Positions 1 to 64,000 of a stretch of 64,000 nucleotides of DNA are shown in pieces. The stretch's first letter is position 1; the number at the start of each line of letters is the position of its first letter. Source of the DNA: Tetmemena sp. SeJ-2015 (Eukaryota > Ciliophora > Spirotrichea > Sporadotrichida > Oxytrichidae); contig JAJKFJ010022447.1 in the NCBI GenBank assembly GCA_027382625.1, positions 102,298 to 166,297 of the forward strand. The letters are read 5' to 3'. The notes below the pieces were generated by a model, which ran no database searches, was not told the origin of the DNA, and worked only from the letters and a program-made list of their open reading frames with translations. The position numbers and the translations under genes are program-made.

Positions 1-43
1 TAGGATTCTCAGCGTCATATTGTGACATAGACCCGCCATTCTT

Positions 44-589
44 TCACTTACAAATTATCTTAATCTAAATAATATGTTTGTAAGTGATTGCCTCCGAAGG
101 GCACATAGCCTTGTTGCATTCTTCCGTATTGCAAAAATATGTTTATTCATACCTAATTTAATCATTTCTACCTTATTCTACGCAATGCTAATCATCAAAG
201 TCTTTCTTAAATTATCTGTAGGCCATAATAGAGACCACCATTGCGATTATCTCATAGGCTATGAGTAGATAGTAGAGCACAAGCATAAAAGTATTATCGT
301 AGAATAGTATCTGCGCGGTTTGGATACTCGATAGATTTAGAGTTAAGTCTAGTCCGACTGAGATCAGTACGAAGAAGATCTGGCAGAAATGCATTGTCGC
401 CCAAGTGATGTACAGTATCCAAAGGGGGAAGAGCTGCATGATCGCTGCAAAAGCACCGCTTATCATCAGCTTTGCAAAAATGGCAAAGTACTAGCCATAC
501 ATCAGATACCTCAGGCGACGGCGGTGGACTAGATTCTTAGGGCTTGGATGAATCAAGGGCTAGGCTGGGTCGGGAAAACAAAAATCCAT
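44..589 (-). CDS. Small multi-pass membrane protein, unknown function
   Basis: Read with TAA/TAG as Gln, an uninterrupted frame of 181 codons runs from an ATG at 589 to a TGA at 44-46. A short Pro-rich N-terminus is followed by RRRLRYLMYGQYFAIF and about four hydrophobic stretches (roughly residues 30-50, 52-72, 75-90 and 105-125). The tail is polar and holds several Cys. It resembles small uncharacterised membrane proteins common in ciliates, but no function can be assigned. A GTAAGT near the 3' end could be an intron donor, so the true C-terminus might lie beyond the window. The opposite-strand frame at 74-268 is a shadow. Confidence 0.6.
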
Positions 590-762
590 ATTTTTACTCA
601 GTCGTTTATTTATTAAAATTATAAGCAAATTGTTTTCAAACATTCTTACTTAGTTAGCAACTGTAATGAATTTAATCTCTTATTCAAATAAGCATTAAGA
701 TCAAAGAAAAATAGGCTTATTCTTTGATTATCAATATTAAGATCAGGTAGAGACATTAATGA
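590..762. other. AT-rich spacer
   Basis: About 170 bp of AT-rich sequence between the TGA of the channel gene and the start of the next minus-strand gene. No coding frame or recognisable site was seen. Confidence 0.5.
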
Positions 763-3700
763 TCAGGCCTCTGGAGCAACCAACTTAGCCTTGAGCTCTT
801 CGAGCATGGTGAAGACCTTTTGGTTCTCTTCCTTGACCTGAGTGATGGTCTTTTGGAGCTGCTGCTTGTAGTCTTCTTCAGCAGAGGAGATGCTCTTGAT
901 GATCTCAGATTCGACGCTAGAAGTGTGGTTGTTAACCTTGGCAATCATCTGCTCCAACTTGTAGTCGATGGCGTCACCCTTCTCCTTTAGCTCAGCAGCC
1001 ACATCGGAGGCGATGAGTAGATACTTAGTCTCGTCAGTAAAGGCCTACTTCATGTCATCAGGGATAAGGTAGGTGTTTTCAGCTATGATGTCTGCCTTCT
1101 CCTGGTAAGAAGCTTGAGCAGAGACAGAGTTAATCTTGGCGAAGGACTCTGAAATGATGGCGATCAACAGATTGAGCATGATGATCATGTTGAAGACTGT
1201 ACAGAGGATGAACAAAACCCACATGTAGGGGACTGCAACTTCTCCGAACTTGCCAGTATCGAAATCTCCCAAGATCATTCTGTAGCAGAAGGTGAAGAGG
1301 CCGACATAGGATTTGATGAACTGAAGGTCGTTGCCTTCCTCATCCTTAGTGTCTGGGTTGGAGGTAGAGATGCTTCTCATGGCATCTCCGAAGGCGACGA
1401 CTGTCAAGAGGACAATCAAGAGGAAGTGGCGCATGTCAATCATGACCTCAATGATGATTCTGATAAGGTAGCCAGTGGATTAGAAGATACGGAAGAAGAA
1501 GAGGAACTTGATCCACAGCATCAGACTCATGGTTGCTTGGAAAGATGCCTCTAAGCTCTGGTTGCTCATGCGCTTGATAATTGAGGTGGTTCCATCTGCG
1601 TTAGTGATAGTCTCCTCTCTCAGGTCGAACTCTCCGTTCATCTCAAGGATGACGAACACGAAGAGTAGGATAGGAGGCAAGAAATCGAGGTAGTTCCAGA
1701 AGGAGGTGAAATAGCTGAAGCCAGATTTGAAAAGCTGTCTCATCTCCATGTAGATGAAGTAGGCGGCAAAGATGAGAAGTGGTACCATGATCACGTAGTT
1801 CATGACCATCCACACATCGCTGGTTTGACGAAGCACATAGACTTCGTTCATATAGATCATGTAGAAGGCAAGGTAAGCCACGAAAGGATAGAACAGCTTT
1901 GTAAGGGTATACTGCTTAACAAGGGGCCATTTGTACTCAATCAGTTTCTTAATAGGCTTGAGAGTGAACAACTCCATCTGCTGAGTGTTTGCTAAAGCAG
2001 CCATGAACTCATGAGAAGCCTCATCTGTGAAAGTGTGAATCTTTGGAATATCAACGAACTCAAGTAGCAAAAAGATGTTGAAAAATTAAAACAGAGCTAT
2101 GTTTAGCAGTTCAGATTCAATTGGAGCAGGTTGAAGGATTCCATCAATATCTTCTTGATTATACCAGTAAGAGGAAACGCTAACTCCTGGGTTTTCCTTG
2201 ACCTTGATCATACCTTTCTTGATCTTGGTGACCTGGTCTGTTTGTAGTAGGCGAGAGTTGATATAATCTCCAATAGAGGGGAGTTCTCTCTCAATGAGCA
2301 TGGGTAGAGTGTGATGAATTGCTCTCATACATTTTCTTATAGAGAAATGTGAGAATTTTATGGATGCTCTTGAGTGGTGGTCATAGTCATAGCCAGCTAG
2401 GTATCCAAGCATCATATCAAGTCCCTTGTAGTCTTGCTTATCCTTGAGGATATCCATGGGAGACTTGCCTTCGAAGTTTACCAAGAAGGGCACTTCGTAC
2501 TTTATCTCAGTTCTGTCCTCTGCGTTAGGCTGGCAGATTTCCATAATGGCCTCGATCAACTCAGAGTTGTCGGCCAACTCGTGCAAGAAGGTATTACCAC
2601 CGGGAAGGATGTTTCAAAATATAAATTAAGAAGAATGGAATAATTAGCTCTATTTAACTTCCCATTATCAATGATTGATAGTTCTGATATGAAAATTGAT
2701 TCAAATAATCTCAGTCATTAAGAATAGATAGGTAATGCTCTAAGTCAGATTAAGATAAGACTACTCTCGAAGAGATTGATCACTGAGCAGGCAGCTTCTC
2801 TGAAATCTCTTTGATGACCTCCATCATCTTTTGGTTTTCGTCCTTCACACTCTGGAGCACCTTGTCCAAGTCTGATTTGGATAGCTCTCTGAACTCCTTT
2901 ATCTTTTCGTTAAGAGCATTTTGGATTGTGATAGCATGGTTGGTGATTCTGGAGGAGATCATGTCTAGCTTGTAGTCAAGGTCGTCTCCCTTCTCCTTCA
3001 TCTCCTGCTCCACGTCTGTTGCGATGAGTAGGTAGATGTTAGGCTCGCAGAACCGCTTTCTCCTTCTCTCGGGGATGAGATAGTCGTTCTCAGCAATCAT
3101 ACCAGCCTTCTCCTGATAAGAGGCTTGCACTGAAACTTCGTTGATGCGGGCGAAGGACTCTGAGATGATGGCGACCAAGAGGTTAAGCATGATAATCATA
3201 TTGAAGACTGTGCAAAGCACGAATAGGATCCACACATAGGGTACTGCGACTAGACCGAAGTTATAGGTGTCGAAATCTCCCAATACCATTCTGTAGGTGT
3301 AGGTGATGGAGTCGATGTAGGAGCCCACGAATTGGGAGGAGTTGCCACTCTCGTCAGGGACTTCCTCATTGGAGGTGGAGATGCTGCGCATAGCGTCTCC
3401 GAAGGCAACCATGGTGAGGAACATAATAAGGAGGAAGTGACGCATGTCTACGCACACCTCAATAATAATCCTGATCAAATAACCAGTACTCTTGAAGATA
3501 CGCAGGAAGTAGAGGAACTTGAGCCACAGGATTAGACTCATGGTGGCTTGTAGGGAGGCCTCAAGAGTAGGAGCACCTCTGTTGTCAAACACTCCAATTG
3601 CAGCTAGAGGGATGAAGACAATAAGCAAGAAGGGTGGGATCAAGTCCAAGTAGTTCCAAACTGAAGTGAGGTAGCTAAGTCCTTCGTGTCTAAGCTTTAA

Positions 3701-6700
3701 AATGAAGTTAAGTTGGCAATTTTATCGCTGCTGAACCTCGTTGTTGACGAAATAGAGTGAGAAGGCAAGTAGAGGAACCATGAATCCGTAGTTGATCCAC
3801 ATCCAGTCATCGTTAAGCTCTCTCTTATAGAAGATGTAGTTCATGTACACTAGGTAGGAAGAGAGGAATCCAACGAAAGGAATGAATAGTTTCTTGATAG
3901 TGAATTCTCTAGTTAAGGGCCACTTGTACTCTATAATTCTTCTGACTGCTTTACAGTCGAATACCTACATGTCTTGGGTTTAAGCAAGTGCTTCGAAGAA
4001 TTCAACTGCTAGGGGTTCGTAGGTATGAATACTGGGGATGTCCACAAATTCTAGTCTGATTAAAAAGAGAAATACACACTCACACACATACGCATACTGT
4101 AATGATTTCAGACTCTATGGGTGCTGGCATGAACATCTTGTCTTAGTCCTTGGGAGTGAGCCAGAATGGAGCGACAGATATACCTGTGGAGTTTGTCTAT
4201 CTGATGCAACCCTTCTTAATCTTCTAAGTAGCCTCAGTCTGGCAGAGTCTTGAGTCAAGGTAAGACACCAATTGAGGAAGCTCGCGCTCTACCAACAAAG
4301 GAAGCACTGCTTACATTCAACTCTTATTATGAATTAAGAATTGGGTTTTGGAGATTTAAGAAAAATTTAATTATGATTGCTCTTGAGTGGTGGTCTTAAA
4401 AATATTAAATCTTGTCCTCCTATCTCGCCCTCATAAAATAAAAGATTTGGGAGGAGGAAGGATGTTGTAGATGAGTCTTTGAACTTGCTCAGAATCAATT
4501 TAAGATGCTTCAATCTCACCGGCTTCAAGCTGCTCGATAAGGTTCCAGTGGAGGAAGGTGAAACTGAGATCAGCTACATGTCTTAACTTGGTGTAGTGAA
4601 CGTTGTAGTCTACGGTGTTGAGCACTTGGTAGAGTGCATGAGGGTCTCTCTTCTTGTCGAGGAGATAGGCAGACTTGAACTGCTGGTACTTTCTCTACAT
4701 AAAAAAGTATTTAAAGCTAATCTCTTGAGTCTCTCGAAAGTGTCGAAGGTGTGTTTCTCTGGGTTTTCATAGTCATAGGGGTCGCAAGGAGGAGGGTCAA
4801 TGTAGTAGTGGTTGTTGTTGCAGAGGTCCTTGTCGAAGAGTGGGATGCGGTTGAACTCGATCTCCTTGAAGTTGTTCTTCAGGTCGACCAGTCTCTCGAT
4901 ACCCTCGTGGTTGATGATCTTGACGGTGTCGTTGTTAACCCACAAGAACTGGTGAGACACGTGCACGAAGTCGTCCTCCTTATTGGGGCTGGACATAAGC
5001 CACTCGGGAATGATGTGTCTGATCTCCTGGGTGAATGAGTCACGGATCAAGAAAGTCCTGTTCTTTCTATCGACATCCAAGTACATGGAGAAATCGTGGG
5101 AGAAGATGTAGGGGAACTGGCACTGAGAGATCAGATCAGTAGGGAAGTTGCTGAATCTGTGCACCTACTACCAAGTCACATGGTTGCCCTGGCCTTGCAC
5201 CTTCTTGTAGAGGAAATAACGTTGGTTGACTAAATGCTCATACATGTATTCAGTGTCTTGGGAGAAGAAGATATTCTGCACTTATCGTTGTTCATAGAAT
5301 GGATGCACGAAAGATAAGTGCTCCTTTACTTCGCGCTCATTGATGATCTCAATAAGTTTCCAGTGGTAGAAGTTCTTCTCGGCTTTCTTGACGTAGGAGA
5401 CCTGACTCTTGATATTGCTCTTGGTCATGAGGGGGTCGAAGAAGGTGTTCTCATCATACTCTGCGATAGACTACTTGCTCTTGATGAGGATCTTGTTCTA
5501 CCACTCTCGTAGGTAGGTGAAATTTTCATCGTGGCACATGTAGACCTCGTAGTTGGAGTAGTCTTGTCCAGTTTTGTTGGCTGAGAGGTTCCACTCCATG
5601 CGAATCTTACCGGTCATGACTCCCCAGGTGCGGAGGTGGTTGTTCTTGTCGAGGGTCACAAACTTATCGTCAATGACTCTGGCAGCTAAGTAGTTGGGTC
5701 TGTTCTCCATACCGATGAATGATATGGTGTTTCTGTGGAGAACAGGCACGACCTCGATGGCATCGTAGGAGGAGAGGAAGACCAGTCTCTAGTTGGAGTG
5801 AGAGAAGTCAATAAGGCCTTGGCAACCGACCTGCATAGAACTGAGCAAGTAAGATAGGTCCTGATCCTTCTCAATAACGTTCTCAATATCGTAGAGGCGG
5901 AAACCGGAAGATCTTGTCTTGATCATGGTTGGGTTAGACTTGTGGCACAAAGTGTAGAGGTAGTTGTTGTCGGAGAAGTAAAGACCCACACAGTTAAATT
6001 CAAAATGATCATTATCTTTGTTGATCTAATTTATTGAGTTTTGTTCTTCGTAGGTCTTGGTCTCGTTGGTCTTGATGTCAATCTTATAGAAGTTGCTGTT
6101 GTCCACCAAGAACATGTATCAATTAATTCAAATGACTTCATCTTCATCATAATAGTCGATTATAATTTTGCTATCTCTCGTCCTTGAACCTGACTCCGGA
6201 ATGGATCATGCCGCCCATGTCGGGCACATTCATAAGCTCATAGAGTTTGTTGACGACGGGCTTTTCTTCGCCCATTACCAGCTCGAACAAGTAGATATTG
6301 TCAGTGATCTGGCAAAGGAACTCAGTCTTATCGCTGGGAGAGAACATGAACACGAAGTTTGTCTCACTGTTGAGGAAGGGGTAGTCCTCGTCTGTGAAGG
6401 TGTAGAGCTGCCTCTTGTGGAGGATGTTCAAAAAGAAGTTGTAGCCTGACTCCTTGTCTGGGTTCTCCTCCCTAGTCAGCACGAAAGACCATTGGTTCTC
6501 ATCTCTGTCGGTGTCTAAAGTTACTAACTCTCCTTTACAAGCGTGCTCTAGCTCTTGGTCCACAGAGTACTCCTCAGACTCTGGGTCCTCGTTTCCTCTA
6601 GTGTTAATGAACTTAATCCTTCCATCATAATATAAGAACTATTGATCTCAACTTAATATCAGTAAGCAACACTACGACTTCGAATTGCTCATTCTCATCG

Positions 6701-8318
6701 AGTAGTCTGTAGATCTGCTCAACCTAGGCGTCAAACTCGTAGTGGCGAATCCACTTCTGCTTAAGCACACTGAAGAAGGAGACCACATGACCGTGGGCGA
6801 CGAGCATGAAGGTCTTGATGAACACGAAGCTGTTGAAGAGCTTGCAGTGGTTCTTTATCTTCTAGTAGAAGATGTTGGGGAAGATCAAACCCTTTCTCTG
6901 CTCACCTTCGTCTAAGCACATTCTGGTGGTCAGTTCCGTCTTAATAGAGCGGATATCAGCCTTTCCTATCTGTAAGAAGAGCTCATCGAAGGTAGTCTCG
7001 ATTGCGTAGATTGTATCAGGAGGGTTATCAACTGACGAGATTCTAGCACAGTTGTAAATAGAGATAAGAGAACTCGAAATTATGATACTAGGGCTTAGAG
7101 TTTAATAGATATCGAGCTTGCTGGATTCACGGAGAGCAAGAGCACCTAGATCTCCCCACTTGTTAACTGAGTAGGAAAACTTGGTGACTGGGTCGAATCT
7201 GTCGTTTCTGGGAACCACTTCTCTGTACTGAGTGAATTCGTAGTCGAAGTCCTCTCCAACTGCCTTAAAACAAACCACACTAGGTAATCAATCAGCATGC
7301 ATTCTTTAAGCTCCTTGTTGTTGATGACAAGCATGTTGAAGTCAATCTGGTTGTCGAGAGTCTCCATAGCTACGATAAGGTTAGTAACATCACTGTCGTT
7401 TGTGAAGCTGATGAGCTAGTGGATCTTCATGTCCTCGGGGGAGATGGTGGCCACCTCGCTCTCGGGATCCACGGTGATTCTGTTCTCAGAGCCGTCCTCG
7501 TAGTCATCAATCAAGTTAATGAGCTTGATATTCTTGGGAGAGGCAATGAGGACTACGCTATCGTGATACTGCATGAACTTGTACTCAGGGTCTTGGATGA
7601 AGTCCTCAATGAGGACGGTGGCGTTCTTCTTTGAGAGGTTAACGAGGTGGAAGCAGTCGTGGTTCTCGTCTGGGTTCTCAGTCTTGAACATGAAGTACTC
7701 GTTGTTGATGCTCCACTTGGTAATCTCACCTACCACCAATTAAGTAATTTGAAAAGTGAGATAGAGAATGTAAGAGTAACTCCTTATAGGTGTTTGAATC
7801 TGATCGCAGTTGGGGAACATGATCAGCATTATTGGAATTAAAATCCAGTGATTAAAATGGGGCACAGAGGATATGTGACTTACTTCTGAGAGGCTTCTCG
7901 TAGACCTTCTTGTTGTCGGTCTTGCTCCACACTTGGAGGAGGAACTTGGCACCTCCGTGGTACTTCTGGATCTCTGAGGAGATGGAGACAAGGATTGGGC
8001 AGTACTCCATGTTCTCTGCGTTCAGGCATGTGGACTTGATGATGTACAGCTCTACTTAAATATTAATCTATTCATACTTTAATATTCGCTTTTGTTTTTA
8101 CAAAGATATGATAAGCACGGCTGATCAGGTATTCTGAGTGGGTTCTTACGTCTCAAGTTAATACAATTATAATATGGTTAACTTTGTAGGTGATTTCTTC
8201 TAGGAAGCTGTAGGAGGTACGCTTGTCGGTGAGGAAGGGTTGAGTGTAGGGTTTGGCATTGGCCGATGCAGGTGCTATACAAGTTAATTCCCAGGATATA
8301 TATCTTACGTCTACTCAT
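763..8318 (-). CDS. Giant ion-channel protein, copy A (germline form, contains IESs)
   Basis: The gene starts at ATG 8318 (MSRR, then an intron) and ends at TGA 763-765. The N-terminal half (8318 to about 4470) holds many short beta-rich blocks that look like degenerate propeller repeats. An ankyrin-like linker follows (LPGGNTFLHELADN, about 2600-2385). Then comes a six-segment ion-transport domain (about 2070-1080) with the pore-side motif FGDAMRSIS, the segment MILGDFDTGKFG and a last helix with MIIMLNLLIAIISESFAKI. A coiled-coil tail ends in KLVAPEA. The same order is found at 32401-38960, which serves as reference. The frame is continuous only if the 1.85 kb interval between 11 bp repeats at 2603-2613 and 4456-4466 is removed, together with the short IESs at 2326-2370 and 2070-2108. 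Selectivity and gating cannot be read from the sequence. Exact exon borders in the N-terminal half are not resolved. Confidence 0.7.
2070..2108. other. IES, 39 bp, pointer TAGCA (copy A)
   Basis: TAGCA is repeated at 2065-2069 and 2104-2108. Removal drops a hydrophobic insert and joins PAPIESELL to LEFVDIPKIH. Copy B carries a 46 bp IES at the homologous place and copy C has none. Confidence 0.6.
2326..2370. other. IES, 45 bp, pointer TGCTCT (copy A)
   Basis: TGCTCT is repeated at 2320-2325 and 2365-2370. Removal changes the encoded DHHSRA..LPMLIERELP to exactly the length of copy C (DHHSRALTELMPFIVEKQLP). Copy B has an IES at the same place. Confidence 0.7.
2780..4395 (-). CDS. Channel body copy B, nested in the IES of copy A, no N-terminal half
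   Basis: This minus-strand channel body runs from a DHHSRA block (4378-4395) to a TGA at 2780-2782. It contains ERELPQLVSYLDSRL, the membrane domain (WPLTREFTIKKLFIPFVGFL, MRHFLLIMFLTMVAFGDAM, ILFVLCTVFNMIIMLNLL) and a coiled-coil tail ending EKLPAQ. It is a clear paralogue of copies A and C. As it stands it is frameshifted and interrupted. Removing pointer-flanked pieces at 4312-4381 (AGCA), 4062-4107 (AATCA) and 3697-3729 (AGC) gives one open frame that aligns with A and C. It lacks the propeller-like half and the ankyrin-like linker. Either those come from shared segments of copy A, or this is a truncated duplicate. The restored frame argues against simple decay. Confidence 0.65.
3697..3729. 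other. IES, 33 bp, pointer GCT (copy B)
   Basis: GCT flanks the piece (3694-3696 and 3727-3729). Removal gives NNEVQQLRHEGLSYL, equal in length to QNEIFQMRTDGLSYL of copy C. No GT..AG pair fits this alignment. Confidence 0.65.
4062..4107. other. IES, 46 bp, pointer TGATT (copy B)
   Basis: TGATT is repeated at 4057-4061 and 4103-4107. The piece contains an in-frame TGA and is not a multiple of three. Removal brings PAPIESEI into the frame of RLEFVDIPSIH. Confidence 0.75.
4312..4381. other. IES, 70 bp, pointer TGCT (copy B)
   Basis: TGCT is repeated at 4308-4311 and 4378-4381. Removal joins DHHSRA to VLPLLVERELPQL in frame. It lies at the same coding position as the 45 bp IES of copy A. Confidence 0.65.
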
Positions 8319-8734
8319 TGCTAAATACAATATACACACACTTATATACTATATATGATATGCTGAGATATGTGTGCAAAGTAATAGTAAAGTAATAAAT
8401 ATTATAAACTGGCGTGCCCCTCACTCACAAATTAAAGAGCGAATAGTTAATATCCTTGCTACTTCAGACACAGCACATTTAATCAGAACTCAACTACTCT
8501 ACATCAGATTCTTCCTACAAGCAAAAATATATAAACATGATCCTCATAATGAATTTCAATTTTCAATGAAATAGATTAAGAAAATAAAGTCTGATTGCTT
8601 TTTAGAGACAAGCAACTATTAATTGAATATGCGAATGTTGTTATTGTTATTATAGACTCAAAGGGTGGTTGAATTATTTTAAGCGAGAGAGTGAGGAGGA
8701 TTTATTAACAGCGAGATTAAACTAATAAACCAAA
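8319..8734. other. Divergent promoter region, AT-rich
   Basis: About 415 bp between the minus-strand channel start and the plus-strand start at 8735. It has short (CA)n and (TA)n runs near 8330-8360. No coding frame was judged real. Confidence 0.4.
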
Positions 8735-11700
8735 ATGAATCGTTTTCAATATATCGATTCGCAAAATAACGCAGGAGGTGCAGCCGACCACTCCTTCTCC
8801 TCCCACTACTCCATCAATTCAGAAAAAAGAATATACTTGAATTTATATTCTCTCTGTGATTATAATATATTCAGATGAGAGTGTATCTCCTAGGAGAACT
8901 CCTCCCTTGGGTGATAAAAAATCTAAGAAGATTGAGGACACGGAAAGTGAAAATGGAGAAGTATAGCCACTAACTATAAGCAAAGAGGAAAAGTAGATCG
9001 CCACATAGTAGCACACAAATAAAAATGGAGCTTCGCCAAGTCAGTAAGCTGAAAACCAAAGTCAAGTGGAGAAAACAGATCAAAGGAAAAATGATGAACC
9101 CAATAAATAAGGCTAAACTTAAGGAGCAAAGAGAAGTAATCAGGAAGATGCAGACTCTCCGAGGGGAGAGAGTGATTTCAAATCAGAGGTATTTAATCAC
9201 GAGAGAGACGGAGATTAAGACTCAGATTCAAGTCAATTCATAAATAATCAAAATCCCACATCTAACTTGAATCCTCCTAATAATTTGGGCGTAGCCAGTG
9301 GAGGAGCTTTCAGTTCTCCTATGGTGAGATAAGCTACGATGATCAAGGGCACTCCTTAAGGACATTCTTTTACACCTGGAGGTGGGGAGACTCTGGGTCT
9401 AAAAAAGCAAGTGACAATTTAACAGGAGGGTGGTGGTCTTAACAGAACTAATACGAGGCTCAGGATGGACAGAGTACATGGTAATTAAAGTGGCACCACT
9501 CCCAATTAGTCACCAGCTTACCCCCATTCTCATAACTAGAAGTAAACTCCAATCTAAGCAGCCGCAAATCCATAACATAGTTTATTTATTAAACATGCAT
9601 AGAAAGAAGCGATATCTCTTTTCCCAATAACAGCCACCAATAAACCAGAGGAGATGGCAAAAGAGGAGCCTAATCCTTTTTAGACTCCTTTTCAATCCCA
9701 GATTCATAACATTCTAGATGTGAACACCGATTTGTTCGACTCTCATCCACTTGAATCTTCTCCAGATTACTTTTAAGAAAGTTAGAAAGGGAATAGTAAA
9801 TTGGAAGATCCTTGTTTGGCAAAGAAGCAAAGAAGGCAGAGGAAAAGAAAGGAGAGAGGTTAATTGAGCAAGAGAACTCAAAATATTAACATCAATACTC
9901 TGCCAAATGAAAACTTGCAAACTCTAAATCAGTCAATTGTGTATCCATTGAGTTTTTAACTATAGAGGAAGAAGACTAAGATCCCAACGTCATTTAATTT
10001 AAATGTTCTCTCTATATTGAATAATCTTAATATTTAAGAAGAGCCCTTTCTAGAATAACTGCAAACTGATCTACTCAATATTTTTTGCAAAGTTTAAAAT
10101 TTCTAAATGATCGTCTTGAGGGGAATGAATCTGAGCGCAACATAGACAACTTAGTAGACACTTACAATTCTCCTCCTCAAATGAGGCCTGCAGTAAACTA
10201 GTTATAATTCAATGCTGCTCCTCAATCTTCCTTTATCAGTAAAGAGGAATAGTTGAGGGTAACACCCCAAGACAACCTCTAACTTCAAAATCAATAAAGA
10301 CTATTGAATGAGCAGCCTCAAATCACTCTTTAGCAACCACCACTCCGCTAAAAGACAATGAGCTAGAGATTTAGAAATGCCAACTAGGATCAAGATAGAA
10401 TCGATGATTTGGAGGATGGAGGTCCCATCCGATAGATCTCTCATCCATCTTAGTTGCAACTACCTCAAACCAATAACTCTCAGCGCAACATCGATAAACG
10501 CCAGTCTACCATATCAGTAATCGAACTCACAAGCATCAATGGAGATCTGCAGAAGTTAATCTTTGATGAGCAGAGTTAGCGATCCAAGCCTTCAGCTTCT
10601 GGAAGAGGAGCTCAAGATAACATGAGCACAGCTTCTGGAAAAATAGTGCAGAACTAGCCTATCCTAAGGATAAAGAAAACTCTCAAGCCCATCAATTTCA
10701 AAAACATGGAGGATGATAACCTCTCTGCCAGCTATAAAAGTAGTATGCATGAGAATGCAGCTGGCACTTAGTAAACTCCATTTTCTCACCAGACTTCTGG
10801 AATATAGAGGACGATTACTCGAAACCTGAGAGAGATACAGGTTAAGAGAAAGTAAGAGATCAGTGAAACACGATAGTCAGTCTCCAGCTTCATAAATGAG
10901 AACAAGATTTTGGAGCAGCTCAAGAAGGAGACACAAGAGTTTTAGAATCAGCGACCACTAGTCAACATTTAGATTGAGGAGAACAAGTCAAACACTCAAG
11001 GTACCAAGTAGAATTAATTTTTGAGTAGATAATATTTTTGAATTCCTTGGAAAACTCATTGGATATCCATCATCAACGAAAAGAAAGCTTAGTTATGATA
11101 GGTGGGTCAGTGGAGGGAAGTGCGCATGAGGGGCATCACGCAGATGTAGATCTGGGATCCGTTATTAAAGAGTAAGAGAGTCATACCTCACCCTTAAATA
11201 ACAACAAAGGTCACAAGAAGAAAGTGACGGTCATTTCAAAGTTCATCACTATTTACTCCATTCAATTTACGATTCTATTTTTAAAAGAAGAACATAAAGA
11301 ACTTGAAGCAACGTTTGCAAGATATGCACTCAAAGTAGAGTAAGTAAACGAAGCAGGGCTCTTCTAAGAATCACTCCACAATTGAGGGAACAAAGGAGAA
11401 TTAGAATCAATCAATAGTCAGTGGAGCCACACTCCCTTAGGCCCTTCCTAGAAGCAACAGCCTAGACTAAAAGGATGAAAGGGAATCTAAGAAAGCTATT
11501 CTCTAGTAGCAAATAAGCAGCCTCATCAAGATCAAGAAATCAGTCAAGGGAAAGAAAAAGAACTAAGCAACATGATATCCACTTTTCTTATTGCCTATAT
11601 TTAATTAAGGTGTGAGGAATCAATTATTGGCAAGGGAGCAGTAGCTTAATGAAAGTGCAGGAGGTGGACGAGTGGGCAACGAACACAACCTCAGCTAAAA

Positions 11701-12702
11701 TATCTTGGCTTTCTCTGAGCCTCATACGACTAAGAATGCTAGGAATAACTTCAACAAGACTTTCTACTTTCCCTCCTCCAAAAATAACCACCAAACAGCA
11801 GCCTAGAGCTAAATGAGTAGCACTATGACTAATTTCAAATCAAATTATAAATTCTATACTTTAAACTCAATTTCCGCTAGATGAATTTAGTTCAGCAGAA
11901 CAATCTGTTCGATGCAAATAATTCTCACTCCTAGCAAATGGATCATCCTTTTAACGCTAGACACAAGCCTCCCATAGCCTAGAAGATGGGAAAGCGGCAA
12001 ACTAGAATCCAGGCTGCTCAGTAATCAGAGAGCTACAAAAATTTGGAGTAAGTTTACTCTCAATCTCAGCTTTCTTACTTCTCCTAAAACGAAAACAAAG
12101 AGAGACAGCAGCTATAATTTCAGCAATAGCAATAATACTATCAGCAAATGTAGAATCACCAGCTTAGAAACAATCCACTAGGATACAGTAGTAACATGAA
12201 TTAGAGCTATATGAGTGGGAAACAAGGATTACCAGCATTTGGAAGCTTATAATCTTCATTGCCCAGGATTAGGCCATAGTCTACTCATCATTCCAGATCT
12301 AACTCCCTCTCCTCTCGCAGGCCTCTGACTCAAATGAGTTCTGTAACCAGTTTCAATCCAGCCAAAGTAAACTCTAACTCAAACATGAATCTAAGCTCTA
12401 GCAACTTTTACCCAACTTAACTCCCGCCAACTTCCAACAAGACTCTTATGTATTTTTAATTAACTCGAAAGAAGCTTCAAAACATGAATCAGTAATAGTA
12501 GCAGCAGCAGATAGTTGGAGGAGGAGCTTAGTAGTATTACCCAAATCTATTGCAGTAGAGCCATAACAACTATTCTTTCGCAAACAATGACTTCAACAGC
12601 AGTTAAGGATTTGCCAAGGCAGGATACAAGCCTGAAGTGGGGGGAGGAGGAAGCGTAGAGAGATATTCACAATCTAAAGTTATGCCTTTTGAACTTCTCT
12701 GA
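8735..12702 (+). CDS. Gln/Asn/Ser-rich low-complexity protein
   Basis: The start is ATG 8735 (MNRFQYIDSQNNAGG) and the stop is TGA 12700-12702. With TAA/TAG as Gln the frame stays open for long stretches between a few AT-rich interruptions (about 8820-8875, 10965-11020, 11230-11290, 11560-11620 and 11840-11880) that are introns or IESs. About 1,200 residues are dominated by Q, N, S, P and T, with polyQ runs (MNQQQQQQQIVGGG near 12490) and basic patches such as KKQRRQRKRKERG. A short coiled-coil-like, charged stretch lies near 10800-10960. No known domain is visible. It could be a disordered scaffold or nuclear protein. Most of the reassigned codons in the window are in this gene. Confidence 0.6.
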
Positions 12703-12866
12703 TAAATAGAACAAATATATTCTAGGTTTAGTAAAGGATCAGTTTTAACGAAATATATTCTGATATTTAAGATCAATGTTAATTTTGATCAAATGATTCT
12801 TGAAATAATGAACAAATTATTTACTTTAAAGAAATAAAAGATCTATAGAGATATTAGTTTCATAAA

Positions 12867-13618
12867 TCACTGATAGTTATTTATCTGAGGAGGGTTTAGA
12901 ATTTGTAAGCCAGTAAGCTTAGCACTTATATCTGGGGTCTTATTTTATTAGCGAGGAGGCATGTGTCCTGTGATCTTTTCAGAGATGTAAGAGTTGGCTC
13001 CACTTGCTAAGCCCCCAATCGCTTGACCTCCATTAGAATTATACATGAGCATATTTGAACTGCTCCTCTGAGTTGACTTTTAAGGTGCAAGTTTAGTAAG
13101 ATAAGCCACTTCTAAAGCTTTGATTCTTTCCTTGCTGAACTATTTAGTTTGAGTTATGTTTAGTGAAGCCTTAGAATCCTTCTGTGTGGTTGATGCAATG
13201 TCATTAGTACGAGAAATTGTAGTTCCCTTGCCTCTCGAGCGATCTTCAAAAGGCTGGTGAAAGAGCCCTCCTAGATTCTGAGTCTAGTAGCTGATTTAGT
13301 GGTGGTTCGAATGAGGAGTAGTGTTAGTTTCCATCATAGCCATCATGCTGTGGACTTCTCGCTCGTTTGCCATGTAGTCTCTTAAAGAAGAGAAAAAAAA
13401 ATATTTTGGGATCTTTCATTTACCAAGTTACTGATGTTATTGTATTGAGTGAGATCACGTGGGGACTTCTTTAGCTTTCTCAATCCATTCCTCATTATAA
13501 AAGTTATATCCTCTTCTCTTCCATCAACCGAGCCTTCTCCATTATAGAAAGCTGTTGAGTTATTGTTTGTCAAGTCTACTGCCTCTTCATCGGAATCTGG
13601 GTCTTATCTAAACTACAT
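12867..13618 (-). CDS. Small disordered protein, unknown
   Basis: The start is ATG 13618 (MQFRQDPDSDEEAVDL) and the stop is TGA at 12867-12869. One clean GT..AG intron of 43 bp (13381-13423) joins TQYNNISNL to RDYMANEREVHSMM. About 235 residues: acidic start, basic middle, Ser/Thr-rich end (EKITGHMPPRQQNK). No domain was recognised. It is convergent with the 8735-12702 gene; their stops are 165 bp apart. Confidence 0.55.
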
Positions 13619-13698
13619 TAAAACTTAAGAAAATAAAGGAAAAACTTCTTCTTATAAATTCTTGGAGACTATTTCTTGGTGAGACTCGAATCTATGCT

Positions 13699-13719
13699 AT
13701 TATAGGTTGAATATGAATA
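13699..13719 (+). repeat. 21 bp repeat, inverted partner at 14310-14330
   Basis: The 21 bases at 13699-13719 are the exact reverse complement of 14310-14330. The pair brackets the ubiquitin-like fragment, and the far copy overlaps the stop codon of the minus-strand gene ending at 14319. Confidence 0.7.
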
Positions 13720-13901
13720 CATGATCGTCGATGGGTATAACTTAGAAATACTTTCTGATTGAGTCCTTGTTGTGTGATTCATAATATATTACGCTTTAAA
13801 TTAAATTAACTCTATATTTAAATGTCTACTACAACAACTACTTCATCAACTACTACCACAACTACATCAACTACAACAACCTCAACTTCTAAAAGTTAAA
13901 A

Positions 13902-14141
<240 letters not shown>

Positions 14142-14318
14142 TAACTCAGACTGGGGTGGTGGTGTTCATGTTCTTGACGATGATCTTGTAGGAGCTGACT
14201 CCCTCATTAAATTTAAAAACATAATGCTTTTTTTACTATCTCTAATTTAATATATATCACTTTGTTCAAGAACTGTATCTTCATTAGGTTTTCCTTACCC
14301 TCGATCAACTATTCATAT

Positions 14319-17300
14319 TCAACCTATAATTTCAAGAATCCTTCTTTGCTACTCTTTGAAGATGTCAATTTTGTCAGGTGAGGCTCCCTTGCTAAGGATG
14401 TTCTTACCGAATCTATATCCCATAGACTACCCATCAAGCCTCCCGTTTGCCAGATTATACGTCGTAGGCGTCTCATCCATCAAGTCCTCTATGCTAGATT
14501 CACTTTTATCACTGTAGTAAACTTTAACTCCATTCTTCTTTGTCTTCTCTTTAAGATTTGCAGTGGATTGAATTCTATTGGATAAGCTTCCATCTCTCTG
14601 ATTTTAAGAAATTTCCGATGCCATCTTCTAAAGTTGGTTTCGACTTGGACTAAGATCAGCCAAAGAAGAACTTCTGCTTGGATCCTTCTTCCTCAAATTA
14701 TAAACTGCTTCTCTCGTATGCTCACTCTACCCGTGGCATCTATGAGGCTTTCTTGCTATCATTTCAGAGGTATTAGACTTCAATGATCTTTTGGTCAAAT
14801 GACCAGGGCTTACAGATGAGTTACCTGTCTTCGATTTTTTAGTTAAAGAATTCCTGCTCCTTTCATTTCTTTAAGGCCTGGATAAATTCTGAGCTTGTTC
14901 TTCATTCTCTGTTTCTCTTACTGCGTCTAAGTTCGTTTGCTAAAAGTTTCCTCTCCTCTCATTACCCCGAGCAGTCTAAGACATGAAATCAGCGTTATTA
15001 TCCGCAACTTCAAGTTGATCATTTGCACCTCTCTGACCTCTAGCTGATTTTGAGTGGTCTTGCCTTAGTCTCTCTATTTCTGCTCTTTCCCTCTCTAGTT
15101 CTAGTCTCTGCTACTTCAACTCTTCATTTAGGCGAGATATCTCTAATCGCTCTCGCTCTAGTCTATCTAACTCGCTATTATAGCCTAAGTCTTTACTCAT
15201 ATGAATCCCTTAATCTCTTCTATCTATTACATGCTTTGGAGATATCCTAGGTGAAATTTAAACCTCCTTTCTTTCTCGATTGAAAAATGGAAGGGGCCTT
15301 ATTTCAGTTGGCTCACCTAACTTTTTTACTCTTGTTGGAGTCAGTGGATAGCTCATCACTTTCCTCTGCTCATCTTCGGATTCGCTGCTCTATTTATCTC
15401 CCTCGTCTAGCAATCCAATCTCAGTGGTCATGTTATTCTTGTTGTACTGTGTGTTGTTATAGTTTTTCTGCATTTTTGAACTTTGATAGTGGTGAGACTT
15501 CTTGTTGTCTTTGGAGAAAGGGGCTGGGTCTGACTTCCTTCTCTGTCTTTGTATGTCTTCCCTCTCCTATCTACGCAAAGTCAAGGGCGAACTCTCTTTC
15601 TCTTCTTGCTCTATCATTTGCATAAGTCTTTACTCTAGATTGATTGGCTGAACTTGTCTCAGATTAGAGAGGAGAGCCTTCATAGCTTCAAGCCTTATGT
15701 TTCTATCGTCACTGACTGTCAATGCTGTTCTATTGAGTGCCTCCTTTTCACCGTCATACATTAAACTTAAAATAAGAAAATTAATTTAACTTGATATTAA
15801 CTATGGATTGACATGGCTGAGGCATTTGCAAGTTCGTTATATTGCTCATTTACGTAATTGAGTCTGGGCTTTCGAGGGAGGTCTTTGTCGTGGAACATTC
15901 TTTGAACCCATTTTGGTCTTTCTTTGCAGCAGGGAGTGAACTCCAACAGCATCATTACTAAAATGAGCAGTGAGATTATAATGGCTTCTATATCCATTAA
16001 GGAAGTGAATTTAGCATTTCCATCAAGACTAAGCAACAAGTTAAAGCTAGAATTACCAATTGACACGATACTCGTTAAAATTGAAATGTAGTGAAGTGAA
16101 AGATTTTATTTATTTATGAGAAATATAATTATTGCTCATCATTATTTCTAGAAAAGAATTAAAATTGAATTAAGAATTTTAAGATGCTAAAGTAAAATTT
16201 TATATTACGGATTATAAAAAGGTAATAATTTAAGTCAAAATATTTTTTATATTATTTGATGTTCTTATTTGTTACTTTATTTGAATTGAAAGATAAAGCC
16301 TCCTGATTCTTTAATGTTCTGTGATTGCATTTAGTGAGCAGCTCTACTTGTCATTGAAATTAGGAGTAAAGGAATTTGAAAAGCCTAGAACTGAGAAAGG
16401 CTGAGGAATAGACATTTGATGTCACTAGGCATTTAAAGTGCTGCTTTATGATCTCTAAAGGCTAATGTTTTGCTAAATATGCTCAGGAATAGGATCAAGA
16501 AGTAGATATTAATAAAGCAGTTCAATACAATAGCACCAATCGAGATTATTTGATTCTCAGTAAAGCCATAGTAATTGAACACTACTACTTCTAATAAGAA
16601 ATGAATCAGCTCTAAGATGCTCAATCCACCAATGCAAGAAGGGACAAATTTGGTTTAATTCTCCTTGCAGGAAATCATAATTATGAAAACCAAACCCACC
16701 CAGGCAAGACCAGCTATCAAGAAAGGCATAGGGTAGTTCGCATCGATGAAGAAAACGCAATTTCCATTTATAAGAGCTGCGGATCCAACACAGCTTGTAC
16801 ACTGTTTTTAGTTTGGACCAGTACAAGTCTTACACCGCTTTGAATAGCAGTCCTTACATGAGTAGTCTTTAAGATTCTGATAGGTGCTTTCAGGACAACT
16901 ATCGTAGCAATACAAATCATACAAAAGGGGAAGGGATGTTATTCAAAGATAGAAAACTTATCATAATACTAAAGATGTTATAAATGCAGGAATACAGAGG
17001 CATCACCTGTCAAGGGGCTATAGCAAGAGGAGCAGCCGGTTATGTTAGTATTGATACAAGATCTGCAAGGTAGCTAGCAGGAAAAGTTTAGTACGAGGGA
17101 AGAATTTTAGTAGTCAAGAGCGTAAAAGTCTGAGGTAAAGGAGTAAACCAAGAATGATGAGGTAGTTATGATTTCTGGAGGATTGGTTATCGGAGTATAA
17201 TAAATTTCATTTGCTCTAATACTTTAAACAACTATTATAACTGAGAATTGAATAAGGCTAGGTTCACTTGAATATGGAAAAGCTTTATAAATCGTCAAAG

Positions 17301-20300
17301 TTCGGTTAGTAAAAAGAAGGATTGAATTTAAAAATATCCCTGGTTAGTAGTGTTCAAGAAGCAGTTGATGTTGCTAGAAGTGCCTTGGACTGAGGCACAT
17401 TTGATAGTTGAATTATTACTTGGGAGGGTGAGCTCAGCAGGGAAACTAATCTGTAGGATCATATTTTGCTCGTAGTTAGTTGGATTAAAGGTAAAAGTAT
17501 ACTTGGTTGTAGCACTAACTTAATAGTTGTCCAAAGATATTGAGAATTGAGAGGCGTTAATTGCGTATGGAGAATCGTTGACTACAATAACGCCTGAGGT
17601 TAGAGTTTGGATCAGGCTGCCAGTGGAAGAATATTGACTCACAATCACAGAGGAGGAAGGTCGAGTTGAGACTGGGTTCTTCACATCAGTTATTAGGAAT
17701 GAGAATGAAGTTGAGAGGCTAGTCTAGAGCATTCATAAAAATAAACATTCTCCTTGACTTACTACTTATTGTAGCTGTCAAAAGCTAACTGCTGCTGTAT
17801 GTACAGGATAAAATTATTTTTATAAGGATATAGACTTAGAGGTAAAGTAAGAGCCCTGTGCATAGCACTTTGAGTGCTGCTAAATACAGGTCCATCAGAT
17901 GGAGTATTTATCACAAAGTAATCTAAATAAAATAAATCTTAAAACATCTCCTACTGCTACAGTATTTTGAACTGCTATTGTAAATGTATAGTTAGTGGAG
18001 ACTCCATTCACCTAAGACTATCTTATGATAATGACTTAAATAAATAATAAGATTAATCTATATTTTTGCTTGCTTGATAGTGCTGGCAGTTATCATTTGA
18101 AGTTTGGCTGTATCATTGCTAACAAAAGTAGGGTAGATTAAACTCCCATCTGAGAATGTGAGATTGAAGGCACTAGTCTTAGTCAGGGATCGTGGATTCC
18201 TCAAGCCTGGGATGTTTATAGCCAGAGATGGAGGATCATCAGACACCGCTTGTACAAACAGACCCTTCACTGTAATATTCGAGCCAGAGATCGAGCAATC
18301 CAGACGGGTTGAGTTAGAAAAACCAGTCAACACTTTCTTACCACAGTTGCGAGTGACCAGAGTAGAATCATAGACAGATATTTCTGTTGGGAGAGTAATT
18401 GTCAGCCAAAACTATATAAAATTATTCTGAAATTAAAGTTACTATGAATGGTTTAAGTTGTGGTGAGAAGATATCCAGGAGGGTTAATATAGAAAGTGTA
18501 AGAAACGTCTTCTGTATTTGTCACATAGTTATCGGAAGTTACAGAGGCAGATGTAATGAGTGTATAAGTGTGAGATATTTGAGGTGCCGAGCCGCTGTCT
18601 ACTGAGTATCCATCAATAGAAGTGTCTACTTAAATAGCGGGACTAGGCTTTGAAGTTGGAGGGTTTCTGATGTAGAGATTTCCAATTTAGAGATAAATAG
18701 TTGATCCAGCAGCCACTGAACTAGCGAAAAGACCACTAACTGTGATTTGATTGGTGGATTAATCTGATTTACATGTGTATGTTGCTTTCAAAGAGAAGCC
18801 CAAAGACTCAGTAATTGTGCAGGTTCTAGTGTTTACTTAAAGTATTATAAAATTTAACTTCATATCCAAGAGAAGTGCTGTCAAAAATTATTGCTACCCC
18901 TCCAGTAGTTCCAATTGAATTAGTGATCGTGAAAGTTGCAGTGTAAGTTTTAGCATATTAGAGCACTCCAGTTATGTTAACTGGTTTGACTGTTATTTTA
19001 GAAAGACTGGCTACTGTAGCAGTTGCAGTTAATCCTGTGGCCAGAGAATCAATACCAAAGTCTGACTCATCAAAGGTAAGAATGAGAAAATTTAAGGAAT
19101 AGAATAAATATGAGTAATTTATGAGAAAGATGACGTAGGTTTTGTGGAGCCTGGGTTTAGGATATTCGAAAGGGAGAAGGAAACACTATCAGCCTGGTTT
19201 ATATAGCTGCTTACCACACTTTTTATATTGATGTCTAACCGCTGACTGTAATTGTAGGAGAAGAGGAAAGCGCAGGAACGAGGGAGACGTAGCTAAGGGT
19301 TCCTGAAACTGAAACTTCAGAGGGCAATACTATTCTGATCCATCCTCCAGCAGGAATAGGATTAAAAATATTTGAATTTGATTATTGGTCACAATGATGA
19401 ACATGTAAGTCCTGCCTTGTTGACCACTGAGTTTTGAATTATTCTAACCACTGAGTCCGAAGATAGACTGCCAACTGAACTAAGTGTGAGAGTAAGTCCA
19501 GAGCAAGACTCTATCAAGTTACTACTTGAGTCGGCTGTTGATATTCCAAAAGTAGTATAAGGCTTTAATGTGGGTGGGTTCCTGACGTTTCAAGAAAATA
19601 GTAATTAAATTTAAACTTTAGTTGCTTACTGTAATTTTGATAGTCTTACTTGCTGCAAGTCCGTTAGTGGCAGTGAATAATCCAGCCACAGTTATCGTAT
19701 CAGTGGTACCTGATACTGGAGAACTTACAATTGCAGTGCAAGTTGCGCTGCCTGATAAGTCTCCTCCCAAAGTGCAGCTAGTCGAGATCGAGTCTACCAT
19801 AGACCCAGGACTAGAGGCTCCTAAAGCTCTCTGCTCCCATTTAGGAAGAATAAAATAGAAGCTTAAGTGATAATTTGAAGAGTGATGATAACTATTCCAG
19901 ATGAGGGAACAACAGTTGCTATTGTTAAGGAGAAGGTCATGGAGGTATAGATAAATAAAATAATTTCGTTATAAACTTCAGATTTTCGCATTTAAGTTTA
20001 CCCACTTAGTCACTGGTACTAGAGACACTGCCAGCACTAGCCGATAACGTTTTTCCTGTATAGCTCACACTTCCCGATGAAGTTGAGTCAACTGTTGTGG
20101 TACCTGAGAGAGTTGCAACTTAGAAAGTTGTAAGAGTAACAGCTGAGCTTGGATTCGTTATCCCGCTGAACTAAGAAAAGGGTTTTGATGGGCTTGAGAA
20201 TTAATTTTACTGATATAACATAGAGTGGGAAGGTGGCTGAGTTGACAGTCCCTGTTGTGAAAGAAACTTTAATGACCGTTGAGGAAGTCACTGCACAAGT

Positions 20301-20631
20301 GGGCGTTTTTAGAAAGCCTGTAACCCCTGAGCATGTTATAGATCCTATTGCAGGCAAAGTCACTCCACTAGGAAAAGTGAATTGGATGGTATTTGAGTTA
20401 GTAATAGCTGTGCTCAGAGTAAGCGTGAAAGTGAGAACTATCATAGAATAAACTTTAAACTATTTAAAGTGTAAGTAGTTGAAGTGCTGATTATCTTAGA
20501 GCCCAGGTTTATGTTAGCAGTAATCGATCCACCTATAATTTCACTTTCTTAAATTTGAAATTACCTTAACAGTTCTCCAACTGAATCAGCACTAATATGG
20601 TTAGGAAAATAATTTTAGCAAGGGCTTTCAT
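14319..20631 (-). CDS. Large secreted/membrane protein: extracellular repeats, Cys-rich stalk, membrane spans, cytoplasmic tail
   Basis: ATG 20631 begins a signal peptide (MKALAKIIFLTILVLIQLE). About 20400-17100 encodes repeated Ser/Thr/Gly-rich blocks of 80-100 residues with patterns such as ITCSGVTGFLKTPTC and FTFPSGVTLP. Near 17000-16830 Cys-rich repeats like CKTCTGPNQKQCTSC appear (furin/growth-factor-receptor style). Several membrane spans follow (16750-16440: PFLIAGLAWVGLVFIIMISC, LNCFINIYFLILFLSIF; 16060-15900: IEAIIISLLILVMMLLEF). The last part (15760-14319) is cytoplasmic, charged and partly coiled coil (ELDRLERERLEISRLNEELK), ending at TGA 14319-14321. Many short introns or IESs interrupt it, including a 23 bp GT..AG one near 20440. 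The tail from ATG 15761 could be a separate gene, because the splice that joins it uses a weak donor. Large proteins of this layout are typical of ciliates; the ligand is unknown. Confidence 0.5.
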
Positions 20632-20697
20632 TTTCTAATTATTGAACTTTCAACAAGTTATTTCCTAAATTTAACTATCTATATCCACAGTTTGATG

Positions 20698-23633
20698 CTA
20701 CTAAAATTTCTAATAGAATAGATCTCAGGACTTGAAAATTAACAACGAAGTGTTGATACTGAATACAGCTGGGCAGAAGGATTCCAAGAAACCTTATATC
20801 ATAACCTCTAACTACTACTAGCCAGAGTAGATCCTGATGATTTCTATGATCGACTGCGAGTGTAAAATTTTCCAACTTAGTTAAAATAAAAAAGACCTCC
20901 TAATCGTAGAGGAGTAAATTTAATTATTCACAGAAATTAATCTTTAAGTATGATGAGTAGACATCTTATTTCACAAAGTTTGTGTGCACAGCAATTTCAA
21001 TATCCCGTTTTAAGATAAACAAGGAGCTCATCGCTTGTCTGGCAGGGGATTCTAATATAGAGATAATATATGTGGACTAGAGAAGTTCGAGATTCGGAAA
21101 GTGTATTTTCAAACAATCAATAAAAAACAACCATGGGCCGATAACAAACATATTCAACTCACCTGAGAGCGGATTAGTTGTGACTACTTTCAATGGCTAC
21201 ATTAAGAATTATGAGTCCATAGAGTTTAAAGAGGTGTGGGAGTATCCTGACTACAATATTGGCCTAGTTCAAAGTAACACAATCACCACACTTGCTTACT
21301 CATAGGCTCTTGGCTACATATGTGTGGGAGGTGTAGAAGGAAAGTTATTCATGTTTGATCTCTAGGCTCAAGTTAAAGTTGCTACTTCTCACAAGCATCA
21401 ATCCAAAAATAATTTTCATTTATAAAATTGCCAATCTGAACTAATCTACTTGTACTTTTACGATAGGCAGTACTAGTTGGTATCTATCTCTCGAGATCGA
21501 CAGATAAATCTGTGGGACTCGAACAAATTGGAGTGCGTGCAAATTATAAAGGACATCAACTTTCCTAGCAAAGAATATACAGCTGCCTGTTTTGCTGCTG
21601 GTATGGACAAGATCTTTGTGGTTAATAGAATCGCCAAAGTCTTCAAGATGAAGGTGGATGAGAAAGTAGAGTTGAAGAATTTATAGACGCTTGAGCTCAT
21701 GCAATAAAATAAGACTTTCATTGAGGATAACCTGGAAGCTCTTGATAAAGAAGAGCTTTTGTAAAGTCTCAAGGCTAGCAAGGAATTTTAGTAAAAGAAA
21801 GAGAGTGAAACCATGATAGGGGTGGTAAGAAAAGGGACTAGAATCAAGTTTCAAGAGAAGAGACAATTCGTATACAAGAAAAGGAAAGCTGGCGCTGATG
21901 GGAGTGTCCTTGTCTCTGAAAAGTCTTAGTTGGTTGGAGTATTTATTCTATCCCAGAGAAATAAAGTTGTTACAGTGGATTCTGATTACATGGTCAAAAT
22001 TTGGGATCTTATTAGTGGAGAGATAGATACCACTGTTCTTATCAAGAAGGAAAAGAATTATCTACTCAAGACTTTCGATAAAGCAAAGAATAACGACTAA
22101 GAAGAAAATTCAAAGCTTGAGCTGGCTACTCTAAATTCATAAGATGAAAGTCAACTTGCTGTAAGCGATGAGGATGGGTTGATTACAGTTCACAATCTTA
22201 ACTCTGGTTCTATTCTTTTCACCTTAAATAAGAAAGAAGATGCCTTGTAACTTAGCTAAATTTAATTCATAGGGAATAAGTCTAATATCTACCTCTGTGG
22301 CACGGCTACTTCTGGAGATGTCTAATATTTCACGAAGCCTATGCCTTCTAATTACTATAACACCACTTAGAAAAGTAGTGCAGTCTCAGATTATATAATT
22401 AAAAAAAAAATAATTATTAAGATAGTTATGTTAGTTAGGCTCTTGTAAAGAAAAACATGCACAAAGGGGATATATATGCAGTGGCTTAAAATGAAAGCTG
22501 TATCGCACTCGGAGGTATCGATAATAAAATTTCATTCTGGTCCTCTTAAACTGGCTCATTCAAGTCCTATATAAAATTGCCAACTAGAAAACAAGAGGAG
22601 GAAACTTCTGTTTAGAGGGATATTTCTTCCTCGAAAGAGCTAGATATCTTTATAGCAGGTCTTTAATTCTTGAGAAGACATAAAAACATGCTCTTGGTTC
22701 TTTAAAACACAGGAGACTTGCACATTTGCCATCCTGCCAGTTCAAGAGTAATACAAGAGTTTGCTCTTAAAACTGTTATGAATGGCTTTTTGAGTGTAAA
22801 TTCAAACTTAAATTTCTAAGATAGTTGATAATCAAAATCCAATCAGAGTGAAAATTTGCTTTTGTGTGTGGGAGACACTGGTATAGCAGAGACTTTCGAA
22901 ATTCTAGATAAGAAAAGTTTTGAAGATTAAGATAGCAGCAATAGCCAATTTTTTAGCAGAAGATAGACAAAGGACTTTCCTAAAACTCACAAGGCAAGGA
23001 ATAAATTAAGTATTGAGACTAAGGAAAAAAGCATTTTCAGCCGATTTTAGACTCAAATGCTGGACACTAATTACACAAAATACTAGAGAAAGACCAGAGA
23101 CTAGGACGGAATCCTGATAAAAGGAGTAGCTGAAGTGATTGACGACGATGATTCAGAGAATAGGCTTTAGAGCAATCTATTGTCTTAAACGTTCACCTCA
23201 ACTAAGAGAGGCAAAGTTGACTTTAGGAGTATTCTGAAAAACATACATGAATAGTCCTTCAATGAAAATGAGAGAGTTAATTCAGATCTCAACCATTAAC
23301 TGTAGTTCACCTCCCGTTTTAAGAAAATCTAAAGATGGAGAGCACACTTCATCTCTTAAAAAGACTAAGTTCAAGTTCCATAACTATTTTTATTTATTTT
23401 AAGTCATAAAAGCTGTCGCCTTTAGAGGGATTTGTCTGACTGCGACAAACAACGGTATTGTGAAACTCTTTTCGAAGGAAGGAACTCCCTTAGGCTCTTT
23501 GAATAATTAGTCTTAGATTTGGGAATCCTCGTTAATTAAGCATTTAGCTAACTTGGAAGATTTTGAGGAAGAGGATAGCTAGATTTCATCTATGGAATCC
23601 TCAGTATCGATTCAAATAAAGTAGAAATAGTGA
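20698..23633 (+). CDS. WD40-repeat protein
   Basis: The frame runs from about 20698 to TGA 23631-23633 with an intron of 28 bp near 20911-20938, an AT-rich break near 22400 and another intron near 23370-23400. Typical WD blades are visible: QLVSISRDRQINLWDSN, QRNKVVTVDSDYMVKIWDL, ESQLAVSDEDGLITVHNL, ESCIALGGIDNKISFWSSQT and, at the end, AVAFRGICLTATNNGIVKLF. A Lys/Glu-rich insert separates two propeller halves, and a poorly conserved linker (about 22880-23330) sits before the last blade. About 900 residues. The start is uncertain: no ATG lies in the best frame at the 5' end, so a first segment may be missing or lie elsewhere. It is a scaffold-type protein; the partner is unknown. Confidence 0.6.
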
Positions 23634-23784
23634 TCACTAATTTAATAGTTATTTTTTCCATTTCCCTTTTTTAAGAAAATTTGTCGTCCCTCTTTTTATT
23701 TGAGTAGAGATCGCTGAGCTTAAGAAATAAAAGAAATACTTCTGCTTCCAATTTAGTTTAATTATTTGAGCACATCACTAGTAA

Positions 23785-25682
23785 ATGGTGGAGTCAACAC
23801 AGCAGCCTTAAGTCAAGAAACCAGAGGTCAGTTTAAGAGACACTCTTGAGATCCAAGTCAATCAGTCCTTTTTCAAGGAGTGGAACTAGAAATTAGTCGA
23901 AGCTGGTTTCTTCTATTCTAACAAGAAAGAGGATTGGCTCATTATAAAAATTAGAACTTGAATTATATTTTTTAAATATCTTATAACCAAGACAATATAC
24001 AGTAACTAATAGAAACCTTCCAAAATTATAATCATTATTTTTGAAACCTTGCATCTGTTTGACCTAGTGAGGATAGACGAGGCAAAGTACTTGCTGACTT
24101 TCTACGAAAATAATTCCGCACCCTATGAAGACTTCAAACATGACCTCATCAAGCTCATGAATTAGATAGCAGGCTTGGAGTACGATCGCATAGTAGACGC
24201 CTACACAACACCTGCAGAGAGAATCATAAAGACTCTAATCTAAATCAAAGAGAAATACCTAGCAAAGGACAATCCTAACCCAAATGAGGATTTGGCACGA
24301 GAAATAAACTTTGCAATCAATAACATAGCAGAGAGGAAGATCTATCAGTCAACTGCAGCTAGTATTTCGCTGGAAAGTCCTCAACTCCTTAATATAAGAA
24401 AGCACAGTAACATACTTGAAGGATGGATGAACGAGTATTCAGAAGTTAATCATGAGAGTAGCAGCTCCTCATCAGTGAGAGCTGCTAAGTTGCATGGACT
24501 AAGTAGGAATTCATCATCTAGTAGCAATGTAGACGCAAGCAGCAATGCTTCCATCGGCTAACCTGTGGCAAAGGAATAAATCTAGTCTCTGAGAAGAAAG
24601 TCTAACATAAGATCTCTGATTACCGACTATGAAAAGATGGAGGAGTAGCTTTCCTAGACCACTCGTAGGGACTTCAACATCTTTGACTTCGTAAACTAAG
24701 TAGGAAGAGCTCAAGTGCTGCCACTAATGGGCCTACATTTCTTCATGTAGCATCACTTAGACGTGTATGTAAACGAGCGCAAGCTGGCCATTTTCTTCGA
24801 AGACATCTATAAATCTTACAAAAGGGAGGTTTAATACCACAATGACTTGCACGGAGTAGATGTGGCCCACATGACCAATCTATTTTTAGTACAGGGTTAA
24901 CTGGCATAAATTTTGGAACTCGAGCATATTGATATCATGGCCCTTTTAACAGCAGCCCTCTGTCATGATCTCGGCCACGATGGCTTTACCAACGTGTACC
25001 ATGTAAATGCAATGACCGACAGAGCTATCAGATACAACGATGTGTCAGTTTAGGAAAACTATCATGTGGCTGAATCATTTGCTATCATTAAAAAAGATGA
25101 AACTAACTTAAGTTTATAAAAATGCAATTCATTTAGAGTAACTTTTTGGAGCAGTTGACTACAGATGAAATGAAGGTTTTCAGGAAAAGAATGATAGGAT
25201 GCATCCTAGCTACTGATATGGCGAAACATGCTTCAGACATGTCAGCTCTAAAATCTTTGGTTGAGGCTAAGCAAATCTCTGGTGGCAACAACGCCTCTCT
25301 AGTTTTAAACAAGGAGAATGAGGCCTCTCTATTTAAGAGTTAGCAATTCATAATGGAAATGGTTTTGCACAGTAGTGATGTTTCCAATACAACTAGACCT
25401 TTTGAAGTCGTGAAACAGTGGACATACTTATTATTCGAGGAGTTTTTCCAATAAGGTGATTTAGAGAAAGACCAAGGACTACCTATTTCATTCTTGTGCA
25501 ATCGTGAGACCACTATCGTTCCCAAGATGCAGCCTGGCTTTATCAACTTCATTACTATTCCTTTGTGGAGCGTGCTTGTAGAAATCATGCCTAATATGGC
25601 CGAGTATGTTGAGGAGGCTAAAAAGAATGTGGTTAATTGGGAACACTATGAAGAGACAGAAGAGGATAAGAAAATTTATTGA
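23785..25682 (+). CDS. 3',5'-cyclic-nucleotide phosphodiesterase
   Basis: The start is ATG 23785 (MVESTQQPQVKKPEVSL) and the stop is TGA 25680-25682. The catalytic domain has the class I PDE signatures in order: YHNDLHGVDVAH (HNxxH), LCHDLGHDGFTNVYHVN (HD metal site), YNDVSVQENYHVAESF, RMIGCILATDMAKH, HSSDVSNTTRPFEV (second metal Asp) and the invariant Gln in MQPGFINFITIPLW. The enzyme should hydrolyse cAMP and/or cGMP; the nucleotide cannot be told. The N-terminal 270 residues carry a Ser-rich stretch (ESSSSSSVRAAK) and no recognised regulatory domain. Two AT-rich interruptions (about 23950-24050 and 25095-25145) break the frame and are introns or IESs. The expected metal and substrate residues are all present. 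Confidence 0.85.
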
Positions 25683-25807
25683 GCCAGTATATCCAGAAAT
25701 TAAGCTTAAGGTATTTATGGAAACACTTTTCTTAGTATGAAATTTAAGTTTTGCACTATTCAGAATAAATTGATCTTGCCACTGGAATTAGTAGTTAATT
25801 ATTGATA

Positions 25808-26059
25808 GGTGATATTTCTGAAAAAGTGCTGGCTCTCTTAGACTAGGTAGGCTTTCTCAATAACGTACACTTTGACGATGACGAGGTTGAGGGGAAGATT
25901 CATGAGGTAGATGCTGATACTGAGGAAGACATGCTTGTCTTTGGCTGCTACATCGCTGAATGCCTCACTTTCAAGAAATAAATAGACATCCAGAATAAAG
26001 GAATCCAGTATCTTAGGTACAGGATTATAGATGCTATCTTATCCTTTACTTATATCTGA
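25808..26059 (+). CDS. Short acidic ORF, possibly the end of a small gene
   Basis: Downstream of the phosphodiesterase stop, a frame reads GDISEKVLALLDQVGFLNNV, then an acidic stretch (DDDEVEGKIHEVDADTEED) and ends YRIIDAILSF before TGA 26057-26059. The Gln codons and even composition look coding. No start is found in this frame; a first segment may lie at about 25737-25795. No family was recognised. Confidence 0.4.
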
Positions 26060-26151
26060 GGTTAAAACCCATACAATTTAAAATCTAGCAAGTAATCAAA
26101 GAAGCTCTTAATTTATTCACTTTCTCTCATTACTTAATACTTTACAGTGTA

Positions 26152-28674
26152 TCAATAATTAAGCCATTGAAAAATAAACTTACTGTTATCAAAACCAACA
26201 TTAGGTTTATAGAAAAGCTCTGCAGTTAAAGTGATTGGATTAATGTGTACTAAAACAGCTTGTTTTCTGTACTCCTGATTGAACACGATCGGCGCTATGA
26301 TTGAATTCTTCTCAAAGAAATTTCTAAATTTCTTTTTCTGAGCCTTCTGCAATTAAGTGGCTTACAAATCTAAATCTATAGTGAGCATTTCGTTGGTCTC
26401 CATAAAAATCACATTTTTGGGAGGACCTTAACATGCTTATAAAGCACTTTACTCTTTCTAGCTTATTTAGGAGCTTCTTTGCTTTATTGAGTCTTTATGT
26501 TTGGAGTAGGAGTAAGCATCACTTGCTATCTAGTTTAGTAGCTTGAGAATTTAAAGATAAACACTGCAAAATTAAGTTAAGATAATTAAAAAGACTATTT
26601 TAAAGTTTAGATTTGAAAAACTTCCTCTCCAAAATAAGATCCAAACTCTAAATCCTTAAGATCTTAGATTGATACTCTCAGCTTTATGAATTCTAAGATA
26701 GTCTTAACTTAGGGATTGATATCTCTATTCAAATTGAAAGTCAACTTGGGCACAGATTTAAGATACTCTTTATTCCTGCTAATTCGTGACTAGGACGAAG
26801 AGGCCTTGTCATGGATGAATACCTTGTAAAACTCTATCATTTTCTAAGAATACTTCTCTATCAGAAGATCCTCAATTAAATTATTTCACATATCTTAATT
26901 AATTTCATGGTCGGTATATTCTTTAACCTTTTAGTTTTGAGCTCTTGCTTTCAGATTTCTGACATCATAATTCTGCTGATTAAGATAGTAGGAGTTTCTG
27001 TCAAACATCTAGTCATTAAAGATGGAGTTAGCTGAGTTCTTTGGCTGCTGTTTCTTATTTTTTTAGTTGTAGTCCCCTTCGAACTCCTCTTGCTGCTGAG
27101 AGACTTTCTTACTACTCTGAATTAAAGGCTAGCTGGAATATACACCAGTGCTCCTAATTGACTAAACATCCTTAATCTGCTAGCCATCTCTGCCACCTAC
27201 TCTTGATTTCTACTTGACATCTCTATTAAAATACTCTGTGAAATTTTACTTGCCTGGGGGATTGATATTGACCTAGGTCATTCTCTGCGAGGGACTAAGC
27301 ACCTTCTTAAAAAGCTCTTAGGCGATTTCATCCTCTTCCTCATCCTCACTTTGAGAGTTGATACTCTTCAGTTGCTTCTTGGAGGAAGTGAACTACTTGT
27401 TATTATGGTTAAGGTTCAAGTAAGAGTTCTTAGCACTCTGCTCTCCCATTTCTAAGAAGTCTCTGGGGTTCCCCATCATCATGCTGTCTCTATTGTTCAG
27501 TACAGTGAAGTTTATAGAGTTGCGCATGATGCTCATCTTGGCCTCAAGCATGCGGATGAATCTATTCCTTATTTCTTCTGGCTGAGTCAACTTAAATTTC
27601 ACTCTCAGCCCTTGTCTAATAAATTCTTCTCTTGTCAAAAGAGTCACTCCAGATTAAGGAGAACTAAAAATTAAGAAAAATTTAATTATGAAGAACTAAG
27701 TAGATTGCTCATACTTGGCTAGCGTATGCTTTTATGAGCTTAGTTACTCAGAATGGATTAATCTAGACCACTTGCTCGTCCTGACTCTGGCTAACTGAAG
27801 AAGAACTCCCTAATAATCATTCCAGCAAATTCCTTCAGCTGGCCATTTGAAGATTCAGCAAATAGTGTCTTAATTTTATCAAGCTCTTCCATGATTATTT
27901 AGTCCTCAGCCGATTTAGTACTTAGTTGGCTCGATTACTCCACAATATTTAGCAATAGCACTGTTGGAATCATAATAAGGAGTTCAACTCTTTTAATCAA
28001 GTCCTCATCGTTGGGTTTTAAGGCTCTTCTCTTGATTTCTCTAGCCATGTTTTGTTAGCTATCCTCATTTTTAGATCTTTGCTGGGAGATACTCTGTCTT
28101 TTTTATTCTACTCTTTCGACTTCTCTGTAAATATACATAAAGTGCATGTAATCTATATTCTATATAGAGCTGTTGTTGAGTCTTTGATTTTTGTGGTTAC
28201 TCTCCCAGTGTTCAATTACTAAATCATAGAGCAAGCCTAGCTTTGTTTTCTCATCTCCCCCGCAATTCAAAACACTGTAGAGCCATATCTTAGAGGCATC
28301 AAATTCATTCTAGGAGCCCTCTATGATATTCTTGAAGAAGAATTGCTGCGCAAATATATTTATCAATGATGTGAACTCCAGTCCAAACTTTTAGTAAAGT
28401 ACTGATTAAAACTTAAACAATAGTTTCTTTTTTATGATAGCTGTCTAGTTGAGATAGAGCCATCGTAGCTGGTCAAAACTTAAGCGTCCTTGATAAACTT
28501 CGCCCCCTCTATTGAGGATAAGCTCTCAGTAAGTCTCCGTTCAAAGTCAGTTAGGAATTGCAGAGTCATTTGAGACTCACAGGAGTTGGGGTCTATGATA
28601 ACTCCGTTTTGAATGTTGCTCTTATCGTTCTAAAGCCGACGTCCACAGCAAAATATATTGGAAAGAAAGTTCAT
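26152..28674 (-). CDS. Unknown ciliate protein, Gln/Asn-rich middle
   Basis: The start is ATG 28674 (MNFLSNIFCCGRR, a possible membrane-anchor N-terminus with paired Cys). The first half contains GRLSFDQLRWLYLNQTA and LKLGLLYDLVIEHW-like segments and looks helical. The middle, about 27650-26890, runs on in frame as EEFIRQGLRVKFKLTQPEEI, then an acidic and Gln-rich region. The last segment ends IFQWLNY at TGA 26152-26154. Several AT-rich interruptions (around 27670-27720 and 26880-26900) and at least two frame changes are present, which fits IESs or introns. About 700 residues. It is possible that two genes are merged here. Confidence 0.45.
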
Positions 28675-28855
28675 TAATTAAATACGATAAATTTTATTTT
28701 TACTAAAACCAACGTTTACAAAACTAAGAGTGAGAGAAAGCTGAAGAGAGTTATATATGCATGTTTGTTGAATAATTTTAAATTAAAATCAATTCTCTAG
28801 AACTATCTTACACACTACAATAAATAAATTATCGGATTAGAAAGAGGCCACTTTA

Positions 28856-31800
28856 TCACTCCTAGAAGAATGATTACCTAAATAAAATAAGTATGCTTTT
28901 TATATTTAATTATACCTAGTCCTCCTCATTCCCTAAGCAGTGCCTATCTTCTATTCTGAAGCACTTAGAATAAGCACAATCTCGTGGTTTCCATACCTCT
29001 TCGCCAGGTCTACAAGTAAAATTAGATTTGCAGATGAATTACCAAGTGGAGAGTCGCCTAGGGTATTCTTAATAGTTGCGGAAGCACCTTTGTGAATTAA
29101 GAATTTCACTAACTCGATATTCTTGTTCTGGCCACTGCAAAGGTGCAGAGCAGTTTCTCCAAACTTATTTTATAGATCAAAGTTTACCCCTCTATAATAA
29201 ATATAGACACACACGATATATCCATACAGTATAAATAGAAATTCTAGTATGTCCTTTTTGTTGTTCTTTACTGCGTAGTGCAAACTTGTATTCCCTGAGT
29301 CATTATCCAGGATTGAAGTTAAATAAAATATAAAATATTAAGAGTGAAGTTCTTAAGTCATATCCGTGCAACTGAATTTAATTAAGTGTCTCCAAGTCTC
29401 CACTCTCAATCAGTTCAGTGATATTATCTCTAAGAATAGAAATTAGGATGCAATTCAAGAAATTACTTTGCTTGGAATTCTTATATGTGATTTTAAAGCT
29501 CCTTGACATCCGTCTGCTATTTACAGTAAGGGCATTTAGTTATGTTCTTCAGGCAGTAAACGACATGCAGATCAAAGTTTTTCTTGTCGATTTCTTTAGA
29601 ACTACACAGTTTTGTAAATATCATTTGCGTTATCAAATTGCAAATTATCACCTACCAATTCGATGATTAACCAATTTTTATATAACTATTCTCACACTAG
29701 ATAGTTGCATTTTCAGCCCCTTTCGTTATGAAAGTGGATTCATGGTTTGAGGAAGTTTGGCTGGGCTTAATTTTAACTGCTGGATCTTTAAGTTAAGTTT
29801 TTAGATTTAAGTTCTCCACTCTCAGCGATTGAAGTTCATCTCTCACTCTCTGAAGCTCCAACCTCAGTGCCTCGTTTTCATCTTCTAAATGCCTCATCTA
29901 AAAGTCAGATAAGAATTTATCAATTAATTTTCTACCCTCTCTTCATTGAATTGAGTTTAAAAAGTAGGCTGGGGAATATTAGGAGGGCGTTAGTTAATTG
30001 GGTCTAGGTAAAATCCAGTTTTGCTTTGTCTCATGTTCTTAGAAGCTGCTCCTACTTGCATTTTTTCCATTAAAATTTAATAATTACCCTAAATTAGTTA
30101 TAAAAAACATCCCAGTATAAAAATGAAATGTATATTGCTTTATCCTGAGATTGATTCTTCTTCTTTGATTCAGGCTTAATCTGAATGTTTTTGACGTTGA
30201 TTTAGTTGTTAACTAGCTGATCCAAGTCATCTAGCTTTCCCTTAGTACCGAATACTTTGCTTTTTAAATCCAATGTCTTTCTAAAAACGCAGTTACCCTC
30301 CAACTCTGATTTTATGGCTGCTCTTTCGAGAGTGTCCCTGCGCTTTAATCTTTGCTAGCTTGATTTAGGGTGATCATTCTCCAGTCTTGTCATCTACTCA
30401 TACAGTTCTTTCTCCTTGCTTATAGCTTTTTAAGCTTTGATAGTTGTGGCGTTCAATTTATCCATACCATCAATAAGATAATTAACTGTAAACTTTAGAA
30501 AATGGGAGTAAGCCCTAGAATTCCAAAATACTTGGATTGAAGAATATGATTCCGAGAAGGAGTTTGATTTGAGGAGTTGAAGTTATTTGTTCTGCTCCCC
30601 TGTGCAGAATACTTATCTGGAGTGAGTATTCTAGATGTTTTAAACATCCTCGGCCCAGGAACTTAACTCCCTTAAAAATAAGTAAATGACTCCCAAGTCT
30701 TGACTAAGATTTATGAATACTTCCATTTAGTCCTTCTGTAAGTTCACTCTAGTCTTCAATTTTCAAAGACTCTTGCTTGAAGCGAGTGTGATACTTATTT
30801 CTTAAAGTGTTTATCAATCTATCCTGGAACTACCCTCCATTTCTCGTCTCCTAACTAGATTGCTGGAGTGCAGTATCAACTCTCATACTTCTACCCAGGG
30901 ACTTGCTTGCGTTTGTGCTTTTTAAGCTTTTAATGTTGCTCCAGGTAATTAAACTAAATAAAATATAAACTGTTTGTAATAGTCCTGGGTGAGTTGGCAT
31001 GTTTGTGAGTGGATTCTTCTGTTTGAATGAGGCTGGTCTGCCTTTGCAGAGAGGTTTACTGCTTTCTCAAGCAAGGACTTGCAAGAGATTTATTCAAGTT
31101 ATCGCTATCTAAGGAGTCATGAGAGGAAGAAGAGTCAGAGGGGATGGTGGTGCTCTTATTCTTTTTGGAGTCAGACCTTTCTGCTATCTCAGCTAAGGTC
31201 TTAGGTTTGAACTTCTTCTTTAGCTTGTACTTCGGTTGGAATGATAGAGTGTGCATTATTGAGAAGTCTCAGCAATTTAATAATCCTAATAAATATAGTT
31301 TAAGTCTCTGAGGTCAAAGAACTAGACAACTTTGTTTTGGAAAATACACATGAGGATTTGCAAGTTCATCCTAACACCAGGAACCTCTAAGTGATGGGCA
31401 CTCTCCACCTTATACTCTGTTCTTCTCTAGCTGAGTCTATGCTCAGCACTTTACTAGTAACCTCCCACGTTTGTGATGCATTCAGCTGATGCAATCCCAC
31501 CTATGTCCTCCACTATTCTGGTAAGTCCAGTTTGCTCCAACCCAACATTATACATTTTAATAGTTATAGAACTTAAATAAGTCATTATGCATCTTCTACC
31601 TTATCTTTCCTTGAGTCTGGAGCCACTCTAGGAATTCATTCCAAGTTATACGCTCTGAGTCCTTGTGGTCTAAATTCTCAGTCATACTTCTTATCTATGC
31701 ATCACTTAAATCTCTCAAGTGCTCTTTCAGCAGTACTGCAAATTTCTAATAATTAATTAGACTAGTCTAATTCTTACGTCTATCTCCAGCCCTTTGGACT

Positions 31801-32084
31801 TATTTTGGTAACCTCTCCCAGTCTCAGGCTCAAACCTAGACTTCTCCTTCTTAACGGTTTGATTCTCAGGAAACAGCAGCTATCAAAGAGTATATCTAAA
31901 TATAAAGGCGTCTTACCTTAATCTGGTTTAGTGTAGTCTTCTCTATGTCAAAGAGACTGCTCTCCTTTCCAAGAAATTTAGGCTTGTCCTAAGTTAGGAT
32001 GGAAAATTTATCATCAAATTAGAACTTCTTTCTTCCTTGTTAGATAGTGCTGCTCCTCTGTTTTTATAGCGACTCTTTTTCCAT
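28856..32084 (-). CDS. Coiled-coil protein with C-terminal ankyrin repeats
   Basis: ATG 32084 starts MEKESLQKQRSSTIQQGRKK. Charged, helical stretches follow (AISKEKELYEQMTRLEND near 30400). A further coiled coil reads MRHLEDENEALRLELQRVRD (about 29900). Ankyrin repeats sit at the end: DNITELIESGDLETLN, SGNTSLHYAVKNNKKDILEF, FGETALHLCSGQNKNIELVK and ending YGNHEIVLILSASEQKIGT, with TGA at 28856-28858. The join between the two halves uses a 20 bp GT..AG intron at about 30100 that keeps frame into MEKMQVGAASKN (ATG 30070). That ATG could alternatively start a separate ankyrin gene. A clear GT..AG intron of 33 bp lies at about 29000-29032. Partners are unknown. Confidence 0.55.
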
Positions 32085-32400
32085 TGAAATGATATTTCTA
32101 TTTTAAAAAATAATCTGGATAAGATTATCTTCATTAAACTTTTTTCATTTGGCTAACTCTAACATGCATTTTAAATATTATCTTAGAAGAAGAAGTTGAG
32201 TGATAATTATAAGAAGTTAAGATTTGAATAAAGTATGAGAAGGGTGAGGGGAGATTAAATTAAGTATCAATCAATTAAGAACGCTTTAGGTGCTGTTCTT
32301 TAGTTAAATCTGGTCAGTTTAGTAACGTGTACTCAGAATCTAAATGAGTTTAAGGAATTTATTGTTGGTCGATCTCAGAGTGAGAAGAAGTCTCTCATAC
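32085..32400. other. Spacer between two minus-strand genes
   Basis: About 315 bp of AT-rich sequence. The plus-strand open frame starting at 32344 is a shadow of the channel tail. Nothing else was seen. Confidence 0.4.
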
Positions 32401-35400
32401 TCAGTTCTTGGAGAGATCGTTGGTGTTACGCTTGGGAGGGAGCAGAGTATTTCGCTTTTCACTCATGAAGCCCATCGACTTAGCAACCAAGTTGGTTTGC
32501 ATTTGCTTCCTTATGAGCATAGCCATGCGGGGTTGGCGACTGCTATGACCATCATTGTTGCTATCATTCTCAGCTCTAGAGTTCTGAGCGTCATCAAGTC
32601 CAGTGTGCTGCCTGTTGTTGATGCGCTCAAGCATGTTAACAACTTGCTGCATCTTCAAGTCTTGCATCTCCTGCCAGAGAGCTTGCTTGTCTACGTTCTT
32701 CCTGATCTTCTTCATGTCTTTGTTTATCTCGGTTACCTTCCCCATGACGTTCTTCTTCAGCTGCTCGATTCTGCTGACTAGTAGAGTGGACAACTCATCG
32801 TCATCACCCTCCATCTCCACCTCAAGGTCACTCACAATCATGAGTGCTCTGTTCTTCTCAGCGTAAGGAGTGCTTCACATGATCAGGAATCAAGGTAAGA
32901 GTTTTCAGCAATCATGCTTGCCATCTCTTGGTAGGAAGCGTTGGAGGCATTCTCCTTCACCATCGAGAAAGTTTCTGAGATAATGGCGATGAGCAAGTTC
33001 AGCATGACGATAGTGTTGAACAGTGTGCACATGATGAACAAAGCGTACACTATGTGATAAATGAATCACTATCAATAAATAATTATGGGGGTACCGATTT
33101 CTCCGAATTCGTCGACGTTGAAGTCTCCCAGGATGATACGGTAAGTGTAGATGATGGAGTCTCCAAAGCCACTCACGAATCTCTTCTCAGGCACGTTTCC
33201 GTTCGAGAGAGTAAGCAATGAGTCAGAAAAGGCAACTATGGTGAAGAACATGACGAAGAGGAAGGTCTTCATGTCATTGATAACGATGATAATAAGTCTT
33301 GTGAGATAGCCGAAGTTCTTGAAGATACGGAAGAAGTAGAGGAACTTGAACCACATGAAGAACACTCCAATGGCTTGGATCACTCTTTCAGTCTCTGGGT
33401 CCATGCTGATGTTGAAAGCGTTGATGCACACCACAGTCATGACTGTTGAGGGTGTGATGATATCTATGTAATTCCAAACAGAGGACAGATAGGACAAGCC
33501 GTCAGTGCGCATTTGGAAGATTTCATTCTGCAAGAAGTAGCTTGCAAACAGACCAAGCAAGATCTGCATTGGGAAGTCCAACTTGTCAGCCAAGAAGTTC
33601 TCGTGTTAGAAGATGAAGTTCAAGTAAACGAACAGAGTGACCTGGAACATAACGAAGGGGATAAACAGCTTCTTGATTGTCCACTTCTTCACTAGGGGAT
33701 AGTTGAACTCAATCATCTTCTAAATTGACTTCTGCGAGAAAACCACAATCAATTTTTAAAACGTCATACTGATCTGTGTCTGCGAGCTAACCAAAGAACT
33801 CATCACAGAGGGGATCGTCATAATGGTAGACTCTGGGTAGGTCAACTAATTCTACTCTGATGGGTCTTTCAACTTGACTCTCGTCACCTCCCTTTCTATC
33901 CTCCATGAGCTTGCTTTCGAAGTCCTCAGAGTTGTACCAAATTTTGGTCTCACATATTCCCAAAGACTGCTTCTTAAGACATCCCTTAGTGATCTGTTAC
34001 AGTTTATTGGTTTGCACCAATCTAGAGTCCAAATAGTGAAGGAGGCTTGGTAATTGCTTCTCAACTATGAAGGGCATCAGCTCAGTGAGTGCTCTGGAGT
34101 GATGATCTATTCCATATCCACTTAGGTAGGTGAGGATGGTGTCGATAGTTCTGATGTCTTGCTGTTATTTGCAGATATGCATGGGAGATAGATGCTTTAG
34201 ATTTTGTAAGAAAGGCACATGAATCTTTATCTCCTTTACATTCTCCTCGTTAGGAAAAATTAAATAAGCATTTATTAGGATGGGCTATATGATACAGCTT
34301 CTTAAAAAGTAAAGGTATCTTGATAGTGTCTCCATTGTTTGAAAGTTTGTGGAGGATAGTGTCTCCACCTGGAAGGATATTGTAGAGAAGTAACTCAACC
34401 TAGGTGTTGTCTATTAGCTCTATTTAGAGTGCCTTCTTCTGTAACTCAAATACATAAGTACAAAAATGAATTGATGATAACTGCTCCATCATTTTCCAGT
34501 GGAGGAAGGTGAAGCTCATGTCTGCTACATGCATGCCCTTACAGTTGTCCACTTAGTAGTCCACAGTGAATAACTCTACAATAATAAACACTCTTGGTAG
34601 AGGGAGAAAGGTTCTCTCTTGTGCTCGAGATAGTATGCACTCTTATAGGCCTGGTACTTCCTGATGAGGCGCTCCTTGACCTGCCACACTTCCAGGTTCT
34701 GCTTGTTTGAATAGTAGTGCCTCATTAAATTATAAATTGGGTTCTTGTACTCTATGTTGTCGAACAGAGGGATCACATTTAATGCAATCTTTATAAAATG
34801 TTTCTAAAGATAATTATTTGAAGAATTGTACTCAATCTCTTCAAACTTTGAGGTCTTGAGGTCGATAATTTTTTCAATTCCTTCGTTATTGATGATGCGG
34901 ATAGTTTCCTCATCTACCCATTTGAATCTGTTCATGATCTCAATTGCTGACTCCGAGTCCAAGTCCATCAAATCCTTAGGGATGCGGTACAGTTCTTGCA
35001 TGGTAAACGTGTCCCTAATCACAAATTGGTTTATGGATCTGTTGATGTCTATAAGTAGCTGGAACGAGGGACTTAGCACTCTCAAGTAGCCAGAGTCGTT
35101 CTCCAGTTCCTCTGGAAACTTCGAGAATCTTCGCAAGCAATCAACTTACCATAAAACTACAGAATAGAATTTAGAAACATGTTGAATGCCACTTGATAGT
35201 CCTCCTCATCCTGTTCTCTTCCTTTTCATAAAGGAACACTCTTGGGTGACCAAGTTTCTCCAGCATGTATTCAAAATATAAGAACAATTAAAATTATTGG
35301 TTCTTGGAATCGAAGTAAATTCTCTGCTTGTCGTTGTAGTAGAAGGGATGGATGAAGACCAGGTGCTCCTTCACCTCCACCTCGCTGATGATCTCTATCA

Positions 35401-38400
35401 GCCTGTACTCCCTAAATTCCTTCTTCTGGATCTGTGCATAGGAGGTCTGTTGATGGGCTGATGCTATGACTCCCTCGTTCTTATAGAAAGTGTTCTCGTC
35501 GAAGTCAGTCTCCTTCTCGCTCTTGACCAGCAGCACCTTCACCATCCACTCTCTACTGTAGGCTGAACCATGTGGATCATCTTTCGGCGAACTGAAGATG
35601 TGGAACTTGCTGTAGTCCTGTCTAGTGGGTAGCTTATTGACGGAGAGTAACTTTCCAGAGACGATGCTCCAGCAGAAGATGTAGTTCTTGTTGTCGAGAG
35701 CTATGAACTTGTCTTTGATAACCTTAGTAGCTAGATACTGGTTTCTCTTACTCATCCCTATGAAAGCGATAGTGTTCCTGTGGAGATAAGCAGATATAAT
35801 TGCTCAATCTAGAATTTAGAGACTTGAGGAAGGAGAATCTGGAGTAGTCTTGGTTCCAATCTATGACTCCTGCATAACCCACCTGTACATTGCTCAGCAA
35901 GTAACTCACATCTGTATCTTTAGACAAGATGTTGTTATTTATCAACTTTATAATGAATCAACTAGTAAAGACGCATTTAATTTCAAGAATAATGTCGTAG
36001 AGTCTGAGACCAGAGCTCTTATCGCCACTGGAATGACTCAAAGTGTAGCAGAATTTATTGTCAACGACATAGAGACCCACACAGTTCTAATCCTTGTAGA
36101 TTTTAGAGGTCTTAGTTACGAAGTTGTAGAGGTAGAAATGTCTCTGGTCTACGAAGAAGATATGGTCGTTGATGTTTGTAGACATAGAGGAGTGGAACTC
36201 ACCTCCCACGCTCTTCAAATTCTCGTGCATGAGGCACTGAGCCATCACTATGTCCTTTATTTCAGCTCCTAGAGGAGTTAATTCCTCCAACTCATTCAAG
36301 GTTGGCTTTTAAATAGTGAGGTGGTACAGACTGACTGTAAAAATAATTTCAGAGATTCATTTCGAATTCAAGATACATTAAAGTGTTCCTGTGGAGAGCA
36401 GGGACTATATTCAGACAGTCGAGGGACTTAAGGCAAATTATTATTTATGTGAAGACTGACTGTGGAGTGCTTCTGAAGCACAAGATATGGCTCGTCAGAG
36501 GGACAAAATACATGCACAAAGCTAGTGAATACTAAAATGTTATGACGAAATAAATTTGCTTCTTACAATCAATAGGATCTTCAATTCCCTCTTTTATCTC
36601 GTATATTTCGTCATAGTGAAGAACAAATAATCTGACCAGGTAATGAGGTTCTTATCCCACTGCGTCCATGTCATCTCTAGTCATTATATAGCACCATTCG
36701 TTCCTCTACTGGTCCTCTGCCACTCTAATAAGCTGTCCTCTGATAATAAATGTGCACCACATAATTTAAGAGATGCAGGAATTGCGGATTTTCTGAGAGC
36801 TGTCAATACAGAGGATAGATTGCTGCATCATTACTCCTTGGGTGCTTTCGTTTTATCTCCTCCTCTCGTCTGCGAAGATTATGCTCTGTAGGTTAATATA
36901 GATAGAGCCATTCGATAATATGGCAGCAAGCTCTAGTTTCTCTCCCTCAGCCTTGCCTAAGTACTCACCTCCCTTTCTTACTATCTTTTTCTTGACTAGC
37001 CTAGCTATTTAAATTAGTGTGAAGTATATATTTCTCCCTCTTCAAACTTGCAGTGCTTGAGCCACTGGCTCTCTTAGATATTATAGAGAGAAATATAGCT
37101 GCCATGAACGACATAGAGGGTGGTTCTGATCAGACAGAAGCTGTTGAAGATGTGAACTAAAAACAAAGATATTATTTTCCCCCATTAAATCGACATTCAG
37201 AAATTAAAGCCCCTTAAATTCCACAAAACTTGGTGTATTAGAGTCTTGGAAATAGAAAATTCTTACCGTGATTCTTGATGTTTTAGTAGAAGATTATGGG
37301 GAACTCGAACTCGTCGAATTTAGCGTAGGATTGCTCGAAAGTCATAGAGGGGCCGCTGCAAGCCACACCTCTTATCTCTCCAGTTGCCATGTGAATGTAC
37401 ACTTCATCAAAACTAAGAGAGCAGTCTTTTGCAATATCTATAATATGGTAAGTCTTAAATGAAGTTCAAGATATTACCTGTAGGAGGAGAGTCAACCAAA
37501 GTCATGTCCCAATATAAGTCAAAGTGGCCTGAGTGCCTCAATTTAATATAAAGGCAACTTAAGAAGTTAACTTCATGTAATATGTAAATGTGACACCATA
37601 GAAGATGTTAGTGTCGTCTATGATGAATGTGAACTTCTGGATGGGGTCTATCTTGACATCTCTTGCTACAAGCTCTCTTAGCTATTTGAATTGATAGGTA
37701 AATTTAGGAGTGCCAAGATTCACATGCCATATTTGAGAGAAATCTAATTAACCCTATGAAATGAGAAGCACTCTACTTAATTATAATTCCGAGTTTAGTT
37801 ATCTGCGGTCTCCATGGCCACAACCACAATATGACTCTTAAAGAATGGTGTCCTCTGGATGTGATAATTGAGCAGCCCATGAATAGTGAGCCCTGGTATG
37901 ATCCTCTTGACGTTTTCAGGGCTGCTTCCTAGGTCTATTTTCCTCTTCTCGCCAATTTGCATGTCCTCCTCTACTTTGACATTTAGGAGAAAAACGGTGG
38001 ACTTGTTTGCGATGTAGAGTACGTCATGGGAATAAGAGATAAAGCCGCCTAAAATTATAACTTAATATCTAATATATTTGAGCAAGAAATGGAGGAGCTG
38101 CCACCTACATGAAGGGTCATTAATACAGTCTTTTATCAAAAGAGTTGAGTTTCCTTTCTTCAGATTCACCAAGTGGTAGCAATCGAAGTCCTCGTCACCT
38201 ATCTACGGCTTGTAAATGAAGTGCTCATGACTCACTGCCCACGTCTTAATTGGGTCTACACGAAAACATAAATAAGGACGTCCACACACACCACCACTAA
38301 CTACGACAAACCCGCAAATACCAACATCAAATGGAATCTTAGTTACATTATGAATGCCATTCAATTAATTTAATTGAATCTTACTCTTGAGTGCTTTTTA

Positions 38401-38960
38401 GTAAACCTTGACGCCTTAGCGATCCCAAACTTGGAGCAAGTACTCAGCGTCGTATTCGCGCTTCAAAAGCGTATGATTAATCTGGACTAGGATGGGACAG
38501 AACTCCATCTAGGCATTCAGGTAGCATGAGCCCACAACTTTGTATAGCTCTACAAACACACAGTTAATAAACAGGTAGGAAAATCTAATATGTAAATCAA
38601 GATTATAAGCAGATGAAAATCTATTCTCATTTTGAGGATTGGTTTATTGCGAGGGAAAGTGAGTACCCGTTAAATTAACTTTGTATGATATTTCTCTGAG
38701 GAAGGTTGAAGAGTTGCAGTCTTTGTCTTGGAGGAAGGGTTGAGAGTAGTAGAGATGTTGTCCGAGACCGCCTATAGGTACGTTCTAAAGGAAAAAGGTA
38801 AGTGCATACTAAAAAGATTCTTCTTAATATTCAGGTTAGCTAGCATATTTATTAGATTTAAATATATTAGTTACACACAGCCCTTAATTAACTCATAAAT
38901 ATACCAACTCACCATCACCAACTCTCCCCTTTTAATCGCACGTCTCTCTTCTCCACTCAT
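32401..38960 (-). CDS. Giant ion-channel protein, copy C
   Basis: ATG 38960 begins MSGEERRAIKRGE, then an intron and QPFLQDKDCNSS; the stop is TGA 32401-32403. It has the same order as copy A: propeller-like half (38.9-34.5 kb), linker with LLYNILPGGDTILHK, DHHSRALTELMPFIVEKQLP, six-segment channel domain (33.7-32.9 kb: FPMQILLGLFASYFL, FFMWFKFLYFFRIFKNFGYL, ILGDFNVDEFGEI, TLFNTIVMLNLLIAIISETF), then a long coiled-coil tail with acidic EMEGDDDE and a basic end. Unlike A and B it has no IES at DHHSRA or before ELVDLP. It has its own IESs at 33744-33762 and 33055-33087. Near 32885 the sequence for YLIPDHVK is out of frame by single bases on each side, so a frameshift or a 32 bp pointer-flanked piece (CTTAC) is present there. 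Confidence 0.7.
33055..33087. other. IES, 33 bp, pointer TATG (copy C)
   Basis: TATG is repeated at 33051-33054 and 33084-33087. Removal yields EFGEIGTPIVYALFIMCTLF, the same length as copy A (KFGEVAVPYMWVLFILCTVF). The piece contains TGA in frame. A GT..AG intron overlapping it is possible but would delete four conserved positions. Confidence 0.7.
33744..33762. other. IES, 19 bp, pointer AAAAC (copy C)
   Basis: AAAAC is repeated at 33739-33743 and 33758-33762. Removal corrects a frameshift and gives YDVFSQKSIQKMIEF, aligned without gaps to MELFTLKPIKKLIEY of copy A. Confidence 0.75.
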
Positions 38961-39141
38961 CTCACACCCTTCGATTAGCCTCTAAAGTCTGATAAGACTT
39001 AATCATAAACTCCTTATAAATTTGTGCTGCTTCATAATTAAATCAATATTTGTCCTTCTTCTCACCCACTCTTCATTTCTGATTATTCTGATGAGTGTAA
39101 CAGAGGAAGATAAAGTGGAATTTAAATACATTTAATTTGAA

Positions 39142-39582
39142 ATGGCTTCAACAGCTCAATCCACAAATTAAGAAAATACAAGTGAGCCCTTCGTGGCTGC
39201 TAAGATAAGGAATATAGGAGGGCTCAATATCAATCCTTACAGGATTCATAGCTCATCTAAAGAGTACAAGTCAAGAGTTTTAAAAATATTCTTGTCATTT
39301 ATTACTTTAAGAGAAGAGAATATGAAGCAAAGAGAGTATGTTAGAGCACTCAGAGATGGGAAAATTAATTCCTCCTTTGCTCCAAAAAATAATTGTAATA
39401 ACTCAGCATAAGGAAAACGCTCTAATTTAAGAAAGAGCAGATCTCCTTCCAAAGAGAGAAAGGATTTCGTTATTAAAAAATACAAGTGTATAGTGAAATT
39501 AAGTTTGGATATGTGGAAAATCTTAGATATCTTAAATATAATTGTTATCCGTGCAATCGCATAATTGAAAGAGAGTATTTGA
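39142..39582 (+). CDS. Small basic protein, unknown
   Basis: A frame of 146 codons runs from ATG 39142 (MASTAQSTNQENTSEPFVAA) to TGA 39580-39582. It contains KIRNIGGLNINPYRIHSSSK, a Lys/Arg-rich middle (RSNLRKSRSPSKERKDF) and a hydrophobic end. It stops 6 bp before the aminotransferase ATG, which is unusually tight. The end may be artefactual if an IES or intron lies inside. No family was recognised. Confidence 0.4.
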
Positions 39583-39588
39583 TATTAA

Positions 39589-41109
39589 ATGGAAAGAAGA
39601 GCTAAATCGTGGAAAGACACCAAGCACTGTCCCTCAAAGAGAACAAACGTGCACAACCTCATCAGAGCTATTCTAGAGAGAGACCTCAAGTTCCCTTAAA
39701 ACCCTCACAAGCCCATGCTCAACCTCGGACTGGGTAAGTCATTATGAGTATAGTAATTAAAATTTTAGGTGAGCCAACCAAGGCTAATGGATTTGAATTA
39801 CCTGCTGTTATCAACGAGGCAATTATTGACGTAGTCAGAGGAGAAACCAGCAATGGTTACACAATTAATATCCATTTAAAATTATTGAAATAATGTGTCT
39901 TTCTTTTATGAATGGGAGTAGGAACTATTGAAGCAAGAAAAGCTATAGTTAGAAAGTAAGAATCAAAGTGTTCCTAATTTGGAAAATAGGTTCTCAAACC
40001 CAGAGCACCCCTTTACTGAAAATGAAGTCGTCCTTTCTTTTGGATGCTCAGGTGCACTCTATAACTCCATTTCCGCACTCTGTGAAACCGGAGATAACAT
40101 TCTTGTCCCTCGCCCTGGATTCCCTCTTTGCTTGCCAATTGCCTAAAATCTTGGAATCAAAATAAAGCATTACGATTTACTTGTAAGAAATCCTTTTCTT
40201 GATATATTCTGATAGCCTGAGAAAGGATGGGAAATTGACTTGGATTCTCTCAGAGCTTAGGCTGATGACAGGACTAAAGCCATCCTGGTGAATAATCCCT
40301 CAAACCCATGCGGGTCCTGCTTTTCTAAGAAGCACTGCCTCGATATATTGGAAATTGCAGATGACTTGAAGATCCCAATCATTGCAGACGAAGTCTACTA
40401 CGGTCTTGCTTATGACAAGGATTCTGAGTTTCACTCATTCGGTAACTTAACTGATAACGTCCCCGTCATTGTAAGCTAGTATATACACCATCTTATTCTG
40501 ATATAGTGCGTGAGCTCAATGTCTAAAATTTACTGCCTACCAGGCTGGAGATTGGGCTGGAGTATTTGCTACAACCACCACGGCTATTTTGACCAAGTGA
40601 TTGAACACATGCAAAAGCATGCAAACGTGTTGCTGCATCCTACTTCGTTAGTGCAAGCAGCTATGCCAAGGATCTTAGACGAGGTGACTGAAGAGCATTT
40701 TGAAACTTTGAAGAGCAAGTTGAAGGAAGCATCTGACCTTGCATACGAACATCTTTCTAGCATTAGAGGGCTTGAACCAATTAAAGCAAAGGCAGCTATG
40801 TATATGATGGTCAGAATTCATCTAGAAGAATTTGAGGATATTGAAGATGACATCGATTTCTGCAAGAAATTACTGACTGAAGAGTGCACTCTAACCTTCC
40901 CTGCTCAATGTTTCTTCTCTTAGGATGGATTCAGAATCGTCATTTGCTAATCTAAAGAAAATATTGACGAGTTTGCAGTTAGAGTTTCAGCATTCTGCAA
41001 AGCACACGTAAATTTTGTGCATATTTTATAAGCTCACTATAAGAAGACGATGCCAAGGCTTAAGCCGAGGAACAGTGAAAAGTTAAATGCGAATGAGATG
41101 ATTTAATGA
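39589..41109 (+). CDS. Class I aminotransferase (tyrosine aminotransferase-like)
   Basis: The start is ATG 39589 (MERRAKSWKDTKHCPSKRTN) and the stop is TGA 41107-41109. PLP fold-type I signatures appear in order: NLGLGEPTKANGFELPAV, NGYTMGVGTIEARKAI (after IES removal), LSFGCSGALYNSISALC, RPGFPL, NNPSNPCG, IIADEVYYGLAY (the Asp and Tyr that contact the cofactor) and SSMSKIYCLPGWRLGW, where the Lys forms the Schiff base. It should transfer an amino group between an amino acid and a 2-oxo acid; the closest general match is the tyrosine/alanine aminotransferase group. GT..AG introns lie at about 39735-39768, 39956-39990, 40183-40215 and 40470-40504. One 48 bp IES lies at 39866-39913. The catalytic set is intact. 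Confidence 0.85.
39866..39913. other. IES, 48 bp, pointer AAT (aminotransferase)
   Basis: AAT stands at 39863-39865 and 39911-39913. The piece is AT-rich, contains an in-frame TGA and has no GT donor. Removal joins NGYT to MGVGTIEARKAI. Confidence 0.7.
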
Positions 41110-42529
41110 AGACAATCAATCAAATCTTATTAAACAACCTTAATGCGGACTTGCCGCCTTAAATCTCATATCTTAGCCTGTTAATTAAGCAGAGTTATCA
41201 TTCAGAAACAACTTATCAATCAAACTAACTTACCTTAAATTTAAATACAAATTTCTTATTTAGGAGCTACCCATACTTAAAGATTTTATAAATAGAAAGG
41301 ATTTAGTTCAAGATTATTAGAATATCAATCTTAAAACTAAATTATCTAGCCTTGATCTTGGCAACTTGAAATAGAGATTTGAACAACTTAAATATCCAGA
41401 GAAGTTTGACAAGTAATCTCAACCACTCTAGTATAAAAAGTATCCAGCCACTCATCCTATCAACAACCCCAATCTTTTAATTTATAATGATAATTTAAAG
41501 TATTTAATCTTTTGAGGGTTTCTGAAGAGTATGGAAGGGCTTTGGACATTTTTAGACTTATGACGAAGGCTTTTGAAGTTATAAAAACTGCTTCCCTTGA
41601 TGACACAAAGCTAGCTAGAGTATTTTATGAGCGAAGACTCAAGTAAAGAGTTCTGAATTAGGGTTTAAAGCGAGTGACTAAGAAGTTAAGAGCGAGAAGA
41701 AGATTTAACAGGAATTTGAGGCAAATAACCAAAATATTCAAACTAAGGATTTTACTAAGAGCTTGGAGAAAGCAAATGTTTTATCATCATAGTTAAATAA
41801 AAAAGAGAAAATAAAATAAACTGAAATTATTAAATTCTATAGAACTTTAAAATGAATTAATAATCTTTTTAATGTTTGAGACTACTATAATGAAGTTGAA
41901 ACAGATAAAATAGATAGACTCCCCAAAGAAAAGCTAATTGACTTACTGTGTTAAGTTCAGTGAGTTCTGCAAATGCTAAACTTCGTATTTTATAAGAATT
42001 ATATTATAAACTTGCCAGCAAGAAAGAGGAGATATCGTTCCCCAGAGAAATGTTCAGTATATTGAAACTGATGACCAAATATAAATCCTTCCAAGAGATT
42101 CTCAACAACAATTGAAGAAACCAAAAAGTACAATAAAAATTGGAGACTAAGGGCAAAGTTATCCCTCTAAGCTAATTATATGTGGAAGAAAAGCCCCCAG
42201 CAGTTTCTTGGAGGCCAAATTAAAACACCAATATGTTTTCAACAAACCAGACTAATTCAACAAGAGTAGAGAAAACTAACACTCTAGGAACAGTCAACTA
42301 AAGTTCAAGACTGCAAATAGGGGATGCCTTTTTCAATGCATTTAATAGCATAATTTATAATTTGAACTCCTTCAGCTCACTAGAGAAAGGACTACAACAG
42401 AACACAGCTAAATCTAAGCCAGAGGATTATAGTTTTATTTTAAGGAATTAGGTTCTTTCTATTAGCTAAATCAGCCAAGTACCTTTAGATCTTTCAGAAA
42501 CAGTGCGAATAAAAATTACATATATGTGA
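41106..42529 (+). CDS. Unknown helical protein with several IES/intron interruptions
   Basis: Plus-strand coding pieces end at TGA 42527-42529. Pieces in order: LPILKDFINRKDLVQDYQNI (41275-41470), EEYGRALDIFRLMTKAFEVI (41525-41640), a Glu/Lys-rich helix EVKSEKKIQQEFEANNQNI (41675-41830), DYYNEVETDKIDRLPKEKLI (about 41885-41955), EEISFPREMFSILKLMTKYK (42025-42115) and a Ser/Asn/Gln-rich end finishing LDLSETVRIKITYM. Frame changes between the pieces are explained by AT-rich interruptions. The ATG at 41106 overlaps the TGA of the aminotransferase; the true start is uncertain. A very long alternative frame (41520-42550) is open by chance because only TGA stops. No known domain. Confidence 0.4.
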
Positions 42530-42658
42530 ACGACCAACTATCTTGAATTATAAATTTTTCAACTACTCACTTCTATAATCTTATTAGTTGTCACTTTTTA
42601 AAAGAAATGAGGAGAACTAAAGTTTTCAAAGCAATTATTTATTTCCTTCATTCTTAGT

Positions 42659-43099
42659 TCAGATGCTTGTTGCAGGAGTTGAATTATTACTGTCTGCTGC
42701 GTCTTTGTAGAAGGGTTTTCCAGTTTTATCGTACAAGTCAGGAGCGTCCTTGAATCTCTCTTTTGAGAAGTTGTCGAGGACGTAGTATTTTAGAAATGCC
42801 TTTTCTTTGTCAGTATAGTAGACTTCGTAGTCTGGGTCTCCAAACACATGCTGCCCAGTCTTAGTGGCTATTTAAAAGGCAAAGAGACCTATCAAAAGCT
42901 TATAGGGAACCTTGTTTATGTTCTCGCTTCTCCCAGCAAAGATATAATATAAATTATTTTAGAATTATAAGACGTAAGCTGCGACTGCTGAGATCCCTGC
43001 TAGAGCCTGGGTTTTATTGCCTCCGAGACGAATCCACTGCTCGTCTCTGTACTTCATAGCTGCTCTGGATCTTTCCTCAGCTTCCTTTTCAGAAATCAT
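42659..43099 (-). CDS. Small protein with hydrophobic segment
   Basis: A single uninterrupted frame of 146 codons runs from ATG 43099 (MISEKEAEERSRAAMKYRDE) to TGA 42659-42661. It has two hydrophobic stretches (LAGISAVAAYVL; YKLLIGLFAFQIATK) followed by VYYTDKEKAFLKYYVLDNFS and an acidic, Tyr-rich end. The pattern of helix, membrane span and Tyr/Lys-rich segment recurs in the next gene (YYREEFSEREVAYLKYLAAQ), so the two may be distantly related. The size and layout would suit a mitochondrial inner-membrane complex subunit, but this is only inference. Confidence 0.6.
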
Positions 43100-43128
43100 G
43101 TTATAATTAATTAATTATTTGTTATAAT

Positions 43129-43759
43129 TCATTTATTGTTTAAATTAACTTAATCTACTAAGGTCAGTCGGCTTTGCCCTTGCTCATAATGTTCATTAAC
43201 TACTCTTAATTTAAATTATAATTATTGAAACTTATTATATAGATATTTTTACTCATTCAAGTTGACATACTCAATAGGCCCGTTGAATATAAAAAATTTA
43301 ATATAAATCTGGAGACGAAGTTTGGGTCAGGCTGCTGCTTGCTCCAGTATTTAAGTTGAACAATTTGAGCTCCCATCTTGTTTTCCTTCTCCTCCTCAGG
43401 GTCAAGTAAAATTAAAGTGCATACTGAGCGACTCCTGCTTCGTTGAAGAAGAAGGGGATGTTGTTCCACCTTATGAGGTCCTCTTTATATCTTTGAGCTG
43501 CTAGGTACTTCAAGTACGCCACTTCTCTCTCGCTGAACTCCTCTCTGTAATAGTCATCGCTGAAATAAGAACTGGCTGAAACTGAGAAGAGTCAGCATTC
43601 CCAATAATACAAAAATAAGCTCAAACTGAATTGGAAGTAGTTCTTCAGCACTCCATATCTCTTTAGGGCTATACTCACTTTAAAATAAAACTGCAATGGG
43701 AATCCCGAGAGATAAACTCACTAGCAAAAGGTCATTATTGTTTCTAATTTTTTTCTCAT
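43129..43759 (-). CDS. Small protein with hydrophobic N-part, contains very short IESs
   Basis: Likely start ATG 43759. Coding pieces read ALKRYGVLKNYFQFSLSLF, SSYFSDDYYREEFSEREVAY, DLIRWNNIPFFFNEAGVAQY, then DPEEEKENKMGAQIVQLKYW and NGPIEYVNLNE. Two pieces of 11 bp (43408-43418, pointer AAGT) and 20 bp (43289-43308, pointer AAT) must be removed to stay in frame. A 29 bp GT..AG intron lies at about 43603-43631. A 60 bp piece with pointer TCATT (43198-43257) may be a third IES before the end at TGA 43129-43131. No family name; the layout resembles the neighbouring 42659-43099 protein. Confidence 0.5.
43289..43308. other. IES, 20 bp, pointer AAT
   Basis: AAT is repeated at 43286-43288 and 43306-43308. 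The piece is almost pure A/T. Removal joins NFVSRF to NGPIEYVNLNE. Confidence 0.6.
43408..43418. other. IES, 11 bp, pointer AAGT
   Basis: AAGT is repeated at 43404-43407 and 43415-43418. Removal joins GVAQYALDPEEEKENKMG in one frame. An 11 bp element is too short to be a spliceosomal intron. Confidence 0.75.
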
Positions 43760-44140
43760 TTATAATTAATACACCTCTTTAATTATTCATTGAAGTATTT
43801 CTGCTCTATTTCTTTTCTGTCCGCCACTTTGCTAAGCATCTCTTCTATCTTGTCACGGGGAGGTAGATTGAGCTTAAGCTTGAAGAATTAGGTGAGGGGG
43901 TCCAGTCCAATTTTCTCCACAATTATTCCTGGATGATAGCAAGGGCAATCAAAAAATATCGGGTTAGTAGGGAAGCATCTGCAAATTCTTAAGGATGTTC
44001 AAGGGTCCTAGTTAAACAAGGTTATTCACTACCTGCCTGTGATGAGCATCCACCAAATGCTTTCTCTCTTACAAGTTGCCTGGAGAGTAGTGAGGAATTT
44101 ACTCAGTAGGGTGATCTGAAGTTGTTGATGATTCAGACAT
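43756..44140 (-). CDS. Small Cys-containing protein
   Basis: ATG 44140 starts MSESSTTSDHPTEQIPHYSP, followed by HLVDAHHRQVVNNL. After a frame change near 44010-44040 the second half reads CFPTNPIFFDCPCYHPGIIV and DKIEEMLSKVADRKEIEQKY, ending at TGA 43756-43758. That stop overlaps the ATG of the next minus-strand gene by sharing ATGA. The frame change is probably an intron or IES but its borders are not resolved. No family was recognised. Confidence 0.45.
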
Positions 44141-44228
44141 GATTTTTATAATAATTTATTACCCTTACATCGATTTACAATTCTTAAAGAAAACTTAGAA
44201 TAGCATGTTTTATAATAGAATTACTAAT

Positions 44229-47200
44229 TCACTACTTTATTTGCGCGCCTTGTTTAGAATAGAACTTGCGCATCCTTTTCTCAATCTTTTGGACTCTTTG
44301 GTACATAGGATCATCCTTTATATCGTACGAGTAGAGTGTTTTTATTCTGTGGTCTGCACTACCCTTTTTATTGGTATTGCTAAATAATCACAGGTATTTT
44401 AAAACTATATCTATTGTGATATGATAATAAAGAGCTTTTGGAATCCATCCATGGTGTCTCTCCCTCCATTTATTCCTTCTAGTTTAAGCTGTTACAGTAG
44501 CATATTCTTCATAATCTTAACTTTATTCTCGACTTGTTAAATGATATGCACAGTCCGTTCATCATTTGGTAGCATCCCTGATCCAATCATGGACTACAAA
44601 TCGTGAAGCTCAGTCTTAGTTTTCTTATATTCTGATCTTAAATCCTCCACTCCAAGTTCCTTATAGATGTTGTTGCTAAAAGAGGAGAGAACAAGCTCAT
44701 CATGTTTCTTAGGATTGAAGCAGAGGCAGCAGCATGACTTCCACGAATTTGGGAAGAAGAACTGCATAAACTCAGCCATCAAGTAAATTAGAAATATCCC
44801 TATCCCTCCTAGTATGTATATTAGAGTATGAGTCTAGTAAAGTCGTTGGATGGACAAATACTAGTTAGTGGTAAGTTAGCTTGATAATTTGCTATCAATC
44901 TAATCTCTGATAAAGCTTAAATAGGTCACATCACCACTGTATGTAAAGATTGCAGAGTTGGAGTACATATAGAATCCAAAGCAGAGATGCACTACTATTG
45001 CATAGTTAAAGAAGCTTCTGGAGATGTTTGACAGTTCGATTCCGTATCTAGGAGGCTTTTTATACACTCGAGTAACTAAAATAGATTAAGATAATAGATT
45101 AAACTTACATAGAAATTTGTCCACCCAGTACATCATGAAGAACTAGCACATTCCCACCAAATAGAGGAGAGGCATGCCACTTGAGTAAATCATAATGATG
45201 AAGATTGTTGTCATGATTTGAGCGTACCTGACTTCAATCATGAATTCAGGTCCTGTATATACTTCGTTGTATTCGTCTTAAAGTAGTTTTCTTGTCTTTC
45301 TTTTGTTGCAAGTGCAGCCTCTATCAATACACTTTTTGAAGGCCTTCACAAATATTTTCACAAAGGCGCCAATGTGTGGGGAAATGAAAAAAATGATGTT
45401 GATCATCATAGTAAGTACTATAGTTGCTCCTACTACTCTGTACCACTCGACCGTGAAATCAGTGTACTTTCCTCCGAATAGAGGGAAGAACTCGGGCAAA
45501 GAAACCTCGCTCACTTTCGCATTTACCACCAAGATAAGTAGACCTGTATTGATAAGCTGAATGAAGAACATTTTAATAGTGCTGCTTGCTTTCTCTTCAG
45601 TCTTAGTATGGAATCTCTAGAATTTGCTCAATCCTAAAATTAGAATGAATGGAGGGAAAGTTTACTTTATAGAACTTCAGTAATGATGATATTGAGAGCA
45701 GTAATCAGAATAGCAGTTGAATAAATCATAGCATTAGTAATTGTGTAGCCAGTGAGCCAGTCATAGCAAAAGCTTCTCTCCATTTTAGAAAACTATGTCC
45801 TTTACTTTTAATCTATAGAGTTTAAGGAGTTAAATAAAAGCTTACTCTACAAGCTTGAGTTGTTAGTAGCAATAGCAATTTATAAGGCCTGTTTGTCTAT
45901 CTTCAGGCAAGAGTGTAATCATTATAAGCCTACGTTTAAGTTATAGTGGTAAAATAAATTATGAGTACTTCCAAAAGCTACTGATGCTATACTTAGATGA
46001 GTATTTATCTTGATAGTATTTAGGTCACAACGATGCCAGCAACTGAGATGGCTAGGAGAATAATTGTAATGATCAAAACTATCAGGGTTCGAATGAATCT
46101 ATTAAAACCTCCAACTTGAAGATTCCTCCACTTGAATGACTGAAGGCTCAGGTGCTGGCACCACCACAGGCCAATTGGTATCCATACTAAGAAGTAAATT
46201 AGGTTGAATTTTTTAACTTACTATTTATGTCTAAAGTCTTTATTGTTGGAGCAACATCTTCGGCATCTTCCCACTTTATTAATAGACTTCAAGTATTAAA
46301 ATAATTTTATATAAGATATTTAGCTTTTCCATTCATAGATTAGAATTGAGCAAACACAACCTCTGCTTGAAGTTTTCTTTTAGAAGTGTACTCTTCCATC
46401 TGCTTGAGTAGTTAAACTGCTTATTCATTTAGCTTTTTAATCTTCTCCTGGTATAAATCCTCTCTTAGAAGGGTCATCTTTGGCAAAGGGCCCTTCGAAT
46501 CTTTTCTTTTGCTGCAATTAGGCTGCCATCTTCATCATATAGTCCATCCTTCCATAGTCATTTAATCCAAAGTTAATGTCCATTATCATATTCTGATTCT
46601 CATCCACTATTCCAGTTTAAGGATACAAATTAAACTCTAATTTTTTTTAAAAGATTGTTGAGCTCACTGGAAGCTCCTTCACTCATTAGTACGTTTTCTA
46701 GGTTGAACCAGAGTTTGGACTTGGGGTTACTTGATATTATCATGGGATGGTAAGTTCTTGATTTGGACTGCGAAGTCACTGGCTGTGATGACTGACTCAT
46801 CGATTTCATGTAAGGTGATATTCTGAAACGCTCTAAGGTAAATCATTGAAGATCAGGAAGATTAAAGCTATACCCAGATCCAATATAACCACGATCATTG
46901 CCACTCTGAATTTCGACAATTTCATACTACAATAAAATAAACTTCCCCTGTATGTAAATTTATACTATCGTCCTAAAATACTTTAATAGTGTCACTCTTG
47001 CAAATAGCTTGCAGGAAGTAGACGACCTCAGTGCTGTTTATTTTTGGATTAGCAGTTGTAGTACAGTTTGCAGGAACTAAAGTACTGTTCAAAGGGAAAT
47101 CGCAACTCTTAAATAAAATATGCTTACTAACTCACTTTGCCTGAGCAAGACTGATTAAAGACCTTGTCGACGTAGTTCTTGTTTGTAGATCCAAAATTAG

Positions 47201-48535
47201 AGTTTTCATAGTCGCAATACTTCGGAGCGTAGGTTATTAAGCTGCCTTCATCTGAGCAAGAGGAGCTGGAGTTAGAGAAGGACTAGCCAAACATGGAAAC
47301 TGAATCTAGAGTTCCAAAAGGCGCAAAATATTGAAATTTTTCCTTAAGTCAACAAGGCGCTGTTGCAAGGCATAATCAATTAAAAATAAAATAAAAAATC
47401 AGATTAGCCTATATTACCTAGAGAAAAAGCTGCTAGTGTATACTTGAGGTTACTTTTAGTGCCTTCGTCAGAGCTATTGCCAGAGTAGAAGAAAATGTAA
47501 GCAGGCACACTCATTAGGGAGAATATGAAGAGCATTGTTATCATGTGCTTCACAAATTAGAAGTAGAGAGAAATTCCAGCCCCATACTGAGCAAAGTCAG
47601 TGTCCCTTGCTTTTCTACAACATAGATGCCAACCAGTCTTCGTATCGCACAATCTATCAAATTAAAATAAAAATAAATCTATGTCTTTGGTATTTAACCT
47701 TTTTAGAGACAGGATTAAACAAAAATTTAAAATTGTAAAAGATCTTTGATGGCAACTCTTGGATGAGTTTTATTGACATTGTAAATCATTTTCTCAAATG
47801 AAAGTCCATGGGAAGCATCTTTCTTGAATAGAGAAGAAAATAAGAACTTATATAAGCCTTTTGGTGTGGTTAAGAAGGGTCTTTGACATCTGACTTTGCC
47901 TTCATACTTTGATCCTTCAGTGGGATCTTCATCATCGTATTCATCATCATATTCGTCCTCCTCTTCAAGGTTAGGATCATATTCTCTGTGGCTCTAGTCC
48001 CCCTGATTCCTGTTTGAATTTTGATAGTTGGTAGCTTGCTGACTAAATGTCCTATAAAGCTAGTAAGTATAACTGAATGAGAGATTTTTAATTTCACCCG
48101 AAAATGGTCAGCTCTTAAAACACGAGCATAAAAAACAAAATGGATAAATTTTACCAGTACTTTTCCTCAGAGCCTCCAACTGGGTGGATCTTGTTCTTGC
48201 CTGAGTTCACGATCTTTCCGTTCTACTGTGAGCCCCTGAATATATCCTGATTCTTGTTGCTCTGATCCTCTATTCCTTTTACGAAATTGGAGGCAAACCC
48301 ACTCTTCTGCGGCTAATTAAAGACTATAAATAATTAGGTAGGATCCCTACCTGAGAGGCGTCAACACCATGTTGGTTCATAGAAGTATTAATGTTTGAAA
48401 AATGATCAGGAGTGCCTGAGCCACTCATTACATTCTAACTATTAAGTGATCTAGCATTTAAATATTAAAAGCAGCTTAGCTGGCTTGCTGGTTCGAAGCG
48501 AAACCGTTGTTGTTGTTGTTATTGGTTTGCCTCAT
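44229..48535 (-). CDS. Large multi-pass membrane protein, possible channel or transporter
   Basis: ATG 48535 begins MRQTNNNNNNNGFASNQQAS; the disordered N-terminus has an acidic run (EEEDEYDDEYDDEDP). The first span follows a Cys motif (GWHLCCRKARDTDFAQYGAG, then FVKHMITMLFIFSLMSVPAY). An extracellular Cys-rich loop lies around 47280-47000. At least six further spans follow (MFFIQLINTGLLILVVN, VVGATIVLTMMINIIFFISP, IMTTIFIIMIYSSGMPLLYL, SFFNYAIVVHLCFGFYMYS) with PPRYGIELSNIS between two of them. The C-terminus is coiled coil and ends KRMRKFYSKQGAQIKQ at TGA 44229-44231. About ten AT-rich interruptions occur. The layout (cytosolic start, paired late spans, PPRYG-type loop) recalls anoctamin/OSCA/TMC-type proteins, but I cannot assign it to one. 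Confidence 0.55.
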
Positions 48536-48817
48536 AGTGATATATAATCTGTTTCTTAAATTATAGAGTTAAAGTTTGCCTTCTAATAAGTCAAATGCAA
48601 ATTCTAAATTTAGACATAAATCAATGGGATTATCACTCTCAAAAAGTATTGCCAAATTTTCCAAACTCTAGCTAATCAGGACTGGTCTCTGCATTTAGAA
48701 TTTCAGCAATTCAAATTAGCAGCCACACTTTGCAAATCCTGAGAAGAAGATAAATGTTGATTATAATACATAATATAGACGAATCTATAGTACTTATTTA
48801 AAAGGCACAATAATATT
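48536..48817. other. Divergent spacer
   Basis: About 280 bp, AT-rich, between the minus-strand membrane-protein start and a plus-strand ATG at 48818. No gene seen. Confidence 0.4.
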
Positions 48818-49228
48818 ATGAAAGCAGTCATTGCTCCTTAAAGCTCAACTGCAAAATAGTCTACTAGTTTAGTTGCTGAGGACTTAAACAAATATCATAA
48901 ATTAAAGAGGAAGCTTATTCAAAGGTTGGAGGGATGAGAATCAGTAGTTTACACTAAACCTTTTAGAGAGCATGGCTATGTGAAAGCCAGCCTAGTTGAA
49001 GACCGAAGAAATCTTGGGACTATTATCTCTGCTTCCTCTCACACTGTTAAGACTATAATCCGACATCTGGGGAAATCAGTTCAAAGCAGCCTATTTACCG
49101 ATCAAACTCTATTTAGGCATGGGAGTTTACGCCCCAGGCTTAACTATTATTTAATGGTGGGCATGATTAACTATCGATACCTGGGGCTTGTCATCTCCGT
49201 TATTGCTCCCATTCACATTCATATTTAA
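48818..49228 (+). CDS. Possible small gene with one in-frame TGA
   Basis: ATG 48818 reads MKAVIAPQSSTAKQSTSLVA and LNKYHKLKRKLIQRLEG, then a TGA at 48935-48937. The same frame continues with FREHGYVKASLVEDRRNLGT and SSHTVKTIIRHLGKSVQSSL to about 49228. Codon choice is similar on both sides of the TGA, so either a small IES or a frame change lies here, or the second part is chance. The end overlaps the 3' end of the kinase gene on the other strand. Weak support. Confidence 0.3.
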
Positions 49229-49244
49229 TTATATACACACCTAT

Positions 49245-51943
49245 TCACTAATAAATGTGATTACTAGAATTATGAGCAAGTAGTTATTTATTTAATTCTG
49301 ATTTTCTAGTTTTGCTATGAGCCTAGGGTTTTTAAGGATGTTTCTAAATCGCCAATAATCCGCTTATTTGATTTATACCTATTGCCGATTTTCTTCTGTC
49401 ATTTACATCCACCCCTCCGTAGGAATTACGAGGTCTCTTCGATGCAGAACTACTTGAGGGCACCGATAGATTTGGAGATTTAGAACAATAAAAATGATTT
49501 AGCGTACGAGTGGTTTGCATAGGAGTTGTGATAGGGTGAGTGTTTCTCCTCCTCATCATAGTGATTATTGTTATGATGCCCTCCAGATTCTTTATTAAGA
49601 TTTACTGATAACATCATATTGGCTAGGATTTATTAATCTTTTCGCTTTTCCTCCTCCTCTTTCAGCCTTTCCTCTTCTCTTTTAAAGGCCTATTAAGCCA
49701 ATTCTACTTTCAAAGTAATGGCAGAGTCACTCAGGAGGATCCAGCGATGAGTTTTGAGTGCATATAGATCGTATCTTTTGGCTGGATCTTTGTGCAACAG
49801 CCCTTTTACTATATCAGCAAATTCCTCTGTTGAGGGACAATCCTTTGGAATTTTAACTGCCTGAGTTATAATCCTCTCCTTCACTTGTGCTGGTGTGTCT
49901 CCATTGAAAGGGAATTTGTAGTACCTCATGCAGTATAGCATTATTCCGAGCGCCCATAGATCAATAGCTGGATTCGCTTTATTGTCAGAGCCTTGAAGCA
50001 CTTCTGGGGACATGTACCTTATAGTGCCAGCATCAGTGCGATCAGCTTAGTTTCCTTTACACCTGCCTGATATACCAAAGTCCACTATTTTTATCCTACT
50101 TTTTGCCTTATAAAAGAAATAATAAATACGCTTCGAATCAAAGAGGACATTTTCAAGTTTCAAGTCTCTGTGGATGATGCCTTGTGAATGACATGCTTCT
50201 ATTGCTGAGAGCATCTATTTAAAGAGGTGCCTGACCTCAACCTCATCAAGGCCTTATTTTTATTCCACGTATTCTATTAATTCTCCTCCATCGGCATACT
50301 CCATTATCAGTAGAAGCTGATTTTTAATTACAAATGAGTGGTACAGCTTTATTATTCTCTCATTAAAATTTATCTGAAATTTAATGTGAAGTTCTAAAAT
50401 GGGGATATGTTTTTATGGTTCAACATTTTCAAAGTCTTAGCCTCTCTATCTATGTACTAAATTTCTCCAGCATTTTTCTCTATAAGGATTTAGGTGAGCA
50501 AAATATTTGGGAGGAGAAAAGACTTACAGGGGGGGGGACGGAAGTGCACCTCCCCCCATTTTTATGGTCAAAATAGCCCAAAAATCGTCCATTTAGGCCG
50601 AAATCGGCCAAAAATGCCAAAAAATTAAGAGTTTGACCTTCGAAATTTCCTTGAGGGTAAAATTTCATGATTTTAATTTTTTTCAAAAATTCTTTCAAAA
50701 TATGTTCTAGTCAAATTTACCATTAAAATAATAGTTTTAAAATAATATAGGGCAAATTTAGTCAGATTCTTGATCAGTACCAGCAAGATTTACAATATTC
50801 GCCACAGATAGAGGCTATAAGTTAAATCAGCCATCAGTATTTATAAATATTGCAGTTATTTAATGTCATTCCAACATAGAGAAATATTTCCTCGAATTTA
50901 TTTACATAAGAAGAATATGGCAAGTTAAGTTCAAAGTCAAGATAATTTCATCTATTACAGAATTTGGTATTTTACTCTGACTTTAACAAAGATAAAGTCT
51001 CGTTAAATCTATTTTATAAAGATGGCATGCTTTATTTACGATTTTGATAATAGCATTTAAGCTATTTGGAAATCAATTGCAAAGCTACTCCCACTTTTTT
51101 TATCATCATTTTTTGGGCTCACTATTTTGAGGACAAATATATAGGAGTTCAAATGTGACTCAGTCATTAAAAGGAGATGGGGTCCCAAAAAAAAAGAAAG
51201 TATTCATCAAAATAAGACTTAATAACAAAAAATAGAACATTTTTGAAAAAAATTAAAATCATGAAATTTGACCTTCAAGGAAATTTCGAAGGTCAAATCT
51301 CTATTTTTTGCATTTTGGCTTTTGCCAAATGACGATTTTGGGCATTTTGACCAATAAAGGGGGGGAGGCACTTCGTCCCCCAAGACTTACACATATCAGC
51401 GAGGTCTATATACTTTAACGCCACCAACTAACCAGTTTCTTTATGTCTTCCCTTGTAAACACTTCCAAATCCTCCCTGACCTAGCAGCTCTTCTTTCTCA
51501 TACTAGTCAACGATTTAAGATGAATCGAATTCTCTGCCCTTGTAGTCGTAGTACAAAGTTTCCTCATCTTTATTCAAAGCAAGATAAATAAAAACTTTTA
51601 CTATCTCTCAAGTAAATAACGTCATCGTCCAGTAACTGAATTCCTTGCTGAGTAGAAATAATTTTTATAGAGTATAGATGATTGAAGAGGGGCCTCTCTT
51701 AAACCTAAGTTGAGTTCTAATAAGCTCAAGTAGCTGCTCTGAATTTTCCAATTCCTCTCCATATAGCTTTAGTGTCTTCTCTGTGGAGTCGCCATTCACA
51801 CGGATGTGAAGCTAAATTTGCACATTAAGTATGACCATAATGATTATGAGTGAAAAAGAAAACATTTTAAAAGAAAGTCTTCTTTAATAGGATCGACTGA
51901 TGATGTTGTATTTACCTACCTGTTTAACCTTACTTGTTTCCAT
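49245..51943 (-). CDS. Serine/threonine protein kinase (CAMK/ULK-like)
   Basis: ATG 51943 starts METSKVKQ, an intron follows, then [20 protein letters not shown], a ubiquitin-like N-terminal fold by appearance. The kinase domain shows [15 protein letters not shown] (Gly loop), [11 protein letters not shown] (ATP Lys), [15 protein letters not shown] (helix C Glu), [15 protein letters not shown] (catalytic loop), DFG, then [20 protein letters not shown] and [12 protein letters not shown], ending [13 protein letters not shown]. All catalytic residues are present. The C-tail is Glu/Lys-rich then Ser-rich ([20 protein letters not shown]), ending at TGA 49245-49247. GT..AG introns interrupt it. The intron between [11 protein letters not shown] and the helix C exon holds an 853 bp insertion (50529-51381). 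Confidence 0.75.
50519..51391. mobile_element. Non-autonomous TIR element in a kinase intron, 10 bp target duplication
   Basis: The element (50529-51381) has long imperfect terminal inverted repeats: left about 50529-50702, right about 51235-51381, both starting with a G-run and containing TTCGAAATTTCC / GGAAATTTCGAA. AAGACTTACA flanks it on both sides (50519-50528 and 51382-51391). Removing it and one flank leaves a normal GT..AG intron of about 48 bp. The target repeat covers the 5' splice site itself. There is no coding capacity between the arms. Long TIRs and a 9-10 bp duplication recall Mutator-like MITEs; a pointer-flanked IES is the alternative. Confidence 0.7.
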
Positions 51944-52278
51944 TTAAATAAGAGATATAATACTTTTTTAATTTTTAATACCACTCTCAATACATAAATT
52001 AGTCCTATCATCTAATCCAACCACTCCTAATAGCTTTATGTGTTTGCAATTTAAGATTTAGATAATAATTTTTAGTTTTATGTTTTCTAGGGGTTAATAA
52101 AAGAGGTAATTTCGTACTTGATCTTTATTTTTAAGATATATCCCAATGTTTTCTTTTTAAACTTAAATATGAAAACGTCGCTAACAAAAACCAACAAACA
52201 TCAAACAGTTAAGAGAATGAAAATAGGGAGAAGTAATCTCGATTATGCATTAAGAGTTGCAGGTTTAGTTTTGTCTCT
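51944..52278. other. Spacer upstream of kinase, downstream of EF-hand gene
   Basis: About 335 bp, strongly AT-rich. The plus-strand open frame at 52118-52300 has no coding character. Nothing else seen. Confidence 0.4.
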
Positions 52279-55200
52279 TCATTCTGTCTTTTGGGATTAA
52301 GTGGAAACTTGGCCTGGAGGCTTGAAAGTGAGAGCGGGGCCTCCCTCGATCACTCTTGCGAAGGTCTGCTGCCACTCGTTCATATCTATGATGCCATCCT
52401 TTCTAATATCGATGGTATCAAATAGGTCCTTGATAACTGGGTATGCTAGTTGTCTCTCTCCGCACAACTCATACAACTTCTAAACCAACTTACTGAATTG
52501 CTAGTAGGTCAGCTCAAATAAATAATTAGAGATTACTTATAACAATTATTTTAAGCTTTCCAAGTTTGCTCTCATCGAACTAAAGGTTATGATGTGAAAT
52601 ATCTTACATATTTGAAAGCATCGTCTGTAGAATTCATATGGAGGATCATGAGTTCCTTGATCCTTGCCATCTTATCTCTCGCTCTCTCCTGGAGTCTAAC
52701 GTCTAAGTCTCTAGTCTTGAACTTGGCCATGAATTCGTTGTAATCGATCTTTCCATCTTGGTTAGGTGTCTATTCTCAACATCAACTTTGTCTATCTCTC
52801 TTGAAGTCAGGCCGATGTTCAACTTGCGGATGGCTTGACGGAATTCAATTCCTGAAATGGAGCCGTTGCCATCTGAGTCAAACTCTCGGAAGATTTGGTC
52901 TAATGAAGCTGCGCTGGTCTTAATAATCTTTGTAAGCTTCTCTAAGATGTCAGTATCCCAAGTAAAATTATAAATCAGTTGAAGAAGATGAGCTCTGAGA
53001 AACAATTGTCGTTCTTGCGCCTGGAGGAGCAGTCTTCACATTAGCAAAATAATTAATATTCATATTAACTTTAAAACTTAAATATATTCATTTAGTTTTG
53101 AGTGATATTCCTGACAGTTGAGTTTCCAGTATACTTCATGTTGTCGAAGACTGCTCTGAATTAATAGATATCTAGGGAACTCAGTTATCCATTCTCAGTG
53201 ATTTGCCTCCAAACTTTTCTGATATCCTGAGTCTTGAATCTTCCTGCAGTCAATGAACTCACTGCTCTTTCGAAATCAGTATAGTTTAAAGCTTTCTAAG
53301 CAGCATCTTTCTTAAATGTGAGGAAGAAGTCAAAGGCAGAATTGCAGTCCTTGAATTGACACTGAATAGAGTTTTTCAGCTCTATCATCATCTAATCATC
53401 ATTATTGAAAGGAGAAAACACAAATAATCGTAGTTACATTAAGCACATGATATTTAAGCTTTCTTGTGAGGATCTAACTCAGCAAACAGCTTTTAGATAA
53501 GAGCGACTGTGAGGTTGAAGCCAGCTAGAGCTTGGTTCTCCTCAATGAACTTTTTAAACTGCTCGAAAGTAACTTTGTGGAATTTCTCACTAGCTGCATC
53601 ATAAGAGTCTCTCACAGAGCCAAACTTCTTAGAAATTATCAAACCCATTTGTTAGATAGCGGAGACTTTCCAGTCAAAGGTGCTAGCTTGAGCGAATGAA
53701 CCGCCGAAAGACTTTCTAAAGTTAGTGCTTGAAGCCATACCTCTGCTACCACTTGAGGAGTAAGGGTTTTCGTTTTGCAAGATACGATGAAAATCAGACA
53801 GCTGAATCTTGCCAGTCTTGTAGAAATCAATAAGCTTGAACAGTCTGTCTACTTTAGTGGCTAGTATTTCCTCTTCCTTTATTTTCAAAATGTTGACGAG
53901 TGCCCATCTCAGATCATTCTTGTTAATCTATCCCATAAATAAGGCTTAATTTCAATTAGACTGTATAGTGATACTTTAATTTAAAATAGTGAATGAAGCC
54001 ATCGAAATCTTTGTCGAAGCATTTGAAGGCTTTATTTATTATACTGTCTTGCCTGATCCAAGCTTGTATCTTGGCAATAACATCATTTTCCCAGTCGAAG
54101 TTATCATCATTCTTCTTTTGTAACTTGTAGGCAGAAGAAAGATTTATGACTTCTAAAAAGCTTGGGTAGTCTACTAGGCCGATTTCATTTTTATCCATCA
54201 AAGCGAACAGTTTCTCTTTTACTGGAACAGACAGAGTAATTATCTTATCGATACCTGTACAAAACTTGGCCAATGAAAGCAACCCATCTCCGGTCAGATC
54301 GAACCTGTTAAAAGCCTCTCTGTAAGATATTTTCTTGTCGATCAAAGCTTCACGGATTTATTTAGCTCACATTATCTTTCTTCCGAAAGAGTTTCCTTGC
54401 TAAGGAATTTATATCAGAGAATTAGAAATGTGAGAATTTTAAATAAGCAATAAAATCATTTAGAGTCATTATTTAACAGGCAATTAATATATCTTTTCTT
54501 GTCGATCTTAGACTTCATGAATTAAAATACTCTAATAGAAACTGCGACAGCGCCTTCAAGCAAGTCTCTCTCATCACACTTTGCCATTAGTCTTCTCAGG
54601 ATGGACGAAATAGTTTTAGAAGTATTCTAATTATAATTTATCCAAATAATAAGCAAGTTTAGTTAAATATTAATTTATGAATATATTGATAAGATTATTA
54701 ACTCTTCTTTAAGATAGAATCTTCATCTACTGTGTGCAGAAGTTTCTTTAGTACAAATTTAAGACCTTGAGGCTCAACTCTCCCATCATTTTAAGGATCA
54801 GCATCTTCTAGCAGTTACAGGAATCTTTCCTCCTAATAAATAAATATATCCTTGTGAGGATGTATCTCACTATATATCTCTCTGAAAATCTTATTCCTAT
54901 AGTCAACAGTCTCGTGCTCTTAGCCACATAAGTTCCTTAGTAGGGTAGGGATCTCAACTTTTCCATCCTTATTTTTCAATGTTTTTGCAAGATGTCTCAA
55001 TTATGGCTCGCTTATAGTTGGATAATTGGGCACTTATTTTTTCTATATTTTATATAAGATTTCTTTAAATTATTTACCCCATTTATGGATCCATCCTTCT
55101 GACAGCCTCACATAGCTTTGGGAAGTCAATTGGTTCATCCCAAATAAAATTAAGAAAATTCTAAGATGCATTTTGAACAAGAGATCGTCAGATGTGATTC

Positions 55201-56255
55201 TGTTATTTTGTACTACCTCTCTAAGCATTTGTAAGGGGTTTTAAGAGTCTTCATAAATTCTAGAGCTCCACTCTTCTACGTCCAATTACCCATCTCTGTT
55301 TGCATCTAGCAGTTTGAATAAACCGTCTATTTCTGGAGCAGTCATACCCCTAAGTTCATCAACAGAGTTAAGTGCTCTGTGGAAATCAACTCTGGACAGT
55401 CTCTTTTGAATTATCTTGTCTGCCTTTCTCAGGAAGAGTTCGAAGGCTGTCTCAGAAGAAAAACCAGTCTTGAACATCCACTCTCTGATTTTTCTAATGC
55501 ACTTAGTTTCCCAGTCGTTTCCAGCAGGCACCGCCCATTTGAAAGCTGCTTCGAACTACTGATAACTAATCTTCTGTTAATTAATGCTAGAACACAGCCA
55601 TAAAATAAATCCGTTATTTCACTTAGATCGATTTGGTTGCTGGAATACTCAGATACCACTTTTATGAATCCTCCCAAAAGATACAATTACTCTCCTTATT
55701 CAGATTTATCTATACTTTTGCTTCTCTGAAAGTCTTTTGCTTTCTGCTTTGTGCTTAAGGTTCAGAATGGAAATCTTTGGGACTAGTTAACTAGTATTCA
55801 TAGCCATTTTGATCTTCTTTCTTGCTAGTTCCATAAATAAACAATTAAGTAGCTTGAAACAGCTGTACCAAAGAGCAAGACTTCCCATTGAATTAGAATC
55901 CTAATTCTTTGAGAAGAGCTTTGATGTGTCCTATTTCTAAGTACATTCCAACTCGTTTCAATCATAAACCTCTAATATAACAAGGTAAAATAAATAACGA
56001 CTTTCTTATTGCTGCTCAATTAGCGTCAGTAATTGCTTGCCTGTTTCTGTATAAGTCGTTGGCAATGAGCATAAGTTTCATTCTTCCAATATCAGGCACG
56101 TTTGACACTCTCGAAGCTGATGTGAGTCTTGTCACTGCACTCATTGGTCTCTTCATATAATTTTGTTGCTCGCTCTTTCTGTCGAAGAGAATTTTATTGC
56201 TTTCTGACGATAATATTATTTAAGCCCAAGCCTGTTTTTTCATAAACAATTCCAT
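52279..56255 (-). CDS. Scrambled EF-hand protein gene, minus-strand segments
   Basis: Minus-strand segments run from ATG 56255 (MELFMKKQAWAQIILSSESN) to TGA 52279-52281. Recognisable parts: DWETKCIRKIREWMFKTGFS, TAPEIDGLFKLLDANRDG (EF-hand), LKFVLKKLLHTVDEDSI (end at 54713), ISYREAFNRFDLTGDGLLSL (EF-hand, from 54366), FKCFDKDFDGFI, DFYKTGKIQLSDFHRIL, FREFDSDGNGSISGIEFRQA and FDTIDIRKDGIIDMNEW. Between LHTVDEDSI and the segment that encodes ISYREAFNRFD the expected middle part is absent here. It lies on the plus strand at 56393-56985, apart from one piece at 54525-54616. About 1,000 residues with many EF-hands, so a calcium-binding role is likely. Several other AT-rich breaks are IESs or introns. 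The gene can only be read after segment reordering. Confidence 0.7.
54525..54616 (-). other. Single minus-strand MDS that fits into the inverted block
   Basis: This 92 bp piece encodes TISSILRRLMAKCDERDLLE and GAVAVSIRVF. Its ends carry AAACTATTTC (54607-54616, also at 56615-56624) and AGAGTATTT (54525-54533, also at 56656-56664). Placed between 56624 and 56656 it gives NKQTISSILRR and SIRVFAEFM in one frame, replacing an AT-rich spacer with a TGA. Confidence 0.75.
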
Positions 56256-56392
56256 CTTAAAACATCCTTAATTTTCAGCTTCACCTGTGATCCTCATGGC
56301 TAACTTAAATAAATTAAAACAAATAGGACGAGTATCTTAGATAGTGAAAATTATTGATGTATGAATATATGCTGCTGCACATTTTAGAATAA

Positions 56393-56985
56393 ATTCTATC
56401 GACAGATTCATTAGATTCCTTGATAAGGATAAATCTGGCAAGATCAGATACATGGAATTTAAATTATAACACATTAATTTGACTAAATAAATTAATCTTA
56501 TTAAATATAATTTAGATAAATTTCTGCAAAGGATGGGTGAGGTTTCAAACAGAGACCATAATCCTTTCAAGTCAGTTTTGCAAAGAGTGGCTTACTTCAT
56601 AGAGTCAAATAAGCAAACTATTTCTTATCATGGAAAAGTTAATAAATGAAAAGGGAGAGTATTTGCTGAGTTCATGAAAAAATGTAAAGAAAAGATCTTT
56701 CGGTGAGCTTCAACAGTATGCCAGCTACTTGGATGTGGACAAAGATGGCTTTATTTCTGAAATAGATCTCCAGACTTGCCTCAATATTTATCCATAATTT
56801 AAATTAAGTAATTTGAAGCAAGTGTCTTTATTTAAGAATAACTTGAACTCGAATGCTTTCTTCAAGAATTTATTTTATAATGGAGGTGAAGCCCTTGCAT
56901 AATCAGCATTTTCATCACAAAAGAAGTTCTTCCCTACTAGCAAGAAACAATCAACAAGAAAGAGCTAGAGAAGTCGCTAAATAAA
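56393..56985 (+). other. Inverted segments (MDSs) of the scrambled EF-hand gene
   Basis: The plus strand encodes SIDRFIRFLDKDKSGKIRYM, NRDHNPFKSVLQRVAYFIES, NKQTIS (to 56624), then from 56656 RVFAEFM, FGELQQYASYLDVDKDGFIS, EIDLQTCLNIYPQ and ending with AREVAKQ at 56985. In this EF-hand family these segments belong between the minus-strand pieces ending at 54713 and starting at 54366. Pointers on both ends match exactly: ATTCTATC (56393-56400 with 54713-54720 reversed) and GCTAAATAAA (56976-56985 with 54357-54366 reversed). Small internal IESs remain, for example 13 bp with pointer AAAA near 56678 and possibly 7 bp near 56950. Confidence 0.75.
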
Positions 56986-57137
56986 CTTCCTTATATTCAG
57001 ATAATTAAAATTAAAGGGTAACAAGAATCTAATTCTTATCAATAAATGGTTATTTCTTAAAATCAAATTAATTGCATATTTTATTTTTAAACTTATATAA
57101 TTAGTAGTTATAAAACATTACCTTAACCTTTATCTTT

Positions 57138-57250
57138 TAAAATGAAGAGTTATTCTTTAAGACAAAATACTCATTTTATTACCGCTTCATTAATAATCAG
57201 AGAGACAGTATTACAATCGAGGAAGCCTTCATATATAAATCTATCCAGCG
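57138..57250 (+). other. Plus-strand coding-like fragment with EF-hand flavour
   Basis: A short frame reads NEELFFKTKYSFYYRF then INNQRDSITIEEAFIYKSIQ, which resembles an EF-hand helix-loop-helix. It lies between the inverted EF-hand block and the next gene and has no start or stop of its own. It could be another displaced segment of the EF-hand gene or of an unrelated gene. Confidence 0.35.
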
Positions 57251-57333
57251 TTTTCAAATAATTTAAAAATATTAGCTTAAAATATCTTAAAATCATTCTA
57301 AAGAAAAATAATTCATAGCAATTATAAAATAAA

Positions 57334-59015
57334 TCACAAGAAAGGCTATTTAAGTGAATAAGATTGGATGAATGCCTTTTCTCCTTTCAATTAAGAATAA
57401 AAATTCTTAATAAAATTTCTTTAAAATAAAAATGATATATTTTGCTGATAAATAATCGAGTCTTGATTCTTAGATACATGCTAGATGCACATTCCATAAT
57501 CCTCCCAAGTCTACATTTTGTCCGAGCCTGGCTTCTTGATATATTTGGTAAAGAGTTTTCCCTGTTGAATAAAAGAGATCCTTAATATTCTGAATTTAAT
57601 CTTCTACTTTTTCTTCTCTTTATTAAAACAATAATGATTACTCGTTTCAATAAGCTTTGCAGCTCTGAACTACTCATTACATCTCTTAATTGTCCTTTGC
57701 TTCTCAGATGAGCGTCAATAGAAAATACTTGACTAGCCTTAAAATAAAAGCAGTTATCTCTTGACTAGAGGACCTGTCTATTGCTCATTCTAAGATTGCT
57801 TTCAGTGAGTCCTCCCTTAGTGTTTGAGTTGTAAGCCCATATAATTAGTAGATTTTTCAAATCTTCCTCTCTAACAGACCCATATCTATTCATCTTGCGG
57901 AAGGGATTGCTAGCACTGGAAACTCTCAAATGACCTTGACTTTCGCTTTGAACCAGGCCTAATTCTGGAACACTAATATCCAAGTTATATATATTCTTTT
58001 AAGATTTTAAAGTTATTTCTGAGCCAGTTTTCAGCATCTTATATCCTCATGGCTCCACCAAGACCAAGGATTGGGTTGTTTTTATTCTTATGGTGGTCAT
58101 GGACTTTCAAGTTTAACTGATTAACGCTTGATGCAAACAGCTTGTTCACAAAATAGTTCTTAGCTGTTGAACCTTTAGTCTCCTCTTGTAAATCATCAAC
58201 AAATGCAATAGCTGCGATGCCTCCTTTGACTAAGAAACTACCTACAAGTGGAATTTCCATAGCAACCTGCTCTCCTTTCCTGACTTTGTCAGACAAAAAT
58301 CTGAACACTTATTCACATCCATTTTTGCAGACATCTTTGCTCAAACTGCAGAGGAGTCCAACCTCAGTGTAATTTATCTTCACTTTAGGAATAATGCCAT
58401 TTGAACCCTTAATGTCATAAGGTCTGATTTAAGCCCCTCTCGAGTGAGCTACTCCAGATCTCAAAGCCACTGCACTCACAAAATCTTTCCCAACTATAAA
58501 TACTGCCTCTCTCAGTTACTTGTCTCTTATTAAAATAAAGAGTAAATGAAAAGAATTATATAACCACGATCAAGAGTATTTTAAATAAAAATTAAGTCTC
58601 TTTCTCCTGGATTAGTTGTTCCCTAAAGAAATATGAAAAATATGCTTCGAATTTGGAATTTATAAGTCTCATTTAAATCCTTACTGCAAGGTCTACAATC
58701 GTTGCTGAGAAAGTGAAATTTCCAAATCTAGGAACAGATACTCCTTTGCCATTTCTCAATTATCTTGAGATATAAGTTCCGAATGCTTTCCATATAATGC
58801 TAACGGTTTTCTCATCAAGAGTTGTCTATCCTAGTTACCCTTGAGTTTGAAATAGTCTATTAAATATTCATGAAATAGTATATTACTTCGCATGAGGCTG
58901 CTAGCCTGATCTCAAACTCTCTGAGGCAGTTCTAGGTCGCTACTGAGACGATATCCTCTAAGTGCCTGGCTGTTATAGATGCATCTAGTACTATTCTAAG
59001 CTCTTCATATTAAGT
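57334..59015 (-). CDS. CCDC81-like protein with HU-type domains
   Basis: The frame begins near 59015 with EELRIVLDASITARHLEDIV, lacking a clear ATG, and ends at TGA 57334-57336. Order of conserved blocks: LREFEIRLAASCEVIYYFM, LDEKTVSIIWKAFGTYISRQ, GKGVSVPRFGNFTFSATIVD, REAVFIVGKDFVSAVALRSG, RPYDIKGSNGIIPKVKINYT, LCSLSKDVCKNGCEQVFRFL, EQVAMEIPLVGSFLVKGGIA, TAKNYFVNKLFASSVNQLNL, and near the end KMQTWEDYGMCIQH. This matches the eukaryotic CCDC81 family, which carries two bacterial-HU-like domains and is associated with centrosome/cilium functions in other eukaryotes. A GT..AG intron splits VDLA from GTTNPGERD, and a 74 bp IES (58529-58602) splits GERD from KQLREAVFIV. The first exon or MDS is missing or unresolved. 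Confidence 0.7.
58529..58602. other. IES, 74 bp, pointer GTCTCTT (CCDC81-like gene)
   Basis: GTCTCTT is repeated at 58522-58528 and 58596-58602. Removal corrects the frame and gives NPGERDKQLREAVFIVGKDF. The 7 bp pointer is one of the longer simple ones in the window. Confidence 0.75.
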
Positions 59016-59168
59016 TTCAAATTTATTTTATTTTTCTAATTAACTTTATCAATCTTATCATGATATATATATTTATTTTTATCTAATCAGGAATTTGAAG
59101 ATAGATAAGAGGAAAGAGTTGATTTAATTGCTATTAAATAAATAAACCTATTTTATTGGAACATTATC

Positions 59169-62100
59169 ATGGATAGGACAGCCGACGATAGCTTATATAT
59201 TCAAGAGGATGGGAATGCTAGACTCATCAACAAGTCATATTCTAATAACATGAGTCAAAGTAAAATTTCCATTCAAATATTTTGAGTAGGTAATCATACC
59301 AGTATTTTAGACGATGTTGCGTCTCCGAACACCATGAGAAACGCAAATGCAGACATCAACATTAAGCCAGGAGCTATAGCTTTTTCACCTAATGGGCAAA
59401 GAAGACCTTTCTTCAACAGAGCGTTTGGAAAGCTCGAAAAGGGTTCTTTAAGAGGAAGTATCTTCTCTCTTTGTGCCTCGGCTATAGGATCAGGAGTGCT
59501 TTCACTACCCTATGTGCTGGCTTTAAATGGCTGGGCACTTGGTTTTATATTTATTCTCGTTTCTGCCTTTGGTAAGTTAATTAAATTTCATTATTGTGAG
59601 AGGAATCTGATGGAGTGTTTTATCAAATTTTCAAATTTTTAATAACTATTTTTAGCTGCTGGTTGGAGTTTATTCATGATTGCTGAGTCCGCAATTAAGG
59701 CAAAGGTCAACAATTTCTCAAAGCTTACTTTTCATGTTGGAGGCAGAAAACTAGAGTTATTCCTACAGATCAATATTCTTATCTACATAGTTGGTTCTTG
59801 CATAGGCTACCAGATCATCAGTAAGAATTTTATATGGCTTAACGATGAAAAGTTACCACGCTGGCCAGAAATGTAATTACCTAGATCGCGGGACCTAATA
59901 ATGTGGATGCTGACTTTATGGATAGTTGGAAGTTCAGATCAGCTGTTGGTTGCCCAATTGCATTAATTATCCTGTTCCCTATGAGCTTGATCAAGGACAT
60001 GAGTGGATTTAGATATATTAGTTTTGCATCTATCTTCGCTCTCTTCTACACAGGTGTTGTGCTCATAATCGAGATGCCAGAGTATATTGATTTCTACTAC
60101 TCTAAATCAGATGTGAGACCTTTTATATTTGACTGGAACTTCTTTATGGGTGCTTGCATTACATTTTTTGCATACACTTGCCAGGTCCAGCTTCTTCCAA
60201 TTTATTCAGAGCTAGTAAACCCTCAAGAGAGAAGAATCAAGAAAATTGTTTGGGTTTCAGTGGTTGTGGATGTATCATTTTACATGATTATTGCGGCAGC
60301 AGGATATTTCTCCACTTTTGGGACACTGAGTTTCCTAGAAGTAGCACCTCTTTAATGAATAAATAGAAAAAAATATGTTTATAGGATAATTTTTGCTCCT
60401 AAGTCTGTTTCTTTCAGTTATAGAGGTGTATTTGAACATCTAAGGCTTCAAATTTCAATCCTAATTTTGTCTTTTAGAGGTCAGCTGCACCGAAATAAAA
60501 TTTATATTTTAAGCTATTTTCTCGCTATTGTAAAATAAAATTAAAGTTAAATTTTTAAATAGTGCAACATTTATATATAACCAAAGTTAAATTCATGATT
60601 AAGGGACTAAGGCTACAATTTTCCAGCTTAAATTCTTTGGACTTATGGCTGAAGTATATGCATATCATGAATTCAAAAAATGTTGCACTATTTAAAAATT
60701 TAACTTTAATTTTATTTTACAATAGCGAGAAAATAGCTTAAAATATAAATTTTATTTCGGTGCAGCTGACCTCTAAAAGACAAAATTAGGATTGAAATTT
60801 GAAGCCTTAGATGTTCAAATACACCTCTATAACTGAAAGAAACAGACTTAGGAGCAAAAATTATCCTATAAACATATTTTTTTCTCATCTTTATTCATTA
60901 AAAAAATTTACTGTCGAGGAAAGGCCCCCTCTTTCTCCACTTTTGGATACACAGCTAGAGTTGTCCTAGATAGAGCACCTCTTATAGAATAAAATTTATG
61001 CTATTTCAATTTACTCATTCATTTTAATTATAGTTGTAGAGTTCTTAAACTTAAGTTATTTTATATGGAATAAAAAAAGCTGAGATAATTAATTGTATAT
61101 TCAGCCTATTTTGATTTTTAAGAGCAAAAATAAGACTAGTTTAAAATATTTGGCAATGGATCTTATTTTTAAAGAAAAGGACTAGAACAGAGCTTAAAAA
61201 AATTATACAGCATTTAGCGAAACGTTAAAGAAATCTTGAAATTAAGGATTCATTACTAGGTAAATCACTTCATTTAACTATTTAAAATAAAGAAAATGAT
61301 TTAACTATAATGGAAATAGAGACTATGCAATTATGATCGCCTAAATTTTGATAATTAAATACAAAATATAAAAATAAATTTTCAAAATCTATGTAAAGTT
61401 AATGATTAAATTAATTTCAAAAATGAAGTATATCTTTAAATATTTTGCTATCAAAAATTAGAAAATTATCATAAATACAAATCTTCAAAATTTTTAAATA
61501 AATAATTCAATTCTACACTTCTATTATAAGTGAAATATTTTTTTTGGTGTTTAAATGTGTGTTCTGTTCGTGGCTGTTCCGGTTAACTACAATCCATTTA
61601 GAAATTAGGTATTTTACATGAAGAGTAGAAACAATGACTTTTCACTTAAACAGTAAGAATACATAAATTTTTGGGAGACTGCTTCGTACTCTCTATATCA
61701 AAAGAATTTTTAAATATTAAAAATTTAAGAAAATTATTATCTTTATAACTCTTAAAAATATTATTTTTATATTAATTTTAATGAACTTAGTCTTAATTTA
61801 TATTTAAAGATTTATTAAAAAAAAATAATGTTTAGTAAATGAGTTTAATAACTAAAATAATAGATTTAGCTGCATCAATTAAAATACATGCAAAATATTT
61901 GCTTACATTGCCCTTGCTTAATGTTAATTGGCTTTTATAGAAATTTGTTAGTGACAGGAATATTCATAGCATTTACTTGCTTTATCGCCATTATCTATCC
62001 TAAAATATCATCAGTCCTTGGTATTCTGGGAGGATTAAACGCAACTGCTATTCAATTTTTAGTTCCAAGTAATTAGTAACTATGATTTAACATGTTTATA

Positions 62101-62253
62101 GTGATATGCTCAGTTGCAACAAGTGGAGAGAGTTGGAAGAGCCCTAGGCAACTATTCAAGATAATTTTCTTCTTGGTGTTATGTGTGATTGGATACATAA
62201 ATGTTATTGGTGCAATTGTACAAATGGTTTGGGGTATTGATAGATTCAATTGA
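59169..62253 (+). CDS. Amino acid transporter (AAAP/SLC38-like), interrupted
   Basis: ATG 59169 starts MDRTADDSLYIQEDGNARLI; the stop is TGA 62251-62253. Membrane spans in order: SAIGSGVLSLPYVLALNGWA, LQINILIYIVGSCIGYQII, VGCPIALIILFPMSLIKDMS, YISFASIFALFYTGVVLIIE, FFMGACITFFAYTCQVQLLP, WVSVVVDVSFYMIIAAAGYF, then after a 1.5 kb gap LLVTGIFIAFTCFIAIIYPK, VLGILGGLNATAIQFLVP and KIIFFLVLCVIGYINVIGAI. This is the AAAP fold of about eleven helices, moving amino acids with H+ or Na+. The gap (60322-61880) holds a foldback element and AT-rich sequence. One or two helices normally found there (after the STFG..RAPL motif) are missing, so a segment may lie elsewhere or remain unrecognised. Confidence 0.7.
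60322..60946. other. 625 bp IES-like interval, 15 bp pointer, holds a foldback element
   Basis: A 15 bp sequence (TTTCTCCACTTTTGG) occurs at 60307-60321 and 60932-60946. Joining through one copy gives AAAGYFSTFGYTARVVLDRA, which fits the transporter. The left edge of the interval keeps a degraded copy of the same downstream coding stretch. Confidence 0.6.
60351..60903. mobile_element. Long foldback (TIR) element, no coding capacity
   Basis: Two nearly identical inverted arms of about 222-226 bp (60351-60572 and 60678-60903) flank a loop of about 105 bp. The outer end reads TTTAATGAATAAA. There is no open frame of note and no clear target duplication at the arm ends. It would form a very stable hairpin in single-stranded DNA or RNA. 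It is unrelated in sequence to the element in the kinase intron. Confidence 0.7.
60947..61880. other. AT-rich stretch inside the transporter gene
   Basis: Roughly 930 bp, mostly A/T, with no convincing coding frame after APLIEQ. It is much longer than any other intron-like gap in the window, which suggests eliminated DNA rather than an intron. Confidence 0.4.
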
Positions 62254-62551
62254 TCCATACATATCTTAACTATATCTATCACACATTGCTATATGACGAG
62301 GATCTATTTATTCATCATATTAAAGTTTTAATTTACCAATCAGAAATTAGACACATATGGAATAAATATATACACACTAATTATAAATATAAACACTACT
62401 CTTTATAATTTAAAATTATATTATGGCACAAATACGATTACATTATCATAACAAAAAATAATCATACTTTCTTTAAAATTCTCAAAGGAGCAACAGTGAT
62501 TTAATTGAAAAGTATTAATAAGTATTTTAATTTTCACTTTATAAAATCACA

Positions 62552-62855
62552 ATGGCAGAGAGGAATTCATAATCTCTTGTGCTCATCACTAATGCTCTTC
62601 TTTTTAAGGATCTAAAAAACAAAGAGGTAAGTAAACCATTTTGCTTATGATCTTATTTTGAAGATCCGATTTGAGTTTAGCCCTCTTTCATATAAAATTG
62701 TCCATTAATTTTTGAATTAATCATGAGCTTTAGTAATGCTCATTTACAAGTTCGAAGTCCTCATTACTAAGTAGATGCTTCTAGTAGAGCTGAGGTGATG
62801 CAAAAAACTACAGAAATCAGAACTAGAGAATACTCTTACCTTTATCTAATGTAAG
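62552..62855 (+). CDS. Possible 5' part of a small gene
   Basis: ATG 62552 reads MAERNSQSLVLITNALLFKD, then a GTAAGT donor at 62627 and an acceptor-like TTTAG near 62680. After that a frame reads SFSNAHLQVRSPHYQVDASS and AEVMQKTTEIRTREYSYLYL and ends at a second GTAAGTT. Nothing coding is seen further on. It may be a partial germline gene or a chance frame. Confidence 0.3.
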
Positions 62856-62879
62856 TTAACGAATGCTTTCATTTAAGAA

Positions 62880-63874
62880 AAACTAAAGGCCAAAAAGAGA
62901 GACAGAAATTAAGAAAGATAGAACAGAGTTTAAGACATCCTTAAGAAATCATATCACAAGAAAAGTCGGAAATAAAGAGAACAGAACCTAACACGAAGAC
63001 ATGCAAAATACTATTGGTTACAAGGATCTAATGAGATTACTAGATTCATATTCATATTTTCGCAATCACCAAATCGTATTTTAGCCATATTAAAAACATT
63101 ATCATTCAATTCGTTTAGACAAAATTTAAAATAAGTTTAACAAAATAAATTTTAAATCAAGACTTAAATTTCAAATTTATAAATATTCTAATTATATAAA
63201 AAAATATAATAATTTATAAGAGATTAAATGTTAACAAATATTATCAAAGAAAAAAATTATAAAAAAAGAAAATTGTCAGAGCAAACGTTTAGCATAGCAG
63301 ATAAGAGGAGGAAATCATTCATAGAGATTAAGTGTTGTAAATAATAAAGTTTTTAAAAATCGAGGTTAAAGGAAATATATTTTAATATAGTTAAATTTTT
63401 AAAAGAAAATGGACAGTGAGTAAAAATAATAAATGAAGAATTGTAAATTTTTGGTAATTAAAACATAAACTAGGTAACCTAATATTTGAGTAATTAGATA
63501 ACATATTTAAATTAAAAATATAGAGTATGTTCTTTTTCCAAAAAGAATAGAGGTGTCCGCAAAAAGTATTTTAATGTAAAAATCTTAAATAATAAAATTA
63601 ACAAAGTTCAAAGACTTATTAACAATAAAAATAGATGCATTTACATTCAAAGAAACGATTATTATGCCTAAAATATTCTTAATTAAAAAGGTTTAATAAA
63701 TATTAAATCAGATAATCTAAAAATGTAAAACTTCAAGTACTATGGATTATATTATTAAATTTTATAATAATTAAATTTTAGTTCTAAAATTTTTTAATAT
63801 TAATTGTAGAATAAGATAAAAAAAAGTCATCATTCTAAAACTGGGTAATATAATATATATTGTTGTTCTCATTA
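62880..63874. other. Very AT-rich DNA, no gene seen
   Basis: About 1 kb of A/T-dominated sequence without coding frames, probably non-genic or germline-limited DNA. Confidence 0.5.
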
Positions 63875-64000
63875 GAAGAAGAAGAAGAAGAAGAAGAAGA
63901 AGAAGAAGAAGAAGAAGAAGAAGAAGAAGAAGAAGAAGAAGAAGAAGAAGAAGAAGAAGAAGAAGAAGAAGAAGAAGAAGAAGAAGAAGAAGAAGAAGAA
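63875..64000 (+). repeat. (GAA)n trinucleotide repeat to the window edge
   Basis: A perfect GAA run of 42 units from 63875 to the end of the window; its full length is unknown. It is not a ciliate telomere repeat, which would be C4A4 or C4A2 in type. Confidence 0.95.

What the first reader, a model, noticed from the sequence alone, without database searches (positions are those of the whole stretch)
52279..56985. Scrambled EF-hand gene with inverted segments in zig-zag order
Coding segments of one protein lie on both strands. Reading order: minus strand to 54713, plus 56393-56624, minus 54616-54525, plus 56656-56985, then minus from 54366. Each of the four joins uses an exact shared repeat of 8-10 bp (ATTCTATC, AAACTATTTC, AGAGTATTT, GCTAAATAAA), and each gives continuous frame through a conserved EF-hand order (TVDEDSIDRFIRFLDKD, NKQTISSILRR, SIRVFAEFM, REVAKQIREALIDKK). 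The exact sequence matches and restored frame are seen directly. That this is programmed DNA unscrambling, with odd and even segments on opposite strands, follows from what is known of hypotrich ciliates.
Basis: partly seen in the sequence, partly recalled or inferred. Interest (0 to 1): 0.95.

Follow-up and report, generated by a model that had tools for sequence, protein, structure and literature searches.

The report
Scrambled EF-hand gene in ciliate germline
In germline-type DNA that likely comes from the ciliate Tetmemena, pieces of one EF-hand protein gene alternate between the two strands and share exact short repeats at six joins, so the cell would be expected to cut, flip and rejoin them to build its working copy; this is a striking but already well-known kind of genome rearrangement.

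Summary
The core observation is right. All four repeats are exact, and a relative (P0001) plus single-strand paralogs in the same assembly show that the proposed order is the protein's order.

Corrections: (1) A third inverted segment was missed (+57334-57391; 11- and 15-bp repeats), giving six scrambled joins and seven segments. (2) Join 3 is probably not AGAGTATTT, which runs into a stop 13 codons on, but AAGAAAAGAT about 30 bp further, which keeps the frame. (3) Join 4 is one base out of frame with the segment before it; unresolved.

The layout, 6' 4' 2' 1 3 5 7 (primes = inverted), is the canonical odd-even "return" pattern of hypotrich scrambled genes. The genome carries telomere-bearing transposons whose 85-bp ends match Tetmemena sp. 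exactly, and its DNA polymerase alpha gene is also scrambled by inversion (16-bp repeat).

Unscrambling itself is inferred: two stretches of the locus find no second copy in the assembly. Genome-wide rearrangement maps of Tetmemena were published in 2022, so this is a new, perhaps already mapped, member of a known kind.

The parts
57424..58820 (-). 5' coding segments of the same gene (start approximate): HU-like N-terminus, HU-CCDC81 domain 2, EF-hand-like stretch; contains interruptions assigned by eye (AACTT 58014-58010/57986-57982; GAG 57643-57641/57618-57616)
   Evidence: P0002/P0003 N-terminal matches, weak; Pfam PF18289 E=1.7e-14 on a typed prediction; repeats
54713..56313 (-). Segment 1 (MDS1 block, with non-scrambled IESs), ending in pointer 1 ATTCTATC (54720-54713)
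   Evidence: P0001/P0002 matches, pointer; upstream edge TTTATTT is the longest in-frame direct repeat bridging 57430-57424 to 56313-56307, but longer out-of-frame ones exist: weak
56393..56624 (+). Segment 2, inverted; pointers ATTCTATC (56393-56400) and AAACTATTTC (56615-56624); holds a non-scrambled IES with AATTT 56456-56460/56519-56523
54491..54616 (-). Segment 3; pointers AAACTATTTC (54616-54607) and, preferred, AAGAAAAGAT (54500-54491)
54525..54533 (-).
56687..56985 (+). Segment 4, inverted; pointers AAGAAAAGAT (56687-56696) and GCTAAATAAA (56976-56985); unresolved 1-base frame offset near 56955-56968
56625..56686 (+). IES between segments 2 and 4; 56656-56678 resembles the end of segment 3 (possible degenerate copy)
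   Evidence: local alignment 23 vs null 14.7+-2.5, reached in 24 of 2000 shuffles, one of five pairs tested; not significant with the earlier boundaries (71 of 500)
53459..54366 (-). Segment 5; pointers GCTAAATAAA (54366-54357) and TCACAAGAAAG (53469-53459); contains a non-scrambled IES near 53992-53928
57334..57391 (+).
   Evidence: P0001 572-598 match and 11-/15-bp repeats
52279..53418 (-). Segment 7 to the TGA stop; begins with pointer TTTTCTCCTTTCAAT (53418-53404); contains an IES with AGCT 52557-52554/52514-52511 and, read by eye, a 28-bp GT-AG intron 52607-52580
54617..54712 (-). IES between segments 1 and 3 (96 bp)
54367..54490 (-). IES between segments 3 and 5 (124 bp)
53419..53458 (-). 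IES between segments 5 and 7 (40 bp)
56986..57333 (+). IES between segments 4 and 6 (348 bp)
   Evidence: similarity to segment 5 not significant (455 of 2000)

Best explanation
The locus is the germline-type form of one EF-hand gene, likely of Tetmemena, whose coding segments lie in the order 6'-4'-2'-1-3-5-7 (primes = opposite strand) with exact 8-15 bp repeats at all six scrambled joins, and it is predicted to be cut and rejoined at these repeats during development of the somatic nucleus. Segments 1, 3, 5 and 7 lie on the minus strand; 2, 4 and 6 lie together on the plus strand, inside a stretch of about 1.1 kb that would itself be removed between two minus-strand parts of the gene. Shown: the repeats, the order and orientation, the agreement with relatives, the transposon context. 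Inferred: that template-guided DNA unscrambling acts here, that one repeat copy is kept at each join, and that the layout arose by inverted duplication of part of the gene followed by alternating decay of the two copies.
For: Exact repeats at 6 of 6 joins against a null median of 4 bp. P0001 runs through the six joins in the proposed order: scores 155/126/139/124/271/160 unscrambled against 70/92/58/47/145/81 for germline read-through (the join-5 construct also contains join 6, and join 3 was made at AAGAAAAGAT). In the same assembly, loci C3333, C2454 and C1497 hold paralogs on single strands in this order; the two main C2454 alignments span joins 1-4 and 5-6. With join 3 at AAGAAAAGAT, segments 1-2-3-4 give one open frame of 217 codons. 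No GT-AG at any cut position of the eight joins tested. Positive control: DNA polymerase alpha split between minus 12270-12255 and plus 16399-16414 of contig C4161 with a shared CTAACAGTATGTATGG; the joined frame reads KLTANSMYG|CLGFGSSRFHAQ. Context: 150 DDE_3 transposase matches among the 150 scored of 921 candidates, and five of five inspected transposon ends carry the published 85-bp Tetmemena TBE repeat exactly. The layout is a 'return word' of the M1M3M5M7/M6M4M2 kind (PMC5940158, section 7).
Against: No somatic or RNA copy was seen: 593-bp and 887-bp queries from the locus each match only the locus itself. Join 4 leaves a 1-base frame offset, and by eye about four more single-base offsets occur in the gene (near 57590, 52975, 52785, 52770), so assembly error or a decaying copy is possible. 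Only 1 of 5 IES/segment exchange pairs shows the residual similarity that the duplication model predicts, and it is marginal after correcting for five tests (24 of 2000). The best actin matches are unscrambled (positions 5-410 in one frame, contigs C2293 and C3715), although actin I is scrambled in Stylonychia and Oxytricha (PMC2394655, passages); the other actin matches were not examined.
Confidence: 0.95

Rival explanations
1. A decayed germline copy: the locus is scrambled remains of the gene, no longer assembled into a working somatic gene, while a paralog does the job.
For: About five single-base frame offsets by eye, including the one at join 4; paralogs exist at C3333, C2454 and C1497.
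Against: 217 codons open through joins 1-3, open through joins 5-6, all six repeats exact. Two similar paralog contigs, C2454 and C1497 (91-97% identical), differ by 4 single-base indels in about 1.5 kb aligned, so such indels are found elsewhere in this assembly, as errors or as natural variation.
Confidence: 0.12
2. Assembly artefact: inverted pieces wrongly placed, or a chimera of two genes.
For: Draft assembly with single-base indels; no second copy of the locus to compare.
Against: An artefact would not be expected to place an exact shared repeat at six of six breakpoints, nor to set three inverted pieces in even order.
Confidence: 0.02
3. Joining at the RNA level: opposite-strand transcripts trans-spliced.
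For: The gene appears to have a normal short GT-AG intron (52607-52580, by eye; boundary words).
Against: No cut position within any tested repeat gives GT-AG or GC-AG.
Confidence: 0.01
4. Two separate EF-hand genes on opposite strands.
For: EF-hand repeats resemble each other, and cross-matches occur.
Against: The plus-strand pieces fill the gaps of the minus-strand gene in P0001 (about residues 133-185, 224-294 and 572-586).
Confidence: 0.01

Closest known systems
Odd-even scrambled loci of Oxytricha trifallax ('return word' 123456654321; Braun et al. 2018, PMC5940158, section 7 and passages read)
   Same: Same layout: odd segments in order on one strand, even segments in reverse order on the other; pointers at each join.
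   Different: Here the even cluster lies before segment 1, inside what looks like an IES of the same gene, so the word reads 654321123456; different gene and species.
Scrambled loci of Tetmemena sp. and the duplication-decay model (Feng et al. 2022, PMC9797194; abstract, section 3 part 1, sections 5, 6, 8, 19 and passages read)
   Same: Apparently the same species; MDS/IES pairs flanked by identical pointers; paralogs alongside.
   Different: That study works genome-wide; its held main text has no hit for EF-hand, calcium or CCDC81. I could not open its MDS tables, where this locus may be listed.
Scrambled actin I and TEBP alpha (PMC2394655, passages read) and DNA polymerase alpha (named there)
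   Same: Germline segments out of order; in actin I, two are inverted and must be turned round.
   Different: There the macronuclear structure is known; here it is predicted.

Membership tests
Hypotrich scrambled gene (odd-even, with inversion) | Coding segments permuted and/or inverted in the germline relative to the protein | tested here: met
   P0001 and single-strand same-assembly paralogs
Hypotrich scrambled gene (odd-even, with inversion) | Exact short repeats (pointers) at the end of segment n and start of n+1 | tested here: met
   6 of 6 joins, 8-15 bp; null
Hypotrich scrambled gene (odd-even, with inversion) | Scrambled pointers longer than non-scrambled ones | tested here: inconclusive
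   8-15 bp against 3-5 bp at the non-scrambled ones and 7 bp at the bridging join, but the short ones were chosen by eye for frame and homology, and the automatic list offered longer repeats at several
Hypotrich scrambled gene (odd-even, with inversion) | Somatic copy in the unscrambled order with one pointer copy kept | not testable with these tools
   No second copy of two stretches of the locus in the assembly
Hypotrich scrambled gene (odd-even, with inversion) | Hypotrich germline: TAA/TAG = Gln, telomere-bearing transposons | tested here: met
Hypotrich scrambled gene (odd-even, with inversion) | Other classic genes scrambled in the same genome | tested here: inconclusive
   DNA polymerase alpha: scrambled. 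Actin: the two best matches are unscrambled
Duplication-decay origin (Gao/Feng model) | Residual similarity between each IES and the segment it is exchanged for | tested here: inconclusive
   1 of 5 pairs: 24 of 2000 shuffles reach it, marginal for five tests; the other four are not significant
RNA trans-splicing | GT-AG at the joins | tested here: not met

The most novel reading that the evidence does not exclude
Join 3 catches scrambling in the act of moving. Two strand-opposed copies of the same roughly 40-bp stretch share three repeats in the same order (AGAGTATTT, TTCATGAA, AAGAAAAGAT), so the cell could join at any of them, and only the last gives an open frame. The junction is sliding along a half-decayed inverted duplication, and the developing nucleus may make, and sort out, alternative somatic versions of this gene.
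Probability: 0.25. Interest if true: 0.5.

Novelty: new member of a known kind. Interest (0 to 1): 0.33.

Why it matters
It is a compact, readable example of a gene that cannot be read straight from its germline DNA. Single-strand paralogs in the same assembly (C3333, C2454, C1497) offer a before/after comparison for how scrambling starts, and join 3 keeps what may be a half-decayed duplicate that bears on the duplication-decay model. For a specialist it confirms rather than overturns what is known.

Tried and rejected
Tried and dropped: AGAGTATTT as join 3 (stop 13 codons on). A first alignment of IESs against partner segments, with join 3 at AGAGTATTT, gave one low count among seven tests (8 of 500, IES 4/6), but with stricter scoring and the internal IES removed it was not significant (455 of 2000), so I do not use it. 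The C-terminal ~100 residues of P0001 were not found convincingly in the window. The telomere word CCCCAAAACCCC is absent from the window. Two requests for 18S rRNA to name the species did not complete; the species call rests on the transposon ends. The other actin and DNA polymerase B matches (the latter include full-length unscrambled ones such as C1785) were not followed up.
Full report
What was checked. The window is contig C3137 (102298-166297) of a 146-Mb, 5213-contig assembly. The gene reads with TAA/TAG as glutamine and TGA as stop.

Independent test of the order. A protein search with a rough, typed unscrambled product gave 10 relatives among the 7986 candidates scored, the best P0001 (1022 aa, JGI source, 44% identity over 72% of the query). 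P0001 maps to the locus piecewise and runs minus, plus, minus, plus, minus in the order claimed. It also showed something missed: residues 572-586 lie on the plus strand at 57335-57379. The corresponding joins share TCACAAGAAAG (11 bp) and TTTTCTCCTTTCAAT (15 bp). At each of six joins the unscrambled product aligns better to P0001 than the germline read-through (155/70, 126/92, 139/58, 124/47, 271/145, 160/81; best of three frames; the join-5 construct also contains join 6).

Paralogs in the same assembly. C3333, C2454 and C1497 hold relatives of this gene on single strands in the predicted order. One C2454 alignment (with a stop inside) spans joins 1-4 and another spans joins 5-6. On C3333 one alignment spans joins 1-2 and ends at join 3, one spans join 5, and the next starts 46 bp later on the same strand just past join 6. 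C1497 spans join 4 and, in another alignment, joins 5-6. The order is therefore probably ancestral, and the window's locus the rearranged one.

Chance. Random opposite-strand pairs in the locus have a median of 4 bp (20,000 draws); treated as independent, the six together give log10 p about -17.7. The observed windows were centred on the repeats, so the figure is indicative.

Corrections. Join 3 at AGAGTATTT gives SIRVFAEFMKKCKEKIFR and a stop. Joining about 30 bp later at AAGAAAAGAT gives SIRVFQFMKSKIDKKRSFGELQQYASYLDVDKDG, comparable to P0001 VFAEFLKQKVEKKRSIEDLARYAGLMDVDKDG, and an open frame of 217 codons through segments 1-4. The plus stretch between AGAGTATTT and AAGAAAAGAT may then be a degenerate duplicate of the end of segment 3: 24 of 2000 shuffles reach its score, the strongest of 25 IES-by-segment pairings, but marginal after correcting for the five matched pairs, and not seen with the earlier boundaries (71 of 500). 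Join 4 remains one base out of frame with segment 4. By eye, about four further single-base offsets occur near 57590, 52975, 52785 and 52770. The similar contigs C2454 and C1497 (91-97% identical) differ by 4 single-base indels in about 1.5 kb aligned, so such indels occur elsewhere in this assembly, as errors or as natural variation.

Whole gene. The gene extends upstream on the minus strand to about 58,820, with an HU-CCDC81 domain 2 (PF18289, E=1.7e-14) and EF-hands. The inverted cluster 56393-57391 lies between minus-strand parts that can be bridged in frame by a 7-bp direct repeat, TTTATTT (57430-57424 / 56313-56307). This repeat is weak and common (81 occurrences on the two strands of the window), and 8-9-bp repeats that break the frame also exist there. 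Other interruptions were assigned pointers of 3-5 bp, several by eye against longer automatic candidates, and one looks like a 28-bp intron, GTAAG...TTTAG, at 52607-52580.

Organism and germline status. DDE_3 transposase: 150 matches, all of the 150 scored of 921 candidates. CAAAACCCCAAAACCCC occurs 432 times against 72 for its reversed control. Many of the places listed lie about 100 bp from a contig start. Five such ends, on four contigs, were read and each carries the 85-bp terminal repeat printed for Tetmemena sp. TBE elements exactly, while three repeats printed for Oxytricha and Sterkiella score 21-22. Three other contigs inspected start with the 20-base telomere CCCCAAAACCCCAAAACCCC, so the assembly likely holds some somatic chromosomes, but two stretches of this gene find no second copy. 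DNA polymerase alpha is scrambled by inversion on C4161 with a 16-bp pointer (the identification as alpha rests on the recalled motif KLTANSMYGCLGF). The two best actin matches are unscrambled.

Mechanism. Template-RNA-guided joining at pointers, as described for hypotrichs (Feng et al. 2022, introduction part 1), is the likely process; nothing here shows it directly. RNA-level joining is unlikely, because no cut position of the eight joins tested offers GT-AG.

Place in what is known. The pointer order along the minus strand is 654321123456, a return word of the canonical odd-even class (PMC5940158, section 7). Feng et al. annotated Tetmemena genome-wide, with 13.6% of its gene loci scrambled (PMC9797194 abstract), and their held main text has no hit for EF-hand, calcium or CCDC81. 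Six literature searches showed no paper on this gene in their listings, but none was aimed at it, and the MDS tables could not be opened. I therefore file it as a new, possibly already mapped, member of a known kind.

Noticed in passing
G000 contig C4161 12239-12884 (-) and 16380-16589 (+) (locus L060); also C1943 near 138675 and 142525-142951 (locus L061): DNA polymerase alpha gene scrambled with an inversion over about 4 kb; on C4161 a 16-bp shared repeat CTAACAGTATGTATGG joins the frame.
   Followed up: partly
L062 (C3333), L063 (C2454), L064 (C1497): Single-strand, collinear paralogs of the EF-hand gene; C2454 and C1497 are 91-97% alike with single-base indels.
   Followed up: partly
window 59160-60360 (+): Amino acid transporter-like gene (PF01490, E=1.6e-6 on one frame) next to the scrambled gene, with what looks like a short GT-AG intron near 59572.
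   Followed up: no
window 49402-50664 (-): Protein kinase gene (PF00069) downstream of the EF-hand gene; its coding may continue to about 51,800.
   Followed up: no
window 50533-50718 and 51381-51210: Imperfect inverted repeat (153 identities, 17 mismatches, 18 gap positions) with a G-rich outer end, between the kinase and its possible upstream part.
   Followed up: partly
window 1-8000: G+C 0.43-0.45 against 0.25-0.41 in the rest of the window; contains an ion-channel-like frame (PF00520, 766-2613 -).
   Followed up: no
G000 C298, C586, C739, first 20 bases: Contigs starting with the 20-base hypotrich telomere: likely somatic chromosomes mixed into a germline-type assembly.
   Followed up: partly
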